A DNA stretch of 64,000 nucleotides from a virus, in IMG/VR virus record IMGVR_UViG_3300023179_000016, positions 89,400 to 153,399 of that record; one strand, 5' to 3'. Position numbers and translations under genes: made by a program. The notes beneath the pieces were generated by a model. That model was not told where the DNA came from and did not search any database. It saw nothing but the letters and a program-made list of their open reading frames with translations. Positions 1 to 64,000 of the stretch are shown here, piece by piece. Each line of letters begins with the position of its first letter. The stretch's first letter is position 1.

Positions 1-1
1 C

Positions 2-3000
2 TCTTCTGGCTCTGTGGCATTCTGGTATGATGTCGGTAATGATGGAACACCAGAGCCGTTTCACGGAGCAGATAGATCGGTAAAAATAGATTCTGTTGCT
101 TATGGTGACAGCGCTGCAAATGTTGCAGCTGCAACTGCAGCTGCAATTAATTCCGATCCTCAATTCAACGCAATTAACGTTGGCGATGTTGTCACTGCAA
201 CCAATGTCTCTATAATGGACGTCAATGATGCGTCTGCTGGGACATCTGGTTTTGCGATTAATGTGGTCGATGGTTCCTCTCCTATCAATGAAACTATATC
301 AAATCCAGGCGATATAGTGTTTTTCTCGCTCACTGGAACTGACGTGTCTACGATACAATCTACTGTAAACGATAAAGAAATATTAGAGATTGCCGCGGCA
401 GGAAGCACTTCGTCAACCATAACTAAAGCAACAAAAGAAGATGTATATGCGTATTCTGGTAATTCTAGTGCTCTAGCATATAATCATAACCCTAATTCTA
501 ACTCTTTAAGAGGTTTTATTAGTCTATATGATGGCGTAAATTGGGTAAAAGAATTTAAAAATACTGATCCTAATTTTACAGTAAAAAAGACTTTCACTCT
601 AAATAACGTCGCTCCCAGCGTATATCAAATGAACACCGCGCCTAATTATAATTCTAGTTCTTTAGGTGAACTATTTAAACTTATACCAGTTACAGTAACA
701 AATATACACCATCATTTAACACAAAAAGCTCTATCACAGCTGCCTATTATCTCCAATATTAGAATATGCAATGATAGAAAAAATGTACAAATAACATCTA
801 AAAATCTAGGTTCTTCTGGCGCTATAGAGATAATAGGCGGCAATGCCAATAAATCTCAAGCATATCTCGAGAGTGAATCTGAAGTTGCCACAGATACGAG
901 TGGTCAGTATCTATTAGCTAAAATACCCGCATACCCAGATACATTTAATATAGGTGATTATGTAAAATTAGAGAACGATTCTGGTGTTAAAAGATATTCT
1001 AGATTAATATCTAGCGACACCATCACGGTTACAAATACTACAACCGGCATAGTCGAATATAATTTTAATCCTAAAACAACCAATATATCTAGCTCTACTG
1101 CTTTTACTATTACTGATGTATCTTCTTCATATGGAAGACCTTCTGGATTTATATGGCGCTGGACACATGATGGTTCTGCTACACTCGCACAAGTGAAAGC
1201 AGGCGACCTAGTATACGCATTTGGCGCTACATTAAGTTGGGATCAAGGTAACAAGGTTAGAGTTACCGGCGATGACAATGTATCTGGTCTTCCAATAATA
1301 AACGTGAATGATGCCTTAAATTATTTTGATGTTGTTAATTCTTACGGCAAAAGTATGTCCTCTACTGTAGTCGGCGTAAACAATGTAGTGCAAATATGTC
1401 CAACTCCAGTAATTAAATGGAATCTAAGCCACAGAACAAGAACCAATATATTATCTATTGTTGGTAATGGCACTACTGCAACTATAACCTGCGTAAATGC
1501 CCATATGCTGAACACTGGGGACGTTGTAGATATAATAGACAGCGACAACATACCGGATGGTATCTATGGGCCCATAGTTGCAATAGCAGAAAATAAATTG
1601 ACAATAGCTTATGTATCTTCTCCTTTTATCGAGACCAGTTCCGGCGCAACTGTAATTAAAGATGGCATAACACCTACCAGATACAGAGTAGAAAAATTAG
1701 GCTATAACGGCATGACTAGAATATCTAGGCAAGACGGGCAGTCACCGCGTTTTGCCGATAACGGTGTTGCCGTGGATGATTATGTTGTGGTGGGCGGTAA
1801 TACTTTTGCATCTAATAATAATGGTAGATTTAGAGTAGTTTCTGTCGACAATGATTCAATAATCATCATTAATGACACTGCTACAGATGAACTAAATACC
1901 GTAACACCGTTTAATAATAAAAATAAATATGCTGTTTGGACTTCCAATACAAATATAGTGACAGGGGATCCAGGGACCTTTAAGAACGTGTTTGTTGGTA
2001 CTTGGGTTAAAAAACCAGAAGACCCAGACTCGTACTATAGACAAGTTGTATCTATGTCTCCTATTACACCATCATTAGCCACTACTATAACCTTAGGTGC
2101 AAACTATAGTGGTTCTAGTGCTACAGCATCTGGCGTTAAATATGACATGTTAAATGATTATGATAAAGGGGTGATATTGCAGAGCATAGACGATATAAAA
2201 ATATATGAGGGCGATTCTGCTGTAGTTGGAGACACACTGTACGTTCAGAATATAGTTAATTCTAATTGGTTCAGTGTTGGCAATGTGGGCAGTTTTGCTG
2301 TAACTGGCATTGGAACTAATGAAGTTAGACTTAATCCTCTTTCTGATGTAATTGCACACAAACCGTTTTTGAGAGTCAATAATGCTGCTGGTTCATCGCA
2401 ATCAAACAGATTGATGTCTGTAAACACGTCTGGTTTCTATCTTATAGAGAGTAACGCTAATAAATTTAGCACTATCAGACAACTATCGCATGTCGCAATA
2501 GATGATTTAAATAGCTTAAGAAGATCGCTATATATATCGCCACACAATAGGTCGTATAAATTCAGTAATTCAAATAATACAAGTGTGACCCATATGGGTA
2601 AATTAGGTTATAGCACAGACGTCACTACCGGCATAGATGGATATCTATACTATACTGGTCTTCTTAGAAGAGCACAAAGGATAGTCGACGGGTATGAACC
2701 AGATCCCGATAATTATCCCGGCAGAAGAGCAGTAGGTGGTTTAATAGAGATATTACCGCCACTGAATCGTAAGATTTCTGTGTCTGTAAACATAACTACA
2801 AATGAGGGTGTAAATCTTGGCGACATATCTAACAATATAAAATCTGTAGTGATTAATTATGTCTCTACACTGGGAGTCGGAGAAGACGTAATATTGTCAG
2901 AAATAATAGCGTCGATAATGCAAATAAAGGGAGTGGGGGCAGTAACGTTCTCATATCCATCGCCATCTACGGAAAGAATCACTATTGCGGACAACGAAAA

Positions 3001-3037
3001 AGCAACTGTCGATCCTAACGATATTGGTATTTCATAA
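2..3037 (+). CDS. Baseplate J-like protein (5' truncated by window edge)
   Basis: The reading frame is open to the left edge, so the true start lies outside the window; the GTG at 14 is not a convincing start. About 1011 residues are visible. The last ~110 residues have the layout of the baseplate J (gpJ / T4 gp6-like) C-terminus: a proline-rich turn near 'LIEILPP', a strand 'ISVSVNITT', then a helix 'SEIIASIMQIKGVGAVTF' and a short tail ending 'DIGIS'. J-family proteins build the wedge of contractile-tail baseplates. The rest is beta-rich and unlike the core family, so it is a much enlarged version. The stop overlaps the next start (TAATG), and the neighbour looks like gpI, which matches the J-I-fibre order of P2-like phages. 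Confidence 0.72.
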   Translation, partial: SSGSVAFWYDVGNDGTPEPFHGADRSVKIDSVAYGDSAANVAAATAAAINSDPQFNAINVGDVVTATNVSIMDVNDASAGTSGFAINVVDGSSPINETISNPGDIVFFSLTGTDVSTIQSTVNDKEILEIAAAGSTSSTITKATKEDVYAYSGNSSALAYNHNPNSNSLRGFISLYDGVNWVKEFKNTDPNFTVKKTFTLNNVAPSVYQMNTAPNYNSSSLGELFKLIPVTVTNIHHHLTQKALSQLPIISNIRICNDRKNVQITSKNLGSSGAIEIIGGNANKSQAYLESESEVATDTSGQYLLAKIPAYPDTFNIGDYVKLENDSGVKRYSRLISSDTITVTNTTTGIVEYNFNPKTTNISSSTAFTITDVSSSYGRPSGFIWRWTHDGSATLAQVKAGDLVYAFGATLSWDQGNKVRVTGDDNVSGLPIINVNDALNYFDVVNSYGKSMSSTVVGVNNVVQICPTPVIKWNLSHRTRTNILSIVGNGTTATITCVNAHMLNTGDVVDIIDSDNIPDGIYGPIVAIAENKLTIAYVSSPFIETSSGATVIKDGITPTRYRVEKLGYNGMTRISRQDGQSPRFADNGVAVDDYVVVGGNTFASNNNGRFRVVSVDNDSIIIINDTATDELNTVTPFNNKNKYAVWTSNTNIVTGDPGTFKNVFVGTWVKKPEDPDSYYRQVVSMSPITPSLATTITLGANYSGSSATASGVKYDMLNDYDKGVILQSIDDIKIYEGDSAVVGDTLYVQNIVNSNWFSVGNVGSFAVTGIGTNEVRLNPLSDVIAHKPFLRVNNAAGSSQSNRLMSVNTSGFYLIESNANKFSTIRQLSHVAIDDLNSLRRSLYISPHNRSYKFSNSNNTSVTHMGKLGYSTDVTTGIDGYLYYTGLLRRAQRIVDGYEPDPDNYPGRRAVGGLIEILPPLNRKISVSVNITTNEGVNLGDISNNIKSVVINYVSTLGVGEDVILSEIIASIMQIKGVGAVTFSYPSPSTERITIADNEKATVDPNDIGIS

Positions 3038-5568
3038 TGGCAGATAATAAAGGCAAAATAGATCAACTACATGATCTTCTACCTAGAGGCTTTAATAGCC
3101 GCAACAATGCCAATTGGAAGGCAATGGTAGAGGCCTTTGGCGAACAAGATCAAAAGATATTCGATCTGATATCGGAAGTTAGAAAACAATTCTTTGTTAA
3201 GACAGCGTCTCGTCCATATCTTGATAGGTTAGGTGCAAATAATAAGATTGCTAGACCTAAATTAGTCGGCATGGATGATCCGTCTTTTAGACAGTATATA
3301 CCGATACTTTCTTATCAACCTAAGCAAGTAAAACTGATAATAGATAAATTACTAGACGTATTCTTCTTCAAAGAATCAACCACTGCATTTATCACTACTC
3401 AGAACTTTGGACCATTTAATTTCGACGACGGATGGGAATTAGAGTTATTTATCGATGAGCAATATACAGATCGAGTCGTTTTTACTAATGCAGACTTTAC
3501 AGATATACATGCTGCAACAGCAAATGAAACAGTGGCGGCAATTAATAGACAAACAAAGCACTGTTATGCCACATCGTATTATGATAGTATCACTAAAAAC
3601 ACATATATAAGAATCTTTACTAATACTATAGGTTCTAAAGGTTCACTACGTATTAAGGGCGGAAGAATAAATACTGCAATTAGATTAAACGGTTTTATCG
3701 ATGCTGCAGGTGTCGGATCAAATACGCAGTGGAGTGTCACAAAAGTTGGAGATGAGGTTGTTTTTCAATATGTTGGAGGCACATCGCCTGCGATAGATCA
3801 GTTGCAAGTCGGCGACATAGCCATAATCAATATTCCGGGAAACGTTGGATCGTTTGAGATTAAAAGCATAGATCTAGTCAATAATAATATAAGTTTTAAA
3901 AATCTTTTTGCCACAGTTGGTCTATATACTCAGACATCTGAATATGATATAAAGTTTATAAGACCTAAAAAATATGTCGCATACACGAATGTGCGTAGAG
4001 CAATGACTTGGGAAACCACTTCTGGAGAAGTAGTGGTAGAGATACCTACCTCTCCACCGGTCGTTAAGAGATCATTAAGGGGATCGTTCCACACTAATGG
4101 TGTATTTAGTCAAATGTCTAATAGAGACTCAGATAACTCTATGACATTAGTAGATGCATATCTATTCCCAGAATCTGGTTCTTTTGTAATGGAAGAATCT
4201 AGAGAAATGTTGACTAGAATGCTAACAAGTTCTGAAAACGAGATAGTTTCTAAAAAGAATCAATATAGATTACAGCATCCAGTTACTGTATATGAATTTT
4301 CTAGCAGAACTGTTTTAAATACCACTGGAGATATTCTAGCTGGAACAACGCAGATTACGAATCTTGCTAGTACTGTCGGAATTCAAATAGGGCAACAAGT
4401 ATCGATGGATGGTGTTCCGGGTTATTCTCGTGTCGTAAGCATATCTGGTTCCACCGTCAATATTTCTTTCCCCGCAAGCTCTACAATATTAGGCGGACAA
4501 ATAAAATTTTTAGGTAACACGCTAAACGGAATAACCCCAAGTTTACCAAAATTAGCGTCATTAAACGAATATTCGCTATCTTCAATAACTAGGGTATCAG
4601 ATGTCGTAACAGCTACTACATCTATGCCTAATGATTATGTAGTGGGCGAATATACTGTAATATATGGGTGCGATGGGATCTTAGTTGCATCTGAAACAGG
4701 TGACACAACAAATCTATCGAACACTATACTTAATTTAAGTAGCACATCTGGAATAGTTCCGGGCATGCTAGTAGCAGGTCCTGGAATTCCAATTGGCACA
4801 ACCGTAGTATCTGTAGGCATATCTTCTATAATTATAAGTGATTTTGCCACTGCAACATCGATAGGTGTTAATTTAACTTTTAGTGAGAATTTAAACGGAG
4901 CATATAAGATAGAATCGGTATCTGGTTCTACTTTTAGTTTTACTGCACCTGGGTCCAATGGAACACCCTTGATCCCTGGTTCAGTTAGAGTAGAAAGAAT
5001 GGGTTTATCAAACTCTGGTTCCAAAATAATAGTCCTTGACGCGATACATAGTGAAGTCAGTAGAATATCTGGCTCATATGTTTGGGATAAAACGGCGCCC
5101 TATGTATTATCTTCTAGTGCTTCAGAAATAACAGATGAGATTAAGGCTGGAAAAATAGTTAGATTGCTAAATACAACTGCCAACACTATGCCAGATTCTG
5201 GCGGATATGTCATATTTGACTATGGGAGAGAGAATCAAGAGGGTCCTGTAAGATATTTATATAAGCCAACCGATAATACTTTGGCCATAGATCCATCTTA
5301 CACATTTCAACATGGTCATTCGGTAGGGTCACCGGTTATAGCTATTAGTAAAAAGGGCCCTCATGCAGTCAGTACTAGCGGCAAGGAGTATTCACCATAT
5401 ATCACAGATCCATCTGAGGCCAGATTCATATTGCAGGACCTAGTTAAGTCTATAAAGAGTGCTGGCATATTCGTGAATTTCTTAGTTAGATATCCAGAAC
5501 AGCTATACGGCGTACTAGATGTATATAATGAGCAAAATCTAGGGGCTGGAGCTCCATTTAGTGACTAA
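3037..5568 (+). CDS. Baseplate/tail protein I-like
   Basis: An 843-aa protein whose ATG overlaps the preceding TAA by one base, implying coupled translation. The N-terminal ~110 residues resemble the phage tail protein I group: 'LHDLLPRGF', a helical stretch, then 'RPYLDRLGANNKIARPK', the usual Leu-Pro start and YLD-LA-like helix. In P2-like phages gpI sits with gpJ on the baseplate and links to the fibre gpH, the same gene order seen here. The remaining ~700 residues are threonine/serine/glycine-rich beta segments not found in ordinary gpI (~180-200 aa), so the protein is greatly extended. The family call rests on the N-terminus and position only. Confidence 0.55.
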   Translation: MADNKGKIDQLHDLLPRGFNSRNNANWKAMVEAFGEQDQKIFDLISEVRKQFFVKTASRPYLDRLGANNKIARPKLVGMDDPSFRQYIPILSYQPKQVKLIIDKLLDVFFFKESTTAFITTQNFGPFNFDDGWELELFIDEQYTDRVVFTNADFTDIHAATANETVAAINRQTKHCYATSYYDSITKNTYIRIFTNTIGSKGSLRIKGGRINTAIRLNGFIDAAGVGSNTQWSVTKVGDEVVFQYVGGTSPAIDQLQVGDIAIINIPGNVGSFEIKSIDLVNNNISFKNLFATVGLYTQTSEYDIKFIRPKKYVAYTNVRRAMTWETTSGEVVVEIPTSPPVVKRSLRGSFHTNGVFSQMSNRDSDNSMTLVDAYLFPESGSFVMEESREMLTRMLTSSENEIVSKKNQYRLQHPVTVYEFSSRTVLNTTGDILAGTTQITNLASTVGIQIGQQVSMDGVPGYSRVVSISGSTVNISFPASSTILGGQIKFLGNTLNGITPSLPKLASLNEYSLSSITRVSDVVTATTSMPNDYVVGEYTVIYGCDGILVASETGDTTNLSNTILNLSSTSGIVPGMLVAGPGIPIGTTVVSVGISSIIISDFATATSIGVNLTFSENLNGAYKIESVSGSTFSFTAPGSNGTPLIPGSVRVERMGLSNSGSKIIVLDAIHSEVSRISGSYVWDKTAPYVLSSSASEITDEIKAGKIVRLLNTTANTMPDSGGYVIFDYGRENQEGPVRYLYKPTDNTLAIDPSYTFQHGHSVGSPVIAISKKGPHAVSTSGKEYSPYITDPSEARFILQDLVKSIKSAGIFVNFLVRYPEQLYGVLDVYNEQNLGAGAPFSD

Positions 5569-5607
5569 TAAATATAAATATTGATATTTAAACTAACATC
5601 TAACGCA

Positions 5608-5614
5608 GTATAAT
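5608..5614 (+). promoter_or_regulatory. Promoter-like G-TATAAT box
   Basis: G followed by a perfect TATAAT in the 67-bp gap before the giant fibre gene, 21 bases before its GTG and upstream of an AGGAG ribosome site at 5625-5629. No TTGACA-like -35 is visible at 16-18 bp spacing. Confidence 0.5.
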
Positions 5615-5635
5615 TTAATCACATAGGAGCTAAAC

Positions 5636-8600
5636 GTGGCTGTATTAGGAAGAGTTCTAATTAGTTCTGGTGAGCGCTTAGATTTACCAGATTTACTCAG
5701 TGTTGATTCATATACTGCAGGTGATTTTAAATTTCTATTAAAGGGTCTAGTAGGCGAAGATACGCCCTATATCTTAAAAGGCTTTGACATAATAGATCCT
5801 GAAAATGCTATCGGTACTCAAAGCTGCTCTATTAGAGTGGCAGATTCCGTCGTATTTTATCCTGGTTCTGGTGCTGGATCTTTTTATCACGGTCTAGAAG
5901 AAGGAAATACGCTTTCTGCACCGCTAGTTCCAGAACTTAGAAAAAATGCAGTCAACTATATATATTTAACTTTTTCTACCACAAATACTTCCATAGATAC
6001 TAGGGCATTCTGGGATCCAGACAAGGACGGCGGCAACGGTGGAGAGTTTACACAAGACGTTAATACAGAGTCTGTCTTAAAAGTAGAAGTAAACGTATCG
6101 GTAGGATCGTTCCCACAAAATACTATACCGATTGCAAAAGTTACAGTTGGCGCTGTCGTAATATCCTCAATAGAGGATGCCAGAACCATGCTGTTCCGTT
6201 TAGGGACTGGTGGTATAAATCCAAATCCGTTTAATACGTATGCTTGGAGATCTCTTCCTGCCACTGCGTATCAAAGAACAGAACCACCTACAAAAACAAC
6301 AGCGGGTGGAGTTAATCCATTTCAAGGTGCAGATAAAAACATCTATACTCTAAAAGAATGGATGGACGTAATAATGTCTAAACTCCGAGAAATCGGAGGC
6401 ACAACATATTGGTATGAAGACATATCTACGTATAGTTTAATATCTAGCTTTGTAGACGCAACAAGCACCGCCTTTAAATCAAAGGGTAAATGGCTACACG
6501 ATTCTTCGACTCCTGGTTTATTAACCTGGACAGAAGATGTTCACATTAAAACCACATCTGATTTAAGAACATACATCGTTAGAAGTGGCAGTAAAACATT
6601 AACTGATGAGCAGGTAATGTATCTGCCATTGACTAGAAATCAACCAATAAACACAACAGATGATGTAGTTGATTGGGTCAATGGACAGGCGTGTGTTAAT
6701 ACAATTGGCGGATCAGTTGGATTATTTTCTCAATTATCAAAAGGCGATTACGTAAAAAAAATAAACGACTCAAATGATAAGTTCTTAAGAGTCGAAGAAT
6801 TCTACGATTCCATCAACTTAAGCGGATCGACCACTACATCATCTTTAGCAAAATCAATTAGATTAAGCTCTAATTATCTTGGCACCAGCGGTGCTGAAAA
6901 GGGCCGATACGATAAGGGCATATACGCCGTATCAGACGTTATTGTTTCTGACAGAAATCAAACAACCATAAGCTCAGTCGGTGGTAATTTCCACTGGATG
7001 GCTATGCGTAGTGACTCTATACAGAATATTTCTTCTATATCTACTACATATCTAAGCATAAATATAGAAGAACATGATGGAGCAACTGCATTAGTGACAT
7101 CTACTAGTCCTCATGGTCTTGTAGATGGAGATAGAATCACTATAACTGGTTCTGCAAACTTTAATGGGACGTATACAGTAGAGGTGGAAACAACCACCAC
7201 TCTCTATATCGCAAAGACTGGTGGAACCTTTGCAGATGAATATTCAAGATCTGCTCAATACGCGACGGTAACCACTTCAGCAAGATACACACCATACAGT
7301 CTTCAATTAGAATCTGCAAACCACGGTTTTAAGACAAACGACACGATTACGGTTTCTGGTACTACAAATTACAATGGGTCTTATAAGATCAGTGTAAGAA
7401 GCGATAATACGTTTACCATACCTGTGCCGTCTTATCTTTCATCTGAAAGTGTCGGCTCTGCTACATTAGCTAAAACTATAGTTAGAACAGAAGGGTCTGT
7501 AATTCAGGTAGTTCAAGGTGAAGGAGCCGCAATAGGCGGGGATTCTGTGGAAAGCATCAGACAGTTTGTCGGAATGCAGTCTCTTACAGAAACAAATCCG
7601 TCGTATGCCGTGCCTGCATCTTACAATACCATAGACGGTTTTGTAAATTATAATTCTTCTGCCAGCGAAAATCTTACTGCAAGAGTTTCTAAGCTAACCG
7701 CAATGATGGCAGATAAAGCTCAAGACAAGACCATCAAATTAATGCCATCTGGCTATCAGAGTATTACTAATACTACCAGCGGCGCATATCAACAGATCAC
7801 TTTCAACGCATTACCATCAGGAACTCCTCGTTTAGATGTTGTATTGCCTAGTTCTACAAACAATGGATATGCGCTGCTAAGCGGCAATATTTCATTACAG
7901 ACAAATCAAGCGGCCTATATACAGATTGACAGAAATGCAGCATTTTCTTATGCAAATCTAGCAGCTGTCACTATTGCAAACATAAAATCAGTTCCATTAG
8001 ATGAAAATGTCTTAGTGTTGGCGCTTAGAACTACCGGTACAAATGTTTGGCTTTGGGACGGCTTAAATGTTGTTGCAGGAGCTACTGTTCCCACGCTGTC
8101 GTATTTGGACACCATAGTAAGACAGAATCGCACACTCAAGATGATCGGAAATGGCCAGTGGCAATGGAATTTAGCCACTAATACGCTATCTTGGTCAGAT
8201 GATGTCTATATACAGATACCTTCACTATCAGATGCTAGAAACACTATACCTGCAGGCAGCGCAGTATTATCTGGCAATGATATAGTTGCATACGTAGATA
8301 TCAATAGAAGTTCTGGTGCAACTACTAATTTAACTGTCAATACTGCCAATATAAGTTCTCTGACATTAAATGACGACAGGGTAATAATTGCAAGAAGATA
8401 TCAGGATGACGTTATAGTAGGTAGTAACTCCATGCGTCTAGTCCACGGAGATCTTAAGGGACTAGACTCTGACGATAAAATCGTAAAAGTAACTGTTGTC
8501 GACAATATAAATTTTGCTTTACCTACGGGTACTTCTATTACTGTAGATGGAATAAGTCTAGCCAACGGGGACACAGTCTTATTCACTAAAGCAAATAAAG

Positions 8601-11600
8601 TATGCATGCTAACAGGCGTTGGCACTTCGTTGACATGGACGCAATTAAATTCGTTTAATGGTGCTACTACTCCACCAGAAGGAGCACTAGTATTCTCTAA
8701 AAATGGCACTAGCGCATACAATACGCTATGGATGAGATCTGGATCTGCTTGGAGACAAGTAGAGCACACCCAAATAACAAAAGAACCAACCGGATTTCCG
8801 AATAGAACAGATACCACTATAAGCTTCAACAATAGCACTAGAACATTTACAATAACTCCAACAGGCGCTTTCTTTGAAGTATATCAAAAAGGTAAACCAT
8901 ATAGATTTGACTCTGCTCAGAGCAAGACGATAACTAATACAGAAGGCCTGCACTACATATATTTTGATAATGGTATTCTTCAGTCTACTCAGACATTTGA
9001 TATAGCTATAATAAAAGAATACGTATTTGTCGCAACTATTCAGTGGGATGCAACTAATCAAGTCAGAATAATGTTTGGCGACGAACGTCACGGTCTCACT
9101 ATGGATGGCGAGACGCATTCATATCTGCATCAATCTATAGGTGCTAGATATATAAGTGGACTATCTGCTGGTAATTTTACTACCTCAGGTACTGGTTCAT
9201 CTAATTCAGACGCTCAACTCTCTATAGCGAATGGTACAGTCAGAGATGAAGACCTATCGTTTGACTACACAAATTCTGCTACACCAACTCAACCATTTCA
9301 GCAGATACTAAGTCCAATCGCTAATATACCGATGTACTACAGAAGTGGTGCTAGCGGCAATTGGAGAAAAGATACAGCCACAGCATATTCATTAAAACAA
9401 GGAACTAGCAGGATCAAATGGAACAATCCCGCGGGTCCATGGACCACGCCAGATGCGTCATCTGACGATAACTATGTGGCTGTTTGGCTTTTTTCAAGTA
9501 ACAGCCAAGAAGAACCAATTATAGGTATTGTTGGCCAAAGAGAAGACACTACATTAAATAATGCTCTAGCGAATAACACGTATGAATCTATTTCTTTTGG
9601 AAGTCTTCCATCTCTAGAATTGAAAGTGCTATATCGCCTAATATTCCAGACCTCATCTGCATATACCAACGCCGTCAAAGCAAGACTTGTAGATGTTAGA
9701 GATCTTCGTAGAGCAGTAGATGTATCATTAGGTGCATATGCTCCTAGTGATCACGGTCTATTAACTGGGTTGACTGATCAAGATCACCCGGATTATTCTA
9801 TATTTGTGAATAGTCCTTCATCTTATGTTGGTGCCCTAAAACAGATTCAAGTATCAGACAATAATGATGTTCAAAAAGCCCTTAACAGCCTAGATAGATT
9901 TTTTGCTCAGATGAGGCTTGCACCGCACCCAAGCAATGGCAATAGGGTGATAATGTCTGGGGCAGATCAGGCTCTAACTAACGGCATAACACTCACGCAG
10001 AACATCAAGGATCTGATGATATCGTTTGATGGTGCGCAGATAGATTTCTCTACTGGCGCTGTATATAAAGCAGATGGATTAACAGCGCTCGGCGTCAATT
10101 TTACGCCTGCTACCATAACATCTAATCAGTATCGCTGGTATTCCATTACTGGAATAGCATCTTCGATAAATTCTGATAACACGATAAATCTTCAGTTAAT
10201 AGTGTTACCTGCGTCAGGTGATGGAGCTACTCCAACTGCAGCACCAAAAGCTGCCTATGCAAAAGGTATACAAATAGGTTCAATTGTAGTTCGTGAAAAT
10301 GGTTTAGGCGGCATAACCGCAATTACTGCCTCTAGCATAAGACAGCTTGGTATAGGTGGAGGCGGTAGCAGTAGTGATACTGGTAGCGGTCTAGGCGACG
10401 ATATAAATACACTTCGCTTTAAGGCAAGTTTCAGCGATGATTTTTCAGATAGTCCAACTAGCTCATCAAGCGCAGTCAATAGCTCTCTTACTACAGCATC
10501 ATATAATACGGCAAATACACTATATCGTCTGAGCTATGACGCATCGAGAACCGTTACTGGTACAGGCACATCGATGACGCTATCTGGCACACCATCATAC
10601 ACCGTTGTAGCAGGAGACATGTTGGTTGTTGGATCTGAAGCTCGGCGCATAGTAACAGTATCTACTCAGACTTCTTATATTATAGAATCAGCATTCAGCT
10701 CTAATCCATCTGGTGCAGCCGCTTGCGTTTCTCAGGCTGTTCACACCAATGATGTTAGAGCCCATAATGAAAATTCTACAGGTCTTGCACTTAACTCGGT
10801 AATAACAGACTCTGTAAATACTTTCATGCTTCGCTACAGAGATAGCGCCGCATCTGGTGACACTATCTGGGATTTCCCAAGCTCGGCACTGATTGCTGCC
10901 AGCGCCTCTGCAGATAATTCAAATTGGACTGCACCATTCACACGTGTAACTTCATTGAGCGCACAAGAACCAATACGCACCGTATCTGTATCTGGTTCTC
11001 AATTTAGAGTAAGATTCTTCGCCAACGCAGTAAGCGGAACGGGCGCTGTAAACATACTAGATTATAAGGCGTATCTCCATGAAGATATCGGCACTGTATC
11101 TGGCACCACTATGGATCAAGCATATTGCTTGACTAACGGTACAGGCACCAGTGTAAATTGTTCTGTATCTTCTGCGACAGGTAAAACTCGCATCACTACT
11201 ACTTGGGCCTATGCCACCTCTGTTAATCCTGGTACCCAGCAAGGTCAAATAATGGTGATATTGGACGGCAAAATATTGCCGCGCTATATCGATGCCACTT
11301 TGACTCCTAGCGGTTATTATAAAGAGATATCTGGCCAAGTGATAGAGTTAGATTCTAATTATAGCAGCGTCGCTCTTGAGATTGATATCAAGAAGATGGT
11401 CAATGCTGTTGATACTACGAGTCAAAACAGCACTAATATAAGCTATATACAAGACATGAGCACCGCTGGTCTTCAAGGGTTTGTTGACGAGAGTTCTGTA
11501 TTAATTGCCTCTAGTACTATGACTGCTGGCCAACTTGGCGGTAACGGTATATTTAGAAGCACCATTACAAATCGCGCTTCTATTCCCGATCTAGCGAATG

Positions 11601-13882
11601 ATTTAAAAGTTAGAATCGGCGTAGACAGAATAATAACTCAGGGCATATATCAGATACAGAATGAGTCTGGTTCAAACGGTGAACCAGTTTGGGGGGTACT
11701 AAACGACGATAGAAATCTAATTAGATTTATTGGCGGTGGTTGGGGTAGCTATGTAGGAACAGAGTCTGCATCGATAAGCAACAACAATACGGCAAATTCT
11801 TCTATAGAAATTACTTTTTATGGTACTGGTTTAAATATACTAATGGTAAGAGATGTTGGACAAGCACCAGCATTAAGTTATCAATTAGACGGTCAGCCGC
11901 AAGTTTCATTCTTGTCTGGAACATTTTCTCAAGTAATTAACTTTAAGAATTATGCGTCAAATTCTATAGTTTCTGTTGTATCCAATCAGACTTTAGGTTT
12001 ACATACTGTAAAAATAAATCAAACCAATACAGCATATTGGGAAGTATACGGATTTGAAGTATTAAACGAGTCTGCAAATGTAAATGTTCGTCCAGGTATC
12101 GCATATGGCGGCGGTAAAAAATTAATATCGTCTTCTGCATCAAGTGTCGCCTATAATGGCGGAACATTTGATTCTGTTACACAAGATGGAGTATCTACAT
12201 CGTTCTCTACTACTCGTGGAGCCCGAGTATTAACTTATATCAAATCAGATGGAACTATAGGTAAATCAGCTTATCTTACTAATGCTTCTTCACTTGAATT
12301 GACATCAGCAAATCATACTTACGAAGAAGTAGCTAGAACGTACTATCCCAGAGAATTTGGCAGCGGTAGAACGCTAGACGATTCTTCTAACCTGCTTGCC
12401 TTTAATAATTTATTTGATACTGCAGGACCAAGGGGTTTTACGCTAGATGATGGCGTAACCACACTAGTTGCAAGTAAATCAATTATAGCAACTACAGGCG
12501 GCGTTGAAGTATTAAGGGTAGGTTATCAAAGTACGGCAAATGATTATGTAATGTTTACTTTCGTAGGTACCGGTCTAGACATTATGCATGTGGAAGCTAG
12601 TTCTCAATCTAGTCCAGATTCATATACATATTCTATAGATAGTTCTAGTCCTCAACCGCTATTAACTACTGGTATAACTACTCCAACTATTCAAAAAATA
12701 GTATCTGGCTTACCATATGGCACGCACACGTTAATAATTAAACGTTCAAATACGAATCCTACTTATTGGGACTATGGTATAGTAAAATTTATAGTGTATC
12801 AACCTAAAAAACCATCTATTCCTGCGGGTGCGATAGAACTAGCAGATCACAATATAATGGCTAATTTTGCCTTTGCCGGTGCTGGTCAATATACCGTATC
12901 TACCGGCACCTTAAGAAGAAACAACATGAGAGAGGCCATATATAGTGGATCTAGTTGGGTACTTGGAACAAGCTATACTAGCACATGGGGCACTGGAATA
13001 TATACTGAAACTAATAGTCAAAACGCATATATAGAGTATACGTTTTTTGGTACCGGTTTTGATTGGAAGCATATAACTAATACAACTCAAACATCTAATT
13101 GCACAGTAACGTTAAATGGATCGCCATTAAACAACACATATCCTGGAGCAGCATCTATAACGGTAAGACATGCAGGTAACGGAGGCTTTTCAAGTTCTCC
13201 AACATTAAGCAATAGTAGTGCACTTTTAAGTACACTTACTTCAAACATTTTAAACAAAAACGGAAGTCTCGCTTCTGCAAGTTTTGGTATTTCTGGTCTT
13301 CCTTTGGGTCTATATAAACTTAGATTTACTCAAAGTGCTGCCACATCTGCAAGCACATATATGACATCACTTTATCTAGATGTGATCACTCCGATACATT
13401 CATTAAGATCCAATACAAATTCCAGTATTCAAAATGCTCTTACTGTGGGTAATTGTTCTGTCTCAGACAGCAGGCTTACATCTCCCATAAAGACAGAAAG
13501 TCCAAAAAAGAATATAAATAAGGCGCAAGGCATCACGGGTGGATTAACGCTCACAACAACAGCCAATACATATACAGCTATGACAGATATGATTTTAACT
13601 GTAAAATCTGAAGGTAGTTGGTTCTTAGTTGGTTATAGCGTTAATATGCAAATGAACGGTGCATACGTAGGATGGACTTCAATATATTTAAACGGTGTAA
13701 TAGTTCAAGAAACTGAACAAAGAATATACAGTATAACTGGTGAAATACCTCAATCATGTTATGCCCCAGTATATCTTCCAAAGGGAACACATAATTTAGT
13801 ACTTATGTGGAAAATAAATAATGGAGCTGGCACATTGACTAGTAATTTCACTAACAGAGTAATCACAGCAATCAGCATCTAA
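5636..13882 (+). CDS. Giant tail fibre / receptor-binding protein
   Basis: A 2748-aa protein starting with GTG, chosen because AGGAG lies 6 bases upstream and the product begins 'MAVLGRVLISSGERL'. It follows the I-like gene, where long fibres are normally encoded. It is low in cysteine and rich in Ser/Thr/Gly/Asn beta-strands. Residues ~1935-2748 are homologous to almost the whole of the fibre at 14848-17571 (shared 'QGFVDESS', 'NRASIPD', 'NANHT/SANHT', 'FIVYQPKKPS'). Within this part three jelly-roll-like units repeat around 'FYGTGLN', 'FVGTGLD' and 'FFGTGFD' (residues ~2060, 2308 and 2469), each followed by a 'LGLHTVKI/YGTHTLII/LGLYKLRF' strand. These are probable carbohydrate- or receptor-binding lobes. 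The exact ligand is unknown. Confidence 0.75.
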   Translation: MAVLGRVLISSGERLDLPDLLSVDSYTAGDFKFLLKGLVGEDTPYILKGFDIIDPENAIGTQSCSIRVADSVVFYPGSGAGSFYHGLEEGNTLSAPLVPELRKNAVNYIYLTFSTTNTSIDTRAFWDPDKDGGNGGEFTQDVNTESVLKVEVNVSVGSFPQNTIPIAKVTVGAVVISSIEDARTMLFRLGTGGINPNPFNTYAWRSLPATAYQRTEPPTKTTAGGVNPFQGADKNIYTLKEWMDVIMSKLREIGGTTYWYEDISTYSLISSFVDATSTAFKSKGKWLHDSSTPGLLTWTEDVHIKTTSDLRTYIVRSGSKTLTDEQVMYLPLTRNQPINTTDDVVDWVNGQACVNTIGGSVGLFSQLSKGDYVKKINDSNDKFLRVEEFYDSINLSGSTTTSSLAKSIRLSSNYLGTSGAEKGRYDKGIYAVSDVIVSDRNQTTISSVGGNFHWMAMRSDSIQNISSISTTYLSINIEEHDGATALVTSTSPHGLVDGDRITITGSANFNGTYTVEVETTTTLYIAKTGGTFADEYSRSAQYATVTTSARYTPYSLQLESANHGFKTNDTITVSGTTNYNGSYKISVRSDNTFTIPVPSYLSSESVGSATLAKTIVRTEGSVIQVVQGEGAAIGGDSVESIRQFVGMQSLTETNPSYAVPASYNTIDGFVNYNSSASENLTARVSKLTAMMADKAQDKTIKLMPSGYQSITNTTSGAYQQITFNALPSGTPRLDVVLPSSTNNGYALLSGNISLQTNQAAYIQIDRNAAFSYANLAAVTIANIKSVPLDENVLVLALRTTGTNVWLWDGLNVVAGATVPTLSYLDTIVRQNRTLKMIGNGQWQWNLATNTLSWSDDVYIQIPSLSDARNTIPAGSAVLSGNDIVAYVDINRSSGATTNLTVNTANISSLTLNDDRVIIARRYQDDVIVGSNSMRLVHGDLKGLDSDDKIVKVTVVDNINFALPTGTSITVDGISLANGDTVLFTKANKVCMLTGVGTSLTWTQLNSFNGATTPPEGALVFSKNGTSAYNTLWMRSGSAWRQVEHTQITKEPTGFPNRTDTTISFNNSTRTFTITPTGAFFEVYQKGKPYRFDSAQSKTITNTEGLHYIYFDNGILQSTQTFDIAIIKEYVFVATIQWDATNQVRIMFGDERHGLTMDGETHSYLHQSIGARYISGLSAGNFTTSGTGSSNSDAQLSIANGTVRDEDLSFDYTNSATPTQPFQQILSPIANIPMYYRSGASGNWRKDTATAYSLKQGTSRIKWNNPAGPWTTPDASSDDNYVAVWLFSSNSQEEPIIGIVGQREDTTLNNALANNTYESISFGSLPSLELKVLYRLIFQTSSAYTNAVKARLVDVRDLRRAVDVSLGAYAPSDHGLLTGLTDQDHPDYSIFVNSPSSYVGALKQIQVSDNNDVQKALNSLDRFFAQMRLAPHPSNGNRVIMSGADQALTNGITLTQNIKDLMISFDGAQIDFSTGAVYKADGLTALGVNFTPATITSNQYRWYSITGIASSINSDNTINLQLIVLPASGDGATPTAAPKAAYAKGIQIGSIVVRENGLGGITAITASSIRQLGIGGGGSSSDTGSGLGDDINTLRFKASFSDDFSDSPTSSSSAVNSSLTTASYNTANTLYRLSYDASRTVTGTGTSMTLSGTPSYTVVAGDMLVVGSEARRIVTVSTQTSYIIESAFSSNPSGAAACVSQAVHTNDVRAHNENSTGLALNSVITDSVNTFMLRYRDSAASGDTIWDFPSSALIAASASADNSNWTAPFTRVTSLSAQEPIRTVSVSGSQFRVRFFANAVSGTGAVNILDYKAYLHEDIGTVSGTTMDQAYCLTNGTGTSVNCSVSSATGKTRITTTWAYATSVNPGTQQGQIMVILDGKILPRYIDATLTPSGYYKEISGQVIELDSNYSSVALEIDIKKMVNAVDTTSQNSTNISYIQDMSTAGLQGFVDESSVLIASSTMTAGQLGGNGIFRSTITNRASIPDLANDLKVRIGVDRIITQGIYQIQNESGSNGEPVWGVLNDDRNLIRFIGGGWGSYVGTESASISNNNTANSSIEITFYGTGLNILMVRDVGQAPALSYQLDGQPQVSFLSGTFSQVINFKNYASNSIVSVVSNQTLGLHTVKINQTNTAYWEVYGFEVLNESANVNVRPGIAYGGGKKLISSSASSVAYNGGTFDSVTQDGVSTSFSTTRGARVLTYIKSDGTIGKSAYLTNASSLELTSANHTYEEVARTYYPREFGSGRTLDDSSNLLAFNNLFDTAGPRGFTLDDGVTTLVASKSIIATTGGVEVLRVGYQSTANDYVMFTFVGTGLDIMHVEASSQSSPDSYTYSIDSSSPQPLLTTGITTPTIQKIVSGLPYGTHTLIIKRSNTNPTYWDYGIVKFIVYQPKKPSIPAGAIELADHNIMANFAFAGAGQYTVSTGTLRRNNMREAIYSGSSWVLGTSYTSTWGTGIYTETNSQNAYIEYTFFGTGFDWKHITNTTQTSNCTVTLNGSPLNNTYPGAASITVRHAGNGGFSSSPTLSNSSALLSTLTSNILNKNGSLASASFGISGLPLGLYKLRFTQSAATSASTYMTSLYLDVITPIHSLRSNTNSSIQNALTVGNCSVSDSRLTSPIKTESPKKNINKAQGITGGLTLTTTANTYTAMTDMILTVKSEGSWFLVGYSVNMQMNGAYVGWTSIYLNGVIVQETEQRIYSITGEIPQSCYAPVYLPKGTHNLVLMWKINNGAGTLTSNFTNRVITAISI

Positions 13883-13897
13883 TTAAGAGAGATACAT

Positions 13898-14236
13898 ATG
13901 GTTAAATACACTATTGAAATTAAATGGAAAGATCACTCGATAAATCTTGAATCTTTAGAAAAATGGCTAAGAGAAAATGCTGGCGAGCATTATTGCGGCA
14001 ACTCTGCAGATATTAATCTTAGATTGCACTTTTTAGAAGAACCATCTGAAGATGTAAAAGACGCAATCATGGCAAAAATGGAAGAACTAGATGATCCAGA
14101 GCATGAGATGTGCAAGTCTTATATGTCTCATGCAGAAAAGACAGAGGCGAAGAAGAAAGCAAAAGAATCTGCCATTAGGGCACTTGCAGATGTATCTGGT
14201 CTATCTAAAGAACAAGTAGAGGCCTTATTGGGATAA
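13898..14236 (+). CDS. Small helical protein, possible fibre assembly helper
   Basis: A 112-aa protein with an AAGAGAG ribosome site before its ATG, 15 bases after the giant fibre gene. It is charged, with a predicted alpha/beta N-terminus (Trp10, 'LESLEKWLRENAGEHYC') and a lysine-rich helical C-terminus ending in a UBA-like 'LADVSGLSKEQVEALLG'. I do not recognise a family. Location between two fibre-type genes is typical of fibre chaperones, so an assembly role is a position-based guess. No signal peptide or membrane segment. Confidence 0.6.
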   Translation: MVKYTIEIKWKDHSINLESLEKWLRENAGEHYCGNSADINLRLHFLEEPSEDVKDAIMAKMEELDDPEHEMCKSYMSHAEKTEAKKKAKESAIRALADVSGLSKEQVEALLG

Positions 14237-14239
14237 TTT

Positions 14240-14791
14240 ATGGCTAGGATAGCTGGTATTCATTACAATCCTGACGTCATCGGATCAGTTAAACCTTTTG
14301 CAGGATCAGATCTGCCGATTGGTTTTCTTTTCTGCGATGGTTCCCCAATATCCAGAACCGCCTATCCCTTATTGTTTGCTGCAATTGGAACTACTTATGG
14401 CGTTGGTGACGGTTCTACAACCTTTAATTTACCTGATTTTCGTGGTCGAGCTGCAATAGGTAAAGATAATATGGGTGGCACAGCCGCAAATAGAATCACT
14501 GCTGCAGGTTCTGGTATAACTGGTACTACCTTAGGTGCTACAGGTGGCGCAGAAACACATACACTAAGTATTGCTCAAACACCGTCTCATTATCACCATT
14601 TAACTACAGCAAATAACAACGGATGGGCATACGATAACAATTTCTCAAATCCTAATAACAAGTGGTCTTCTGTTGTAGCCATAAATAGCGGCTTATATTC
14701 TGCGGATAGATCTGAATCAATTGGAGGAGATGGGCCTCACAACAATACGCAACCATCATTAGTTATTAATTATGTCATTAAGGCATCGTAA
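14240..14791 (+). CDS. Phage tail collar domain protein
   Basis: A 183-aa protein of the tail-collar / MdpB-like family (Pfam tail collar). Diagnostic stretches are 'GSVKPFAGSDLPIGFLFCDG', 'YPLLFAAIGTTYG.GDGSTTFNLPDFRGR' and the later histidine-rich 'TPSHYHH', followed by 'HNNTQPSLVINYVIKA' at the C-terminus. This is close to the usual ~175-aa length. Such proteins are short tail-tip or collar fibres. It begins 3 bases after the previous stop, in the fibre operon. Confidence 0.88.
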   Translation: MARIAGIHYNPDVIGSVKPFAGSDLPIGFLFCDGSPISRTAYPLLFAAIGTTYGVGDGSTTFNLPDFRGRAAIGKDNMGGTAANRITAAGSGITGTTLGATGGAETHTLSIAQTPSHYHHLTTANNNGWAYDNNFSNPNNKWSSVVAINSGLYSADRSESIGGDGPHNNTQPSLVINYVIKAS

Positions 14792-14847
14792 TATAAACTT
14801 ATATGATCATAAATTACCTTATTAAAATTAACAATTAAGAGAAGACA

Positions 14848-17571
14848 ATGCCAATAACTACCGATCTAAATAAAAAAAGCAATGTGCGGTTCAATTCGGC
14901 AGCAGATTTGAGTGCAAATCTTAGTCAGCCAGTTATAGCTCGTTATAATGCTATCTCTACAGCCGGTCAAACTACCATATCTCTCCCATTCTTAGTGGAT
15001 CAATCTAATACCGACGCATGCTTTGTCTTTGTAAACGGTCAGAAACTCACGATCGGTTCATCTAATGACTATATATTTTCTGCGATAGATGGGGCAAATT
15101 CGTCATCGTTGATCACTTTAAGCTCTGCTCTTACCGCGGGACTAAATATTGAAGTATTCAAGATGGGTCTCAAGAGAGAAATTGAGTTTCAGACTGACTC
15201 TCGCTTCACGCAGATGTATGATCTATATGGTGCCGGCTTTCAAGGTTTCGTAGATGAGAGTTCTCGCCTAACTGCGACAAGCGGCACACCAACATCTACG
15301 CAATTTAAATCTACCGTAATTAACCGCGCATCTATCCCAGATATAGCAAACGATCTAAAAGCTAGAATTGGCATAGAAAGAATAATAACCCAGCAAATAT
15401 ATCAGATACAAAATGAGTTTGGACCAAATGGTGAACCCGTATGGGGAGCATTAAATGACGATCGCGGGTTGATAAGATTTGTCGGAAATTGGTTCAATCA
15501 AAATGATAATTATGGCATTCGCGCATATTCTTCTAACAGCACATCTGATTACGTAGAGATTACATTTTACGGGACAGGGTTGAATCTATTGCATGTTGCA
15601 AATCCGACAGGTTATGCGTATGCTGTCTCTATTGACAACAATATAGGTGTATCAGAAACTACATATGTCACTCCAACTACCACATCAAATATTCTTGGAG
15701 TGAGAAATTACTCCTCTAATCAACAAATAAATGTAGGATTGGGTTTGACACTTGGTCTTCACACTGTAAGAATAAGAAATGCCACAACTACAAGTTCTAG
15801 TATTAACTGCTATGGTTTTGAAGTTTTAAATGAATCCTCAAGCGTTAATGTGCGGCCTGGCATAGCTTATCAAAACAATAAAAAAGTAGTCTCAAGTGCT
15901 GTAAACTCTATTGCATATAATTCTGTAGCCACTGGCACTAAAGGTGGACGCGTTCTTGTATATCAGAAATCAGACGGCACTGTAGGCCAGAGTTGGCAAG
16001 CGGTAGATTCTGGTTCTCCACTTTATCTCACTAATGCTAACCATACCAATGAAGAGGTAGTTAGAGCATATCATTTGCGCGAATTTGGTGCCGGTAGGGG
16101 TTCTAACGTATCCAATAACTTCACCGGAGATGATTTTAGTACGCTTACCTCTAGCGTTTCGAGTAGGGCATTTACATTAGATGATGGAACTACTACTCTT
16201 GCCGGTAATGCTGTAAATACAAATCAAGGATCAGGGCTTCCAGAAGGACTTTATTTGAACGCTTCGGGTAGTTTTTGGACTTTTACTTTTATTGGTACTG
16301 GTATAGATATAGTTCAATATGACTCAGGTTCAGGAACAGATACTACGTTGCAGATGACTATAGATGGCAGTTCAGTTGGAACTTATACTACTGGAAGCAC
16401 ATCTATGAGAACGGTAAAAATCGCATCTGGACTATCTTATGGAACACATGTGTTAAGGTTGACTAGAGCCGCAGGTAGTACTCTAATTCCCACCGTTGTT
16501 AGATTTATTGTATATCAACCTAAAAAACCTTCTTTACCTTCCGGCGCAGTAGAGCTTGCTGATTACAACGTGATGGCTGATTATGTTCTTAATTCAACTG
16601 CCAACGTATTAAATTTAGGTACAGGGGTCTTAAGAAAAGTTATTACTAGAGAAGCCACATATGTTGGAACTTGGTCTATATCTTCCGTTGCGACAAGTGA
16701 AATAAGTGGTTTTTCTACTAATTCTTCTACTACTGGGGACTATGTACAGTTTGTTTTTTTTGGTACGGGGTTTGAATATAGGTTTTCGACTGACGCATCT
16801 ACGCCTACTTGGCGGATTACAATAGATGGATCGTTTAACCTATCAACTTCTAACTCTTCTCCTGTAGGTGGTGCTGGATGGAGTGGCGCGGTATCGGCAG
16901 ATACCAATAAATATGGAACCGGTATATCCACATGGACATCTAGCAGTGGAACATTGGTATTAGCAGCTTCTGCTAGCAATAGCAATGGCATAAGAGTTAA
17001 CGGATTATCTATAGGTCTTCATACTGTTAAAATTGAAAAGACAGCAGGCACTGGCAATATTTATAATACAGGTTTTGATATTGTCACGCCTATTCATTCT
17101 CATAAGCCTAATTTATACGCTGATATACAAAACACCTTACTAATTGGATCTCAGGGTATTACCGACAATAGAAGATTTACTCCGATTAAAGAAGCCCTGC
17201 CTTCTCAGAAATCTTGGGTTCAGGCAGTTGGTGTTACAGCTAATCCTACAACCACTGTCTCTTCATATGTTCCGTGCCCCGACATGAGTGTTACTATAAA
17301 AACTAATGGACAGCCTATACAGATACAATATTCGATCTCTATAACTAACAATGGGGGCTCATATTCTGCCTTTAGAGTTTACGTTGATGGTATTGCCGTT
17401 GGAGTTAGAAAAGGTGCGCATACAGGGTCAGGATTAAACACGAATCTTGGCGATACAATAATCGTTCCTGTGTCTGCAGGCACGCATAAAGTAGATATTT
17501 ATTGGTTAACTTTTGGTAACATATTAACTGCAGAAACTATAGATAGAGGTCTCATAGTACGAGAACTTTAA
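14848..17571 (+). CDS. Second tail fibre, paralogue of the giant fibre C-terminus
   Basis: A 907-aa protein starting at the ATG after AAGAGAAG. Residues ~1-110 form a distinct head ('PVIARYNAISTAGQTTISLPF', a beta-domain with 'FVNGQKL') often seen at fibre N-termini. Residues ~125-907 align with residues ~1935-2748 of the 5636-13882 fibre and carry the same three units: 'FYGTGLN' (~239), 'FIGTGID' (~480) and 'FFGTGFE' (~636), plus 'FIVYQPKKPSLPSGAVELADYNVMAD'-type linkers. The two probably bind related or alternative receptors and arose by duplication. The divergence is substantial, so the duplication is not recent. Confidence 0.75.
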   Translation: MPITTDLNKKSNVRFNSAADLSANLSQPVIARYNAISTAGQTTISLPFLVDQSNTDACFVFVNGQKLTIGSSNDYIFSAIDGANSSSLITLSSALTAGLNIEVFKMGLKREIEFQTDSRFTQMYDLYGAGFQGFVDESSRLTATSGTPTSTQFKSTVINRASIPDIANDLKARIGIERIITQQIYQIQNEFGPNGEPVWGALNDDRGLIRFVGNWFNQNDNYGIRAYSSNSTSDYVEITFYGTGLNLLHVANPTGYAYAVSIDNNIGVSETTYVTPTTTSNILGVRNYSSNQQINVGLGLTLGLHTVRIRNATTTSSSINCYGFEVLNESSSVNVRPGIAYQNNKKVVSSAVNSIAYNSVATGTKGGRVLVYQKSDGTVGQSWQAVDSGSPLYLTNANHTNEEVVRAYHLREFGAGRGSNVSNNFTGDDFSTLTSSVSSRAFTLDDGTTTLAGNAVNTNQGSGLPEGLYLNASGSFWTFTFIGTGIDIVQYDSGSGTDTTLQMTIDGSSVGTYTTGSTSMRTVKIASGLSYGTHVLRLTRAAGSTLIPTVVRFIVYQPKKPSLPSGAVELADYNVMADYVLNSTANVLNLGTGVLRKVITREATYVGTWSISSVATSEISGFSTNSSTTGDYVQFVFFGTGFEYRFSTDASTPTWRITIDGSFNLSTSNSSPVGGAGWSGAVSADTNKYGTGISTWTSSSGTLVLAASASNSNGIRVNGLSIGLHTVKIEKTAGTGNIYNTGFDIVTPIHSHKPNLYADIQNTLLIGSQGITDNRRFTPIKEALPSQKSWVQAVGVTANPTTTVSSYVPCPDMSVTIKTNGQPIQIQYSISITNNGGSYSAFRVYVDGIAVGVRKGAHTGSGLNTNLGDTIIVPVSAGTHKVDIYWLTFGNILTAETIDRGLIVREL

Positions 17572-17659
17572 TAAGCATTTATGACTAAAATTTTAAATAA
17601 TTATATTAAGACAACATATCTACACAGTTATAAATCTAAGAATTAGGTAACCATAACAT

Positions 17660-20353
17660 ATGGCAATAACAAATTTAAATTACGGTTCGTTAGCTTCTCC
17701 TACGCAGCAAAAATTTACTATAACCGGTTCGGGTACATACTACACACCGCCTAATTGTCTATATATACGTGTGAGAATGGTCGGCGGCGGCGGTGGTGGC
17801 GCGGGCGGTGGTGGTGGTTCCGCTGGAAGCGGCGGCTCGGGTGGTAACACTACTTTCGGTTCATCCTTGCTTACAGCTAACGGAGGAACGGGCGGCGCAC
17901 CGGCTGCTACTAGCGGCGTTGCTGGTGGTGGTGGCGCGACAATTAACTCTCCCGCCTATGGATCGGCACTCGGTGGTGGTGCGGGGTCTGGAGGAAATAG
18001 TTATCTTGTGGCCGGTTATGCTGCCGGTATGTCTGGCGGCGTCAATCCACTCGGTGGGGCCGGCGCGTCAGCGGCCAACGCTGCTGGCGGGGCTGCGGCG
18101 ACTAATAGCGGCGCGGGCGGCGGCGGTGGTGGTAGTAACCAGTCGGGCGGCGGAACAGGCGGTGGCGGTGGTGCCGGCGGTTATATTGAGGCAATCATTC
18201 CCAGTCCTTCGACGACCTATTCTTATTCGATTGGAACAGGAGGAACAGCGGGGACAGCCGGAACCAACGGATTTGTTGGCGGTGCTGGCGGTTCTGGTGT
18301 AATTATAGTCGATGAATTCTATACCTTTACCGGTGGAGTTTCTAGTGGAACTACTGTAGTAGGTTCAGGTCTTAAAAATTATCTTGCTTCTGTTACAACG
18401 TCAAATGGTGCAAATTCTCTATCTGGTAATTTTGAAGGCGGTTCGACAGCCTCATTCTCTCTAGCAAATACAGCACTATCTTCACAGTTGGCTCCTACAT
18501 CTGTTGCTTCAGCCGGTATAGAATTTAGTTCTTCTAACGGCGGTACCAATGCTAATGCAAATCTTAGCCTAAGTTCTACTGGTGCTAATCAACTTACAGG
18601 TCTATATTCTGCATTATTGTCTTCTAGTGCTTCATCTACTGCAGGCAATATGTTAGTGTCTAAAGCTTTTTACATAGACAAGAGCGATCAGGCAAAAATA
18701 TTGCAGATAAGTTTTAATTATAGCGTAATAAGCGGTGGAACTAATTTAGTTCTTTCGGGCACGTCGACGAACTCATTTGCAATATGGGCATATGACGTTA
18801 CAAATGCTGTATGGATACAGCCTGCAGGCGTATATAATATAACTCAAGGTACTGGTGTTGGGACATGCACGGCAACTTTTCAAACTACATCTAATAGTAC
18901 TCAATATCAAATAGCGCTGATAAATGTAAATGCTACATCTGGGGCGTATACTTTAGCCTTAGATGAATTTTCTGTTGGACCGCAAATAAAGTCTATCGGT
19001 CCTGCCATGTCGGATTGGCAATCTTATACACCCGCATTTACAGCATCAACAGTTAATCCATCGCTTGGATCTGGCGGAAACTTTAATCAGCAAGGTCGCT
19101 GGCGACGTGTTGGCGATACCATGCAAGTGCAAGTTTCTCTAACTTGGGGAACTTCTGGTACTTCGTTCGGCACTGGGACTTATCGCATCGGATTGCCATC
19201 TGGTTATAGCATGGATACAGCCAAGATCGCGACATCCGGCCCAGGCGGTGTTGGCGTTTTGCAAGGACAGGCAGCCTATTGGGACGCTTCTCCAGGAACA
19301 GGAGCATCTGATCTCTTAGCGGTATATGATGGCTCGGGGACCGGCTATATATCTCTCTCGCGCCTTGGTGGCGGCAGTAACGTCAACCCGACGGCGCCTA
19401 TCACTTGGGCGAACGGGGACACGATCAACGCTGAGTTTTTCGTACCCATCGCGGGCTGGTCGTCCAATACGCTGATCTCCGACTCGGCGGATACGCGGGT
19501 GGTGGCGTTTAATGCCGCAAATACTTCAAATCAAGCGGTCACGGCGAGTGTCACAACGCTTGCTTTCCCTAATAACGTATCAGACAGCCATGGAGCATTC
19601 AGCGGAACCAATACCTACATCGTTCCAGTTCCGGGAGACTATGTAGTCAATGGGATCTTTGTAGTCATCGGAACGACAACTGATATCTACGTTTATCTAA
19701 ACGGTTCAAGCAGCGTGCACCTTGTCGGCGTTGCTAATACTTCCCAAGCATTTAATGGATCGGCCCTGCTTAGAAACCTAAAAGCAGGTGATGCAATTAC
19801 TCTTCGCGCAAGCAGCAACACAACGATTGCCGGTTCCACCGATAATTGTAGGCTGCAAATTTACCGGCTCTCCGGCCCATCGCAGATCGCAGCGAGTGAG
19901 GTCATTGCATGCAGAGCCTATCTGAGCGCCGGTAAATCTATTTCAACGACAAACTTCAGCACGATTGCTTACGATGTAAAACTTTACGACACTCACAACA
20001 CCTATAACACAAGCACCGGCCTCTTTACTTGTCCTTCACCCGGCTACTATCGAGTCACCGCTGCGTTAGGGGCTGACGCGACTGCGGCAGCCAGACATTT
20101 TGAAATTCGCATTATTCAAAACGGCACATCTGCGACACCGCCAGTTGGCGGGACAATTCAAGCGATTGCAACCGGGACAAAGCCGTCAGGAACCACTTCT
20201 TATCGTTTGAATGCAAACGGTACGGCAACATTTTTATGTAACACAGGCGACACGATTCAGGCGGCAGCAGCGGCCCATGACACGGCTTTTACGTCGGATT
20301 TCGGAAGCTATAACAACTCGATCATGATCGAGCGAATCGGCGGTGTGATGTAA
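17660..20353 (+). CDS. Glycine-rich tail fibre with C1q-like modules
   Basis: An 897-aa protein starting at the ATG with 'MAITNLNYGSLASPTQQKFT'. Residues ~40-220 are an extreme glycine-rich domain (repeated GGGGG/GGAGG blocks), as found at adhesive tips of T4-like fibres. Residues ~225-445 are a beta-sandwich-like region; ~450-600 form a module beginning 'DWQSYTPAF' that recurs in bacterial and phage surface proteins; ~612-735 and ~747-897 look like two C1q/TNF-type jelly rolls ('G.FTCPSPGYYRVTAALG'). From about 19020 to the end the DNA becomes clearly more GC-rich with C/G-ending codons, suggesting this 3' part was acquired. Likely a receptor-binding fibre. Confidence 0.72.
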   Translation: MAITNLNYGSLASPTQQKFTITGSGTYYTPPNCLYIRVRMVGGGGGGAGGGGGSAGSGGSGGNTTFGSSLLTANGGTGGAPAATSGVAGGGGATINSPAYGSALGGGAGSGGNSYLVAGYAAGMSGGVNPLGGAGASAANAAGGAAATNSGAGGGGGGSNQSGGGTGGGGGAGGYIEAIIPSPSTTYSYSIGTGGTAGTAGTNGFVGGAGGSGVIIVDEFYTFTGGVSSGTTVVGSGLKNYLASVTTSNGANSLSGNFEGGSTASFSLANTALSSQLAPTSVASAGIEFSSSNGGTNANANLSLSSTGANQLTGLYSALLSSSASSTAGNMLVSKAFYIDKSDQAKILQISFNYSVISGGTNLVLSGTSTNSFAIWAYDVTNAVWIQPAGVYNITQGTGVGTCTATFQTTSNSTQYQIALINVNATSGAYTLALDEFSVGPQIKSIGPAMSDWQSYTPAFTASTVNPSLGSGGNFNQQGRWRRVGDTMQVQVSLTWGTSGTSFGTGTYRIGLPSGYSMDTAKIATSGPGGVGVLQGQAAYWDASPGTGASDLLAVYDGSGTGYISLSRLGGGSNVNPTAPITWANGDTINAEFFVPIAGWSSNTLISDSADTRVVAFNAANTSNQAVTASVTTLAFPNNVSDSHGAFSGTNTYIVPVPGDYVVNGIFVVIGTTTDIYVYLNGSSSVHLVGVANTSQAFNGSALLRNLKAGDAITLRASSNTTIAGSTDNCRLQIYRLSGPSQIAASEVIACRAYLSAGKSISTTNFSTIAYDVKLYDTHNTYNTSTGLFTCPSPGYYRVTAALGADATAAARHFEIRIIQNGTSATPPVGGTIQAIATGTKPSGTTSYRLNANGTATFLCNTGDTIQAAAAAHDTAFTSDFGSYNNSIMIERIGGVM

Positions 20354-20713
20354 TTAAAAAAGAAGCATATCGCCGACATCAATATATACTTGCGAGTCTA
20401 TGTTGTGAGATATAGCAAAACGAGAATTCCAAGTAATCGTGACTCCGCTCACGTTATTATCAGATGTCATGTGTATGTTGATCTTACATTTGGGGTCAAT
20501 TATGGACAGTCTTTCTAACAAAGATCTTTTAGCCATCATTAGCCAACTATCATCTGTCTTGATCAGATCGCCAGAATCTTCAAAGTTTCTAAAAAAATCA
20601 AAGACTGCCGCCCTATAGTCTTTAGGGTCTATAGAGTTTTCTTTCTTTTCTCTTCTGTCTTTTATCTTCTTGTCTATCTCATTTAATAGATTTGATTTAA
20701 TACTTGGACTCAT
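20354..20713 (-). CDS. Hypothetical protein, last gene of minus-strand replication operon
   Basis: A 119-aa charged protein without a recognised family. The N-terminal ~45 residues are lysine/aspartate-rich and helical; the C-terminal half is beta-rich ('VSGVTITWNSRFAIS', 'QVYIDVGDMLLF'). Its start overlaps the previous gene's stop by four bases (ATGA). Its stop directly abuts the stop of the convergent fibre gene at 20353. Function unknown. Confidence 0.6.
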   Translation of the reverse strand: MSPSIKSNLLNEIDKKIKDRREKKENSIDPKDYRAAVFDFFRNFEDSGDLIKTDDSWLMMAKRSLLERLSIIDPKCKINIHMTSDNNVSGVTITWNSRFAISHNIDSQVYIDVGDMLLF

Positions 20714-21039
20714 GTGTTTACTCTAGATACAACTATATGATTACCAAATTTAATCGGTATCTTGTCGCCTATGTTTAATTTCATAGTGGTGCTATATGTA
20801 TAATTAGATACAGTTGTCGTGGGTGATGTATGTGCGCTATATGTCACGATATATTCGCCGCTCATAGGTACTTTATAATAATAAGTAGCTGGAAATTCCC
20901 CTATTACCTTTAAAGATCTAAGCAATTTAGATAGTCTCCAGGATTCGGTCAAAACTTCCATGCTTCCGGCTGTGACGCCGCCGTGTGTGTCTATTCCATA
21001 TCTACTATCAAAATAGATGGTGGTTCCCTTAGAAATCAT
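20710..21039 (-). CDS. Hypothetical protein
   Basis: A 109-aa, mostly beta protein, with tyrosine/threonine-rich strands and no cysteines or membrane segments. No family recognised. It overlaps both neighbours by four bases (ATGA junctions), so it is translated as part of the primase-helicase operon. The context implies a replication accessory or simply co-transcription. Confidence 0.6.
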   Translation of the reverse strand: MISKGTTIYFDSRYGIDTHGGVTAGSMEVLTESWRLSKLLRSLKVIGEFPATYYYKVPMSGEYIVTYSAHTSPTTTVSNYTYSTTMKLNIGDKIPIKFGNHIVVSRVNT

Positions 21040-21911
21040 CGCGATGCTCCTTTTAAATTCTTCATGAAGACGCTAACTAAATATTGCGAATTGTTCTCTT
21101 TTAAGAGATCATTCCAGTCTTTATTAGTCTCTTCTGTGAGAGAATAATGAGTAATACAATTAAAATCTAACATCTTCTTAAGACCTTTTAGGCCAGCCTC
21201 ATCAGAGTCAAATGCAGATATTACTTTGTATCCCTTTTCTTTAAGTTCTTTAAGAGCGCCTGCTTGATGCTCGGATACGCCAGAGCCAGAAGAACAAATG
21301 AACTTCCAGGGATTACGAGAAAAGCCATCATACTTAACATTAAACGCTTGTTGCAGAGATAGCGCGTTAAAATACCCTTCACAAACCACCACAGCTTTTA
21401 CATGGGGCATCATCTTAGATTGATTCCACATGCCAAAAAGTAAACCTAAACGAGTACCTGGTAAAGTAGTAATCTTCCAAGGATCCCCGTCGCTATTTAT
21501 TCTTTCTTCTATAAATCTTATCTGTGCACCGCAGAAATGATTTTCATAATAATACGGAAATACTATACCATCCATGTCTAAATCATAGTACATGTCGCCT
21601 TCTAGATTTAGACCTCTACTCTTTAGATATAATACACCGTTATTTGCCCTAGGATCTGACAAAGGTATGAAGGAACTTGGCCATGCCATTGCTCGGACCT
21701 CGTTGTCAGAATCCGTGGCAATTTCTATCCCTCCCTTAATAAACTCGTGTATGTCTATGCCAGCTGTCTCGCAATATTGCTCTAATGAATAGCCTCTCTG
21801 GCATTTTCCAGCACACCATGTCCACGGCAGATTTGTCTTTTCATCTATATGCCAGTATAAGCAATCGTTCTTTCTTCCACCTTTGCATATATAGCATTTC
21901 TTGCTTAACAT
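21036..21911 (-). CDS. DNA primase (zinc finger plus TOPRIM)
   Basis: A 291-aa protein that should synthesise RNA primers for lagging-strand synthesis. The N-terminal zinc-binding module shows C6-x2-C9, C17, and C33-x3-C37, followed by 'GYSLEQYCETAGI', as in bacterial/phage primases that bring a template-binding zinc ribbon. The TOPRIM core has the catalytic glutamate in 'VVVCEGYFNAL' (E178) and the acidic pair in 'SAFDSDEAG' (D235, D237), then 'KDWNDLL'. It is short compared with DnaG (~580 aa) and closer to T7 gp4/T4 gp61 primase domains; helicase is a separate gene 260 bases upstream in the same operon. Start overlaps the upstream gene by 7 bases. Confidence 0.85.
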   Translation of the reverse strand: MLSKKCYICKGGRKNDCLYWHIDEKTNLPWTWCAGKCQRGYSLEQYCETAGIDIHEFIKGGIEIATDSDNEVRAMAWPSSFIPLSDPRANNGVLYLKSRGLNLEGDMYYDLDMDGIVFPYYYENHFCGAQIRFIEERINSDGDPWKITTLPGTRLGLLFGMWNQSKMMPHVKAVVVCEGYFNALSLQQAFNVKYDGFSRNPWKFICSSGSGVSEHQAGALKELKEKGYKVISAFDSDEAGLKGLKKMLDFNCITHYSLTEETNKDWNDLLKENNSQYLVSVFMKNLKGASR

Positions 21912-22171
21912 AAGTCACCTAACACCTCATTTATCCCGGTAATTTCTGTATACCCATAAAACTTAATTAGATTATCTATATTCTTCTGAATGTTTGCATT
22001 TAAATTTTTTATATATGCCGCATAATAATATGCGGCAGCTATCACTGGTGCACCTGACGCTATCGATATAAGCGATATCAACTCTATATCATCTTTAGCA
22101 TAGGGATTATTCTTGCAGACAGATTCTGTTATCGTAGCTAAATGTCTATAACTTGTTAGATCTATTTTCAT
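21905..22171 (-). CDS. Hypothetical helical protein between helicase and primase
   Basis: An 88-aa protein, largely helical, with 'LISIASGAPVIAAAYYYAAYIKNL' as a hydrophobic helix that could be either a packed core helix or a short membrane segment. No family recognised. It starts immediately after the helicase stop and overlaps the primase start by 7 bases. The position suggests a small replisome accessory factor, but this is inferred only from context. Confidence 0.6.
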   Translation of the reverse strand: MKIDLTSYRHLATITESVCKNNPYAKDDIELISLISIASGAPVIAAAYYYAAYIKNLNANIQKNIDNLIKFYGYTEITGINEVLGDLC

Positions 22172-23185
22172 TTAATCTGGTTGTCCAAGCATGGCTTCAA
22201 GTTTATCTAGCTTCTCTTCTTGCTGCTTTAGCTTACCTCTTTTTTCTCGCTCTACTATCTCCTCCATCGAGATCTTCACATATCGACCCTTCTCGAAACC
22301 GCATACTATTTTGTTGCCGGCTCGACCAAATCGGTCTTTATGAATTATGAATTCAGACGTTTGAGCTTCAAAATTAGGGACCACTTCGATAATAACCGTC
22401 GCAGGTTCCACTATCGCAGTGCAATCTTTTATTCTAGTGTCTATATCTTTTGCACCGCCCTTTTTAGAGACAGAATACAGCTGAGCAAACAGCACTACCG
22501 GCATAGTAGAAGATTTTATATATTGACCCAACCATACTCTTATATCGTTTAGATTGTCATATGCAGTCTTTTTAGAATCTTTAAGAGAATATTTGATGAG
22601 TTGATAGTAGTCAATAAGAACACAGCTATAACTAGCTTCTTTCTTAACCGCTTCTAGTGCCTTTTTGATACCTTCAACTTTAGTAGTTAATCCATCTTTA
22701 TAGGTTACATCTATAACCTTTACATATTTTGTAATTTCTGGAAACAGATAGATTACTCTCTTTTGGTCTTCGATGGGCATATGGCCCTTCTTGTAATCGT
22801 TGAAATTTAATCCTAATTCTAGACATGCAATCCTGAATATGACATCGTGCTCAGATTCTTCATTAGAGAGCACAAGTGTCTTCTTATTCTGCTTCCACAG
22901 TGGATATGTTATGTTAGCAGCAACAGTAGATTTACCTGATCCTGTATAGGCACAGAACAGATATAGATTTTCTCTTGTAAATGGTATTGTAGCGCTAAGA
23001 GGCTCATTGATGAGCGTAATTCGCTCTTTGAGCATCTCGTTGTATCTATGGATGTTTGTCAACATCCCGCGCAATGAGTCTTTATCGCCAAAAGATTCGA
23101 TCTCATCTAAAGAAACTTCTAGATCTGAACCGTCTTTTTTAGATAACTTTAATTGGAGCTCAATTTGCTCCGCTGTCAGTTTCAT
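22172..23185 (-). CDS. DnaB-like replicative helicase (RecA-fold ATPase)
   Basis: The ATG at 23185 is chosen (337 aa) because GGAG lies 6 bases upstream; an in-frame TTG at 23197 would put that site inside the gene. The protein has the DnaB C-terminal ATPase: Walker A 'TGSGKST' (K85), 'TLVLSNEES' (the DnaB-type H1a region), Walker B 'CVLIDYYQLI' (D192), H3 'MPVVLFAQL' and a final strand with an arginine-finger-like 'IIHKDRFGRAG'. It lacks the usual DnaB N-terminal domain; instead there are ~60 helical residues. It unwinds DNA at the fork with the primase. T4 gp41 and T7 gp4 are the functional parallels. Overlaps the upstream gene by 26 bases. Confidence 0.85.
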   Translation of the reverse strand: MKLTAEQIELQLKLSKKDGSDLEVSLDEIESFGDKDSLRGMLTNIHRYNEMLKERITLINEPLSATIPFTRENLYLFCAYTGSGKSTVAANITYPLWKQNKKTLVLSNEESEHDVIFRIACLELGLNFNDYKKGHMPIEDQKRVIYLFPEITKYVKVIDVTYKDGLTTKVEGIKKALEAVKKEASYSCVLIDYYQLIKYSLKDSKKTAYDNLNDIRVWLGQYIKSSTMPVVLFAQLYSVSKKGGAKDIDTRIKDCTAIVEPATVIIEVVPNFEAQTSEFIIHKDRFGRAGNKIVCGFEKGRYVKISMEEIVEREKRGKLKQQEEKLDKLEAMLGQPD

Positions 23186-23705
23186 CTGTTTCTCCAAAAA
23201 CGTTTTTTATCATATCTTGTACATCAAGATTATACTGCTGCTGTCGCCATCTCTCTTCTAATTCTGATGTATCTAATACAGGGAACTGGTCTGCATATCG
23301 ACGCTGTGCTCGATATTCTGCAGCACTCATGTTTCCGTGAGAAGTTTCTTTCTTAGAATTTAGTTTAGCCGGAGATTTAAACAGTTCAAGAAATGTCAGT
23401 AGAGCAATATTATTTATGTTTTCGATCCATTGATCGGCAAACTCTTTTTCAGTTTTGTCGAAATTTGGTATGCATCTTTTGAAGGATTTATATGATTTTT
23501 TAATTATGTGGGTGTTTGGATGATGGGCCTTTATCGCCTTCTTAAGAAGCGAATCATATAGGTCGTCGAAGGTTGCGCCAGCCTCTTTCCAAGACTGGAA
23601 CAACTCCTCAAAGTTATTCTTCATATTCTTATGAGAGCGATCCTTAGTTGGAAGGAGGGCTATCCACTCATCTAAGATGATATCTAATAGTTTAGATTTT
23701 TCCAT
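23160..23705 (-). CDS. Unknown helical protein upstream of helicase, candidate loader or accessory
   Basis: The ATG at 23705 gives 181 aa; a TTG two codons earlier is possible. All-helical, basic in the centre ('IIKKSYKSFKRCIP') and acidic at the C-terminus ('GETDETDSGAN'). No P-loop or zinc site. It overlaps the helicase start by 26 bases and the upstream gene by 14. Helicase loaders such as T4 gp59 and lambda P-type proteins lie next to their helicases and are helical, so a loader role is a plausible guess, with no sequence motif to support it. Confidence 0.6.
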   Translation of the reverse strand: MEKSKLLDIILDEWIALLPTKDRSHKNMKNNFEELFQSWKEAGATFDDLYDSLLKKAIKAHHPNTHIIKKSYKSFKRCIPNFDKTEKEFADQWIENINNIALLTFLELFKSPAKLNSKKETSHGNMSAAEYRAQRRYADQFPVLDTSELEERWRQQQYNLDVQDMIKNVFGETDETDSGAN

Positions 23706-23913
23706 GGCCAATCTCAGCGCCTGATTCGATACCGTCTATAATTTCACCAGTTTTTAGGTTAGTTATACGGATCTTAGCGGAGTTATTGACCTTATCTAAG
23801 AAGAGAAGTTCTAACTTATATTCGTCGTTTATTATGAATGGTCTAGCTCTACCCAACCACCAATAAAGACTAGTCTTAAGTTTACCAGCATACTCGTTAA
23901 AGGAATCAGACAT
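23692..23913 (-). CDS. Small hypothetical protein, first gene of minus-strand operon
   Basis: The ATG at 23913 (73 aa, 'MSDSFNEYAGKLKTSLYWWL') is preferred over a TTG at 23928 because GGAG sits 9 bases upstream of the ATG. The middle and end form beta-strands ('YKLELLFLDKVNNSAKIRITNLKTG'), suggesting a small SH3- or OB-like fold. It is the promoter-proximal gene of the helicase-primase operon. No family recognised. Confidence 0.6.
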   Translation of the reverse strand: MSDSFNEYAGKLKTSLYWWLGRARPFIINDEYKLELLFLDKVNNSAKIRITNLKTGEIIDGIESGAEIGHGKI

Positions 23914-23939
23914 AAAATATTTCTCCAAATTATTGATTT

Positions 23940-23946
23940 ATTATAC
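23940..23946 (-). promoter_or_regulatory. Promoter-like G-TATAAT box for the minus-strand operon
   Basis: Read on the minus strand the site is GTATAAT, 26 bases before the ATG at 23913, with GGAG between. It is back to back with a plus-strand box at 23989, making a 75-bp divergent control region. No clear -35. Confidence 0.55.
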
Positions 23947-23988
23947 TGATCGATAAAAATGAGTCAAATAAGGTATCTATTACCTTTA

Positions 23989-23995
23989 GTAGAAT
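23989..23995 (+). promoter_or_regulatory. Promoter-like G-TAGAAT box, predicted leaderless start
   Basis: GTAGAAT ends six bases before the ATG at 24002 and no Shine-Dalgarno lies between. A start site ~7 bases past the box would fall on the ATG itself. Confidence 0.5.
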
Positions 23996-24001
23996 ATACT
24001 C

Positions 24002-25399
24002 ATGAAAATATTCGTATATAATGACTCTATAAAAATTGAAAATCCAACTCAAGACACGTTAAATATTATAAAATCGGATCTTGTTTATAGAGACAAATCT
24101 AAAGATTATCAACTCAGAAAAATGGCAAGAAATCCTTGGCATCGTAATTCTGTCTTATACAAAAAATTACAAAAAGAAGTAGAGGGTGTTCTATATAAAG
24201 AACAAGACGATGTCATCGTCGTGTCTTCCGCCTTATTCGATGAATATAAATCCATATTCAATGGGTGTCACGTAGAAGATTTAAGAAAAGAGACAGGGTC
24301 TAAGATAAGCCTTCCGTGGACAAACAAGCCATTTGATCTCAGAGATTATCAACGAGAAGCAGTAGATGTGATGATGGTCTCTAATAGAGGCATAATAAAT
24401 TACGCTACCGGTCTAGGAAAGACATTACTGGCGACGCATCTGATAAAGCAATACAAGAGAAAAGCATTAGTAGTTTGTCCAAGTGAATCTGTCGCGAAGC
24501 AGTTCTACGATATTTTAGAAAAATCATTCGGAAAGACAAGAGTAGGCTTTTACGGAGGCGGGAAGAAAAAGATAGAAGATATAACGGTAGGTATTGCCGC
24601 ATCGATATCATTAAATATCCACGAATTCAAGAATAAAGATTTAGGTCTCGTCATAATAGACGAATGCCATCATACTCCAGCAAATACCTTCATGCAGATA
24701 GCAGAAGGTCTTTCACACGTAGGTAAGATGTTCGGTCTAACTGCAACTGATTATAGATCCGACGGCAAAGATCTCTTGATAAAGGCAGGATGCGGGTCTG
24801 TTCTCGTCAAGAGAGATATAAAATGGGGAATCGAGAATGGATGGCTCGCTGAACCTTATTTTATAGTGAGAGAGGTTCTTACTCACGGCAAGGACTATAA
24901 AGACGATAAATTAAAATCATATAAAGAGCACGTGTTGAACAACAACGAGATGAAATCTAGAATCGAATCGGACGCACGGGCGATGATTAGCGCCGGCAAG
25001 CAGGTACTTATCCTTGTAGATGAAGTAGCCCACGGCAAAGAATTATCTAAGAATTTAGGAATACCGTTTGCGACCGGACAAGATAAGAAGTCGCAAGAAT
25101 ATGTAGATGCTTTGAATAAAAAGAAGATATCTGCATTGGTAGGAACCTCAGGAAAAGTGGGGGAGGGAACAGACACTAAAAATGTGGATGTGCTTATATT
25201 AGCAGATTTCACGGCCTCTAAGGGTCCTGTAATACAGGCAGTAGGTAGAGCTCTTAGAAAGCAAGATGATAAGACTAAGGCCCTAATATTGGACTATATT
25301 CCTTTAGGATCTTCTATGTTGACTAGACATGCCAAAGGCAGAATTAAGTACTACCAAGAGATAACAGACAAGATTAAGATAATACAGCACAATTCATAG
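24002..25399 (+). CDS. SF2 DNA helicase, UvsW-like
   Basis: A 465-aa DEAD/DEAH-type helicase. Motifs in order: a Q-like 'LRDYQREAV' (~113-121), Walker A 'ATGLGKT' (135-141), Walker B 'IIDECHH' (218-224, DECH), motif III 'GLTATD' (245-250), motif V 'GTSGKVGEGTDTKNVDVLI' and motif VI 'QAVGRALRK'. The N-terminal ~100 residues are a small extra domain, as in T4 UvsW, which unwinds branched DNA and R-loops and helps switch to recombination-dependent replication. The presence of UvsX-, gp46- and gp47-like genes fits that role. The ATG has no ribosome site and sits 6 bases after a -10-like box. Confidence 0.85.
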   Translation: MKIFVYNDSIKIENPTQDTLNIIKSDLVYRDKSKDYQLRKMARNPWHRNSVLYKKLQKEVEGVLYKEQDDVIVVSSALFDEYKSIFNGCHVEDLRKETGSKISLPWTNKPFDLRDYQREAVDVMMVSNRGIINYATGLGKTLLATHLIKQYKRKALVVCPSESVAKQFYDILEKSFGKTRVGFYGGGKKKIEDITVGIAASISLNIHEFKNKDLGLVIIDECHHTPANTFMQIAEGLSHVGKMFGLTATDYRSDGKDLLIKAGCGSVLVKRDIKWGIENGWLAEPYFIVREVLTHGKDYKDDKLKSYKEHVLNNNEMKSRIESDARAMISAGKQVLILVDEVAHGKELSKNLGIPFATGQDKKSQEYVDALNKKKISALVGTSGKVGEGTDTKNVDVLILADFTASKGPVIQAVGRALRKQDDKTKALILDYIPLGSSMLTRHAKGRIKYYQEITDKIKIIQHNS

Positions 25400-25405
25400 T
25401 ATAAT
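25399..25405 (+). promoter_or_regulatory. Promoter-like G-TATAAT box, predicted leaderless start
   Basis: Perfect GTATAAT overlapping the end of the helicase reading frame, ending 7 bases before the endolysin ATG at 25413. No Shine-Dalgarno in between. No TTGACA-like -35. Confidence 0.55.
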
Positions 25406-25412
25406 AGTCTGC

Positions 25413-25952
25413 ATGAGACAGCCCAATAAAGCGTGTATAGATATAATCAAGTCATTTGAAGGTCTTTTTCTTAAGCCTTATCTATGTCCAGCTGGAATAC
25501 CAACTATAGGTTACGGCACCATTAGATACCCTGATGGCACATCTGTCTCTTTAAAAGATTCCCCAATATCTGAACAAGATGCAGAAAGATACCTGATGCA
25601 TGAGATAAACGAGAAAGCAAACGGCGTCGAGTCGCTTTTAACTATAAAAGTATCCGACAACGAATTTGGTGCTCTAGTGTCTTTTGCCTACAACCTTGGT
25701 CTAGGTAATCTTAAAAAATCCACTCTATTAAAGATATTAAACGCTGACGCAGACAGACAAAAAATCGGAGATGAATTCTTAAAATGGAATAAGGCTGCCG
25801 GTAAAGAACTATCTGGTCTTACTAGACGTAGACAGGCAGAGAGAGCACTTTTTCTTCAACCAGACACTTCTCCATCTAATTTGCCAGAAGGTCCTTCAGA
25901 TAAAGAGATAGAAGAAAAACTCGAACAGATAGAAAAAGATATAACATCTTAA
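25413..25952 (+). CDS. GH24 lysozyme (endolysin), Glu-Cys-Thr variant
   Basis: A 179-aa muramidase that cleaves peptidoglycan glycan strands for lysis. The T4-lysozyme family triad is visible with the right spacing, E16-x8-C25-x5-T31, in 'SFEG...YLCPAGIPTIGYGT'. The second residue is Cys instead of T4's Asp20, a variant known in several phage lysozymes. 'FNLG/YNLGLGNLKKSTLL' and 'LTRRRQAERALF' are the usual later family blocks. There is no signal peptide or SAR segment, so release would need a holin; none is obvious in the window. About 30 acidic residues follow the domain. The ATG has a promoter box 7 bases upstream and no ribosome site. Confidence 0.9.
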   Translation: MRQPNKACIDIIKSFEGLFLKPYLCPAGIPTIGYGTIRYPDGTSVSLKDSPISEQDAERYLMHEINEKANGVESLLTIKVSDNEFGALVSFAYNLGLGNLKKSTLLKILNADADRQKIGDEFLKWNKAAGKELSGLTRRRQAERALFLQPDTSPSNLPEGPSDKEIEEKLEQIEKDITS

Positions 25953-26278
25953 TGCAAAAGATCGGCAATATCTTCATTAATCCATTAGAATTAAATCTGA
26001 TCCCGGGCTTGTTATTAACTAAAGGTCTATATCAAGTCACAATGAGCTCTACATTGATCAGATTAGATGATCCATATTCTTTTGAGACACAAAATTCATC
26101 TTGGCATTCTAGATCAGACATGAATGTAATGTTTGGCGATGATGTGCATAGTGTTGTTTACACTATAAATTCTATAGATGGTTATAGTGGGGTCTATAAG
26201 CATTTTAGAATGACAAAGTCAGAACTTATACTATTGAATCTAGCCAATAGATTTTTAAACAAGCCTCTTGTTCCTTAA
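25952..26278 (+). CDS. Hypothetical protein coupled to endolysin
   Basis: A 108-aa beta-rich protein starting on a TAATG overlap with the endolysin stop, so the two are probably translationally coupled. Contains 'SSTLIRLDDPYSFETQNSSWHS' and a C-terminal helix 'SELILLNLANRFL'. No membrane segment, hence not a holin or spanin. No family recognised. Confidence 0.6.
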   Translation: MQKIGNIFINPLELNLIPGLLLTKGLYQVTMSSTLIRLDDPYSFETQNSSWHSRSDMNVMFGDDVHSVVYTINSIDGYSGVYKHFRMTKSELILLNLANRFLNKPLVP

Positions 26279-26294
26279 AAACAAACCAAATCTT

Positions 26295-26390
26295 CTTGCT
26301 CGCGCGCTCTTAGCGCGCGAAGTGTGTGCGAAGCACACACGTAAGCTTAGAGTAAGCTTAGATAAATTTTGTAAGCTTAGAGTAAGCAAG
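26295..26390. repeat. Intergenic cluster of two hairpins and three direct repeats
   Basis: Within the 233-bp non-coding gap: hairpin A has an 8-bp stem (26300-26307 with 26313-26320, loop TCTTA) made of alternating GC; hairpin B has an 8-bp stem (26322-26329 with 26333-26340) with a GAA loop, so its tip is GCGAAGC, a DNA mini-hairpin known to be unusually stable. Then GTAAGCTTA occurs at 26341, 26352 and 26371, with GTAAGC again at 26382; each contains the palindrome TAAGCTTA. CTTGCT (26295-26300) and AGCAAG (26385-26390) could pair to close the whole block. Role unknown: terminator, origin or protein-binding region are all possible. Confidence 0.75.
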
Positions 26391-26483
26391 TAGTGGGAGT
26401 TTCTTCTATTATGATACCCGCGACAGCACACTTTTTAACTTAGATATAAAAATATTTTTTAACTTCATAAAAATATAAAATCA

Positions 26484-26490
26484 GTACAAT
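26484..26490 (+). promoter_or_regulatory. Promoter-like G-TACAAT box
   Basis: GTACAAT 21 bases before the dUTPase ATG, with AGGAG (26501-26505) in the leader. It lies downstream of the hairpin/repeat cluster in an A/T-rich stretch. Confidence 0.45.
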
Positions 26491-26511
26491 TAGCCAAATT
26501 AGGAGATTTAT

Positions 26512-27033
26512 ATGCTTACCATTAAAAATGAAGAGGCTAAAGATATTGTTAAAAAAATATACGAAGAGACATATAAGATAGAAGTTAAAATTGAAGAGGG
26601 CGGTAAATTACCTTCTAAGGTAAGACAGACTGATGCTGGCTTCGACGTATATTCGACAGAGGATATTTCACTTTACCCAGGTCAATCTGGAAAAACGCCA
26701 TTAAATATAAGACTTAAATTACCAAAATCTACCTATGCAGAGATCACTACTAAATCTGGTTTAGGCTCAAGAGGTCATTCAGTCAGAGCTGGCATAATAG
26801 ATGAAGAATATAGAGGCGTAGTTCACGTCATTCATTCTAATGTGAGCCTATTTGATGGTACAGACTATCCATATTCGATGAATCAGCAGCCGCTTCTAAT
26901 AAAGAAAGGCGAGAAAATAGCTCAGATGATAATTCATCCCTATAGTTCTAACTATTATATAGAAGAAGTCACTGAACTTGACACCGCTACGTCGCGAGGA
27001 GAAGGCGGCTTTGGCAGTACAGGTAGTCACTAA
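26512..27033 (+). CDS. dut: dUTPase (trimeric type)
   Basis: A 173-aa dUTP diphosphatase, hydrolysing dUTP to dUMP and PPi and so keeping uracil out of DNA and supplying dTMP synthesis. All five family motifs are present: 1 'DAGFDVYS' (from D41), 2 'KSGLGSRG' (81-88), 3 'AGIIDEEYRGVVHV' (93-106, catalytic-site Asp and Tyr), 4 'KGEKIAQMII' (132-141) and 5 'RGEGGFGSTG' (162-171, the mobile P-loop-like arm). About 25 residues precede the core and an insertion lies near 114-124, explaining a length above the usual ~150. Start supported by AGGAG. Works upstream of the thymidylate kinases at 47748 and 54582. Confidence 0.95.
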   Translation: MLTIKNEEAKDIVKKIYEETYKIEVKIEEGGKLPSKVRQTDAGFDVYSTEDISLYPGQSGKTPLNIRLKLPKSTYAEITTKSGLGSRGHSVRAGIIDEEYRGVVHVIHSNVSLFDGTDYPYSMNQQPLLIKKGEKIAQMIIHPYSSNYYIEEVTELDTATSRGEGGFGSTGSH

Positions 27034-27048
27034 TATTCTGTGAACTAA

Positions 27049-27055
27049 GTACAAT
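27049..27055 (+). promoter_or_regulatory. Promoter-like G-TACAAT box, predicted leaderless start
   Basis: GTACAAT ends six bases before the ATG at 27062; the short gap from the dUTPase stop contains no ribosome site. Confidence 0.5.
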
Positions 27056-27061
27056 TAGTAC

Positions 27062-27829
27062 ATGAAATTAGATAATCTATCAAGTCTCTTCAATACCACG
27101 ATAAGAATACAAGAGAGATCGCCTCTCAGCCAAGATGCTATATGGCCAGCTAATATAGAGATCTGTCTGACCCGCGTACCTATAAGAAAGAGAGACGGAT
27201 GGGACCCGGAAGAATTCACTAAATTTGCCAAAAAACTTAAGACAAATATGGTGACAAATGGAGTTGTATTCTTGATATGCTATGCTCCAATAGAGGCCAA
27301 ATGGCGCCCATTTGAGATAGCAAAGATAATGGTCGATGCAGGATTCAATCATGTCGACAATATCGTAATCAAAAAGACCTGGTTTCCTGGAAAAAGATCT
27401 GAGACTAACCTAGTAAACTCTCACGAGTATGTTCTGCATTTTTGCAATGGGAGTGTTTGGAAATTAGATCGTCTTCCTGTTAGACAGTATCTAGACATCG
27501 ACGACGATCTGTCGTGCCCCGGAAACACGTGGGAAGTAGAGACCGGTTCACTAGATGAATCTTATCCAGTAGATCTCGCGGAGCTCCTTATAAGGATGAC
27601 TAATTGCTTGCCAGGTTCAGTTGTCTTTGATCCATATGGAGGGGGAACTGGCGCATTAAAGGCCGCCCTTAAATTAGGACATAGTTTTTTTGGATTTGAG
27701 ACAGACAAGAAGCAATTAAAAAAATACGAAAAGATAGTAGAAAGCTTTAACGACAGAAAGAAAAACAACAAAAAGAGAATTAACACGGTCTTGAAACAAA
27801 AAGACTTAATGGACGATGACGATATTTGA
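27062..27829 (+). CDS. DNA methyltransferase-like protein with degenerate catalytic motif
   Basis: A 255-aa protein of the beta-class N4/N6 (DNA-amino) methyltransferase fold. The SAM-binding motif I is near the C-terminus: 'VVFDPYGGGTGALKAALKLGHSFFGFE', preceded by 'PVDLAELLIRMTNCLPG' (motif X), the normal order for this class. Where the catalytic (D/N/S)PP(Y/F) motif IV should be, near residue 35, the sequence is 'ICLTRVPIRKRDGW', with no PPY or PPF. The protein may therefore be inactive, SAM-binding only, or modify a different target. Its stop overlaps the GroEL ribosome site. No restriction partner is present. The start is leaderless-type. Confidence 0.7.
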   Translation: MKLDNLSSLFNTTIRIQERSPLSQDAIWPANIEICLTRVPIRKRDGWDPEEFTKFAKKLKTNMVTNGVVFLICYAPIEAKWRPFEIAKIMVDAGFNHVDNIVIKKTWFPGKRSETNLVNSHEYVLHFCNGSVWKLDRLPVRQYLDIDDDLSCPGNTWEVETGSLDESYPVDLAELLIRMTNCLPGSVVFDPYGGGTGALKAALKLGHSFFGFETDKKQLKKYEKIVESFNDRKKNNKKRINTVLKQKDLMDDDDI

Positions 27830-27837
27830 GGTTAAAT

Positions 27838-29565
27838 ATGTTATATGAAAAATCCAAGGCCAAAAGAATACTAGTAGATAAGAATAAAGTTAGGAGCATA
27901 GTTCATTCCACAATAAATGATATGGCGACTATTGTGGGAGCTACTCTAGGTCCAGGTGGAAATCCTGTCTTGATCGAGAGAGACGGTCTATCTCCATTAA
28001 TAACAAAAGATGGGGTCACTGTAGCTAAATCTTTAGGTGTGGACAACGCAGAGGCCAATATCATAGTAGATGCGGCAAAAGAGATATGTCTCAAGACTGC
28101 CAAAGAAGCCGGCGATGGCACAACTACTGCTATTGTTCTAGCTAATAGCATAACTAAGCATGGCTCGCTGTTCTTAGAAAAAAACCCAAAATATAATCCC
28201 CAGCGGATGATAACCGAACTGCAGGATCTTTATAAAACTATAATTGTGCCCTATCTAAAAGATAAGGCTAGAGTAGTAGATAGCAGACACGAATTAATTA
28301 ATGTGGCAAAGATCTCTGCCAATGGCGATCAAAGAATTGCAGAGGCGGCAGTAGATGCTGTTCTAGCAGCAGGGGACGATGGACATGTCTTGATCGAAGA
28401 GGCTCAAGGTGATCAGTTAAGAGTTGAAACTATGGACGGTTTCATAGTGACTACTGGCCTAAGAGATATCGGCTCTGTCGGTCGAGTATTCATAAATGAC
28501 AGGGCAAATCAGCAAGTCAAGATGGATAGAGGGCTTGTCTTTCTATTTGATGGCTCTTTAAACGACTTAAAGATTCCAAGCGCTATACAGCAAGCCGTAG
28601 AGGGAACAGAACTGTACGGTCTACCCATAATGGTTTTTGCTCATGGATTTGCCGATGTCGTAACAGATGCATTTGCTAAAACTACTAAAGGCGGCTATAC
28701 CGTAGTTCCAGTCAAAACTCCTATGAGTGGAATAGCCAACTCTAGATCTTCATTCTTGTTAGATATGGCGGCATATACCGGAGCAACGGTGTTTGATCCA
28801 GGATCTGTAGATAAATTTATAGAAGACGAGGATCATGTAGGATTTGGTTTTTTCAATTCTGCAAAGGTAGGCATGTACGAATCTGTTGTTCAATCTGAAT
28901 CAAATACAGATGTTTTAGATGCCAGAATAAATGAACTTAAGCACCTGATGGAGGTTAGTCCGAGTGATTTTGATAAGATGCATATCAAGGCCTCTATCGG
29001 TAAATTAACAGGCGGAATATCGACTGTGTGGGTCGGCGGTGGATCAGAATTAGAAGCAAGAGAAAAAAGAGATAGAGTAGAGGATGCGGTAGAAGCTGTT
29101 AAATCTGCAATTGCAGAGGGCATAGTTCCAGGTGGATGTGCGGTTCAATTAACGCTATCTTGGATCATAGCGACCCACCCTAATAAAAAACCTTCCTGGG
29201 AAATAATGGCTCTAGCTTTAACAGAACCATTTAATCTATTGCTTAATAATTGCGGTGAAACCGTAGATGAGGTGTGGCCTCATTTAAAAGAGCATATACA
29301 GGATTGCGCCGCAAGCAATCTCTTACCTAAGATGGTATTTGACGCCAATCAGCATACCATAGTTGATCCTATGGTGAGCGGAATTGTAGAACCAGCTAAA
29401 GTATGTAGAGTTACAATTGGTAATGCTTTATCTGTCGCCTCATTATTGGTAACATTAGGTGGTATTGTAGTAGTACCAAGAGATTCTGCACTAGAAAATC
29501 AATTGGCTCTTAGTAAACAGGCCTTTAAAGATATGATGACTGGTGCAGGCGTTGGAGCAGAATAA
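27838..29565 (+). CDS. groEL: Phage GroEL-type chaperonin
   Basis: The ATG at 27838 (575 aa) has GAGG six bases upstream and is preferred to a TTG at 27826. Group I chaperonin hallmarks: 'ATLGPGGNPVL' near residue 35, the nucleotide-binding 'GDGTTT' (92-97), 'RVEDAVEAVKSAIAEGIVPGG' with the ATP-hydrolysis Asp region, and 'LSVASLLVT.GGIVVVP' near the end. GroEL assembles into ring oligomers that fold proteins using ATP. It is slightly longer than bacterial GroEL (~548) and lacks the GGM-repeat tail, ending 'MTGAGVGAE'. No GroES or gp31-like co-chaperonin is visible in the window. Some large Pseudomonas phages (EL, OBP) encode GroEL that works without GroES. Confidence 0.93.
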   Translation: MLYEKSKAKRILVDKNKVRSIVHSTINDMATIVGATLGPGGNPVLIERDGLSPLITKDGVTVAKSLGVDNAEANIIVDAAKEICLKTAKEAGDGTTTAIVLANSITKHGSLFLEKNPKYNPQRMITELQDLYKTIIVPYLKDKARVVDSRHELINVAKISANGDQRIAEAAVDAVLAAGDDGHVLIEEAQGDQLRVETMDGFIVTTGLRDIGSVGRVFINDRANQQVKMDRGLVFLFDGSLNDLKIPSAIQQAVEGTELYGLPIMVFAHGFADVVTDAFAKTTKGGYTVVPVKTPMSGIANSRSSFLLDMAAYTGATVFDPGSVDKFIEDEDHVGFGFFNSAKVGMYESVVQSESNTDVLDARINELKHLMEVSPSDFDKMHIKASIGKLTGGISTVWVGGGSELEAREKRDRVEDAVEAVKSAIAEGIVPGGCAVQLTLSWIIATHPNKKPSWEIMALALTEPFNLLLNNCGETVDEVWPHLKEHIQDCAASNLLPKMVFDANQHTIVDPMVSGIVEPAKVCRVTIGNALSVASLLVTLGGIVVVPRDSALENQLALSKQAFKDMMTGAGVGAE

Positions 29566-30266
29566 TGGACATCAAGTCTCTATTAGAAAAAGAACCAATT
29601 AGATACGTTTTGTTTCTTATAGTAGGAATAACTATAGGAACGATTTTTTATCCAACAAAGAGCATAGAAGAAACGCTTAATCAAAAGCATCAACAGGAAA
29701 TTGCTCAACTTAAGCAAACTTTTTCTACTGAGAAAAAATCACTAAACGAACAAATAGATTCTATTAATTCACAGTTTTCTTCTTACAAGAAAGAAACAGA
29801 TATTCAACTTACAAAAAATGTAAATGAAATAAAAGACTTAAAAAGAAAGCAAAAAACTTCATATTTTAAAATAATTAAGCCGGATGGAACCATAGAGATA
29901 AAGAAATTTTCTGAGTCTGAAGAGACTGAATCTCAGAGAGTTGTTGAGCAGGTTCAACAAGAATTTAAGATTAAATTAACTCAAATAGAGCAAAAATGGG
30001 AACAAGTGCATAGAGACAGAGTTGAACAGTTAGATAAATCGTTCAAACAAAAAGAAAGTAATTACATAAAAACCATAGAAGAATTAGAAAAGTCTAAGAC
30101 TATTCTAATAAATTCTAAAAAATTTACAGTTGAGGCTGGCATTATGACTAATAAAGACTATTATGGCCACGCTACAATGGATGTCTGGGGACCAATGGTT
30201 TTAGGAATACATGGTCAATTTAATGTAAATAATGCCATGGGAGCAGGCATAGGTATCAGATTCTAA
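29565..30266 (+). CDS. Membrane-anchored coiled-coil protein
   Basis: A 233-aa protein starting on a TAATG overlap with groEL. Residues ~13-30 ('YVLFLIVGITIGTIFYP') form one transmembrane helix with a cytoplasmic-length N-terminus. Residues ~35-185 are a Gln/Lys/Glu-rich coiled coil. The C-terminal ~45 residues are a small glycine-rich beta segment ending 'GAGIGIRF', resembling the last strand of an outer-membrane or lipoprotein domain. The arrangement recalls an inner-membrane spanin or a tethering protein, but there is no outer-membrane partner and no proof of a lysis role. Family not recognised. Confidence 0.65.
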   Translation: MDIKSLLEKEPIRYVLFLIVGITIGTIFYPTKSIEETLNQKHQQEIAQLKQTFSTEKKSLNEQIDSINSQFSSYKKETDIQLTKNVNEIKDLKRKQKTSYFKIIKPDGTIEIKKFSESEETESQRVVEQVQQEFKIKLTQIEQKWEQVHRDRVEQLDKSFKQKESNYIKTIEELEKSKTILINSKKFTVEAGIMTNKDYYGHATMDVWGPMVLGIHGQFNVNNAMGAGIGIRF

Positions 30267-30613
30267 TGCCAAAATATTATTTTTTCTGTGAAAAGTGTGA
30301 TATTAAGGTGCATAGATATGTGGCATCTAGTGTATTAAGTACTGTTTGTACTTGTGGCAATAAGACTACCCGTTTGCTCCCTAAAATAGACGGACAGACT
30401 GAAGTCCGCGAGATAGTTGATCCTTATCTAAATAAGACGCATCAAAAGGATCAAAAAGAAATATTAGATGAACGTAGAGAGCAATACTATTGGGAAATAG
30501 AAGTGCCCAGATTGATAGAAAAATACTCTTTAGAGACATGTTTAGAACAAAAATGGCTTGTCTATAACGACAAGGGCGAATTAGTAATAAACAAAGCTCC
30601 GTCAAAACGCTAG
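30266..30613 (+). CDS. Zinc-ribbon protein, FmdB-like N-terminus
   Basis: A 115-aa protein starting on a TAATG overlap. The N-terminus 'MPKYYFFCEKCDIKV...STVCTCGNKTTRLLPKIDG' has a CxxC and CxC pair arranged like the FmdB family zinc ribbon, which is known mainly as a putative regulator of unknown ligand. The remaining 75 residues are charged and helical ('DERREQYYWEIEVPRLIEKYSLE'). Probably a small nucleic-acid- or protein-binding factor. Confidence 0.65.
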   Translation: MPKYYFFCEKCDIKVHRYVASSVLSTVCTCGNKTTRLLPKIDGQTEVREIVDPYLNKTHQKDQKEILDERREQYYWEIEVPRLIEKYSLETCLEQKWLVYNDKGELVINKAPSKR

Positions 30614-30619
30614 TATAAA
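30613..30619 (+). promoter_or_regulatory. Promoter-like G-TATAAA box, predicted leaderless start
   Basis: GTATAAA begins on the last base of the preceding stop codon and ends six bases before the ATG at 30626. There is no ribosome site in the 12-bp intergenic gap. Confidence 0.5.
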
Positions 30620-30625
30620 AATACT

Positions 30626-32338
30626 ATGCAAATAATATCTGTAAATATAGAAAATATTTTAAGTTTTGAGAAGGCTTCTTTGTCTTTTGAAGACAAGGGA
30701 CTATGTTTAGTAGAGGGGTGGAATTTTGACGCCGAGAGATCCAATGGCGCAGGGAAATCTGCTATATTTAATTGCATAAGTTTTGCCCTATATGACAAGT
30801 TTCCAAGAAAAATCACTGCTACAGAAATTTTAAGAAGAGACACTAAGAAAGGTCAAGTCACTGTAAAAATTCTATGTGGCGAAGACGAATGGACCATAAT
30901 TAGAAAAAGACCAAAAGAAGTTAAATTCTATAAAAACAATATAGAGCAGACCCTTACTCAAAGCGAATTCGAGTCTCTAATCGGATTAAACTATGATCAG
31001 TTTATCATTACAGTTTATAATAGTCAAAATGTTGGAAATAATATTAGATTTTTAAACTGCTCGGATTCCGATAAGAAAGGTTTTCTTTTAAAGCTACTTA
31101 ATTTAGAAAAACTTGATCTTTACAAAAAGAACTCAGACTTAAAATTTAAAGAATTAAGCTCGCAGATAGAAGAACACACCAATAAGATATCTAATCTAAA
31201 TGCAAAAATAGATGCTTACAGGGAATCTCTAATAGATGAGAATGAAGTCAATATTAACATTGTTGAGATTAAACAAAAAATAGAAGATTTAAACTCTAAA
31301 CTGATTCAGTTAAGTCTAGTTGAAAAACCAGATATTGATAAATTTTATAAATTAGAGGAAGACATTAAAAACAAGATTCTAGTGATAAATAAGGTCAAAT
31401 ATAAAAGAGAACTGTTGTTTAACGAATATCAAAAGATCGACAATACTGCAATAGAAAAAACTTGCATGCATTGCGGCAATACTATTAGTGCAGATACTGT
31501 TGAACTACATAAAGAAGAAAAAGATAGAACTTTACAATCTATAAAGAAACAATTAGATCAATACGATTCTGACTGCGTCAAGGAAAATGAACTAAATGAC
31601 TTACTATCCAAGATAAAACTAAAGAAAAACTCCAGTACTGCAGAATACGATAAGGCTAAAGAGCAAAGTTTAGATATTAAAAATATTATAAATATTTATA
31701 ATTCGGAGTTGAATAGTTTAAATTTAAAACTTAAAAATAATTCAATATATTTAAACAAGATCAATGATTTAGTCAATTCATGTAACAACATGTCGACATT
31801 GGTTGATGAAAATAAGCGCGAATTAGAGTTTTATAAAACCATATCCAACATTTACTCCTCTACCGGAGCGCAAGCCTATATCCTTGATTCTATTATAGAT
31901 TACTTCAACGAGAGTGTCCAAAAATATATGCAAATATTGTGGCCTAATATGGATTACACTTTAAATTCTTATAAGGAAACCTTAAAGGGCGAAACTGTTG
32001 CAAAGTTTTCAGAAACACTGACTATGGATGGTAAGCAGATCTCTATAGGAAGTCTGTCCGGTGGCGAATATCGAGCTGTGTCCTTGTGCATCGATTTTGC
32101 TTTATTAGACGTAATAAATAATCAATTTAATATTAATATCAACCCAATTATATTAGATGAACCTTTTGATGGATTAGACTCGGCAGGGAAAGAGATAGTA
32201 ATTTCTCTATTAGAGGGAACAGCTAAAGATCGTCAAATACTTGTAGTAGATCATGCTAGTGAGTCTAAGTTATTGTTTTCTAAAGTAATAAGCGTTGAAA
32301 AGAAAAATGGCATATCTTCTATTAAACTAGAAGTATGA
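30626..32338 (+). CDS. Recombination endonuclease large subunit (Rad50/SbcC/T4 gp46-like)
   Basis: A 570-aa SMC-family ATPase that pairs with an SbcD/gp47-type nuclease to resect DNA ends. Visible parts: Walker A 'SNGAGKSA' (39-46); two coiled-coil arms (~155-275 and ~290-410) separated by the zinc hook 'CMHC' (C280, C283); the ABC signature 'SLSGGE' (476-481); and Walker B with D-loop 'ILDEPFDGLD' (509-518). Length equals T4 gp46 (~560) rather than bacterial SbcC (~1000), so the arms are short. Its likely partner is encoded at 41255-42274, nine kilobases away rather than adjacent. Confidence 0.92.
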   Translation: MQIISVNIENILSFEKASLSFEDKGLCLVEGWNFDAERSNGAGKSAIFNCISFALYDKFPRKITATEILRRDTKKGQVTVKILCGEDEWTIIRKRPKEVKFYKNNIEQTLTQSEFESLIGLNYDQFIITVYNSQNVGNNIRFLNCSDSDKKGFLLKLLNLEKLDLYKKNSDLKFKELSSQIEEHTNKISNLNAKIDAYRESLIDENEVNINIVEIKQKIEDLNSKLIQLSLVEKPDIDKFYKLEEDIKNKILVINKVKYKRELLFNEYQKIDNTAIEKTCMHCGNTISADTVELHKEEKDRTLQSIKKQLDQYDSDCVKENELNDLLSKIKLKKNSSTAEYDKAKEQSLDIKNIINIYNSELNSLNLKLKNNSIYLNKINDLVNSCNNMSTLVDENKRELEFYKTISNIYSSTGAQAYILDSIIDYFNESVQKYMQILWPNMDYTLNSYKETLKGETVAKFSETLTMDGKQISIGSLSGGEYRAVSLCIDFALLDVINNQFNININPIILDEPFDGLDSAGKEIVISLLEGTAKDRQILVVDHASESKLLFSKVISVEKKNGISSIKLEV

Positions 32339-32339
32339 T
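32333..32339 (+). promoter_or_regulatory. Promoter-like G-TATGAT box, predicted leaderless start
   Basis: GTATGAT overlaps the gp46-like stop and ends five bases before the ATG at 32345 (a second ATG is at 32351). No Shine-Dalgarno. Confidence 0.4.
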
Positions 32340-32344
32340 AGTAT

Positions 32345-32650
32345 ATGTATATGGATCAGATGCAAGATAAAATTGATGAACTGATAAAGGCATTAAAACA
32401 GTCTAAGAATATCATTTCTCCTGCTCCTCTTGCCACGATTCCAGCCTTAAAACCTATTAAGGCACCATCTATGGTCGTATCCAGCACTTCTAATCCTAAA
32501 TTGCCAGCGCCGGCGCCTGATGCTAAAAAAGACCCAAAAAAAATTGCTCAACAAATAAGAGATGGCGCCATGTCTACAAAGACGCAAAAAATAATGTTAA
32601 AGAGTGAAACATTACACATTTCACCCAATGGGCAATGGACCTTAATATAA
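32345..32650 (+). CDS. Small proline-rich hypothetical protein
   Basis: A 101-aa protein with an N-terminal helix ('QMQDKIDELIKALKQSKN'), a proline/alanine-rich disordered centre (~25-65) and a conserved-looking C-terminus ('MLKSETLHISPNGQWTLI'). No family recognised. Two ATG starts six bases apart are possible; the first fits the leaderless spacing. Confidence 0.5.
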   Translation: MYMDQMQDKIDELIKALKQSKNIISPAPLATIPALKPIKAPSMVVSSTSNPKLPAPAPDAKKDPKKIAQQIRDGAMSTKTQKIMLKSETLHISPNGQWTLI

Positions 32651-32678
32651 AAACATAAATTTATATTTTTAAAATAAG

Positions 32679-32685
32679 GTATCAT
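32679..32685 (+). promoter_or_regulatory. Promoter-like G-TATCAT box, predicted leaderless start
   Basis: GTATCAT ends six bases before the ATG at 32692. An AAGG lies just upstream (32676-32679) but is too far from the ATG and would be outside the transcript. Confidence 0.4.
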
Positions 32686-32691
32686 CAATAG

Positions 32692-33246
32692 ATGAAGAAA
32701 AAACCTTCTTTTAATCAAGAGATGGCTATACGTGGAGCCAATAGAAGGCTTTTTGCCAGAAGCCCGCTAGTGATACAAAAATTAGAGCAGTCTAGACAAG
32801 AATTTCCTAGATTTAAAAAAGATGGATCTAGGCATAAAAAAAATTGGGTCAAAAGACAGTGTGAAGTTTGTCAAGAATGGGTCAGCAGCTCAAAGATAGC
32901 TGTTGACCATATTGATCCAGTTGTTCCACCCGAAGGATTCCCCGTAGAATTTGATATGTGGGATAGGATAACTCTTTTTCTTAAAAGACTCTGGTGCGAT
33001 ATTTCAAATCTTCAGAGAATTTGTAGCGAATGCCATGATAAAAAAACCTACAAAGAGCGAATAGATAGATTGTCTAAAAAATACATAGATGAGCTTAACA
33101 TAATCGAAATAGAATTAAAGTCAAATAAAAAACAATATTTAGATTTTAAGAAACAAATCAAAAAATATCTTGCAAAAAAGAAAATAGTTGGTTTAGAACC
33201 TGTGGTACAAAAGGCATTGGCGATCAAAAATAATTTTGAAAAATAG
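32692..33246 (+). CDS. HNH endonuclease
   Basis: A 184-aa protein with a compact HNH core: 'RQCEVCQEW' (C57, C60), the catalytic 'VDHIDPV' (D72-H73), 'NLQRICSECHDKKT' (N106, C111, C114, H115), i.e. the four cysteines of the structural zinc plus the HNH triad. A basic N-terminus and a ~65-aa lysine-rich helical C-terminus flank it. Such enzymes nick or cut DNA, either as free-standing homing endonucleases or as packaging helpers. It is not next to the terminase genes, and no intron is visible nearby, so its job is open. Confidence 0.8.
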   Translation: MKKKPSFNQEMAIRGANRRLFARSPLVIQKLEQSRQEFPRFKKDGSRHKKNWVKRQCEVCQEWVSSSKIAVDHIDPVVPPEGFPVEFDMWDRITLFLKRLWCDISNLQRICSECHDKKTYKERIDRLSKKYIDELNIIEIELKSNKKQYLDFKKQIKKYLAKKKIVGLEPVVQKALAIKNNFEK

Positions 33247-33254
33247 GAGAAAAT

Positions 33255-33554
33255 ATGGCCAACATGGAATCTGTTAAAAAAGTGCTCAGTAAATCTTTTG
33301 TCGACAATCATGACAATATAAATGAAGATGTCGCCGGTGAATTAATAATTAAGGCAGAACAAAAGATTAAAGAAATTGAAGAAGAAAAGGCAGCCGATGA
33401 AAAGCTTATGGCGGCAAAACAAATAGTCAAAGATATCAATAGTGCATATACTAGCGCAGTAAAGTATGAACGGGCTAAAATATCGTTCTTGCTAGAAAAG
33501 ATCAATGAGATACAGACAGGTCAAGTAAACCCTAGTTCAGGCGCCAACTCTTGA
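33255..33554 (+). CDS. Small coiled-coil hypothetical protein
   Basis: A 99-aa protein with GGAG upstream of its ATG. Almost wholly helical; residues ~30-60 are a Glu/Lys-rich coiled coil ('IIKAEQKIKEIEEEKAADEKL') and the C-terminal ten residues are flexible. No family recognised. It lies 8 bases after the HNH gene. Confidence 0.6.
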   Translation: MANMESVKKVLSKSFVDNHDNINEDVAGELIIKAEQKIKEIEEEKAADEKLMAAKQIVKDINSAYTSAVKYERAKISFLLEKINEIQTGQVNPSSGANS

Positions 33555-33560
33555 TATAAT
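33554..33560 (+). promoter_or_regulatory. Promoter-like TATAAT box
   Basis: Perfect TATAAT (33555-33560) preceded by GA rather than a direct G, overlapping the stop of the previous gene. It is followed by AGAGG and the ATG at 33576. Confidence 0.5.
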
Positions 33561-33575
33561 AATTAAGAGGTTAAT

Positions 33576-33935
33576 ATGAGTTTAAAAACAGATTATTTTG
33601 ATGGCTTAACTGGTTTACACCAAAAAGAGATTGATGCATTTAACGCCGGTGTTACATTCGTTAATGTAAGCAATCTCAGCACTATTAGTGCTGAGATGGT
33701 AAATGCTGCCTCTGCAGGTAAAACTTCTTTCGTGGTCAGCATTACTACGTCCTATTTACCTAATGTCTTAAGAGGCAGTAGAGGCGATAATCTAATCGCT
33801 AAATCTTATCTAGCGGGCGTAAGAAAGGCACTATCTGATCAATCCGTGTTTGAATACGAGTGTACTCCTACCCTAAATATCGCTGATCCTCTTAATGTTA
33901 AGATAGATCTAAATTTCAATTTTCAAACAACTTAA
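33576..33935 (+). CDS. Hypothetical protein
   Basis: A 119-aa alpha/beta protein with its own promoter-like box and AGAGG ribosome site, followed by a strong terminator, so it may be a monocistronic unit. It has a well-ordered appearance, with strands 'SFVVSITTSYLPN' and 'VFEYECTPTLNIADPLNVKIDLNFNF'. No family recognised. The short separate unit may mean independent, abundant expression. Confidence 0.6.
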   Translation: MSLKTDYFDGLTGLHQKEIDAFNAGVTFVNVSNLSTISAEMVNAASAGKTSFVVSITTSYLPNVLRGSRGDNLIAKSYLAGVRKALSDQSVFEYECTPTLNIADPLNVKIDLNFNFQTT

Positions 33936-33957
33936 TTTTTATATAAAATTTAATTAT

Positions 33958-33990
33958 AAAAGGCCGGCGCAATGCCGGCCTTTTCTTTTT
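33958..33990 (+). terminator. Rho-independent terminator
   Basis: An 11-bp perfect stem (33958-33968 with 33974-33984) with core GGCCGGC/GCCGGCC and loop GCAAT, followed by CTTTTT. It separates 33576-33935 from the polymerase gene. Confidence 0.92.
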
Positions 33991-33997
33991 GTATAAT
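33991..33997 (+). promoter_or_regulatory. Promoter-like G-TATAAT box, predicted leaderless start
   Basis: GTATAAT starts on the base after the terminator's T-run and ends six bases before the polymerase ATG at 34004. The position where a -35 would lie is inside the terminator hairpin, so the box must act without one. Confidence 0.6.
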
Positions 33998-34003
33998 TCG
34001 TTC

Positions 34004-37000
34004 ATGTCATCCGGAAAAATAAATTATCTTTGGTTGGACGTCGAAACAACAGGTTTAGACTCTGTTAGAAATGACATTGTGCAACTTGCCTGTATACCTG
34101 TCATCGATGGGGTTGAAAATTCTCATTTTAATGAATACTGTCAGCCACATGATTGGTCTACCGTAGAAGATGGCGCAATAGCAGTTTCTGGTATCACAAG
34201 AGATCAATTAAAGACATTTCAAGACCCAAAATTACTAATCAGTAAACTAATATCATTCTTGCGTAAGTTTAATACTAAATTTACTATAGCAGGATACAAC
34301 GTGTCTTTCGATAAAGACTTCCTTTCTTCTGCCTTTAAGAAGGCAAATAAAGAAAGAGAGTATTTTGAGCTATTCACTTCAGATGTAAGAGATACATACA
34401 AAAGGGCTAAAAGATTAAAGAGTCAATTACAGACGCAAAATCTAAAATTAGCCACATTAGCCAAACACTTTGATCTTCCAATACAAGCACACAACGCTAT
34501 ATCGGACATTACTGCTACCATGAAGGTAGATAAGATATTAGCTAACATGCTTGGTGAGACTGAAATAAAAATAGATGACAGTTATGAAATAATTGATATA
34601 GAGTTGCCAGAACCTGCGCAACTCCATTGTCATTCAATGTTTAGCCATACAGACTCCCTTAACTCTGTCAAAGAGTGGGCAGAATGGTGCGAGACCAATA
34701 AAATACCAGGATTCTCAATAGTCGATCACGGAAATGCGACGTCTCTGTTTGATATGGTGCGGATCACTAATTCGGTTGTTGGTGTGCCGGGTTGCGGTAT
34801 ACTTGTTAATCATAATAATTTTAAATTTTATTTAAATGCTTGGGCAACTTCTAACACTGGATACAGCAATATTTTAAAATTGGCCTCTATAGGTTGGTCA
34901 TCGAGAATAGAAGATTCTTCTATAGAGTTTCCAGTTGTTTCTTTAGAGCAGATCATAAAATATAAAAACGGCATTGTATTCGGTGTTCCTGGGGCAAACG
35001 GACCAATTAAAGAATTGCTTATTTCTAGGCAGACTGAACAGGCTCAAGAAATAATAGAGATGTTAAATTCTAATCTTGATATTAGATTAGAATTAGCCGC
35101 AGTAAACATCCATCATTTCTTTGATTCGACTATAGGTTTTGTGGGATACAATGTCGATGGTGGAAATATACAAAAACATATAAATCAGTTCTATTACGAC
35201 ATCGGAACTAAATTAGGCATCAAGCTGGTCCCTGTCACAGATGCCCATTTTATAAATAAAGAAGACAAGATAGTACAGGATTGCATATCCAAGAACTCCT
35301 ACAAAGACAATAGATATTTCTTTGAAAGTCGCCATCAGATAAAGTCTAGAGAGATGTATTCTATATTAAGATCTCATATAGGCGATTCATTTACTGTAGA
35401 AATCTATAAACAGCTAGTATCTAACACTATAGATATAATTGAATTAGCTAGATCAATCAAGATAAAGCATGAATATCATTTACCAAATATTCAGATACCA
35501 GAAGAAATAAAGCAAAAAACATCTGATTATGGTCAGCAGTGCTATTACTACACCTTACAGAAGATAAAAGAACACGGTAGATGGAACAACTCTAAAGAGT
35601 ATGTTGAAAGATTTAAAAAAGAAATAGATGTTATTACTAAAAACGACACCCTCAACTTCCTACCGTACTTCCTCATATATGAAGATGTCTGTAGACACGC
35701 TAGATCTTCTGGTTTTTTACAGGGAATTGCGAGGGGGTCCGCCGGTGGATCACTATTAAGTTTTTATTTAAAGATAATTCACGTCGATCCTGTAAAGGCA
35801 AATCTTCCCTTTGAAAGATTTTTAAGTAAGGCCAGAATCAGAGCCGGATCCTTTCCTGATATTGATCTTGATATCGCGGATAAGGCTAGATCATTGGTAA
35901 TGAAATTCTTAAAAGATAAATATGGTCTTGGTTTTGCTCAAATCTCTACCTTTAATAAAATGAAGACTAAAAATGCCATAAAGGACGCCATGTACGCTCT
36001 TTATGGCAGAAATCGCAACGACCCTGAAGTTAAAGCCGTATGCGATCAGATAGATGACAGCCCTCAAGGCGTCGACGAATATGATTTTTTGTATGGATAT
36101 GCAGATCAAGAGGGAATAGAACATCAAGGCGAAATACAGAAGAAACAGATCTTAAAAAATTTCTTTGAGCAGCGCCCTGAAGTAGAGTCTATGGTTAAAA
36201 AACTAATAGGTTCTATTAGAGGATGGTCCAGACACGCATCTGCATTCATCATATCTACCTTAGACCTATCGATGGATCGCGTGCCTACCATGATTATGGA
36301 CGATAAAGAATTGGGTGAAATATTGGTGACTCAATTCGATGCCTCTATGGTCGAAAAATCAGGTCTAGTAAAGGCGGACATATTAGGCATTAAAACGTTA
36401 ACTACTACTTCAGATGCCATAGAACTAATAAGACAAAATCACTCTATAGATCTATTAGCAGAAGACAATGGCGTCCCATTGGTATATAGACTGCCCGATA
36501 AAGATTCAGGTGTTTTCGCAGACTTTTATAATAAAGATACTGACTCTTCGTTCCAATTTAACACTGAATTAATTAAAGGGTACGCAAGAGAGTTTGCTCC
36601 ACTATGTAAAGCAGATTTGGCATCTATGACTTCACTTTGTAGACCTGGAGCACTTGATGCTCCACTATATGATACTACAGCAACTCAATATTACATGGAT
36701 GTTAAGAATGGAAAAAGAGATATAGAGTATCTGCATGAAGACTTAAAACCCATATTAAAAGACTCCAATGGTGTCTTTCAGTATCAAGAAGAGGTCATGA
36801 AATTCCTCGTGGATATAGTTGGATATTCATGGGAGGAATCTGACATGATCAGGTCTGCTATCGCCAAAAAGAAACATGAAGTCATCATGAACACTTTTTC
36901 TCGTATTAGGCAATCCTGTTCTGAGAGAGGTTGGGAACTAAATGCCATAGAGACTGTATGCCAACAGATCCAAGCCTTCTCCAGATACTCTTTTAACAAG

Positions 37001-37960
37001 AGTCACTCTTATGCATATGCTGAACTTGGATATATTACTTTATATTTAAAGCATCACTACCCGTTAGAGTGGTGGTGCAGCGTATTAAACAATGAAGATA
37101 AAGAGGACAAGATAAGAAAATATATCTCTTATCTAGGTGACAAGATAGCTGCACCTAGTCTTAAAAAACCAACTAATAAATTTACTATTTCTAATGGAAA
37201 AATAGTTGCACCTATATCTGCTATAAAAGGAGTCGGTCCAGCAGTTGTCGCTGAAATAGTGAATAAAGGGCCATTTGAGTCAATAGATCATTTTATGTCG
37301 ATAATAGACCATACAAAGGTTAATATAGGCTCTATGAGCGCTTTAATAAAGGGTAGAGCGGCAGATACATTGATGGACGAATCGATAGACAACTATATTG
37401 ATAGAAGAAAAGCATTCATGAAAAGATATTCGTCTCTTAGAAAGAGTAAGACTAAGTTTAAAGACGAGATGTATGATCTAGACTCTATTAATATTTTCTT
37501 GCAAGAAAAAGAATATAACCAGGTATTTAATAAATCTCTGCTTTCTTTTTCTGAAATAACCGCTGTCCTACAAACAAGGTGGCCAGGATTAAAAAGAACT
37601 GGTAGAAAGGGAATACCTTTCTATATGCAGTCCAATGGCTCAAAAGAAACATATGTATTGGGCAGTATTAAGGTTGCAGAGGGTCTTTTAAAGAAAAACT
37701 TTGAAGATGATGTTGGTATCATACTATTGTTTGAATCTTCTAGCTACAGTAACGGCATTTCAAAGAAAAGTGGAAGACCTTGGCACAAGGTTTCCGTCAT
37801 GTTGTCAGATGGATACAACGTAATGGAAGCTGTAATGTGGGACGTTAAAAAATCATTGGGGTGGAATAAAAATACAATAGTTTATGTTAGTGGAAAGTTG
37901 AAGCAAGGGTGGAAGACACCTATTAGTATAGATGTAAAAGAAATAACGAAAGTTGAATAA
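34004..37960 (+). CDS. DNA polymerase III alpha with fused N-terminal 3'-5' exonuclease
   Basis: The ATG at 34004 (1318 aa) is used; a TTG at 33989 would lie in the terminator. Residues ~8-185 are a DnaQ-type proofreading exonuclease ('LWLDVETTGLD', 'IAGYNVSFDKDFL', 'HNAISDITATM'). Residues ~200-450 are a PHP domain retaining 'LHCHSMFSH' and 'IVDHGNAT'. The C-family core has 'ARGSAGGSL', the paired aspartates in 'PDIDLD', the third in 'VKADILG', and 'FNKSHSYAYAE'. A C-terminal OB-fold-like region ends the protein. Exonuclease and polymerase are separate proteins in E. coli; here they are fused. It should be the replicative polymerase of the phage. No clamp or clamp loader is in the window. 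Confidence 0.93.
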   Translation: MSSGKINYLWLDVETTGLDSVRNDIVQLACIPVIDGVENSHFNEYCQPHDWSTVEDGAIAVSGITRDQLKTFQDPKLLISKLISFLRKFNTKFTIAGYNVSFDKDFLSSAFKKANKEREYFELFTSDVRDTYKRAKRLKSQLQTQNLKLATLAKHFDLPIQAHNAISDITATMKVDKILANMLGETEIKIDDSYEIIDIELPEPAQLHCHSMFSHTDSLNSVKEWAEWCETNKIPGFSIVDHGNATSLFDMVRITNSVVGVPGCGILVNHNNFKFYLNAWATSNTGYSNILKLASIGWSSRIEDSSIEFPVVSLEQIIKYKNGIVFGVPGANGPIKELLISRQTEQAQEIIEMLNSNLDIRLELAAVNIHHFFDSTIGFVGYNVDGGNIQKHINQFYYDIGTKLGIKLVPVTDAHFINKEDKIVQDCISKNSYKDNRYFFESRHQIKSREMYSILRSHIGDSFTVEIYKQLVSNTIDIIELARSIKIKHEYHLPNIQIPEEIKQKTSDYGQQCYYYTLQKIKEHGRWNNSKEYVERFKKEIDVITKNDTLNFLPYFLIYEDVCRHARSSGFLQGIARGSAGGSLLSFYLKIIHVDPVKANLPFERFLSKARIRAGSFPDIDLDIADKARSLVMKFLKDKYGLGFAQISTFNKMKTKNAIKDAMYALYGRNRNDPEVKAVCDQIDDSPQGVDEYDFLYGYADQEGIEHQGEIQKKQILKNFFEQRPEVESMVKKLIGSIRGWSRHASAFIISTLDLSMDRVPTMIMDDKELGEILVTQFDASMVEKSGLVKADILGIKTLTTTSDAIELIRQNHSIDLLAEDNGVPLVYRLPDKDSGVFADFYNKDTDSSFQFNTELIKGYAREFAPLCKADLASMTSLCRPGALDAPLYDTTATQYYMDVKNGKRDIEYLHEDLKPILKDSNGVFQYQEEVMKFLVDIVGYSWEESDMIRSAIAKKKHEVIMNTFSRIRQSCSERGWELNAIETVCQQIQAFSRYSFNKSHSYAYAELGYITLYLKHHYPLEWWCSVLNNEDKEDKIRKYISYLGDKIAAPSLKKPTNKFTISNGKIVAPISAIKGVGPAVVAEIVNKGPFESIDHFMSIIDHTKVNIGSMSALIKGRAADTLMDESIDNYIDRRKAFMKRYSSLRKSKTKFKDEMYDLDSINIFLQEKEYNQVFNKSLLSFSEITAVLQTRWPGLKRTGRKGIPFYMQSNGSKETYVLGSIKVAEGLLKKNFEDDVGIILLFESSSYSNGISKKSGRPWHKVSVMLSDGYNVMEAVMWDVKKSLGWNKNTIVYVSGKLKQGWKTPISIDVKEITKVE

Positions 37961-37970
37961 AGGAAAAATT

Positions 37971-38489
37971 ATGGCTAAATTTCTAATTGTTAAAAATAAA
38001 CCAGAAGAGCTAAAAAAGGGCGAATATGTGATAGATGCACCCTCTTTCATGGAAGAGATTGTATCCAATAAAACTAAAGCACCTAAAAATGGTCTTACCG
38101 GCGCATATCATTTGCGAGTAATAGCAGACACCATAGCCCAAAACTATGATCCGGAAAACATGAACGGATTCTCCGTTAAAGTTCATTCCTATGAAGGAAG
38201 ACCTTTTGCTACCGATGAAGATCTCAATACAATAGTTGTAGAGATGCTAAAAGAATCTTGTCCGTCTGTGTTTTTGAAATACGTGGATAAAAAAATACGC
38301 AATAGACCATTCGGGACTAACTTAGTTTATTATGTTGATTCAAATTTGAAAGGAGCATATGAACTGTTTTATAAACATGGATTATCTGACGCTAGAGAGG
38401 TAGAACCGGATACTCAAAAACTAAAAAAGACCGTAGGAAAACCTGCATTAACAAAAGAACAAGCTGAAGCTGTATTAAAACAATCTTAA
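37971..38489 (+). CDS. Hypothetical protein after polymerase
   Basis: The ATG at 37971 (172 aa, 'MAKFLIVKNKPEELKKGEY') has AAGGA upstream; an earlier ATG at 37953 overlaps the polymerase end. Alpha/beta protein with 'YDPENMNGFSVKVHSYEGRPF', a C-terminal lysine-rich segment and a UBA-like end 'LTKEQAEAVLKQ'. No family recognised. Located between polymerase and single-strand binding protein, hence perhaps a replication accessory. Confidence 0.6.
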   Translation: MAKFLIVKNKPEELKKGEYVIDAPSFMEEIVSNKTKAPKNGLTGAYHLRVIADTIAQNYDPENMNGFSVKVHSYEGRPFATDEDLNTIVVEMLKESCPSVFLKYVDKKIRNRPFGTNLVYYVDSNLKGAYELFYKHGLSDAREVEPDTQKLKKTVGKPALTKEQAEAVLKQS

Positions 38490-38499
38490 TAATTTTAAG

Positions 38500-38506
38500 G
38501 TATAAT
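38500..38506 (+). promoter_or_regulatory. Promoter-like G-TATAAT box for the SSB gene
   Basis: Perfect GTATAAT just after the preceding stop codon. The predicted transcript start (~38513) would place a 7-bp hairpin at the extreme 5' end of the mRNA. Confidence 0.55.
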
Positions 38507-38510
38507 CGGA

Positions 38511-38529
38511 ATATGGCTAATTGCCATAT
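38511..38529 (+). promoter_or_regulatory. 5'-leader hairpin upstream of SSB gene
   Basis: ATATGGC (38511-38517), loop TAATT, GCCATAT (38523-38529): a perfect 7-bp stem at the predicted mRNA 5' end, followed by GAAGGA and the ATG at 38556. It could stabilise the message or act in autoregulation; T4 gene 32 is autoregulated through a folded leader, but that pseudoknot is not identifiable here. Confidence 0.5.
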
Positions 38530-38555
38530 AATCAATAACCTATGAAGGAATATCT

Positions 38556-39545
38556 ATGACTCCAGTTAATAAAATCAAAATCAATCTAGACTCTTTAAAA
38601 GCCCGCCGTGAATGGAAAAGACATAAGGTCAAAGACGGACACAATGTCTTCCGAATCCTCCCTCCATTTGGAGAATCATCTAATGGATATGCTTATCGTA
38701 AGTGGCAAATAGTTTGGGGCCTGACCGACCCTGAATCTGGACGCATGAGACCTTTTGCTTCTTCGCTTACCAGCGAAAAGCGTTGTCCTGTCACAGAATA
38801 CGTTCAAGCCCTTAAAAAGAAAGCTGATCAACTTAGATCACAACTCCAGGCAACTGGAGAAACAGAAGATGTCATCAAAGAACGTCTATCTACTCTTAAT
38901 AAATTAGTGACAGATTTAACGCCAAAAACCGTATATATCTACAATGCGGCAGATAAATCTGGCGAAGTTGGTCTTCTTGAATTAAAGTCAACTGCACACA
39001 AGAAAATGAAAGCCGAAATGATCCAGTATATCCAGGATTATAACCAGGATCCAACGTCTCTTAATTCCGATGAGACAGATTCTGGTGTGTGGTTTGATGT
39101 TGTCAGAACCGGCGAAGGTCGAGATACAGAATATGACGTTAAAAAATATCAAAACAAAGTAAAAAAGGCCGGCGGTGGCTTTTCATTTGAAGACGATAGA
39201 TCTGCATTACCAGACTCTATAGTCGAAAACTATGAAAATATGGCATACGATCTATCGTCTGTTTATCAAATAAAGACCTACGAAGAACTAAAGCAAATAC
39301 TAGAAGCTAATATGCCTAATCTTCTTGATGTGTGTCCGGACGCAGCACTAGATGATGTAACTGTTGTTACGGTCTCAACTAAAACAACCGCAAATCCAAC
39401 TAAGGGAAAAAAGCCGGTTTCGCTTAAACTAGAAGATCTAGATGACGAAGAAGATGTAGATCTTGCCCCTAAAAGGACCACAAAACCATCTAAATTGATG
39501 GATGATGATTTTCTTGCCGAAGCAGACGCGATCCTTAATTCCTAA
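38556..39545 (+). CDS. Single-stranded DNA-binding protein (T4 gp32-like)
   Basis: A 329-aa protein. The N-terminal part has 'REWKRHKVKDGHNVFRILPPFGE', similar to the gp32 group start of the OB-fold, and 'KRCPVTEYVQALKKKADQL'. The C-terminal ~60 residues carry two acidic patches ('LEDLDDEEDVDLAP' and 'MDDDFLAEADAI') typical of SSB tails that recruit partner proteins. Length is near T4 gp32 (301). It coats single strands for replication and recombination. The neighbouring UvsX-like gene is a natural partner. Own promoter box, leader hairpin and ribosome site suggest strong, separate control. Confidence 0.78.
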   Translation: MTPVNKIKINLDSLKARREWKRHKVKDGHNVFRILPPFGESSNGYAYRKWQIVWGLTDPESGRMRPFASSLTSEKRCPVTEYVQALKKKADQLRSQLQATGETEDVIKERLSTLNKLVTDLTPKTVYIYNAADKSGEVGLLELKSTAHKKMKAEMIQYIQDYNQDPTSLNSDETDSGVWFDVVRTGEGRDTEYDVKKYQNKVKKAGGGFSFEDDRSALPDSIVENYENMAYDLSSVYQIKTYEELKQILEANMPNLLDVCPDAALDDVTVVTVSTKTTANPTKGKKPVSLKLEDLDDEEDVDLAPKRTTKPSKLMDDDFLAEADAILNS

Positions 39546-39557
39546 ACGGATCATAAA

Positions 39558-40007
39558 ATGATAGATAAGACACTAACATCTGTAGATGTTACGTCTCTTG
39601 CCGAATATCTAGAAAAAGTAAAAGATGTCGCATCCATCAATAAAATGATGGGTGCGACTTATCTTAGAGACTTTATTCAAGGCCAAGACGTAGCTGGTGC
39701 TTTACTGGCTAAAGCCATACAGGCAGATATCAAGGCTAAATCTAGTCTTGAGCAAGCCGAGGCAATAGCTTATCTAGATAAGGCATCTGATTATTTAAAA
39801 GAAAAAAATATAAAAGATAGCTCTGAAGCTAGAAAAAAATACGTCGATATCGATAAAGATGTCATCGTGGCAAAAGATAATAAAGCTAAAACCGAGGCTC
39901 TTGTCTCTTTATTAAAAAATAAATTGAGTATACTTCGTCAAGCACACGATGATGTAAAAAAGATCGCATATGGAGACAACAATCTCAATCAATGGGAAGG
40001 TATGTAA
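39558..40007 (+). CDS. Hypothetical helical protein between SSB and recombinase
   Basis: A 149-aa, almost fully helical, charged protein ('YLEKVKDVASINKMMGATYLRDF', 'ALVSLLKNKLSILRQAHDDVKKI'). Its last codons contain the GGGAAGG ribosome site of the next gene. No family recognised. In T4 the recombinase works with a mediator, UvsY, which is also a ~137-aa helical protein. Similar size and position make a UvsY-like role attractive, but no clear sequence motif was seen. Confidence 0.6.
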   Translation: MIDKTLTSVDVTSLAEYLEKVKDVASINKMMGATYLRDFIQGQDVAGALLAKAIQADIKAKSSLEQAEAIAYLDKASDYLKEKNIKDSSEARKKYVDIDKDVIVAKDNKAKTEALVSLLKNKLSILRQAHDDVKKIAYGDNNLNQWEGM

Positions 40008-40009
40008 TT

Positions 40010-41116
40010 ATGTCTAAATGGATGTCAAAATTAACTTCTGATTTTGGAAGCATTGCTAGCTCTTTAAAGCGCGAAGAACCACAAGTAGTCCCCTCTTGGA
40101 GTCCTAGTTTAAATTGGGCCACAGCAAGAGGTGGTTTTATGCCAGGTAAAGTAAATATACTTTACGGCCCGGAATCTAGCGGCAAATCTATGCTGGCCAT
40201 GATGGCATTGATAGAATTACAAAAAAGAGATCAAGATGCAATAGCCATCTGGTTTGACGCAGAGTACTCCTTTAACCCTGATTTTTTTACAAAATTAGGT
40301 GGAGATGCAGATAGACTTATTGTTAGAAGATCTAACGATCCGCTAAAGATATTTGATTATATCGGCGGAGAACTATTAGAACTGCTCCAGGAAGGGGCAC
40401 CTGTAAAAGCTATAGTAATCGACTCCGTCAGGTCCATCAGATTTCCTAAGGACATGAAGAAACAGACAACGGATATGATAATGGGCGGTACTGGCGCAAA
40501 CTACTTGCCATCTGCTTTTAAACTAATTTTGCCTGTTATCGCAGAACATAAACTTTTATCGTTCTTCATACAGCAGGTTAGTATTCAAATAGACCCAATG
40601 AAGGCACTAAGAAACCCATATGTTTTGCCTGATGGACAAGCGCTTAAACACGCTGGAGATCTAATGCTAGAAATAATTAAATTAGATACCAAAAATGGCG
40701 TCATAGAGGCAGGAGAAACTATTACAGGAAGCACTCAGCAAGTCGGACATAAGGTCCGAATTAAGGTTAAAAAAAATAGAATGGGACAACCGGCCAGAGT
40801 TGCACAGTTTACTTTTTCTTATGAAAAGGGTATAGTAGATGTCGGCAATGAGATATTCGATTTAGGAAAGTCGTTGGGGCTCATCTATCATCCAATTAAC
40901 GAATCCACCGGTAAAGAAAATCCTCAGATGTGGAAATTTTCTAATTATGACCCGATAAGGGGCGAACAAAATATGAGAGAATTTGTCTTATCTTCAAAAA
41001 AGATACAGGACGAGATAATGACGGAATGCTATAAGCATGTAGATGCAAAAGTTCAAGTGGATGCATCTGGTGTAGTTCTAGATTCCCCTGTTGAAGATCT
41101 AGTGGTAGAGCTATAA
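40010..41116 (+). CDS. UvsX/RecA-like recombinase
   Basis: The ATG at 40010 (368 aa) follows GGGAAGG; an upstream ATG at 39992 would overlap the previous gene. RecA-fold strand-exchange ATPase: Walker A 'GPESSGKS' (53-60), 'AIWFDAEYSFNP' (catalytic Glu region), Walker B 'AIVIDSVRSI', an L2-like region around 'FFIQQVS', and 'VKKNRMGQPARVAQFTFSY' as in UvsX/RecA C-terminal parts. It forms filaments on SSB-coated DNA for recombination and recombination-dependent replication with the gp32-, gp46-, gp47- and UvsW-like products of this window. The stop overlaps the next start (TAATG). Confidence 0.9.
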   Translation: MSKWMSKLTSDFGSIASSLKREEPQVVPSWSPSLNWATARGGFMPGKVNILYGPESSGKSMLAMMALIELQKRDQDAIAIWFDAEYSFNPDFFTKLGGDADRLIVRRSNDPLKIFDYIGGELLELLQEGAPVKAIVIDSVRSIRFPKDMKKQTTDMIMGGTGANYLPSAFKLILPVIAEHKLLSFFIQQVSIQIDPMKALRNPYVLPDGQALKHAGDLMLEIIKLDTKNGVIEAGETITGSTQQVGHKVRIKVKKNRMGQPARVAQFTFSYEKGIVDVGNEIFDLGKSLGLIYHPINESTGKENPQMWKFSNYDPIRGEQNMREFVLSSKKIQDEIMTECYKHVDAKVQVDASGVVLDSPVEDLVVEL

Positions 41117-41301
41117 TGGAAGAATTAATTATAGATGATAGTTGCATATCTTGTAAACAAGACAGTGATTATGGCATAGTTGGATTCAACGATAAACTCA
41201 TATTTCACGAGCATTATTGTCAATCTTGTTACTTTAAAAAAAGAAAAAATACAGATGGCCAAAATTCTATTGATAGGCGACCCCCATCTCAAAATAACTA
41301 A
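41116..41301 (+). CDS. Tiny putative zinc-finger protein
   Basis: A 61-aa frame starting on a TAATG overlap with the recombinase stop. It has two CxxC pairs (C11-x2-C14 and C35-x2-C38) with a histidine between, a plausible treble-clef or zinc-ribbon. The end overlaps the next gene's start by 47 bases. The TAATG coupling and the paired cysteines favour a real gene, but its brevity keeps confidence moderate. Confidence 0.5.
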   Translation: MEELIIDDSCISCKQDSDYGIVGFNDKLIFHEHYCQSCYFKKRKNTDGQNSIDRRPPSQNN

Positions 41302-42274
41302 ATTTGAACTAGCGCAAAAATTCCTATCCTGGATCAATTTTTTAATAATTGAAGAAAAACCTGATTTAGTTGTTAATTTAGGCGATACTTTTGATACTCA
41401 TGCGGTTTTGAGATCAGAAGTAATGTCTGAATTTATGGAACATGTCAAGTCAACGCTTAAAACCTGTCCGTATATCTATGTCATTGGAAATCATGATCAA
41501 TATAAGCCCAACGACAATAAGTACCATGCACTGTCTCATTTAAAGAATACAATCAAAGACTTCACAATAATAGATGAAATAACAGATATCGGCGATATCA
41601 CGTATGTCCCATACGTACACGACCAATCTCTTTTTCCTAAAAAAACCAAAACTATTTGCATAGCTCATCAAACTTTTAAAGGGGCTGATTATGGGAGTCT
41701 ATTGGCCTTAGATGGTATTGATCCGTCTACGATCGACGGGGCTGAATTAATCATATCTGGGCACATACATAAAAAGCAAGATCTCCAGTCCTCCAACGGT
41801 AATATCCGGATAGTGTATCCGGGAACTCCATTTTCGCAAAGTGCATCTGATGTTGACCAGATTAAAGGAATATCTATTTTTGACACCGACACGTTTAACT
41901 TTAGATTTGTGCAGTCGCCGATGCCAATGTGGTACAGTATTAATTTTGAATACTCAGATACTCTCGGTAGTGAAGAATTACATTTAGAGTTAGCAAAAAC
42001 TTTAAATAATAAAGATAATTGGGTCATAGAGATAATAGGCCCTAAAACTGAAATAGTGGCATATTTAGACTCAAAAGAATATAAATCTCTAATAAAAGAT
42101 AAAAACATCAAACTTAAAACTAAGTTTAATGATAAAAATAAGAAAAAAATTAAGATTACTGCTACCACTATAAAAGATATAGTAGATCAATATATTGATA
42201 AAGTTTATAGCGGTAACTTAGATAAAGAGACACTAAAAATAAAAGCTAAACAAATCATGGCTACAGTTGAGTGA
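41255..42274 (+). CDS. Recombination nuclease subunit (SbcD/Mre11/T4 gp47-like)
   Basis: The ATG at 41255 gives 339 aa beginning exactly at the phosphoesterase strand 'MAKILLIGDPHL'; an in-frame ATG 25 codons earlier would add unrelated residues inside the previous gene. Metal-binding motifs of the calcineurin-like family: 'GDPHL' (D9, H11), 'GDTFD' (43-47), 'GNHD' (78-81), 'AHQTF' and 'SGHIHKKQ'. Length matches T4 gp47 (339). It acts with the gp46-like ATPase at 30626-32338 to process DNA ends. No clear ribosome site, so translation is probably coupled to the small overlapping gene. Confidence 0.9.
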   Translation: MAKILLIGDPHLKITKFELAQKFLSWINFLIIEEKPDLVVNLGDTFDTHAVLRSEVMSEFMEHVKSTLKTCPYIYVIGNHDQYKPNDNKYHALSHLKNTIKDFTIIDEITDIGDITYVPYVHDQSLFPKKTKTICIAHQTFKGADYGSLLALDGIDPSTIDGAELIISGHIHKKQDLQSSNGNIRIVYPGTPFSQSASDVDQIKGISIFDTDTFNFRFVQSPMPMWYSINFEYSDTLGSEELHLELAKTLNNKDNWVIEIIGPKTEIVAYLDSKEYKSLIKDKNIKLKTKFNDKNKKKIKITATTIKDIVDQYIDKVYSGNLDKETLKIKAKQIMATVE

Positions 42275-42283
42275 CTAACTCTG

Positions 42284-42290
42284 GTATAAT
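42284..42290 (+). promoter_or_regulatory. Promoter-like G-TATAAT box
   Basis: GTATAAT just after the gp47-like stop, 21 bases before the ATG at 42312. The predicted ~14-base leader has no ribosome site. Confidence 0.5.
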
Positions 42291-42311
42291 AAAAATAGAT
42301 AAAGTACCTAT

Positions 42312-42767
42312 ATGGATCAAAAAGAACTTAAATTAGAAGAGTATGTAGATCAAAGGCGCTGGTTGCTAAACAATGGTTTAGTTACTGATGACGTCAAAAA
42401 TCAACTTTTTTTCTGTGGTTCTATTGTTCATAAGGATGTTCAGGCAGTAGAGTTGAGAATAGATGCTGAACAAAAGCATGTATACTACACTATATATGTT
42501 CAAAAAGATCTTCTTAAAAAGATCGATAAATACAATACTTTATCTAAGTCCGATAAACTATTTGACTTATGGCGCTTTAAGCGCCTTCTTAAAAAAGAGG
42601 GATCACTAGACTTTAATAAGGTCCTTAACGGATTTGTTAGGGATTTTTGTGGACCTAAGTGGAAGGTATCTGTAGAAATATTGGACTTCAATTCTTACGT
42701 AGATGGTATTGAGGTTGCCAATGGACCCGTTGAGTATAGTGAGACGGAAAATAAACCGTCTAACTAA
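42312..42767 (+). CDS. Hypothetical protein
   Basis: A 151-aa alpha/beta protein. Residues ~1-50 are helical, 55-80 form strands ('AVELRIDAEQKHVYYTIYVQKDL'), followed by a lysine-rich helical part and 'VSVEILDFNSYVDGIEVANGP'. No family recognised. It heads the packaging gene group and has its own promoter box. Its last 47 bases overlap the next gene in another frame. Confidence 0.6.
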   Translation: MDQKELKLEEYVDQRRWLLNNGLVTDDVKNQLFFCGSIVHKDVQAVELRIDAEQKHVYYTIYVQKDLLKKIDKYNTLSKSDKLFDLWRFKRLLKKEGSLDFNKVLNGFVRDFCGPKWKVSVEILDFNSYVDGIEVANGPVEYSETENKPSN

Positions 42768-43167
42768 TAATGAAGATCATAGACAGAGTCTATGGGTACA
42801 CTATTTAAACGGCAACTCTCCAGATTCGTTCTCTGAATATTTAATTAAATTAAAATTAGAAACTCAAATAAGCAATGATATTGAGCACCATATTCTTTAT
42901 GCTTTAAAGAAACCTGGCTACAATAGAATTCAGCTATTGTTAAACAACTTTTCCCAATATGAGCAGAGCATAATATGCCTATTAATGTTGGGTCTTACTG
43001 CGCATCAAATATCTATACTTAAAGGTATAAGTGAGGTGCGTATCAGGCAATCTTTGTCAACTATTAGGTATAATCCATATTGGGAAAAAGAATATGGCGT
43101 TAAAAAAGAATCTAACAGAAGACGAACGGTTCGGTCTAACAGAAGAAGAAATAAAGTTAGCGACTAA
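42721..43167 (+). CDS. Helix-turn-helix protein upstream of terminase
   Basis: The ATG at 42721 (148 aa) has GAGG seven bases upstream, inside the previous gene. The centre reads 'LLMLGLTAHQISILKGISEVRIRQSLSTIR', which has the spacing of a LuxR/sigma-region-4 helix-turn-helix. The C-terminus is very basic ('ESNRRRTVRSNRRRNK'). It overlaps both neighbours (47 and 74 bases). A DNA-binding regulator or packaging recognition protein is likely; the specific family is not certain. Confidence 0.55.
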   Translation: MDPLSIVRRKINRLTNNEDHRQSLWVHYLNGNSPDSFSEYLIKLKLETQISNDIEHHILYALKKPGYNRIQLLLNNFSQYEQSIICLLMLGLTAHQISILKGISEVRIRQSLSTIRYNPYWEKEYGVKKESNRRRTVRSNRRRNKVSD

Positions 43168-43702
43168 GTGGCTGAGAAAACATAAAACCGCTGGCGCATT
43201 AAAAGATTTAGACGCAGCAAAGTTATATGAACTTTATCTTTTGGGCGATTCACTTGCAAAAATATCTCAACAGTTCCCCCAATTCCCTATTGGGCAGATA
43301 GCTCTTACTGCTGCCCTTCGGGGATGGGCAAAAGATAGAGATAAAATGCTGCACACCTTACAAGATAGGGTTAGAGCAAAAGTTGTTAAATCTGTACTAG
43401 AACAGGTTGACTTTTTAACCGCCATGATGTCTGTTGCTAATGCTGAACACATGGAAGGCATGATTAAATACATTCAAAATCCCATTAACAACCCTAAGCC
43501 TCAACTTAGAATAGCAAACATTAAAGAATATAAAGATGTCGCTGAGACTCTTTATAAGATAGTTGCAGGAGCAACTAGCACTAAACCAGGTCAAGTTTCT
43601 CCTATGTTTTCGGCATTGACATCTCCAATAAAAAAAGAAATATCTCAAGAAGAGAAGCAAGAAGATGATATCAGTATATTAGACGCTGTAGATGAATCTT
43701 AA
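43094..43702 (+). CDS. Probable terminase small subunit
   Basis: The ATG at 43094 (202 aa, 'MALKKNLTEDERFG') is chosen because the GGGAAAAAG before it is a better initiation context than the ATG at 43031, which lies deep in the upstream gene. An HTH-like segment 'YLLGDSLAKISQQFPQFPIGQIALTAALRGWAKDRDKM' resembles small-terminase DNA-binding domains, followed by a long helical part that could form the oligomer ring and an acidic tail. Its stop overlaps the large terminase start (TAATG). The call is mainly positional, as small terminases are poorly conserved. Confidence 0.55.
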   Translation: MALKKNLTEDERFGLTEEEIKLATKWLRKHKTAGALKDLDAAKLYELYLLGDSLAKISQQFPQFPIGQIALTAALRGWAKDRDKMLHTLQDRVRAKVVKSVLEQVDFLTAMMSVANAEHMEGMIKYIQNPINNPKPQLRIANIKEYKDVAETLYKIVAGATSTKPGQVSPMFSALTSPIKKEISQEEKQEDDISILDAVDES

Positions 43703-45633
43703 TGACCAATAAACGACCTAAAAATAGCATAGAAAAACAAAAACGGCTTTTATTAAAAAAATGCCAGACGCGCGCTGAAGTAAAGGCGTGGATTAAATAC
43801 TTTTTAAATTTAGATTTACCTGATACCAGAGTTTCTAGATATGCTACAACTACGCCATTAGATATCGTATGGGAAATGTATAAGATCTGCGTCCTAGACG
43901 ATAACCCAGAAAATATACAAGAATTATTATATACTGGCAGCAGGGGAAGCGGTAAGACTTTAGGCGTAGCAATAGCAGAATTCATGATTATGCTTCATGA
44001 TCAAAGAGATATTGCCCATGTCGGCGCAATAATGCAGCAGGCAGCTCGAGCCTATGAATACATACAAAGTTTCTGCATGTCTCCTAAGGTCAAATTGATC
44101 ATCGACCCTGCAAATGCGAAAGATGACAGCAAGATACTTCAAAAAAGCACGATGTCAAAGAGTATCTTTAATATCAATAGTAACGTATCTACTATAGAAA
44201 TATTGCCGACTACTTTAAAAGCGCTCAACGGCGTTCACTGTCAATTAGTTTCATGCGACGAATTAGATACACTGAGCGGCGAAGGTCTTAGAGCAATTAA
44301 AGAAGTATCCGGCATGTTGGATACTAAAAAAGGTAAAAAGCCACTGAGAGTTGGCATTTCTACTCGTAAGACTAAGTATGGTCTTATGAATTCGATGATA
44401 GAAAATGCTGAAAAAGAGGGTAGGCATGTAAGATATTGGACCGCTCTAGAATTCACAGAACGCTGTCCAGACACTAGAAGTGGTACTATGCCGACACCGC
44501 TATGGTTGAACCAAGATACCGGCGAATCCTTATTGACAGAGGATTACGAAAAACTATCTAAAAACAAACAACAAGGGTTTGTATTAGAGAGCGTCGGTAT
44601 GTACGACAAATGCCGTGGGTGTCCTGCTGCTGTATTTTGTAGAGGAGATGCTAAACTACAAACCTCAAATAGTCAAATGTTAAAGACTATAACAGAGCAC
44701 ATACAAAAAATAAAGTCAGAAGGCATCGATTGGGCTGCTTCCCAGCTATATAACTTAAAACCTTCTACAGAAGGACTAGTATTTACAGAATTTGAAGAGA
44801 GAATTCACGTTAAAGACTGGAATCAAATGTGGCATATTCTGGTTGGCAAGGAATTTCCCGGTCAATGCACGCACGATATTTTTGTAAAAAAAATCCATGA
44901 GATGAAGGTGCCTGTGTATGCTGGGTTAGACTGGGGCTTCACTAATCCAAACACGGTGGTATATTTTGCTGTAGATAAAAGAGATAATATCTATGTGTTG
45001 AAAACAGATGCAATGACGCATTTAAGCCAACCGGCATGGATACATCACTGTAAGACAAAATATCATACCGCGTATAGGTGCCAACTGTATTTTCCTGATT
45101 CTGCGGATCAGGGCGCGATACAGGAGATGCAGAAATCTGGTTTGCCGGTATCTAATTCACCAAAGGGAGAAATCAATGCCGGTATACAGGTTATAAAAAG
45201 ATTCTTACGCATACCTGGCACTAGTGAAACTAAACTATTTGTTGCAAAAGAGACTAATTCATTTTTGATAAATGAATTTAGTTTATATCATTTTAAGACC
45301 AATGCTGCCGGTGAAATAACCGATACCCCTGAAGGTGAAAATGACCACTCGCTAGATGCGCTTAGGTATGCATTAACACAATTATTTGGAAAAACAAATA
45401 TAATATTAGGTGGATCAGGGCTAGATTTAGATGTTTCTGAAGGCCTTATTGACAATCAAGGTAACTTTTTTAGAACACCTAATGCTATGGAATTTGCTGG
45501 AAGCAAGGGCTTATCCTTAAACATCAACGAAGAAGACGCTTCTAAATTAGGCAAAATAGGTACCCAAAAAGAATTAGATGATAATTCTGATGACGAGGAT
45601 GGCGGGGCAGGTTCATTTTTATGGACTTTTTAA
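43702..45633 (+). CDS. terL: Terminase large subunit (ATPase-nuclease)
   Basis: A 643-aa DNA packaging motor. Walker A 'TGSRGSGKT' (78-86), Walker B 'LVSCDE' (~182-187), then a zinc-binding-like insert 'CRGCPAAVFCRGD' near residue 305, and the RNase H-type nuclease domain with 'AGLDWGFTNPNTVVYF' (first Asp), 'YFPDSADQGAIQEM' (second Asp) and 'NDHSLDALRYAL' (third Asp). It cuts concatemers and drives DNA into the prohead through the portal at 45683. The acidic C-terminus is typical. All catalytic residues appear intact. Confidence 0.95.
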   Translation: MTNKRPKNSIEKQKRLLLKKCQTRAEVKAWIKYFLNLDLPDTRVSRYATTTPLDIVWEMYKICVLDDNPENIQELLYTGSRGSGKTLGVAIAEFMIMLHDQRDIAHVGAIMQQAARAYEYIQSFCMSPKVKLIIDPANAKDDSKILQKSTMSKSIFNINSNVSTIEILPTTLKALNGVHCQLVSCDELDTLSGEGLRAIKEVSGMLDTKKGKKPLRVGISTRKTKYGLMNSMIENAEKEGRHVRYWTALEFTERCPDTRSGTMPTPLWLNQDTGESLLTEDYEKLSKNKQQGFVLESVGMYDKCRGCPAAVFCRGDAKLQTSNSQMLKTITEHIQKIKSEGIDWAASQLYNLKPSTEGLVFTEFEERIHVKDWNQMWHILVGKEFPGQCTHDIFVKKIHEMKVPVYAGLDWGFTNPNTVVYFAVDKRDNIYVLKTDAMTHLSQPAWIHHCKTKYHTAYRCQLYFPDSADQGAIQEMQKSGLPVSNSPKGEINAGIQVIKRFLRIPGTSETKLFVAKETNSFLINEFSLYHFKTNAAGEITDTPEGENDHSLDALRYALTQLFGKTNIILGGSGLDLDVSEGLIDNQGNFFRTPNAMEFAGSKGLSLNINEEDASKLGKIGTQKELDDNSDDEDGGAGSFLWTF

Positions 45634-45653
45634 GTAAGTCAATGATAAAATTG

Positions 45654-45660
45654 GTATAAT
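45654..45660 (+). promoter_or_regulatory. Promoter-like G-TATAAT box
   Basis: GTATAAT in the 49-bp gap after terL; AAGGA (45670-45674) and the portal ATG at 45683 follow. No -35. Confidence 0.55.
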
Positions 45661-45682
45661 ATAAAGATTAAGGATTACTTAA

Positions 45683-47662
45683 ATGGCGTTCTGGGATTCA
45701 TGGTTCAAAAAACAAATTCAAGAAGAAATCCAAGACCTATTGAAGGCGGATGGCATCGTTCCAAACGAGACAGGGCCCGCTCCAATTAGAGGATCTTATA
45801 CCGCCGATGCATTACCCGATTCTCCAGAAGCGCACGACGCATCTAATCAAATAGGCCGTAAGGCAATAGTCGACGATCCCTACTTTGAAAATCTAACCCA
45901 TCAAATAAATGTTAAGCATAAGCTATCTAGACTTAGTAATAGAATGCTTAAAGAGGTCTCTGTTAGAGATTGGCTTGTATCTTCAATAATACAATGTCGC
46001 GTAGACACTTTATTGAGATTTTCTAGACCAGAGCATAAAAGATTCGAGATGGGGTTTCGTTTAATAAAAAAGGAAAAATCGTCTGAATATTCAAAAGAAG
46101 AACTAGAAGAGATTTCCGCTCTAGAAGACTTTATATATCATTGCGGGCGCAAAGAAGGCACTCCGGCGAATGAGCGAATGCTATTTGGAGAATTTCTAAA
46201 ATTAGTTGTTAGAGATGCTCTTACATTTGGGCATGTTGCAGTAGAAAAAGTTAAAACTAGGGGTGGCGGCCTACATAGATTTCGTCCTCTTCCGGCAGAA
46301 TCTGTCTATCTGATAAATAAGAGACTGTCGAAAGAACAGGTGGCCGAACAAGAAAAAAATGCTCAAACTGTGTTTGGTAAGCCACTAAGCAACAACGACC
46401 CTAAAAAGGATCAAAAAGTCAACAAAGTAGACATTGATTATTATAAATATATTCAGATGTCTTATAACATGCAGCCCTTGGCTCATTTTGGCGATGAAGA
46501 CCTAATCTTTAAATTATTTAATCCGCAAAATTTTGCCGACTCAAATGGTTATTGCTATTCTCCATTAGAATTAACTATTATTAATATAACAAACCATCTA
46601 AATGTTGAGAATTATAATGCTAATTTCTTTACGCATGGTTATGCCGCTAGAGGCGTCCTGCACCTTAAAGGAACAGTTACTCAATCGCAATTAATGAACT
46701 TTAGAAGGCAGTTTTATAATAGCATCTCTGGTCAACAGCATGCTTGGAGAACACCTATTGTAGCTGGATTGGATGATGTACAGTGGGTACCCATGTCCGG
46801 ATCTTCCAAGGAAATGGAATATATAAATTTTAATAACCATTTAATGAGAATAATCTGTGCGCAATTTGCCATAGATCCGGTTGAGATAGGATTAGATTAT
46901 CTAGTTAGCGCTACTGGCAGAGCGCCAATGCAACAAGCTAACAATGAATATAAGATAGCTTACTCTAGAGAGCGCGGCCTATATCCAATATTGATGTTCG
47001 TAGAGGACATGATCAATGGAGATCTACTTCCAGCAATAGATAAAAGTTTAGCAGACAAATATAGATTTGTATTTACTGGCTACACTGATGAAACTTCACA
47101 ATCTGAAGTTGCTCAGATGCAGGCAGAAATGTCTATCTTTAAGTCTATGAACGATCTGCTGATCCAGTCGCAGAAAGAGAAAATAAATACACCTGCTGCA
47201 GACTTACCGCTTAACCAAGCTTTTTGGGCTCTAGTCGAGAAAAACTATACTAGAGGTGAAATAAGAGAGATCTTCTTTAAAGATAAAGGCGCCTCTGAAA
47301 GAAGAGAACTCCAATATATACCTGGAGATGCGGCCTTTATGTCTTGGCAGCAAACTATACTTGCTCTTGATCAATCTAGAGAGCAAAAGAAAATGGCCGA
47401 ACAGCAACAAGAAGCTCAACAGGCTCAAATGCAGCACGAAAAAGAACAGAAAGAAATGGAAAATAAGCATGCAGAGGCCGCACACGGCAGAGAAGAAGAA
47501 AAACATGCCATGGAGATGGAGCAGATGAAAGCTGAAGCTGCAGCTAATGCCGTAAAAGCCGGATCCTTGCGCTCTTCTGCTCAGGCATTTGGTGCCTCTA
47601 AGGCTATGAATATAGGTGGCACTATGATTGCCAACCCCATAAATAAACTACCAGAAGAATAA
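45683..47662 (+). CDS. Portal protein
   Basis: A 659-aa protein directly after terL. It has portal-type features: a helical N-terminal part, 'VRDWLVSSIIQCRVDTLLRFSRP', a wing/stem region with 'HVAVEKVKTRGGGLHRFRPL' and 'GDEDLIFKLFNPQNFADSNGYCYSPLELTI', then 'TGRAPMQQANNEYKIAYSRERGLYPIL'. The last ~90 residues are a Gln/Glu/Met-rich coiled coil. A dodecameric ring of this protein forms the DNA channel at the head vertex. Longer than T4 gp20 (524), mostly because of the C-terminal coiled coil. Confidence 0.85.
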   Translation: MAFWDSWFKKQIQEEIQDLLKADGIVPNETGPAPIRGSYTADALPDSPEAHDASNQIGRKAIVDDPYFENLTHQINVKHKLSRLSNRMLKEVSVRDWLVSSIIQCRVDTLLRFSRPEHKRFEMGFRLIKKEKSSEYSKEELEEISALEDFIYHCGRKEGTPANERMLFGEFLKLVVRDALTFGHVAVEKVKTRGGGLHRFRPLPAESVYLINKRLSKEQVAEQEKNAQTVFGKPLSNNDPKKDQKVNKVDIDYYKYIQMSYNMQPLAHFGDEDLIFKLFNPQNFADSNGYCYSPLELTIINITNHLNVENYNANFFTHGYAARGVLHLKGTVTQSQLMNFRRQFYNSISGQQHAWRTPIVAGLDDVQWVPMSGSSKEMEYINFNNHLMRIICAQFAIDPVEIGLDYLVSATGRAPMQQANNEYKIAYSRERGLYPILMFVEDMINGDLLPAIDKSLADKYRFVFTGYTDETSQSEVAQMQAEMSIFKSMNDLLIQSQKEKINTPAADLPLNQAFWALVEKNYTRGEIREIFFKDKGASERRELQYIPGDAAFMSWQQTILALDQSREQKKMAEQQQEAQQAQMQHEKEQKEMENKHAEAAHGREEEKHAMEMEQMKAEAAANAVKAGSLRSSAQAFGASKAMNIGGTMIANPINKLPEE

Positions 47663-47664
47663 AC

Positions 47665-47684
47665 TATCGCATTTCAATGCGATA
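47665..47684 (+). terminator. Hairpin after portal gene, possible weak terminator
   Basis: TATCGCAT, loop TTCA, ATGCGATA: a perfect 8-bp stem two bases after the portal stop. The following sequence is T-rich but has no clean U-run, so it may be an mRNA 3'-end stabiliser rather than a terminator. Confidence 0.5.
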
Positions 47685-47694
47685 ATCTAATTTA

Positions 47695-47701
47695 GTATAA
47701 T
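47695..47701 (+). promoter_or_regulatory. Promoter-like G-TATAAT box
   Basis: GTATAAT after the hairpin. The predicted leader has a small stem GCCAA/TTGGC (47715-47719 with 47727-47731) and AAGAGGA before the ATG at 47748. Confidence 0.55.
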
Positions 47702-47747
47702 CTATAAAATTATTGCCAACAATCAATTGGCTTAAGAGGATCACTAA

Positions 47748-48521
47748 ATGGCATTGATTATTCTTGAAGGATTAGATCGCACTGGCAAATCAACAGTGGC
47801 AAGATATTACGAAAGTCTTGGATATCATTTAATCCACATGTCGGCTCCTTCTAAAGGCACAACAGCAGATCAATATCTTCAAGATATCACTGATCTATTG
47901 TCCTCTGCTTCCACAAGAGACATAGTATTAGATAGATCTCATTATGGCGAATTAATATGGTCATCGGTCTATGGTAGATCTTCACTTTTGACAGAAGAAG
48001 ATATAGAATCTCTAGCGGAGATAGAAACAGCCGTAGGCGTCAAAAGAATACTTATGGTTGATCCAAACGTTGAAGCACATTGGAATAGATGTGTTGAAAA
48101 TAATGAACCGTTGACTAAAGCCCAATTCATCAAGGCAAGATCCCTTTATTATCAAATGGCCCAAAAGTTTAACTTTGAAAGTCAAAATCTGCCGCAATTC
48201 TTAAGACTAAATCCGGATGCAGAATCTATTTCTAAAATAGACAGCGGCGACAACGATATTGTTACAACAGATGAGACAAAAAAATCTAAAACACCAGAAC
48301 AATTAAAACTAGAAAAGGCAAACGCAATAAACGATATTCTGTCTAAAAGAATTTTAAAGCAAAAAGGCGACACATACGAAGATTTAGAGCGCGATATTAG
48401 AAACTTTTTAAATGCAAAATTAGGTAAACTTTTTGGCGACACGTCTGACTTAGGTTTTACAAGTGAAGAAATTAAATTTTACAAGACAATGTATAAAAAG
48501 GCAACTAAAAAAGGGGAATGA
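47748..48521 (+). CDS. Thymidylate kinase-like P-loop kinase with C-terminal extension
   Basis: A 257-aa protein. The P-loop 'GLDRTGKST' (8-16) and 'VLDRSHYGELIWSSVYGR' (the DRY/DRS-type nucleobase and lid region) match dTMP/dNMP kinases. Residues ~1-165 form the kinase core; ~166-257 are an additional, charged helical region ('TYEDLERDIRNFLNAKLGKLFG') not part of the usual ~210-aa enzyme. It likely phosphorylates a deoxynucleoside monophosphate. It lies within the packaging operon, apart from the second kinase at 54582, and the two share little beyond the fold. Substrate not certain. Confidence 0.75.
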   Translation: MALIILEGLDRTGKSTVARYYESLGYHLIHMSAPSKGTTADQYLQDITDLLSSASTRDIVLDRSHYGELIWSSVYGRSSLLTEEDIESLAEIETAVGVKRILMVDPNVEAHWNRCVENNEPLTKAQFIKARSLYYQMAQKFNFESQNLPQFLRLNPDAESISKIDSGDNDIVTTDETKKSKTPEQLKLEKANAINDILSKRILKQKGDTYEDLERDIRNFLNAKLGKLFGDTSDLGFTSEEIKFYKTMYKKATKKGE

Positions 48522-48523
48522 AG

Positions 48524-49093
48524 ATGAAGGGATTTAAACTGCACGAACAACCGTCCAAAAAAACTCAAATTAAACAACTTGAGACAGAATTAAAAAATTC
48601 TCAAGTTGCCAATAGAATGTCTCAACTAATGATTCAACAGTTGGTCAACAGCGTAAAATCTATTGGAGATGATTTAAATACTGCTGTGAGTAGATTGTAC
48701 GAGTTGCAGTATAAATACGATGCATTGAGACAGTATTTAAATGCAGACGTAAATAACTTAAATGATATTGCAAATCAACTTCGCCTAAAAGATTTTCAAG
48801 AGGCAGCAGAGAGAGCAGATCTTCAAGAAGAATTGCAGACGGTAGAGACTGCCACAGAAGATAGCACTGTAGTACTGACCTCTACTGCCAAAGATGAAAA
48901 TAACGTCGATAAGGGCATATTTAGATCCAGAGTTAAACTGTCTGAGTCAGGTTCTCCAGATCTCATCAGCAAACTCTTAGGTAAAAAAGTTGGCGATAAG
49001 GTCTTAGTTAAGTTAAATAACTTAGATCATACCGTAGAACTTCTTTCTGTAAAGAATGGGCCAACTAAAGCTGATCCGGAGACTACACACTAA
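48524..49093 (+). CDS. Gre-like coiled-coil protein (transcript cleavage factor C-domain)
   Basis: The ATG at 48524 (189 aa) has AGGGG seven bases upstream; the ATG at 48518 is too close to that site. The first ~105 residues are a helical hairpin-type coiled coil. The C-terminal ~50 residues ('FRSRVKLSESGSPDLISKLLGKKVGDKVLVKL...HTVELLSVK') match the FKBP-like C-terminal domain of GreA/GreB, where 'SP...ALLGKKVGDEV' and a closing 'YEIL.I' strand are diagnostic. Gre factors bind the RNA polymerase secondary channel. The acidic tip residues of GreA's coiled coil are not clearly conserved, so cleavage activity is uncertain. A sigma region-4-like gene follows directly. Confidence 0.6.
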   Translation: MKGFKLHEQPSKKTQIKQLETELKNSQVANRMSQLMIQQLVNSVKSIGDDLNTAVSRLYELQYKYDALRQYLNADVNNLNDIANQLRLKDFQEAAERADLQEELQTVETATEDSTVVLTSTAKDENNVDKGIFRSRVKLSESGSPDLISKLLGKKVGDKVLVKLNNLDHTVELLSVKNGPTKADPETTH

Positions 49094-49491
49094 TGAAGGG
49101 TTGTAAAATGGATTCTAGGTGCCCTAGAAATCTTAAAGAGACACCAGATGACTGGTGTCCTCTTGCTGTTTTAAGGCTAAAAGCTATAAGAAATGCTGGC
49201 AGGGAACTAACAGAATCTGAAGAAGCTAAACTACCAGGTTGTCCGTGGGCTATTGATCATCAATTGGCCAATTATTGTTTTTTTAAATATATTAACGAAT
49301 TTTCTAATGGTAAACCTGCTACGGATATAGAGTTAGCAGCCCTGCTAAACATTTCTCCTGAATCCGTTAAAAGAATAGAAAGATCTGGTTTAAATAAATT
49401 AAAATACAGCAATTCGTTCTCGAATATGAAGACGCAAGACGGTCCTATAGTGGAAGAAAAAGACGACAGTACCTATAAAGTACATAAGTAA
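49093..49491 (+). CDS. Small sigma-70 region-4-like protein with cysteine-rich N-terminus
   Basis: A 132-aa protein (ATG at 49093 on a TAATG overlap; an alternative ATG at 49108 has AAGGG upstream). Residues ~75-107 read 'PATDIELAALLNISPESVKRIERSGLNKLK', a near-textbook region 4.2 helix-turn-helix, which in sigma factors contacts the -35 box and the RNA polymerase beta flap. The N-terminal ~65 residues carry C4, C10, C22, C50 and C62 with 'PGCPWAIDHQLANYCFFKY', a likely zinc or Fe-S binding module. No region 2 is present. It could act like T4 gp33 as a detached region-4 co-activator, which is inference. Confidence 0.65.
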   Translation: MKGCKMDSRCPRNLKETPDDWCPLAVLRLKAIRNAGRELTESEEAKLPGCPWAIDHQLANYCFFKYINEFSNGKPATDIELAALLNISPESVKRIERSGLNKLKYSNSFSNMKTQDGPIVEEKDDSTYKVHK

Positions 49492-49508
49492 TTGATTGTA
49501 TTAAATAT

Positions 49509-49763
49509 ATGAAATGTTACTATTGGTTGATAAATAATCAAACTTTAAGGGCATTGAAGTGCTCAACAGCCTACGATATTGAAGATAAATTAAATCACAA
49601 TTTCTTCAAAAAACAAAAAGAAGCCTATATAACTGGCGGTCATTCAATAGATAATCACTATTATCTTCATGTAGATAATATAGACCAAAAAACTTTATAT
49701 AATTTTAAGTCTTATTTAAGAAGATATTATTCGTTGAACCCTAAGCTAATACTAGAAAAATAA
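49509..49763 (+). CDS. Small hypothetical protein
   Basis: An 84-aa protein rich in Tyr, Asn and Lys: 'MKCYYWLINNQTLRALKC', 'YYLHVDNIDQKTLYNFKSYLRRYYSL'. Alpha/beta, no recognised family. The start has no ribosome site and lies 17 bases after the sigma-like gene. Probably cytoplasmic. Confidence 0.5.
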   Translation: MKCYYWLINNQTLRALKCSTAYDIEDKLNHNFFKKQKEAYITGGHSIDNHYYLHVDNIDQKTLYNFKSYLRRYYSLNPKLILEK

Positions 49764-49801
49764 GCATTACATATATTTAGTCAATATAATGTAGACACGT
49801 G

Positions 49802-49808
49802 GTAAAAT
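49802..49808 (+). promoter_or_regulatory. Promoter-like G-TAAAAT box
   Basis: GTAAAAT preceding the protease gene, 10 bases before its ATG; the short leader contains AAAGGT only 1 base from the ATG. A second perfect TATAAT occurs upstream near 49785. Confidence 0.35.
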
Positions 49809-49818
49809 ACCTAAAGGT

Positions 49819-51513
49819 ATGGCTAAAAAACCTTTAGAAATAGATATGATAGCTGGTTCTCAATTGAGAGACACTCAAGGTGAAATGTTGAGTGTTGAGG
49901 GAGCTGATATAAGCGATTTGCAGGCCGGTAAAGGTCGATTAAACGATAATCACGGAAAAGGCTTCTTTAATTCGATTGGTACAGTAACAGACGCAAAAAA
50001 AATATTTAAAAAAGAAGACTGCGAGAACGACCGCCACTCCTACTATTGGGATAAGGTGAAGGCACCCTTTATATACGTTAGAGGTTATCTCTTCGACGAC
50101 GAAGATCATCCCAACGCAAGAGCCGCTGCAGCAATATTAAGAAACATCCATAAAAATGATTCGCCTCTTCAACTAAAAGCTTCTGTAGAGGGTGGAGTGT
50201 TAGCAAGAGGCATATCTGACAATACATTGCTTGCAAAAACAAAGATACATTCAGTCGCCCTAACATTCACTCCAGCCAATAAAAATACTCTTGTAGAGCC
50301 TGTCAGTCTAGATAAAACTTCTTTCAATGAAGAAGAGGACACCAGAATAATAAAATCTGTGCTTCATCTAGCAAAAACTAATGTTCCTTCTTTTAGACAC
50401 ATAGTAAGAGATGCTGCAGCTCAAAAGATAGAAGATAACTTAAACAAGATATCTGATTTATCTAAAAAACTTGGATTGCCGCAAAATTTTTCTAATATAT
50501 CCAAGCAGTCCATCTTGGAAAACGCAATAGAAGACAAAATAAAGCACAATGTTGCATTGATTCATTCTATTATCACTGGATCAGAAGATTTAGACAAGGG
50601 TTTAAAAGAAACTGGATTAGCTGCTGCACTTAGTGCAGGTTTAATGGCCTCTACTCCACAACAGGCAGAAGCAAAAAGATATAATCCACCTGTCGCTAAA
50701 AGACCCATTAGTGCGGTTGTAAATAAAAAACCGAAATTAGGTTCAATGGTCATAAGAAATAATGATCACGCTCCTCATATTGCTATGTATGAAAAAGTTA
50801 AACAAACCAATCCATTTTTGGGAATTACAGGTTTTATCGAATCTTCTGGCGGACTTCAGCACGATGGACATATAACCTTAACAGCTAAAGATATGAATTA
50901 TGGTCATACTGCTGGAGGAATATGGGCGATGTTACCAAATCATGCGGCCTTTACTATCTCAAAAGATAAACAGTTAGCCGCCAAATATCCGCAATTAGCT
51001 AAATTAGCAAAAACAGTAAAAAATAAAAATTTCAAACATCACATATTCACCAACACATTTAATAAAGACCCTCAAGCTGCGGCAGATTTTGCAATATCTG
51101 CCTATAATTATTTGCGCACTAAATTTAAAAGTTACGATGCCATGGCTGCAGCATGGAATATCGGAATCAGCGGAACAATGAAATTGCTTAAAAATGGCAA
51201 AAATGCATTAGCAAATTTAGGATATGTTCAAAAATTTAGAAAAGGGTATCGTGAATATTTGAATCAGAGAAGACTTGCGTCTGATCGGGCAGATAATATG
51301 TCAAAAGCTTTGATGGCTGGATATGGTGGCGGATCTGCACCGACATCAAGAGTGGGTGGCGCGGTATTGCAATCCGAGTGGTCACCTAAGTCATTGAAAT
51401 ATATAACATGTGACAGATGCGGAAAAGAACAAGTTCACGCAAAATATCAAGTTAAGTGTAGACATTGTAATGATAATTTTAGTTTAAAAAAATTAAATGA
51501 AATTTTAAGTTAA
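49819..51513 (+). CDS. Prohead protease fused to lytic-transglycosylase-like and zinc-ribbon domains
   Basis: A 564-aa multidomain protein. Residues ~1-165 are a prohead serine protease: catalytic His in 'NDNHGKGFFNSIGTVT' (H45), Ser in 'KASVEGGV' (S122), then 'KIHSVALTFTPANKNT'. Residues ~165-265 are helical. Residues ~266-285 are a hydrophobic stretch ending 'QQAEA', looking like an internal signal/anchor. Residues ~310-475 resemble a soluble lytic transglycosylase ('GITGFIESSGG' with candidate catalytic E341, 'AMAAAWNIGISG'). Residues ~528-555 form a zinc ribbon (C531, C534, C547, C550). Its place before scaffold and capsid genes fits the protease. The autoproteolytic fate of the fused parts is unknown. 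Confidence 0.72.
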   Translation: MAKKPLEIDMIAGSQLRDTQGEMLSVEGADISDLQAGKGRLNDNHGKGFFNSIGTVTDAKKIFKKEDCENDRHSYYWDKVKAPFIYVRGYLFDDEDHPNARAAAAILRNIHKNDSPLQLKASVEGGVLARGISDNTLLAKTKIHSVALTFTPANKNTLVEPVSLDKTSFNEEEDTRIIKSVLHLAKTNVPSFRHIVRDAAAQKIEDNLNKISDLSKKLGLPQNFSNISKQSILENAIEDKIKHNVALIHSIITGSEDLDKGLKETGLAAALSAGLMASTPQQAEAKRYNPPVAKRPISAVVNKKPKLGSMVIRNNDHAPHIAMYEKVKQTNPFLGITGFIESSGGLQHDGHITLTAKDMNYGHTAGGIWAMLPNHAAFTISKDKQLAAKYPQLAKLAKTVKNKNFKHHIFTNTFNKDPQAAADFAISAYNYLRTKFKSYDAMAAAWNIGISGTMKLLKNGKNALANLGYVQKFRKGYREYLNQRRLASDRADNMSKALMAGYGGGSAPTSRVGGAVLQSEWSPKSLKYITCDRCGKEQVHAKYQVKCRHCNDNFSLKKLNEILS

Positions 51514-51562
51514 TTTGGGTAATATATAGGTATATATATTGCATGTTTAAGTGCAACCCATG

Positions 51563-51569
51563 GTATAGT
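51563..51569 (+). promoter_or_regulatory. Promoter-like G-TATAGT box
   Basis: GTATAGT in the ~100-bp gap before the head operon, following a weak stem (TTGCA/TGCAA). AAAGGAG precedes the ATG at 51613. It likely drives the 51613-52045-52879 head genes. Confidence 0.5.
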
Positions 51570-51612
51570 ATTAATAAATTAAGTTTACCTATTAGGTTAA
51601 AGGAGAAAGTTC

Positions 51613-52014
51613 ATGGCAAATTCAAAGCAGATTCTGCAAAAGCTCGCTCGTAATGCAAAAACAATCGGGCTCACTGTAAATTCTGAAAGTCAGACTGCAG
51701 TGGTTATCGAAAACGGATCTAACGATCTTACTGTTAGTTATGTTGACGCCTCATTTAGTCCAGCAGTTGTTGGTGGAGTAGACAGTTCTGTCTCTCCATA
51801 TCTTGGCATTGGAGTTGGAGCCCCTGGAAAAATTAAGATTAAATCCGCATCCAACGCAGCAGGAACAATTGCTGATGTTATGGACAGTGCAGTTGCTGCA
51901 CAGGTTCTAGCTATGTGCGCATCTATGGCAAACGATCTTAGCCTTGAAAATAGCGATGCCTCATTCTCTGCTTCCCTCCGTGGACACAGTGATCTTCTTG
52001 GTATGGGTCAATAA
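51613..52014 (+). CDS. Small head protein, possible decoration or head-associated protein
   Basis: A 133-aa protein with a strong AAAGGAG site, first of the capsid operon. It is Ser/Ala/Gly-rich with a beta-rich centre ('AVVIENGSNDLTVSYVDASFSP') and a helical end. Its base composition and codon use shift toward that of the major capsid gene. The position (protease, this, scaffold, capsid) suggests a head component. No family recognised. Confidence 0.65.
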   Translation: MANSKQILQKLARNAKTIGLTVNSESQTAVVIENGSNDLTVSYVDASFSPAVVGGVDSSVSPYLGIGVGAPGKIKIKSASNAAGTIADVMDSAVAAQVLAMCASMANDLSLENSDASFSASLRGHSDLLGMGQ

Positions 52015-52044
52015 CAAATTAAACAACCTTATTAGGAGATCGAT

Positions 52045-52860
52045 ATGGACGAACAGCTAACAAAGAGTCTGACTGATCTGATCGATGAAACTCTCAGTGA
52101 ACTAGAAGAGCTTCGCAAATCAAAGATGTCAGCTGCTGAAATTAAGTTAGAGGGCCCTGGCGAAGGAATCGCAGGTAAACCTTCCGACGGTAAACTTGAT
52201 GCTAAAAAGGCAGACGACGAAGACGAAGAAGAGTCTGAAGACGAAGATGAAGAGGCTGAAAAGGCTGAAGCAGAAAAATCTGAAGACGAAGGCCACGATG
52301 AAGATGATCCTGCAGATAAGCCTTCAACTGGTCGTAAATTAAAAGCTATCATGGAATCCAAGAAGTCTGAAGACGCAGATGATGCCGATGAAGACGAAGA
52401 AGAAGACGAAGTTGAAAAGTCTTGGAAGATGGACAAGAAAGAAAAGAAAGACGACGACAAAAAGGAACCCCATAAGGACGACCCAAAGCATGAAGAAAAA
52501 GAGAAGAAAATTGCGAAAAAACTTCTCGAAATGCATAAGTCTACCGAAGAGGTTGGCTCTCTAATGAAGAGCTATGTCGAAGAGCGGATTAAACCGTTCG
52601 AAGAAAAACTCGAGACCATCCTCGAGCTCGTCAATTCAATTGCTGAGCAGCCAGTTGCCCCAAAGGGTGTTACCGTCAAGACGGCGCCACTCCTCAAGTC
52701 CTCTACTGCTGAGTATGGTGAAGTACTTTCAAAAGCCGAAATCGCAAACAAGCTTTTTGAACTTAAAAAGTCTGGCACTCGCGTTGATTCCTTAGATATC
52801 GCTAAGGTTGAAATGGGTCAAGACCTTGTTAACATTGTTAAAAAATACGATATTTCGTAA
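52045..52860 (+). CDS. Acidic prohead scaffold/core protein
   Basis: A 271-aa protein between protease and capsid genes. Residues ~40-165 are an Asp/Glu/Lys-rich low-complexity tract, giving a very acidic, disordered core. Residues ~165-205 are a coiled coil ('LLEMHKSTEEVGSLMKSYVEERI', 'FEEKLETILELVNSI'). The C-terminal ~60 residues are ordered and may bind the capsid shell. Such charged, helical proteins between protease and MCP are the internal scaffold (compare T4 gp22), to be degraded by the protease. Confidence 0.75.
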   Translation: MDEQLTKSLTDLIDETLSELEELRKSKMSAAEIKLEGPGEGIAGKPSDGKLDAKKADDEDEEESEDEDEEAEKAEAEKSEDEGHDEDDPADKPSTGRKLKAIMESKKSEDADDADEDEEEDEVEKSWKMDKKEKKDDDKKEPHKDDPKHEEKEKKIAKKLLEMHKSTEEVGSLMKSYVEERIKPFEEKLETILELVNSIAEQPVAPKGVTVKTAPLLKSSTAEYGEVLSKAEIANKLFELKKSGTRVDSLDIAKVEMGQDLVNIVKKYDIS

Positions 52861-52878
52861 TCAAAGGAGAGCACGAAA

Positions 52879-54330
52879 ATGATGAACGATGCAGTTAATC
52901 AAATTTTACAGGGACTTGACCAGGGTCTGGTATCTCAGGCCGACGTCGAAGCCCTAAATAAGGCAATCACTGCCGGTTATGGTGGCGCAGGTAAACCTAC
53001 CGATCTAACCTACGGCGGTGTTCTTCAGGCTGAATCTCTCGAGGCAACCCTCAAGAGCGTCACCTTCGACATGAAGAATCTAAAAATGTGGCCAGCAATA
53101 TCAGTCGATAAGGCCTACAATCTCTTCGAGCAGTACAATCGCTTAATCAGCTACGGTTCTGATTCTGCGCCTTACCTCGGTGAAGGTGGAGCTCCTATCG
53201 AAGAAGATTCGACATATGTTCGTGACGGACAGAAGATCGTGTTCTTCGGAACTCGTCGTAAGGTTTCGCACCAGATGACGCTGGTCCGTACCACGGTCGG
53301 TGATGTCGTCGCTCAACAGGCAAAAGAAGGTACTATGCATCTTCTGAAAAACGTTGAACGCGAAATGTACTGGGGTCATGCCCACTTCATTGGTCGTCTC
53401 GACGGCGCTAACGACGGCAGCGATGCTGCTCTCCCAGCCAACAGCATCGCCATGAGCGGCCTTCTAAAGCAGCTCAAAAAAGGCGATACTGATGTTCTTC
53501 AGCGCTCTGGCGACTTTGAAGGATACGGTGATGCTCAGTCCATCGTTCAAGATCTCGGCGGAGCAGTTATTGCTCAAGACGATCTAGAGCGTCTTGCAGT
53601 TATCGCGCTTGAAAACTTCGGTTCTCCAAGCGAACTGCATATCGAGCCTGCTGCCCTGTCGTCATTCGTCAAGCAGTTCTATCCTCAGTTCCGTTCTGCT
53701 CCAGGTCTCTCAAATGAGACTGTCGGTTACAGCGTGAACAAGATGACTACCACTGCGGGCGTCATCGACTTCAAACCTAACCTCTTCCTCCGTCCTCGTG
53801 CAGGCGCTCGCGCACTCGCTGTCAGTGCACTCGCTCCTTCGCTCGGATCTCTCGGTGTGGCAACTGCTGCAACGGGTTCTGGTTCTGCTCTCGGTGCAGG
53901 CGTTTACCAAGTTAAGGTTACGCTCGTCAACGACGCAGGCGAATCAATTCCACTTCAGGCTGCTGCAGTTACTCTTACTGCGGGTCAGAAGATTCAGCTC
54001 ACTGTTACTAACATGCCCGCTGGTGTTAAGCACATGAAAGCTTATATCTCTGCACCAGGCGGCGCAGTTGGAACCGAAAAATTCGCAGGCAATCTTGCAA
54101 ACGCTGGCAATACTACCTATGTACTTGCTGGTCGTAAGCAGGCTGGTCTCGGCGAAGCATTCCTCCTCGACATGAGCGCTGAATGCATGAAGTTCAAACA
54201 ACTTGCACCTCTCAGCAAGATTAACTTCGCAATCGTCACCACTGCACTTGAATTTGCGATCGTCATGTACGGAGCTCTCTTCGTATATACTCCTCGCTTC
54301 AACTGTGTGATGGAAAACGTTGGCAAGTAA
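52879..54330 (+). CDS. Major capsid protein with Ig-like domain
   Basis: A 483-aa protein, ATG with AAAGGAG upstream (a second ATG follows at once). It follows the scaffold and is ended by a strong terminator, as expected for a highly expressed capsid gene. The N-terminal half has helical and strand patterns of HK97-fold shells with 'KNVEREMYWGHAHFIG' and 'LSSFVKQFYPQFRSAPG'. Residues ~318-420 form an inserted beta-sandwich ('SGSALGAGVYQVKVTLVNDAGESIP', 'ITLTNMPAGVKHMKAYIS'-type strands), similar to Ig/fibronectin-like capsid decorations. Codons are strongly biased to C- and G-ending triplets (CTC, ATC, GTC) unlike most neighbours, consistent with expression-driven optimisation. Confidence 0.85.
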   Translation: MMNDAVNQILQGLDQGLVSQADVEALNKAITAGYGGAGKPTDLTYGGVLQAESLEATLKSVTFDMKNLKMWPAISVDKAYNLFEQYNRLISYGSDSAPYLGEGGAPIEEDSTYVRDGQKIVFFGTRRKVSHQMTLVRTTVGDVVAQQAKEGTMHLLKNVEREMYWGHAHFIGRLDGANDGSDAALPANSIAMSGLLKQLKKGDTDVLQRSGDFEGYGDAQSIVQDLGGAVIAQDDLERLAVIALENFGSPSELHIEPAALSSFVKQFYPQFRSAPGLSNETVGYSVNKMTTTAGVIDFKPNLFLRPRAGARALAVSALAPSLGSLGVATAATGSGSALGAGVYQVKVTLVNDAGESIPLQAAAVTLTAGQKIQLTVTNMPAGVKHMKAYISAPGGAVGTEKFAGNLANAGNTTYVLAGRKQAGLGEAFLLDMSAECMKFKQLAPLSKINFAIVTTALEFAIVMYGALFVYTPRFNCVMENVGK

Positions 54331-54356
54331 TAATTGAATTAAATTCAGTTTTCTAG

Positions 54357-54387
54357 AAGGCCGATCTCGAAAGAGATCGGCCTTTTT
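54357..54387 (+). terminator. Rho-independent terminator after major capsid gene
   Basis: A 12-bp perfect stem (54357-54368 with 54373-54384), core GGCCGATCTC/GAGATCGGCC, with a GAAA tetraloop, followed by TTTTT. It ends the head operon. The 250-bp gap to 54582 otherwise holds one promoter box and a minor ATTCTC/GAGAAT stem (54509-54524). Confidence 0.93.
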
Positions 54388-54429
54388 AGTTTGTGAATTA
54401 TGTTGTTTATTTGCCATATTAAGCACATG

Positions 54430-54436
54430 GTATAAT
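54430..54436 (+). promoter_or_regulatory. Promoter-like G-TATAAT box
   Basis: GTATAAT just after the capsid terminator. TTGCCA lies 14 bases before the hexamer, too close for a standard -35. A long leader (~140 bases) leads to the kinase ATG at 54582. Confidence 0.5.
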
Positions 54437-54581
54437 TTTGTAATCAAACGATTCTTCATTGGGATAACTCTAATACTTTATTTATATTATTTACGGCAAT
54501 AAAATTTAATTCTCAACAGAGAATATTGCATTTAATTTTTTTTAATATAGATTGTCGTAAATTAAGCGAAAGAGATAAGGC

Positions 54582-55283
54582 ATGAAAAAAGCGATTTATG
54601 TGTGCGTTGAGGGCGTTGAAGGTGTCGGAAAAACTACACAAGTAGAGTTATTAACAATCAAATTGAAAGAGCTTGGCTTTAAGGTTTTAAAAACTAAAGA
54701 ACCAGGCACACCTCATCTTCCAATTACCATGAAGATGCGCGAATTAATGTTAAGTAATGAGTTCGACAATCAATTGACAAAAAATTCTAGGGAACTCATC
54801 AGTCAAGCAATAAGATCTATTCACATCGAAAAATTAATAATTCCCTCCATGTTTGAATATGACTTTATAATTCAAGATAGAGGTGTATTGAGCGGTTATT
54901 CATATGGCGTATCGTGTGGAAATGATATAGAATATCTTAAACTATTAACTAAAAACTCTATAACTAATGCTCTCAACGCTGGAGACAATGATTTTAATCA
55001 AAGGGTAGAATATATACCAGAATCTATTTATGATTTAGTAATACTTCTAGATGGAGACGTAGAAGATTCTCTCAATAAGGCTATCTCTTCAAAGAATGAA
55101 TTTGAGGCAGGCGACGCCATGGAGTCTCGCGGATTGCAATTCATAAATCGTGTTGCTGATACTATGAAAGAGTATTCATTGATGTTTAATGTTAATAGGA
55201 TTTTAGTGAACAACAAAACTGCTCCTGAAGTTAATCAGGAAATAATGTACGCTGTATTAGGTAAATATAATGAAAAAAAATAA
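54582..55283 (+). CDS. tmk: Thymidylate kinase
   Basis: A 233-aa dTMP kinase converting dTMP to dTDP. P-loop 'GVEGVGKTTQ' near residues 9-18, the substrate-binding 'KTKEPGTPHLP', the DR motif in 'IIQDRGVLSGYSYG' and a LID-like region around 150-175 match the family, including the conserved Glu-Pro-Gly and Asp-Arg. Length is near normal. AGAGATAAGG precedes the ATG. The dUTPase at 26512 and the kinase at 47748 belong to the same pathway. The last 14 bases overlap the exonuclease gene. Confidence 0.88.
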   Translation: MKKAIYVCVEGVEGVGKTTQVELLTIKLKELGFKVLKTKEPGTPHLPITMKMRELMLSNEFDNQLTKNSRELISQAIRSIHIEKLIIPSMFEYDFIIQDRGVLSGYSYGVSCGNDIEYLKLLTKNSITNALNAGDNDFNQRVEYIPESIYDLVILLDGDVEDSLNKAISSKNEFEAGDAMESRGLQFINRVADTMKEYSLMFNVNRILVNNKTAPEVNQEIMYAVLGKYNEKK

Positions 55284-56064
55284 ACCGAAGGTTCTAATTT
55301 ATGACATTGAAACTGCTCCTATATTAAGTTATGTATGGGGTCTTTGGGACAACAACGTTGCCCTGAATCAAATCGCATCTGATTGGCATATATTAAGTTG
55401 GAGCGCTAAATGGTTAGGTGATCCTGCATCTAAAGTGATGTATATGGATCAAAGAAATTCTAAAAATATAGAAGACGATAGAGATATTTTAAAACATATC
55501 TGGTCTCTATTAGATGAAGCTGATATAGTGATCACCCAAAATGGAAAAAGTTTTGATCAAAAAAAATTAAATGCCAGATTTATAATGCATGGTTTTCAAC
55601 CACCAAGCAGTTATAAGCACATCGACACGAAACTTCTTGCACAAAAGCATTTTGGTTTTACTTCATTAAAATTAGAATACATGACTGGCAAGTTGTGTAC
55701 AAAATATAAAAAACTGAAACACGCTAAGTATCCAGGATTCGAGATGTGGCGCGAGTGCATGTCCGGTAATATTAGCGCTTGGAAAGAAATGGAACGCTAT
55801 AATAAGCGAGATGTGTTAGCTCTGGAAGAGCTATACACCAAATTAATACCTTGGGACAATAGCATTAATTTTGCTCTATATGACGAAAGTACAGCCAGCA
55901 ATTGTAAGTGCGGTGGATCGTTTGTTAAAAATGGTTTTTATTATACTACAGTTGGTAAATATCAAAGATATAAGTGTAAAAAATGCGGTTCTGAGTCTAG
56001 AGATAGACAGAATCTTCTATCAGAAGAAAAGAAGCAGAGCTTAAAGATGGGCACTGTTCGCTGA
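55270..56064 (+). CDS. RNase H-fold 3'-5' exonuclease with C-terminal zinc ribbon
   Basis: A 264-aa DEDD-family exonuclease. Exo I 'IYDIETAP' (D and E), Exo II 'ITQNGKSFDQKKLNARF', Exo III 'YNKRDVLALEELY' near residue 180 are clear. A C-terminal ~60-residue zinc ribbon has 'CKCGG' and 'CKKCGS'. The domain arrangement resembles YprB/predicted exonuclease-type proteins found in phages. It may proofread or degrade DNA or RNA. Start overlaps the kinase by 14 bases; TTAGGT is a weak ribosome site. Confidence 0.78.
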   Translation: MKKNKPKVLIYDIETAPILSYVWGLWDNNVALNQIASDWHILSWSAKWLGDPASKVMYMDQRNSKNIEDDRDILKHIWSLLDEADIVITQNGKSFDQKKLNARFIMHGFQPPSSYKHIDTKLLAQKHFGFTSLKLEYMTGKLCTKYKKLKHAKYPGFEMWRECMSGNISAWKEMERYNKRDVLALEELYTKLIPWDNSINFALYDESTASNCKCGGSFVKNGFYYTTVGKYQRYKCKKCGSESRDRQNLLSEEKKQSLKMGTVR

Positions 56065-56065
56065 T

Positions 56066-56626
56066 ATGCACTTTAAAGAGATAGAGACTAAATATTCTGC
56101 CGATGGTATCGACATGAAAGACTTTGTCGATATTGTGGATTCTCTTAATCCAGAATGGATTATGGTTAGTTCGTACGATGATTATTTTATAAATGACAAA
56201 GATGAGTTTATAAGATATAGATATCATGACACGATGGGCGAATTAACAATTAAAAGAAAAACAACAGACACTAACAATAACAATAGGATAGAGGTTAACT
56301 TACCCACAAACGGCAAGTCCTCTAAAATAGTTGAGACATTTGTAAGTTTATTGGGCTATAAACTTAATTTTAGTATCTTTAAGACATGTAAAATAGGTCT
56401 TCTTGAAAAGGCTGTTTTGGTGTATTATGTCGTCTATGATAGGAATCTCAACGAACTTAGACGTTTTATAGAAGTAGAAGCTAGAGAAGACTATAAGTGG
56501 TCTTCTGAACAAGAAGCCTGGGACGAAGTCCTTAAATATGAAGCGATGCTGGCCCCTTTGGGAATAACAGCCAAAAATAGACTTAAAAAGTCATTATTTG
56601 AGCTTTTTAAGAATACCCTAAAGTAA
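56066..56626 (+). CDS. CYTH-domain protein (predicted triphosphate-binding enzyme)
   Basis: A 186-aa protein starting one base after the exonuclease stop. The CYTH signature ExExK is at residues 5-9 ('EIETK'), followed by 'SYDDYFINDKDEFIRYR' (the 'D.YF....L.IR' block), 'ELTIKRKT' (K63, R64, K65), 'RIEVNL' (R74, E76) and 'FIEVEAR' near 134-140, the paired acidic residues for metal. The C-terminal helices with 'LAPLGI' complete the fold. CYTH enzymes (thiamine triphosphatases, RNA triphosphatases, class IV cyclases) bind triphosphate groups in a beta-tunnel. The substrate here is unknown; neighbours are a dTMP kinase and a nuclease. Confidence 0.8.
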   Translation: MHFKEIETKYSADGIDMKDFVDIVDSLNPEWIMVSSYDDYFINDKDEFIRYRYHDTMGELTIKRKTTDTNNNNRIEVNLPTNGKSSKIVETFVSLLGYKLNFSIFKTCKIGLLEKAVLVYYVVYDRNLNELRRFIEVEAREDYKWSSEQEAWDEVLKYEAMLAPLGITAKNRLKKSLFELFKNTLK

Positions 56627-56636
56627 GTTTTCCCGA

Positions 56637-56653
56637 AAAACCTATTCGGTTTT
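56637..56653 (+). terminator. Weak terminator-like hairpin
   Basis: AAAACC, loop TATTC, GGTTTT; an alternative stem CCGAA/TTCGG overlaps it. It ends the kinase-exonuclease-CYTH group before a promoter box at 56667. Confidence 0.45.
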
Positions 56654-56666
56654 ATCGCCTTGCGCT

Positions 56667-56673
56667 GTATAAT
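56667..56673 (+). promoter_or_regulatory. Promoter-like G-TATAAT box
   Basis: GTATAAT 24 bases before the ATG at 56698, with AAGGAGA in the leader. It starts the long virion-protein operon 56698-63234. Confidence 0.55.
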
Positions 56674-56697
56674 GCTTATATAGTGTAAGGAGATAAT

Positions 56698-57006
56698 ATG
56701 CGCACTTCCAATCTAGCCAACCAAGCCATTAGACAGGCAGAAGTCGGCCATGTCTGGGTAGAACAGCTCACAAACGCAGCTGGTACCCTCGAAATCCAAA
56801 AATACGCCACATTTAGAGTTAGAGCTGCTGCAGCAGTTACCGTCACAATAGATGGTGTCTTAGCTGCCACAATGACATCTGGAGAAATAATTCTATTTAA
56901 TTCGGGAAGCGGTATTAATGATGCTGCTGGCAATCTTGTACCCACTGTAACTGTAGTTATTACCGGTAATTGCTATCTTCAAGTTGCTCGCGATAAAGAT
57001 AGATAA
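56698..57006 (+). CDS. Small virion-type protein
   Basis: A 102-aa protein with AAGGAG before the ATG. Mostly beta ('ATFRVRAAAAVTVTIDGVLAATMTSGEIILF') with a short N-terminal helix, no membrane segment. The compact beta-sandwich look and position fit a head decoration or head-tail joining protein. Family not recognised. Confidence 0.55.
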   Translation: MRTSNLANQAIRQAEVGHVWVEQLTNAAGTLEIQKYATFRVRAAAAVTVTIDGVLAATMTSGEIILFNSGSGINDAAGNLVPTVTVVITGNCYLQVARDKDR

Positions 57007-57024
57007 CATAATAGGCATAAGCGC

Positions 57025-58257
57025 ATGAAAACATCTAGTTTTAAAAAAATTCTATTAAGAAAAGTCGAAGGTGATCTTAAACTAACTACTCTTATATCTT
57101 CTTGCACTGGAGAGTTTTTAACTAACAAGATAATAGAGTCATTAGAAAAGATGGCTGCACCTGGAAAAAATACAGGTAGAAATGCCAATTCTGCGATTAC
57201 AAATTTTGCACAAAGACTTTCCAATAGAGATGTTGAAATGATGAGAGATGCCTTAGGACATCATGTTTCTGCTCATAAAGCAGAATTAAAAGCCGGAAAT
57301 AGACAAGCAGCGGATGCACATTTAAATAAGATAATCCCATTAATGCATTTAATGGCTAGAACTGCAGCACATTCTGGTGGAAAACTAGCTTTAGATTATG
57401 TTCCGCTAGAGCCATGGGAAACCAATTATACGGGTTTAGAGAGAAGACCAGAAACTGGAAAATTAAAAGAAGGAACTAAGGGATTAAGGAGACGACCCAG
57501 TAAAACCGATAGAATCTCAAACCCTAGAGGGGTTCCAGATTTTAGATATTTAGAGATGAAACCGCACCCAGGTCATTCAGATGTCAATACTTCTCCGCAT
57601 AAAGAAACCGCCTATCCGTTTGAGGAAATTCAGTTGGGTTCGCCCAGTGCTGTTGATTCTAAACAGGCATATCTACCTATTTCAAATATTCAAGCTACAG
57701 GTACGTTTAAACCTCATCCATTTGACGATCATCCTATACATAAATTAGCAGATTTAGAACAAGATAAAATTTCTAACGATACTATGAATAATTTTGGTAG
57801 CGCATTAGATAACTGGGTAAACCATGATTCATCTAAAAAATGGGGTGAATCCATTAAAAATCTATACGCGTCTAATCCAGAGTCTTATAAAAACAGAGGT
57901 AAACAAAAACCATCACATCATTTTGAAGGTATGAGTATTCTAGATCATCCGAAAGAGGTGGCAGAATATATATCTCAGAACCCAACATCTTCTGTTGAGT
58001 CAACTAAACTTAAAGAACCTAAATCAACTAGTTCAATTTTAACAGATGATCATATAAATGATCTACCGCCAGAATTGCAAAATCTAGGTAGACAGTTGCT
58101 TCAGGGACAAACTACCTCATCACGCATTACGCCATCACAGACCGCAATGTCCGATGAAGACATTGAAAAAGCATTTATAGGTGGAACACCAGAAGATCAG
58201 AAAAGACTTTGGCCACAATTTAAGCAGATTCAAGAAAAGAAACATGGAGCAAGATAA
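57025..58257 (+). CDS. Hypothetical virion-associated protein
   Basis: A 410-aa protein. Residues ~45-135 are helical and His/Ala-rich ('MMRDALGHHVSAHKAELKAGNRQAADAHLNKIIPLMHLM'). The rest is proline/serine-rich and low in hydrophobics, so probably extended ('RRPETGKLKEGTKGLRRRPSKTD', 'KPHPGHSDVNTSPHKETAYPFEE'). No catalytic motif or family recognised. It ends on a TAATG overlap with the next gene. Likely an internal head or injected protein by position. Confidence 0.55.
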   Translation: MKTSSFKKILLRKVEGDLKLTTLISSCTGEFLTNKIIESLEKMAAPGKNTGRNANSAITNFAQRLSNRDVEMMRDALGHHVSAHKAELKAGNRQAADAHLNKIIPLMHLMARTAAHSGGKLALDYVPLEPWETNYTGLERRPETGKLKEGTKGLRRRPSKTDRISNPRGVPDFRYLEMKPHPGHSDVNTSPHKETAYPFEEIQLGSPSAVDSKQAYLPISNIQATGTFKPHPFDDHPIHKLADLEQDKISNDTMNNFGSALDNWVNHDSSKKWGESIKNLYASNPESYKNRGKQKPSHHFEGMSILDHPKEVAEYISQNPTSSVESTKLKEPKSTSSILTDDHINDLPPELQNLGRQLLQGQTTSSRITPSQTAMSDEDIEKAFIGGTPEDQKRLWPQFKQIQEKKHGAR

Positions 58258-60182
58258 TGCCAGGTTTTGTTAGGTCTAAAAAAGACGAAGTTAAATGGAA
58301 TAAGGCTAAAAAATCAGTAAGTGAATCTAAGTCAAAAAAAGAAGAATCTTTTTCTGATAGAGATTGGGCTTTAGTTAATCATATTTACCATAATATGAGT
58401 AAATCTAATTCTATTGAGCTGTCTGAAATAGACAATATAGTGAATCATTTATATAATACTAAAAAGTTATTGAAAGCTAGAGATTACGAAGACAAAGACT
58501 ATGACCCAGAAGATATAAGTGGACTATCAATAAGAGACGAATCGGAAGATCCATATGCAGATGACTTATCTTCTTATGACAACGATGAATTATTAAATGA
58601 AGATGAAAATATAGAACCTGAAGACGATGAATCGCGAGATGTATATGGACAGATGACTGGAAGACCATCTGAATCAGAAAATGAAGAAGAACCCCAACAG
58701 GAAATTAAACCGGCAAAAAATATAGATCAAATCAAGTCGTCACCGGAATCTTCAATAGAGTCTCAAACTATCAACATGGACCCTGAAGACTACGAGAAAC
58801 TGCCATCAGAAATCAAAAAAAAATATAAATTAGCTGTTTCTGAAGAAAAACCAAAAATAATACCTAAATCCACCAGCGAAACTCAAATTGAACCGACTTC
58901 AAGATCGGCTGTTATTACAAGAAAACAAGGCCAACCTTCATCTAACCCATCCTTAGCATCTTTAAAGGATGAACCCTCGTTTTCCGAAAAAGAAGAAATG
59001 TTTGAACCAACGGTAGAAGAACTTAACGCTCTAAGAGAACACACTAGACCATGGGAACAGAGAGCCAGAGACACAATAAAATTACAAGCTGATCCCAGAA
59101 AAAATCCTGTTTTGGCTAAGGAAGGTGTTTTATTAGAAGCTACGCGTAACGCCCATAAGGATAGAAATCAAGCATATAGCGAATTGACTAATTCCGCTGC
59201 ATATAAAAACGCGGATCCAATTGCTCAAATGGAATTAGATGAAAAGTTTCATAGAGATTGGATAAGCGGCAATCCAGATCATACTGCAAATGCAATTAGA
59301 GCTCATGCTGATGCACATCAAATAGGCGATGAAAAGAAAAAAATATTTGATGCTCATAAAGAAGCTCAAATAAAAACTATCTTAGAGGGCGGAGCTATGC
59401 CAGAAGAAACATTTTCCACCGAAGCTGGCTTACAGCATGCAGGCGGCGCTAAGAGCGAAGAAGGCACGGCAGGATCCATGGTATCTGATCCATATTCTTC
59501 TTTTGCGATGGGCAACAAACAATTCGTTAAAGAATATGCAAAAAATTATACAGATAAAAATAAAAAAGCCTCTTCAACTGAAGATTTAGAAAACTATGAT
59601 ATAGGTGATAAAAAAGATATAAATAGAATATTAGGACCAGCTGCCGCAAAAAGTCCTTTAGTAGAAGACTTTTTTAAAAAATACAATAGACTAATAGCGA
59701 TAAATGCAAAAAATGCAATAAAGGCACTAGGTTTGCAAGAAAACCATCCTAACGTGGATATAGGATTACTTCATGAGGCGGGCATGCATGGTTTAATGCA
59801 AGCAGTTAATTCTTATGATCCCTCTAAAGGTGCTCAATTTAAAACATGGGCCTCTAGAGTGATAAAAGGTCTTCAGATGACTGCCTTAAATAATCAACAT
59901 GAAATACCACAGAGTATTAGAAGAGCAGCCAAAGATTTCAATAAAAAAAGAAGTGCGCAGCCTCAAATGTCCGCACCCACTCTCACACCTACTTCCGCAT
60001 CGACCACAACTGCGACTCCTACGTCCACTCCAGCATCCGCAAGTACCCCATCGGTTCAAAAACCAGCGGCGCCTCATGTAGTCATATCAGAATCCAAACA
60101 TCCAAATGCTCCCAAAATGGCAGAAGCAATAAAGAGAATAGACGCTCAAAGAAATGTCATAACAAGAAAGAGATCTGAATAG
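58257..60182 (+). CDS. Large acidic protein with embedded sigma-70 region-2-like domain
   Basis: A 641-aa protein. Residues ~1-250 are highly charged and low-complexity; ~250-380 are helical; ~470-565 match sigma-70 region 2: 'LIAINAKNAIKALGL', then 'LLHEAGMHGLMQAVNSYD', 'SKGAQFKTWASRVIKG', and 'EIPQSIRRAAKDF', corresponding to RpoD '[34 protein letters not shown]...RIPVHMIE'. The two tryptophans of RpoD that melt the -10 element are Arg-Val here. Residues ~570-610 are Pro/Ser/Thr-rich. It sits in an operon of virion-type genes, so it could be an injected or late transcription factor, or a structural protein that borrowed the fold. Regions 3 and 4 are absent. Confidence 0.68.
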   Translation: MPGFVRSKKDEVKWNKAKKSVSESKSKKEESFSDRDWALVNHIYHNMSKSNSIELSEIDNIVNHLYNTKKLLKARDYEDKDYDPEDISGLSIRDESEDPYADDLSSYDNDELLNEDENIEPEDDESRDVYGQMTGRPSESENEEEPQQEIKPAKNIDQIKSSPESSIESQTINMDPEDYEKLPSEIKKKYKLAVSEEKPKIIPKSTSETQIEPTSRSAVITRKQGQPSSNPSLASLKDEPSFSEKEEMFEPTVEELNALREHTRPWEQRARDTIKLQADPRKNPVLAKEGVLLEATRNAHKDRNQAYSELTNSAAYKNADPIAQMELDEKFHRDWISGNPDHTANAIRAHADAHQIGDEKKKIFDAHKEAQIKTILEGGAMPEETFSTEAGLQHAGGAKSEEGTAGSMVSDPYSSFAMGNKQFVKEYAKNYTDKNKKASSTEDLENYDIGDKKDINRILGPAAAKSPLVEDFFKKYNRLIAINAKNAIKALGLQENHPNVDIGLLHEAGMHGLMQAVNSYDPSKGAQFKTWASRVIKGLQMTALNNQHEIPQSIRRAAKDFNKKRSAQPQMSAPTLTPTSASTTTATPTSTPASASTPSVQKPAAPHVVISESKHPNAPKMAEAIKRIDAQRNVITRKRSE

Positions 60183-60183
60183 T

Positions 60184-61020
60184 ATGGCAATAGATAAAAC
60201 GCCCACAACATCTCCATTTCCGGCATTTGAGATAGAGCAAGAACCAGGAGTCACTAGGTATAGTAGTTTACCTACTCCACAATCTATGCGTCAAACTGTA
60301 TTATTTGGTCTACCATTAAAATCATTCATGACTGGACAAGAGGTTACGGATGACAGCATACAGCACTATATAGATCAAGCTATATCAGAAGTAGAGCATA
60401 TGCTCGATCTCTATATAGTTCCTGTATTATTTAGAGAAAGGCATGATTATAGCAGACATCAGTTTTTTTGGAGTTTTGGTTATTTCAAGGTAAATCATGG
60501 GCCAATACTCGATGTATCTAAGTTTCAGTTGACGTTTAACAATGGACAGATTGGGCCTGCCACACCTCCACTCGTGGATATACCGCTCGAATTCATACAT
60601 GTCCAGCCTCAAGAACAGACGATACAATTGGTTCCAGCTCAAGGTGTCACTATATCTGGACTTATTGTCAGTGTTTATTCAGGACTAGGGTTCCATGCAT
60701 TTAACAATCAGGCTCTATCGCATTGGCCTGGTGCTATTCTTATAGAATATAGAGCAGGATTCGAGGATGGAAGGATACCTGCATTATTGGCTGGACTTAT
60801 AGAAAATATGGCAGCATACAAGATGTTGTCGACCATGGGCCCCATATTATTTCCTCAAAACTCTGTTAGCATAGGTATCGATGGTGTTTCGCAGAGCGTA
60901 GGAACTCTTGGTCCGGGTTTTTTACAGAACCGTCTGGCTGATTTAGAAAAAATCATACAGCAGCAGACAGATTCTGCTAGAGGCTATTACCAAAAAAAGT
61001 TCATGATCGATTATATTTAA
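60184..61020 (+). CDS. Probable head-tail connector / neck protein
   Basis: A 278-aa protein starting 2 bases after the previous stop. N-terminal helices ('SIQHYIDQAISEVEHMLDLYIVP') then beta ('FELTFNNGQIGP'-like, 'VVYSGLGFHAF', 'AILIEYRAGFEDGRIP') followed by helices ('LLAGLIENMAAYKMLSTMGPI') and a C-terminal coiled coil. The helical bundle plus beta layout and the 'YRAGF...P..L...I..MAA' block are like those of gp6/gp15-type adaptor proteins that join the portal to the tail. Family call moderate. Confidence 0.6.
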   Translation: MAIDKTPTTSPFPAFEIEQEPGVTRYSSLPTPQSMRQTVLFGLPLKSFMTGQEVTDDSIQHYIDQAISEVEHMLDLYIVPVLFRERHDYSRHQFFWSFGYFKVNHGPILDVSKFQLTFNNGQIGPATPPLVDIPLEFIHVQPQEQTIQLVPAQGVTISGLIVSVYSGLGFHAFNNQALSHWPGAILIEYRAGFEDGRIPALLAGLIENMAAYKMLSTMGPILFPQNSVSIGIDGVSQSVGTLGPGFLQNRLADLEKIIQQQTDSARGYYQKKFMIDYI

Positions 61021-61103
61021 ATATAGGTCACATAAAATGACATACAAATATAATAATCTGCAATCAGCGCTTGCAATAAAAAATATTAAAAGGGATTATT
61101 ATC

Positions 61104-62216
61104 ATGATTAAGCATAAAGATGCAATAAAGGGTGGATTGGCAGATAAGAAAAAACCATCAGACTTTGATTCTAAATCATTAAAACAGGGTCAAAAAGTAG
61201 AATTAGAGCATACAAAAAATAAAGCTATAGCTAAAGAAATAGCTATGGATCATTTAACCGAAGACCCTAAATACTATAAAAAATTAAAAACAATAGAAAA
61301 AAATATGATTGAAATTGTACCAGACGGCAAGCAAGAAATAGTTGAAGGTAAAGAGCCATTAAAAAAAGAACCAAAGAAAAAAAATATGCGCAATGCAGAT
61401 AATGCATTAGACGCACGCTGGTCTAAACTTAAAAAGGGACTAAATAATTTAAAATCTATAATGAATTTAGAAGAGGCATCCAAAGACGACGAGTCTGAGC
61501 AGACTCCACAAGAGCAGACTCCACAAGAGCAGACTCCACAAGAGCAGACTCCACAAGAGCAGACTCCACAAGAGCAGACTCCACAAGAGCAGACTCCACA
61601 AGAGCAGACTGAAGTAGCATCTTTAACCCCTAGACCAGAAGAGTCAGAGCAAGTCTCACAAGGACAGCCTGTAGAAGAACAAACCGCACAAGAACAGGTT
61701 GGAGAAACCGAACAAACTACACAGGAACAGTCTGAAGAGTTAAATGTAGACGAAGAAGAACAAAAAATAATAGAATCTTTAAAAGAGCACGGCTATTCTG
61801 ATCCAGAGATATCTTATATAGTAAGAGGTCATCATTCTCCGCATCATGATGAAATTAAAACTGCAAAGGCTGCCGCTGCCGCTGCAATGTCCGATATAGA
61901 TATAGATCACTCTAAAAGAATAGGTGATTTAGAATTTAAGCATAAAGTTAGGCAAATGGATCTGGAACATGACCATGCAAAAAGAATGAAAGAACTGGAA
62001 TATAAAGACGCTACCACTAACGTTTCTGATCCGGACCATAAGAAAAAACTTTCTCAACTTGAATTAGAAGAAAAACTATTAGAGATACAAAGACGCAAGA
62101 AAGAAATCGAATTGGAACTTTCTTTTAAAGAAAAAGAACTAGAACAAAAACTTAAACATGCAGAAGAAGTCAATAAGAAAAAATTAACTTCTATTAACTC
62201 AAAGTCTGGTGAATAG
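61104..62216 (+). CDS. Coiled-coil protein with pentapeptide TPQEQ repeats
   Basis: A 370-aa protein, ATG preceded by AAAAGGG. Residues ~1-120 are lysine-rich; ~133-170 hold seven perfect TPQEQ pentapeptides encoded by identical 15-bp units; ~170-215 are a degenerate, Gln/Glu-rich continuation; ~250-370 form a long heptad coiled coil ('KRMKELEYKDATT', 'LELEEKLLEIQRRKKEIELELSFKEKELEQKL'). No catalytic motif. A scaffold- or tether-like virion protein is likely. The perfect nucleotide repeat implies recent slippage and possible length variation between isolates. Confidence 0.65.
   Translation: MIKHKDAIKGGLADKKKPSDFDSKSLKQGQKVELEHTKNKAIAKEIAMDHLTEDPKYYKKLKTIEKNMIEIVPDGKQEIVEGKEPLKKEPKKKNMRNADNALDARWSKLKKGLNNLKSIMNLEEASKDDESEQTPQEQTPQEQTPQEQTPQEQTPQEQTPQEQTPQEQTEVASLTPRPEESEQVSQGQPVEEQTAQEQVGETEQTTQEQSEELNVDEEEQKIIESLKEHGYSDPEISYIVRGHHSPHHDEIKTAKAAAAAAMSDIDIDHSKRIGDLEFKHKVRQMDLEHDHAKRMKELEYKDATTNVSDPDHKKKLSQLELEEKLLEIQRRKKEIELELSFKEKELEQKLKHAEEVNKKKLTSINSKSGE
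61501..61605 (+). repeat. Seven perfect 15-bp tandem repeats (in-frame)
   Basis: Unit AGACTCCACAAGAGC repeated seven times without a mismatch, encoding Q-TPQE-Q register repeats inside 61104-62216. The flanking partial units extend it slightly on both sides. Confidence 0.95.
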
Positions 62217-62217
62217 T

Positions 62218-63234
62218 ATGGAAAACATAAAGATATATAAAATAGATGACAATTCCATAGGTGCAGTAGTTTCACCAAAAACCCCTAAATATCTGATAGA
62301 TGCGTTGATTAATTCTCTAGAATCCAAAGGGATGATGCAGGATCTCTCTAAGAATGATTCCGATGAGATGGTATTTGTTCGTCGTACGATTGCCGATAAA
62401 TTGATTAAGGCCTTACAGGATCTATCCAAGCAAAACGATATACCGTACGATCCAAAAGAGCAACTTAAGTGGAAAAGAGAATGGAACAAGAAACAAGAAG
62501 AAGAAAAAAGAAGCAAGTGGAAATCTAATGTAAATAAGCTTCCAAAGCCTCAACCAAATATTGTTCAGACACCCGCAAGTAATGAGCCAGATCTTTGGCC
62601 AAGGGGCCCATCTTGGCAACCAAACACCGTGAAGAAGAGTAATTATGGTCCTAAAGGTGCTGGACAATACACTACGGCGGACAATGTAAAGCGCAAGGCA
62701 AAAAATGCAGGTCAAGAGATATCAGAGTTAGGCGCCAACAAGAATGTAAAAAATTGGGGAGTAAAGCCTAGTGCTATAAGCACAAAAAATGCAGTTGACT
62801 TAGAAGCCAAGAAGATGAAAAAACTTAATAGAAAACAACCAGTAAAGCAGTTCACTCCCGAGGAGATTGCGGAATTTGCTAGACAGAGAAAATTAGCATC
62901 TAGCGTAGATTATGAACAGCAATATGAAGAGACTCTATCGAAGCACGAAAATGAAGCGATGGGCAACTTATTGTCGTTGATGCATAAAAAGTCTATGTTA
63001 AAAAACATGCAGCCCTCTAACGATGATTTTGTCAATGCCGGTGAGAAAATGGGACTCGGTCTAACTAAAAAAAATCTAAACAGCGCAGAGAACAAATGGA
63101 ATAATACCATCAATGATTGGCTCAGTGAAGTATCTAAGCCCATATCCTCTAGATTTACCTCTCAAGCAGATGAGATCGAATATTGGAATTCTATTAAAAT
63201 TAAAAATAGCGAAGAAGACGGCTCCGGATATTAA
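62218..63234 (+). CDS. Hypothetical virion-type protein
   Basis: The ATG at 62218 (338 aa, 'MENIKIYKIDDNSIGAVVS') follows the previous stop by one base; a GTG at 62209 would overlap it. An N-terminal alpha/beta unit (~1-80) is followed by a basic, proline-rich linker (~85-190) and a helical C-terminus ('FTPEEIAEFARQRKLAS', 'LSKHENEAMGNLLSLMHKKSML'). No family recognised. It closes the operon begun at 56698. Confidence 0.55.
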   Translation: MENIKIYKIDDNSIGAVVSPKTPKYLIDALINSLESKGMMQDLSKNDSDEMVFVRRTIADKLIKALQDLSKQNDIPYDPKEQLKWKREWNKKQEEEKRSKWKSNVNKLPKPQPNIVQTPASNEPDLWPRGPSWQPNTVKKSNYGPKGAGQYTTADNVKRKAKNAGQEISELGANKNVKNWGVKPSAISTKNAVDLEAKKMKKLNRKQPVKQFTPEEIAEFARQRKLASSVDYEQQYEETLSKHENEAMGNLLSLMHKKSMLKNMQPSNDDFVNAGEKMGLGLTKKNLNSAENKWNNTINDWLSEVSKPISSRFTSQADEIEYWNSIKIKNSEEDGSGY

Positions 63235-63258
63235 TTTAGTATATTCGATACTTTGCGC

Positions 63259-63265
63259 GTAAAAT
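63259..63265 (+). promoter_or_regulatory. Promoter-like G-TAAAAT box
   Basis: GTAAAAT in the 104-bp gap before the last gene; a nearby alternative is GTATATT at 63239-63245. Assigned with low certainty. Confidence 0.3.
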
Positions 63266-63300
63266 GTATTAACTATGATTTGTGATAAGATATATTAGTT

Positions 63301-63322
63301 AAACCTTGCAACGAGGTTTTTT
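63301..63322 (+). terminator. Terminator-like hairpin in leader of last gene
   Basis: AAACCT, loop TGCAACG, AGGTTT (63301-63306 with 63314-63319) followed by TTT and an A/T run. It lies downstream of the possible promoter and 17 bases before the ATG, so it could end readthrough or attenuate the last gene. Confidence 0.5.
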
Positions 63323-63338
63323 ATTTTAGAGGATTTTT

Positions 63339-64000
63339 ATGGCAAATCAAATTAAAAAGAAATATATTTTAAACAAAGCAATCGACGGATCTAAGGTCTT
63401 ATTCTTAAACGATGATGCTTTTAAGGCGCTTAAAAGCGACAATTCTGAACAAGAACTATTTAAGCTTAATGCTCAAAATAAGTTAGTGTTTTCTGTCGTC
63501 CCACAGTTTTCGTCCGATCCAGCTTCTGCTGATGAACTTTCTAGGAAAAAGTACGTCGACGATAGAGACTCTGCTGAAACTGCAGCTCGTGAGCAGGCAA
63601 TTTCTGATCTATCTGACCAGATGGATTCGATGAATCAATCGCTTAATCAAAGCATATCTGATTTAACTTCAGATTTAAGTGCAGAAATAAATGCTCGCAC
63701 TGATGCAGATTCAGAACTTAATACAAAAATCGAAGCTGAAGAGTCCCGTGCAATGGCTGCTGAAGGCCTTCTTGATGGCCGTCTTGACGTGCTTGAAGGT
63801 GATGAGAACACAGCTGGTTCAGTAGCTAAAGCTCTTAAAGATGCTAAAGCTTACACTGACCAAGAAGTTTCTTCTGAAGAGTCCCGTGCAATGGCTGCTG
63901 AAGGCCTTCTTGATGGCCGTCTTGACGTGCTTGAAGGTGATGAGAACACAGCTGGTTCAGTAGCTAAAGCTCTTAAAGATGCTAAAGCTTACACTGACCA
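63339..64000 (+). CDS. Tail-fibre-like protein with 46-aa tandem repeats (3' truncated by window edge)
   Basis: Starts at the ATG after AGAGGA; at least 220 residues run to the edge with no stop. Residues ~1-65 are a small head domain ('QIKKKYILNKAIDGSKVLFLND', then 'SADELSRKKYVDDRDSAETAA'), a layout common at the start of phage fibres. A helical segment follows ('ISDLSDQMDSMNQSLNQSISDL'). From residue ~134 a 46-residue unit begins 'EESRAMAAEGLLDGRLDVLEG' and restarts 46 residues later, continuing past the window. Alanine-rich helical repeats of this kind form trimeric fibre shafts. Confidence 0.7.
   Translation, partial: MANQIKKKYILNKAIDGSKVLFLNDDAFKALKSDNSEQELFKLNAQNKLVFSVVPQFSSDPASADELSRKKYVDDRDSAETAAREQAISDLSDQMDSMNQSLNQSISDLTSDLSAEINARTDADSELNTKIEAEESRAMAAEGLLDGRLDVLEGDENTAGSVAKALKDAKAYTDQEVSSEESRAMAAEGLLDGRLDVLEGDENTAGSVAKALKDAKAYTD
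63738..64000 (+). repeat. Perfect 138-bp tandem repeat within fibre gene
   Basis: A 138-bp unit beginning GAAGAGTCCCGTGCAATGG at 63738 restarts at 63876. The second copy is identical over all 125 bases that remain before the window ends, with further copies likely beyond. Confidence 0.95.

What the first reader, a model, noticed from the sequence alone, without database searches (positions are those of the whole stretch)
49819..51513. Prohead protease fused to a transglycosylase-like domain and a zinc ribbon
A head-maturation protease (H45, S122) shares one chain with a peptidoglycan-lytase-like domain (candidate E341) and a Cys4 ribbon, joined by a signal-peptide-like hydrophobic stretch at ~266-285. 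A protease active inside the prohead could cleave itself off and leave the lytic domain in the head for ejection. This would couple head maturation to production of a wall-penetration enzyme.
Basis: partly seen in the sequence, partly recalled or inferred. Interest (0 to 1): 0.66.

Follow-up and report, generated by a model that had tools for sequence, protein, structure and literature searches.

The report
Capsid protease carrying wall-cutting enzyme cargo
In this bacteriophage the enzyme that trims the newly built virus shell also carries a cell-wall-cutting enzyme and a short copy of the shell protein's own end, an arrangement that related phages reuse with other passenger domains, so the maturing shell could be loaded with an entry enzyme by the protease that matures it.

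Summary
The ORF 49819-51513 (564 aa) is real and conserved. Residues 1-165 are a head-maturation protease (PHROG_1028, E 1e-12; H45 and S122 invariant). Residues 315-484 have a lytic-transglycosylase fold (AlphaFold pLDDT 94; Foldseek probability 1.00 to Cj0843) with E341 invariant in 22 relatives. The chain ends in a Cys4 ribbon. The "signal-peptide-like" stretch is only weakly hydrophobic.

(1) Between the lytic domain and the ribbon lies a copy of the phage's own major-capsid-protein (MCP) N-terminal arm (L-x-K-A-L-x-A-G-Y-G-G...). It recurs in almost every relative checked, including Herelleviridae and Mx1, and tracks each phage's own MCP. (2) The family carries L/M-x-K-[S/A/G] sites resembling the MCP maturation site (phi812's solved capsid chain starts after K24). 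The scaffold is the most site-enriched of 48 window ORFs. Conserved sites bracket the lytic domain (K260, K496).

The cargo slot is modular: lytic domain, none, helical linkers, GNAT-like, HEAT/LRV repeats; kinase-like in the Mx1 group.

Most likely, a self-processing protease is brought into the prohead, frees its passenger there, and the passenger leaves with the DNA. Cleavage, virion retention and lytic activity are inferred, not shown. New variant of known kinds (prohead proteases, polyvalent/MuF cargo proteins).

The parts
49819..50313 (+). Head-maturation protease domain (residues 1-165; H45, S122)
   Evidence: PHROG_1028 E 1e-12; H45/S122 invariant in 22 aligned members; assemblin-like Foldseek matches
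50314..50319 (+). Predicted self-cleavage site LDK166|T167 (LDK|S in most relatives)
   Evidence: site lists in about 45 relatives; P1 Lys inferred from the phi812 MCP chain start
50353..50358 (+). Predicted self-cleavage site IIK179|S180 (LIK|S in most relatives)
   Evidence: S180 invariant, K179 in 20 of 22 aligned members
50359..50595 (+). Helical spacer (residues 181-259), conserved also in members without lytic cargo
   Evidence: alignments and model
50596..50601 (+). Predicted self-cleavage site LDK260|G261 upstream of the cargo
   Evidence: K260 invariant in 22 of 22 SLT-bearing members inside a variable linker
50602..50760 (+). Ala/Pro-rich disordered linker with weakly hydrophobic stretch (residues 262-314)
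   Evidence: pLDDT below 50; best 19-residue hydropathy mean 0.76
50761..51270 (+). Lytic-transglycosylase-like cargo domain (residues 315-484; catalytic E341 at 50839-50841)
   Evidence: pLDDT 94; Foldseek probability 1.00 to Cj0843; E341 invariant
51304..51309 (+). Predicted self-cleavage site MSK496|A497 downstream of the cargo
   Evidence: K496-A497 invariant in 22 of 22; same position as the MCP site LNK28|A29
51298..51384 (+). Copy of the MCP N-terminal arm (residues 494-522)
   Evidence: Smith-Waterman 90 vs own MCP, shuffle maximum 51; HMM of protease motifs finds MCPs at E 1e-14 to 1e-18
51391..51510 (+). Cys4 zinc-ribbon-like tail (C531, C534, C547, C550)
   Evidence: four Cys invariant; RPB12/S27e-type ribbons as weak matches
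52045..52860 (+). Scaffold-like acidic protein, predicted main substrate of the protease
   Evidence: rank 1 of 48 window ORFs for [LIM]xK[SAG]: 7 vs 1.26 expected, p<=0.001
52879..54330 (+). Major capsid protein; predicted maturation site LNK28|A29 (52954-52965), arm about 52963-53040
   Evidence: PHROG_752 E 5e-54; homologous to phi812 MCP, whose solved chain starts at S25

Best explanation
This is a self-processing prohead protease that also loads cargo. The full-length chain is brought into the prohead, plausibly through its C-terminal piece, which copies the capsid protein's N-terminal arm. Once active, the protease cuts after Lys in the motif [L/M/I]-x-K|[S/A/G]: in the scaffold, at the MCP N-terminus (K28|A29), and in itself (about K166/K179, K260, K496). 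Self-cutting frees a fragment of about 26 kDa (residues 261-496) holding the lytic transglycosylase. That fragment stays among the packaged DNA and is ejected at infection, where it would locally open peptidoglycan. In related phages the same slot holds other domains. Shown here by computation: the domain identities, the arm copy and its tracking of each phage's own MCP, the conserved bracketing sites, site enrichment in scaffolds, and cargo turnover on the protease tree. Inferred: actual cleavage, prohead targeting by the arm copy, virion retention, ejection and wall cutting.
For: Protease and lytic folds with invariant catalytic residues. An HMM built only from protease motifs finds MCP N-termini as its only strong targets besides proteases among 8363 ORFs (E 1e-14 to 1e-18). 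Protease vs own MCP matches exceed all shuffles in 11 of 12 phages and in 7 of 9 further loci tested, across clades whose motif text differs. phi812 MCP in PDB 9row starts at S25 of ...VVK24|SFQTGYG. Scaffolds: K-S 290 vs 121 expected, Leu two residues before in 69%; the window scaffold ranks first of 48 ORFs. Bracketing sites K260 and K496-A497 are invariant in 22 of 22. Cargo states need at least 7 changes on the protease tree. The genome has a separate endolysin at 25413 (PF00959, E 9e-39). Literature: the SPN3US protease removes its own 64-residue C-terminal propeptide (PMC10052503), inferred to target it to the prohead (PMC5694885). A head maturation protease is detected by mass spectrometry in Staphylococcus phage JS1 virions (PMC12977511).
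Against: No cleavage, virion or enzyme data exist for any SLT-bearing member; no such phage appears in the phage collection. The window protein alone is not enriched in the motif (3 sites vs 1.9 expected, p 0.30); the case rests on conservation. Two of 22 members lack K179 (one Glu, one Arg). Pooled scaffold statistics use related sequences. The lytic match is structural: Pfam SLT misses this protein, and Foldseek E-values are weak (0.05) despite probability 1.00. The C-terminal piece could simply be discarded with no targeting role. Members without cargo show that the lytic domain is dispensable for the family.
Confidence: 0.55

Rival explanations
1. The arm copy and ribbon are only a removable C-terminal propeptide that carries the substrate-like sequence, keeping the protease inactive or targeted until self-cleavage. 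The lytic domain is a hitchhiker in the linker, with no programmed release or delivery.
For: SPN3US gp245 removes a 64-residue C-terminal propeptide by self-cleavage (PMC10052503). Members with no cargo keep the same C-terminal piece. The arm copy follows the protease directly in Herelleviridae.
Against: The catalytic Glu and fold are conserved in 22 divergent members (21-44% identity to the window copy in the domain). A second conserved site, K260, lies just upstream of the cargo. Several unrelated passengers occupy the slot.
Confidence: 0.25
2. The arm copy is an assembly piece: after cleavage the 68-residue arm-plus-ribbon fragment docks into the capsid lattice where an MCP arm would sit (for example near the portal vertex), and the lytic domain stays tethered to the inner shell before cutting.
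For: Similarity extends about 26 residues past the cleavage point and tracks each phage's own MCP. The MCP propeptide side is not copied.
Against: No structure of the complex; the arm region is disordered in the monomer model (pLDDT below 50). The known phi812 and SPO1 capsid structures were not examined for such density here.
Confidence: 0.25
3. The lytic domain helps host lysis at the end of infection rather than entry.
For: Lytic transglycosylase folds occur in phage lysis enzymes (Foldseek viral matches include endolysins).
Against: A dedicated phage lysozyme gene is present at 25413-25952. There is no convincing signal peptide or membrane span, and the gene lies in the head-assembly cluster, fused to the head protease.
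Confidence: 0.07
4. The fusion is ordinary domain shuffling and the lytic domain is inactive or structural.
For: Phage relatives that lack the domain exist; Pfam does not recognise the domain here.
Against: E341/S342 and several fold residues are invariant while overall identity drops to 21%; the fold is predicted with very high confidence.
Confidence: 0.12

Closest known systems
Herelleviridae (SPO1/Twort/A511-type) head maturation proteases, PHROG_1028
   Same: Same protease family and gene order (portal, protease, scaffold, MCP). They also carry the MCP-arm copy next to a K-S/K-A site.
   Different: About 200-270 aa, with no cargo domain and no Cys4 ribbon; a small helical tail follows the arm copy instead.
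SPN3US/phiKZ-type and T4 gp21 prohead proteases
   Same: They process scaffold, MCP and internal proteins. SPN3US gp245 self-removes a C-terminal propeptide (PMC10052503).
   Different: They cut after Glu (AxE in SPN3US; LxE/IxE in T4, own knowledge), not after Lys. Internal proteins are separate substrates rather than fused to the protease.
Polyvalent proteins (Iyer et al. 2017, PMC5512222)
   Same: Multidomain phage proteins predicted to be packaged and injected. They include lysozyme, GNAT, kinase and assemblin-like peptidase domains.
   Different: That paper places the assemblin-like peptidase always at the C-terminus; here it is N-terminal, is the phage's own head protease, and is joined to an MCP-arm copy.
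MuF polymorphic toxins (PMC5576092)
   Same: A head-assembly module fused to exchangeable C-terminal domains thought to be delivered from the head.
   Different: No MuF domain here; the carrier is the protease, the passenger sits between two predicted cleavage sites, and no immunity gene was identified.
Virion-internal transglycosylases (T7 gp16; own knowledge)
   Same: A peptidoglycan-cutting domain carried inside the head and ejected for entry.
   Different: T7 gp16 is a core protein of its own, not a passenger of the head protease.

Membership tests
Prohead (head maturation) protease, PHROG_1028 / assemblin-like | Sequence profile match over the protease domain | tested here: met
   PHROG_1028 residues 17-160, E 1e-12 on the N-terminal half
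Prohead (head maturation) protease, PHROG_1028 / assemblin-like | Conserved His and Ser, assemblin-like fold | tested here: met
   H45 and S122 invariant in 22; Foldseek herpesvirus protease pUL26N matches, best E 0.014 with probability 0.87
Prohead (head maturation) protease, PHROG_1028 / assemblin-like | Gene next to scaffold and MCP, after portal | tested here: met
   order portal 45683, protease 49819, scaffold-like 52045, MCP 52879
Prohead (head maturation) protease, PHROG_1028 / assemblin-like | Proteolysis of scaffold/MCP | not testable with these tools
   only site statistics: scaffold enrichment; phi812 MCP chain start K24|S25
Lytic transglycosylase, SLT/GEWL type (PF01464) | Lysozyme-like fold | tested here: met
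   Foldseek Cj0843 probability 1.00, TMq 0.52; MltD, SLT70 also matched
Lytic transglycosylase, SLT/GEWL type (PF01464) | Catalytic Glu in an E-S motif | tested here: met
   E341-S342 invariant in 22 of 22
Lytic transglycosylase, SLT/GEWL type (PF01464) | Pfam SLT match above curated cut-off | tested here: not met
   no match for this protein or in its genome; only 2 of 22 members match, best E 9.4e-6. Filed as SLT-like fold, not as a PF01464 member
Lytic transglycosylase, SLT/GEWL type (PF01464) | Peptidoglycan cleavage | not testable with these tools
   needs zymogram
Polyvalent proteins (PMC5512222) | Several unrelated effector/enzymatic domains in one phage chain encoded among virion genes | tested here: met
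   protease plus lytic domain; GNAT-like, HEAT/LRV and kinase-like passengers in relatives
Polyvalent proteins (PMC5512222) | Assemblin-like peptidase at the C-terminus | tested here: not met
   protease is N-terminal in the window protein and its relatives
MuF polymorphic toxins (PMC5576092) | MuF domain | tested here: not met
   no MuF match in the Pfam scan
T4-type packaged internal proteins | N-terminal targeting peptide removed at LxE/IxE | tested here: not met
   predicted sites are [LMI]xK|[SAG] and the capsid-like peptide is C-terminal

The most novel reading that the evidence does not exclude
A widespread class of head proteases uses a copy of the capsid protein's N-terminal arm as a docking and self-release tag, giving phages a plug-in slot for passenger enzymes that are loaded into every head and released by the same proteolysis that matures the shell. 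The wall-cutting enzyme here is one of several interchangeable passengers.
Probability: 0.35. Interest if true: 0.8.

Novelty: new variant of a known kind. Interest (0 to 1): 0.64.

Why it matters
If right, it gives a direct mechanism for loading enzymes into a phage head: the passenger is covalently part of the maturation protease and is freed by maturation itself. It also predicts, for Herelleviridae (SPO1, A511, phi812) and Mx1-type phages, a Lys-directed maturation specificity and self-cleavage in the protease. That would be easy to miss, because cleavage after Lys looks like trypsin in standard mass spectrometry. The arm copy raises a testable question about how head proteases are recruited to proheads, and the cargo slot suggests a modular delivery design for laboratory phages.

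Tried and rejected
Pfam and PHROG scans of the C-terminal half gave no lytic hit for this protein; structure prediction settled it. A profile search of PDB sequences with the lytic domain found nothing relevant. The idea that the hydrophobic stretch is a signal peptide or membrane anchor was rejected on hydropathy. The idea that the arm match to MCP is chance was rejected by shuffles and by HMM specificity. The idea that the arm copy is universal was rejected: Bacteroides phage DAC22 and L006 lack it, and L077 is borderline. Motif enrichment within the window protein alone is not significant, so it is not used as evidence. Literature searches for a prohead protease fused to a transglycosylase, or for an MCP-arm copy in a head protease, found none, but the library lacks most subscription papers.

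Full report
WHAT IS THERE. The window is bases 89400-153399 of a 153,399-base virus record. The ORF at 49819-51513 is intact, 564 aa, and lies in a head-assembly cluster: terminase 43702, portal 45683, this gene, a small gene 51613, an acidic scaffold-like gene 52045, and the major capsid protein (MCP) 52879.

THE TWO ENZYME DOMAINS. The N-terminal 165 residues match the head maturation protease family PHROG_1028 (E 1e-12). The full-length model resembles herpesvirus assemblin, and H45 and S122 are invariant in 22 aligned members. Residues 308-484 were modelled with an alignment of 22 members at mean pLDDT 94. Foldseek gives probability 1.00 to the lytic transglycosylase Cj0843, then MltD and SLT70, and phage SLT proteins in the viral library. 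E341-S342 is invariant although identity in the domain falls to 21%. Pfam's SLT profile misses this protein and sees only 2 of 22 members, so this is an SLT-like fold, not a recognised PF01464 member. The Cys4 ribbon is invariant. The hydrophobic stretch is Ala-rich but weak (best mean 0.76).

THE MISSED ELEMENT: A COPY OF THE CAPSID PROTEIN'S ARM. A search of the phage's own record with the protein returned, besides itself, the N-terminus of its own MCP. Residues 494-522 read MSKALMAGYGGGSAPTSRVGGAVLQSEWS, against LNKAITAGYGGAGKPTDLTYGGVLQAESLE in the MCP. Nearly all full-length relatives of this clade have it. An HMM built from 46 protease motifs was run against 8363 ORFs from all loci fetched by then. 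Apart from proteases, its strong hits were MCP N-termini alone (E 1e-14 to 1e-18). The shared block begins at the L-x-K site and runs about 26 residues downstream; the MCP propeptide upstream is not copied. Each phage's protease matches its own MCP beyond every shuffle in 11 of 12 phages, including phi812, Listeria List-36, SPO1L2 and Mx1, and in 7 of 9 more distant loci where an MCP was found. It does so even where the motif text differs (GYGG; GNFNAAPSTL; GSDINSPG-GFPLR; TGYGITPDTQ-ALRRE). DAC22 and L006 lack it and L077 is borderline.

THE LIKELY CUT SITE. In PDB 9row the phi812 MCP chain begins at S25, after ...VVK24, inside this same block. This is how the depositors wrote the chain; I did not read the underlying paper. 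In 38 distinct scaffold proteins K-S occurs 290 times against 121 expected, with Leu two residues before the Lys in 69%. Those proteins are related, so the z-score is inflated, but the window's own scaffold ranks first of 48 ORFs for [LIM]-x-K-[SAG] (7 vs 1.26, p<=0.001). In the protease family the same pattern recurs at LDK166, LIK179, L/M-E/D-K260 and L-x-K496 (pooled 209 vs 69 expected). K260 and K496-A497 are invariant in 22 of 22 SLT members, so they bracket the lytic domain. The window protein by itself is not significantly enriched.

A MODULAR PASSENGER SLOT. Of the relatives found, about 24 carry the lytic domain. Others have no passenger (325-348 aa), helical linkers, a GNAT-like passenger (L051), or HEAT/LRV repeats (L046, L054). 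In the Mx1 group a PI3/4-kinase-like domain follows the arm copy (Mx1 itself and L087; weak Pfam matches). On a tree of the protease domain the three cargo states need at least 7 changes, and the SLT label needs 3 changes on the best tree, although a single origin is not ruled out by the well-supported branches.

MECHANISM. The most economical reading is self-processing with cargo release inside the prohead, followed by ejection with DNA. Supporting context: the phage has its own endolysin at 25413, so the lytic domain is not needed for lysis. SPN3US gp245 removes its own C-terminal propeptide (PMC10052503), inferred to be its prohead-targeting region (PMC5694885). A head maturation protease is found in JS1 virions by mass spectrometry while the adjacent JS1_0012 is not listed (PMC12977511). 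Shown by computation: domains, arm copy, site conservation, modularity. Inferred: cleavage, targeting, virion retention, ejection, wall cutting.

NOVELTY. Carrier-plus-cargo head proteins are known (MuF, PMC5576092; polyvalent proteins, PMC5512222), as are N-terminal MCP processing and virion transglycosylases. The polyvalent-protein survey reports assemblin-like peptidases always at the C-terminus. I found no description of a head protease carrying a lytic domain or a copy of the MCP arm, within an open-access library only. Hence a new variant of a known kind.

Noticed in passing
window 58257-60182 and 49093-49491: A 641-aa protein in the head/neck cluster has a sigma-70 region 2 match (PF04542, E 3.3e-6), while a separate 132-aa gene has a region 4 match (E 2.5e-4): possibly a split sigma factor, one half perhaps virion-associated.
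   Followed up: partly
L010 7962-11681 (Mx1) and L087 4895-6766: Mx1-type head proteases carry a PI3/4-kinase-like C-terminal domain after the MCP-arm copy (PF00454, E 0.007 and 0.001, below cut-off). A gene annotated as nucleotide cyclase lies close downstream in Mx1.
   Followed up: partly
L046 7001-9805; L054 6995-9949: Protease relatives of 934 and 984 aa carry long HEAT/LRV repeat passengers; in L054 the insert lies between the arm copy and the ribbon, while its close sister L055 lacks it.
   Followed up: partly
L051 6998-9106: Passenger with GNAT acetyltransferase match (E 3.6e-4) followed by a second region that looks by eye like an ADP-ribosyltransferase (second part untested).
   Followed up: no
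L006, L043, L044, L051, L094, L105, L109, L115: The MCP gene lies on the strand opposite to the protease, unlike the window.
   Followed up: no
scaffold proteins of about 38 loci: K-Y is also enriched (40 vs 14 expected), unexplained.
   Followed up: no
window 47748-48521 and 54582-55283: Two nucleotide-kinase-like genes flank the head cluster (Thymidylate_kin E 0.006 and 1.7e-16).
   Followed up: no
BFVD A0A6J5KVM0: A 538-aa uncultured Caudovirales protein named 'PolyPPase_VTC_like domain containing' matches the lytic domain at 31% identity and TMq 0.86; probably an unrecognised member of this family.
   Followed up: no
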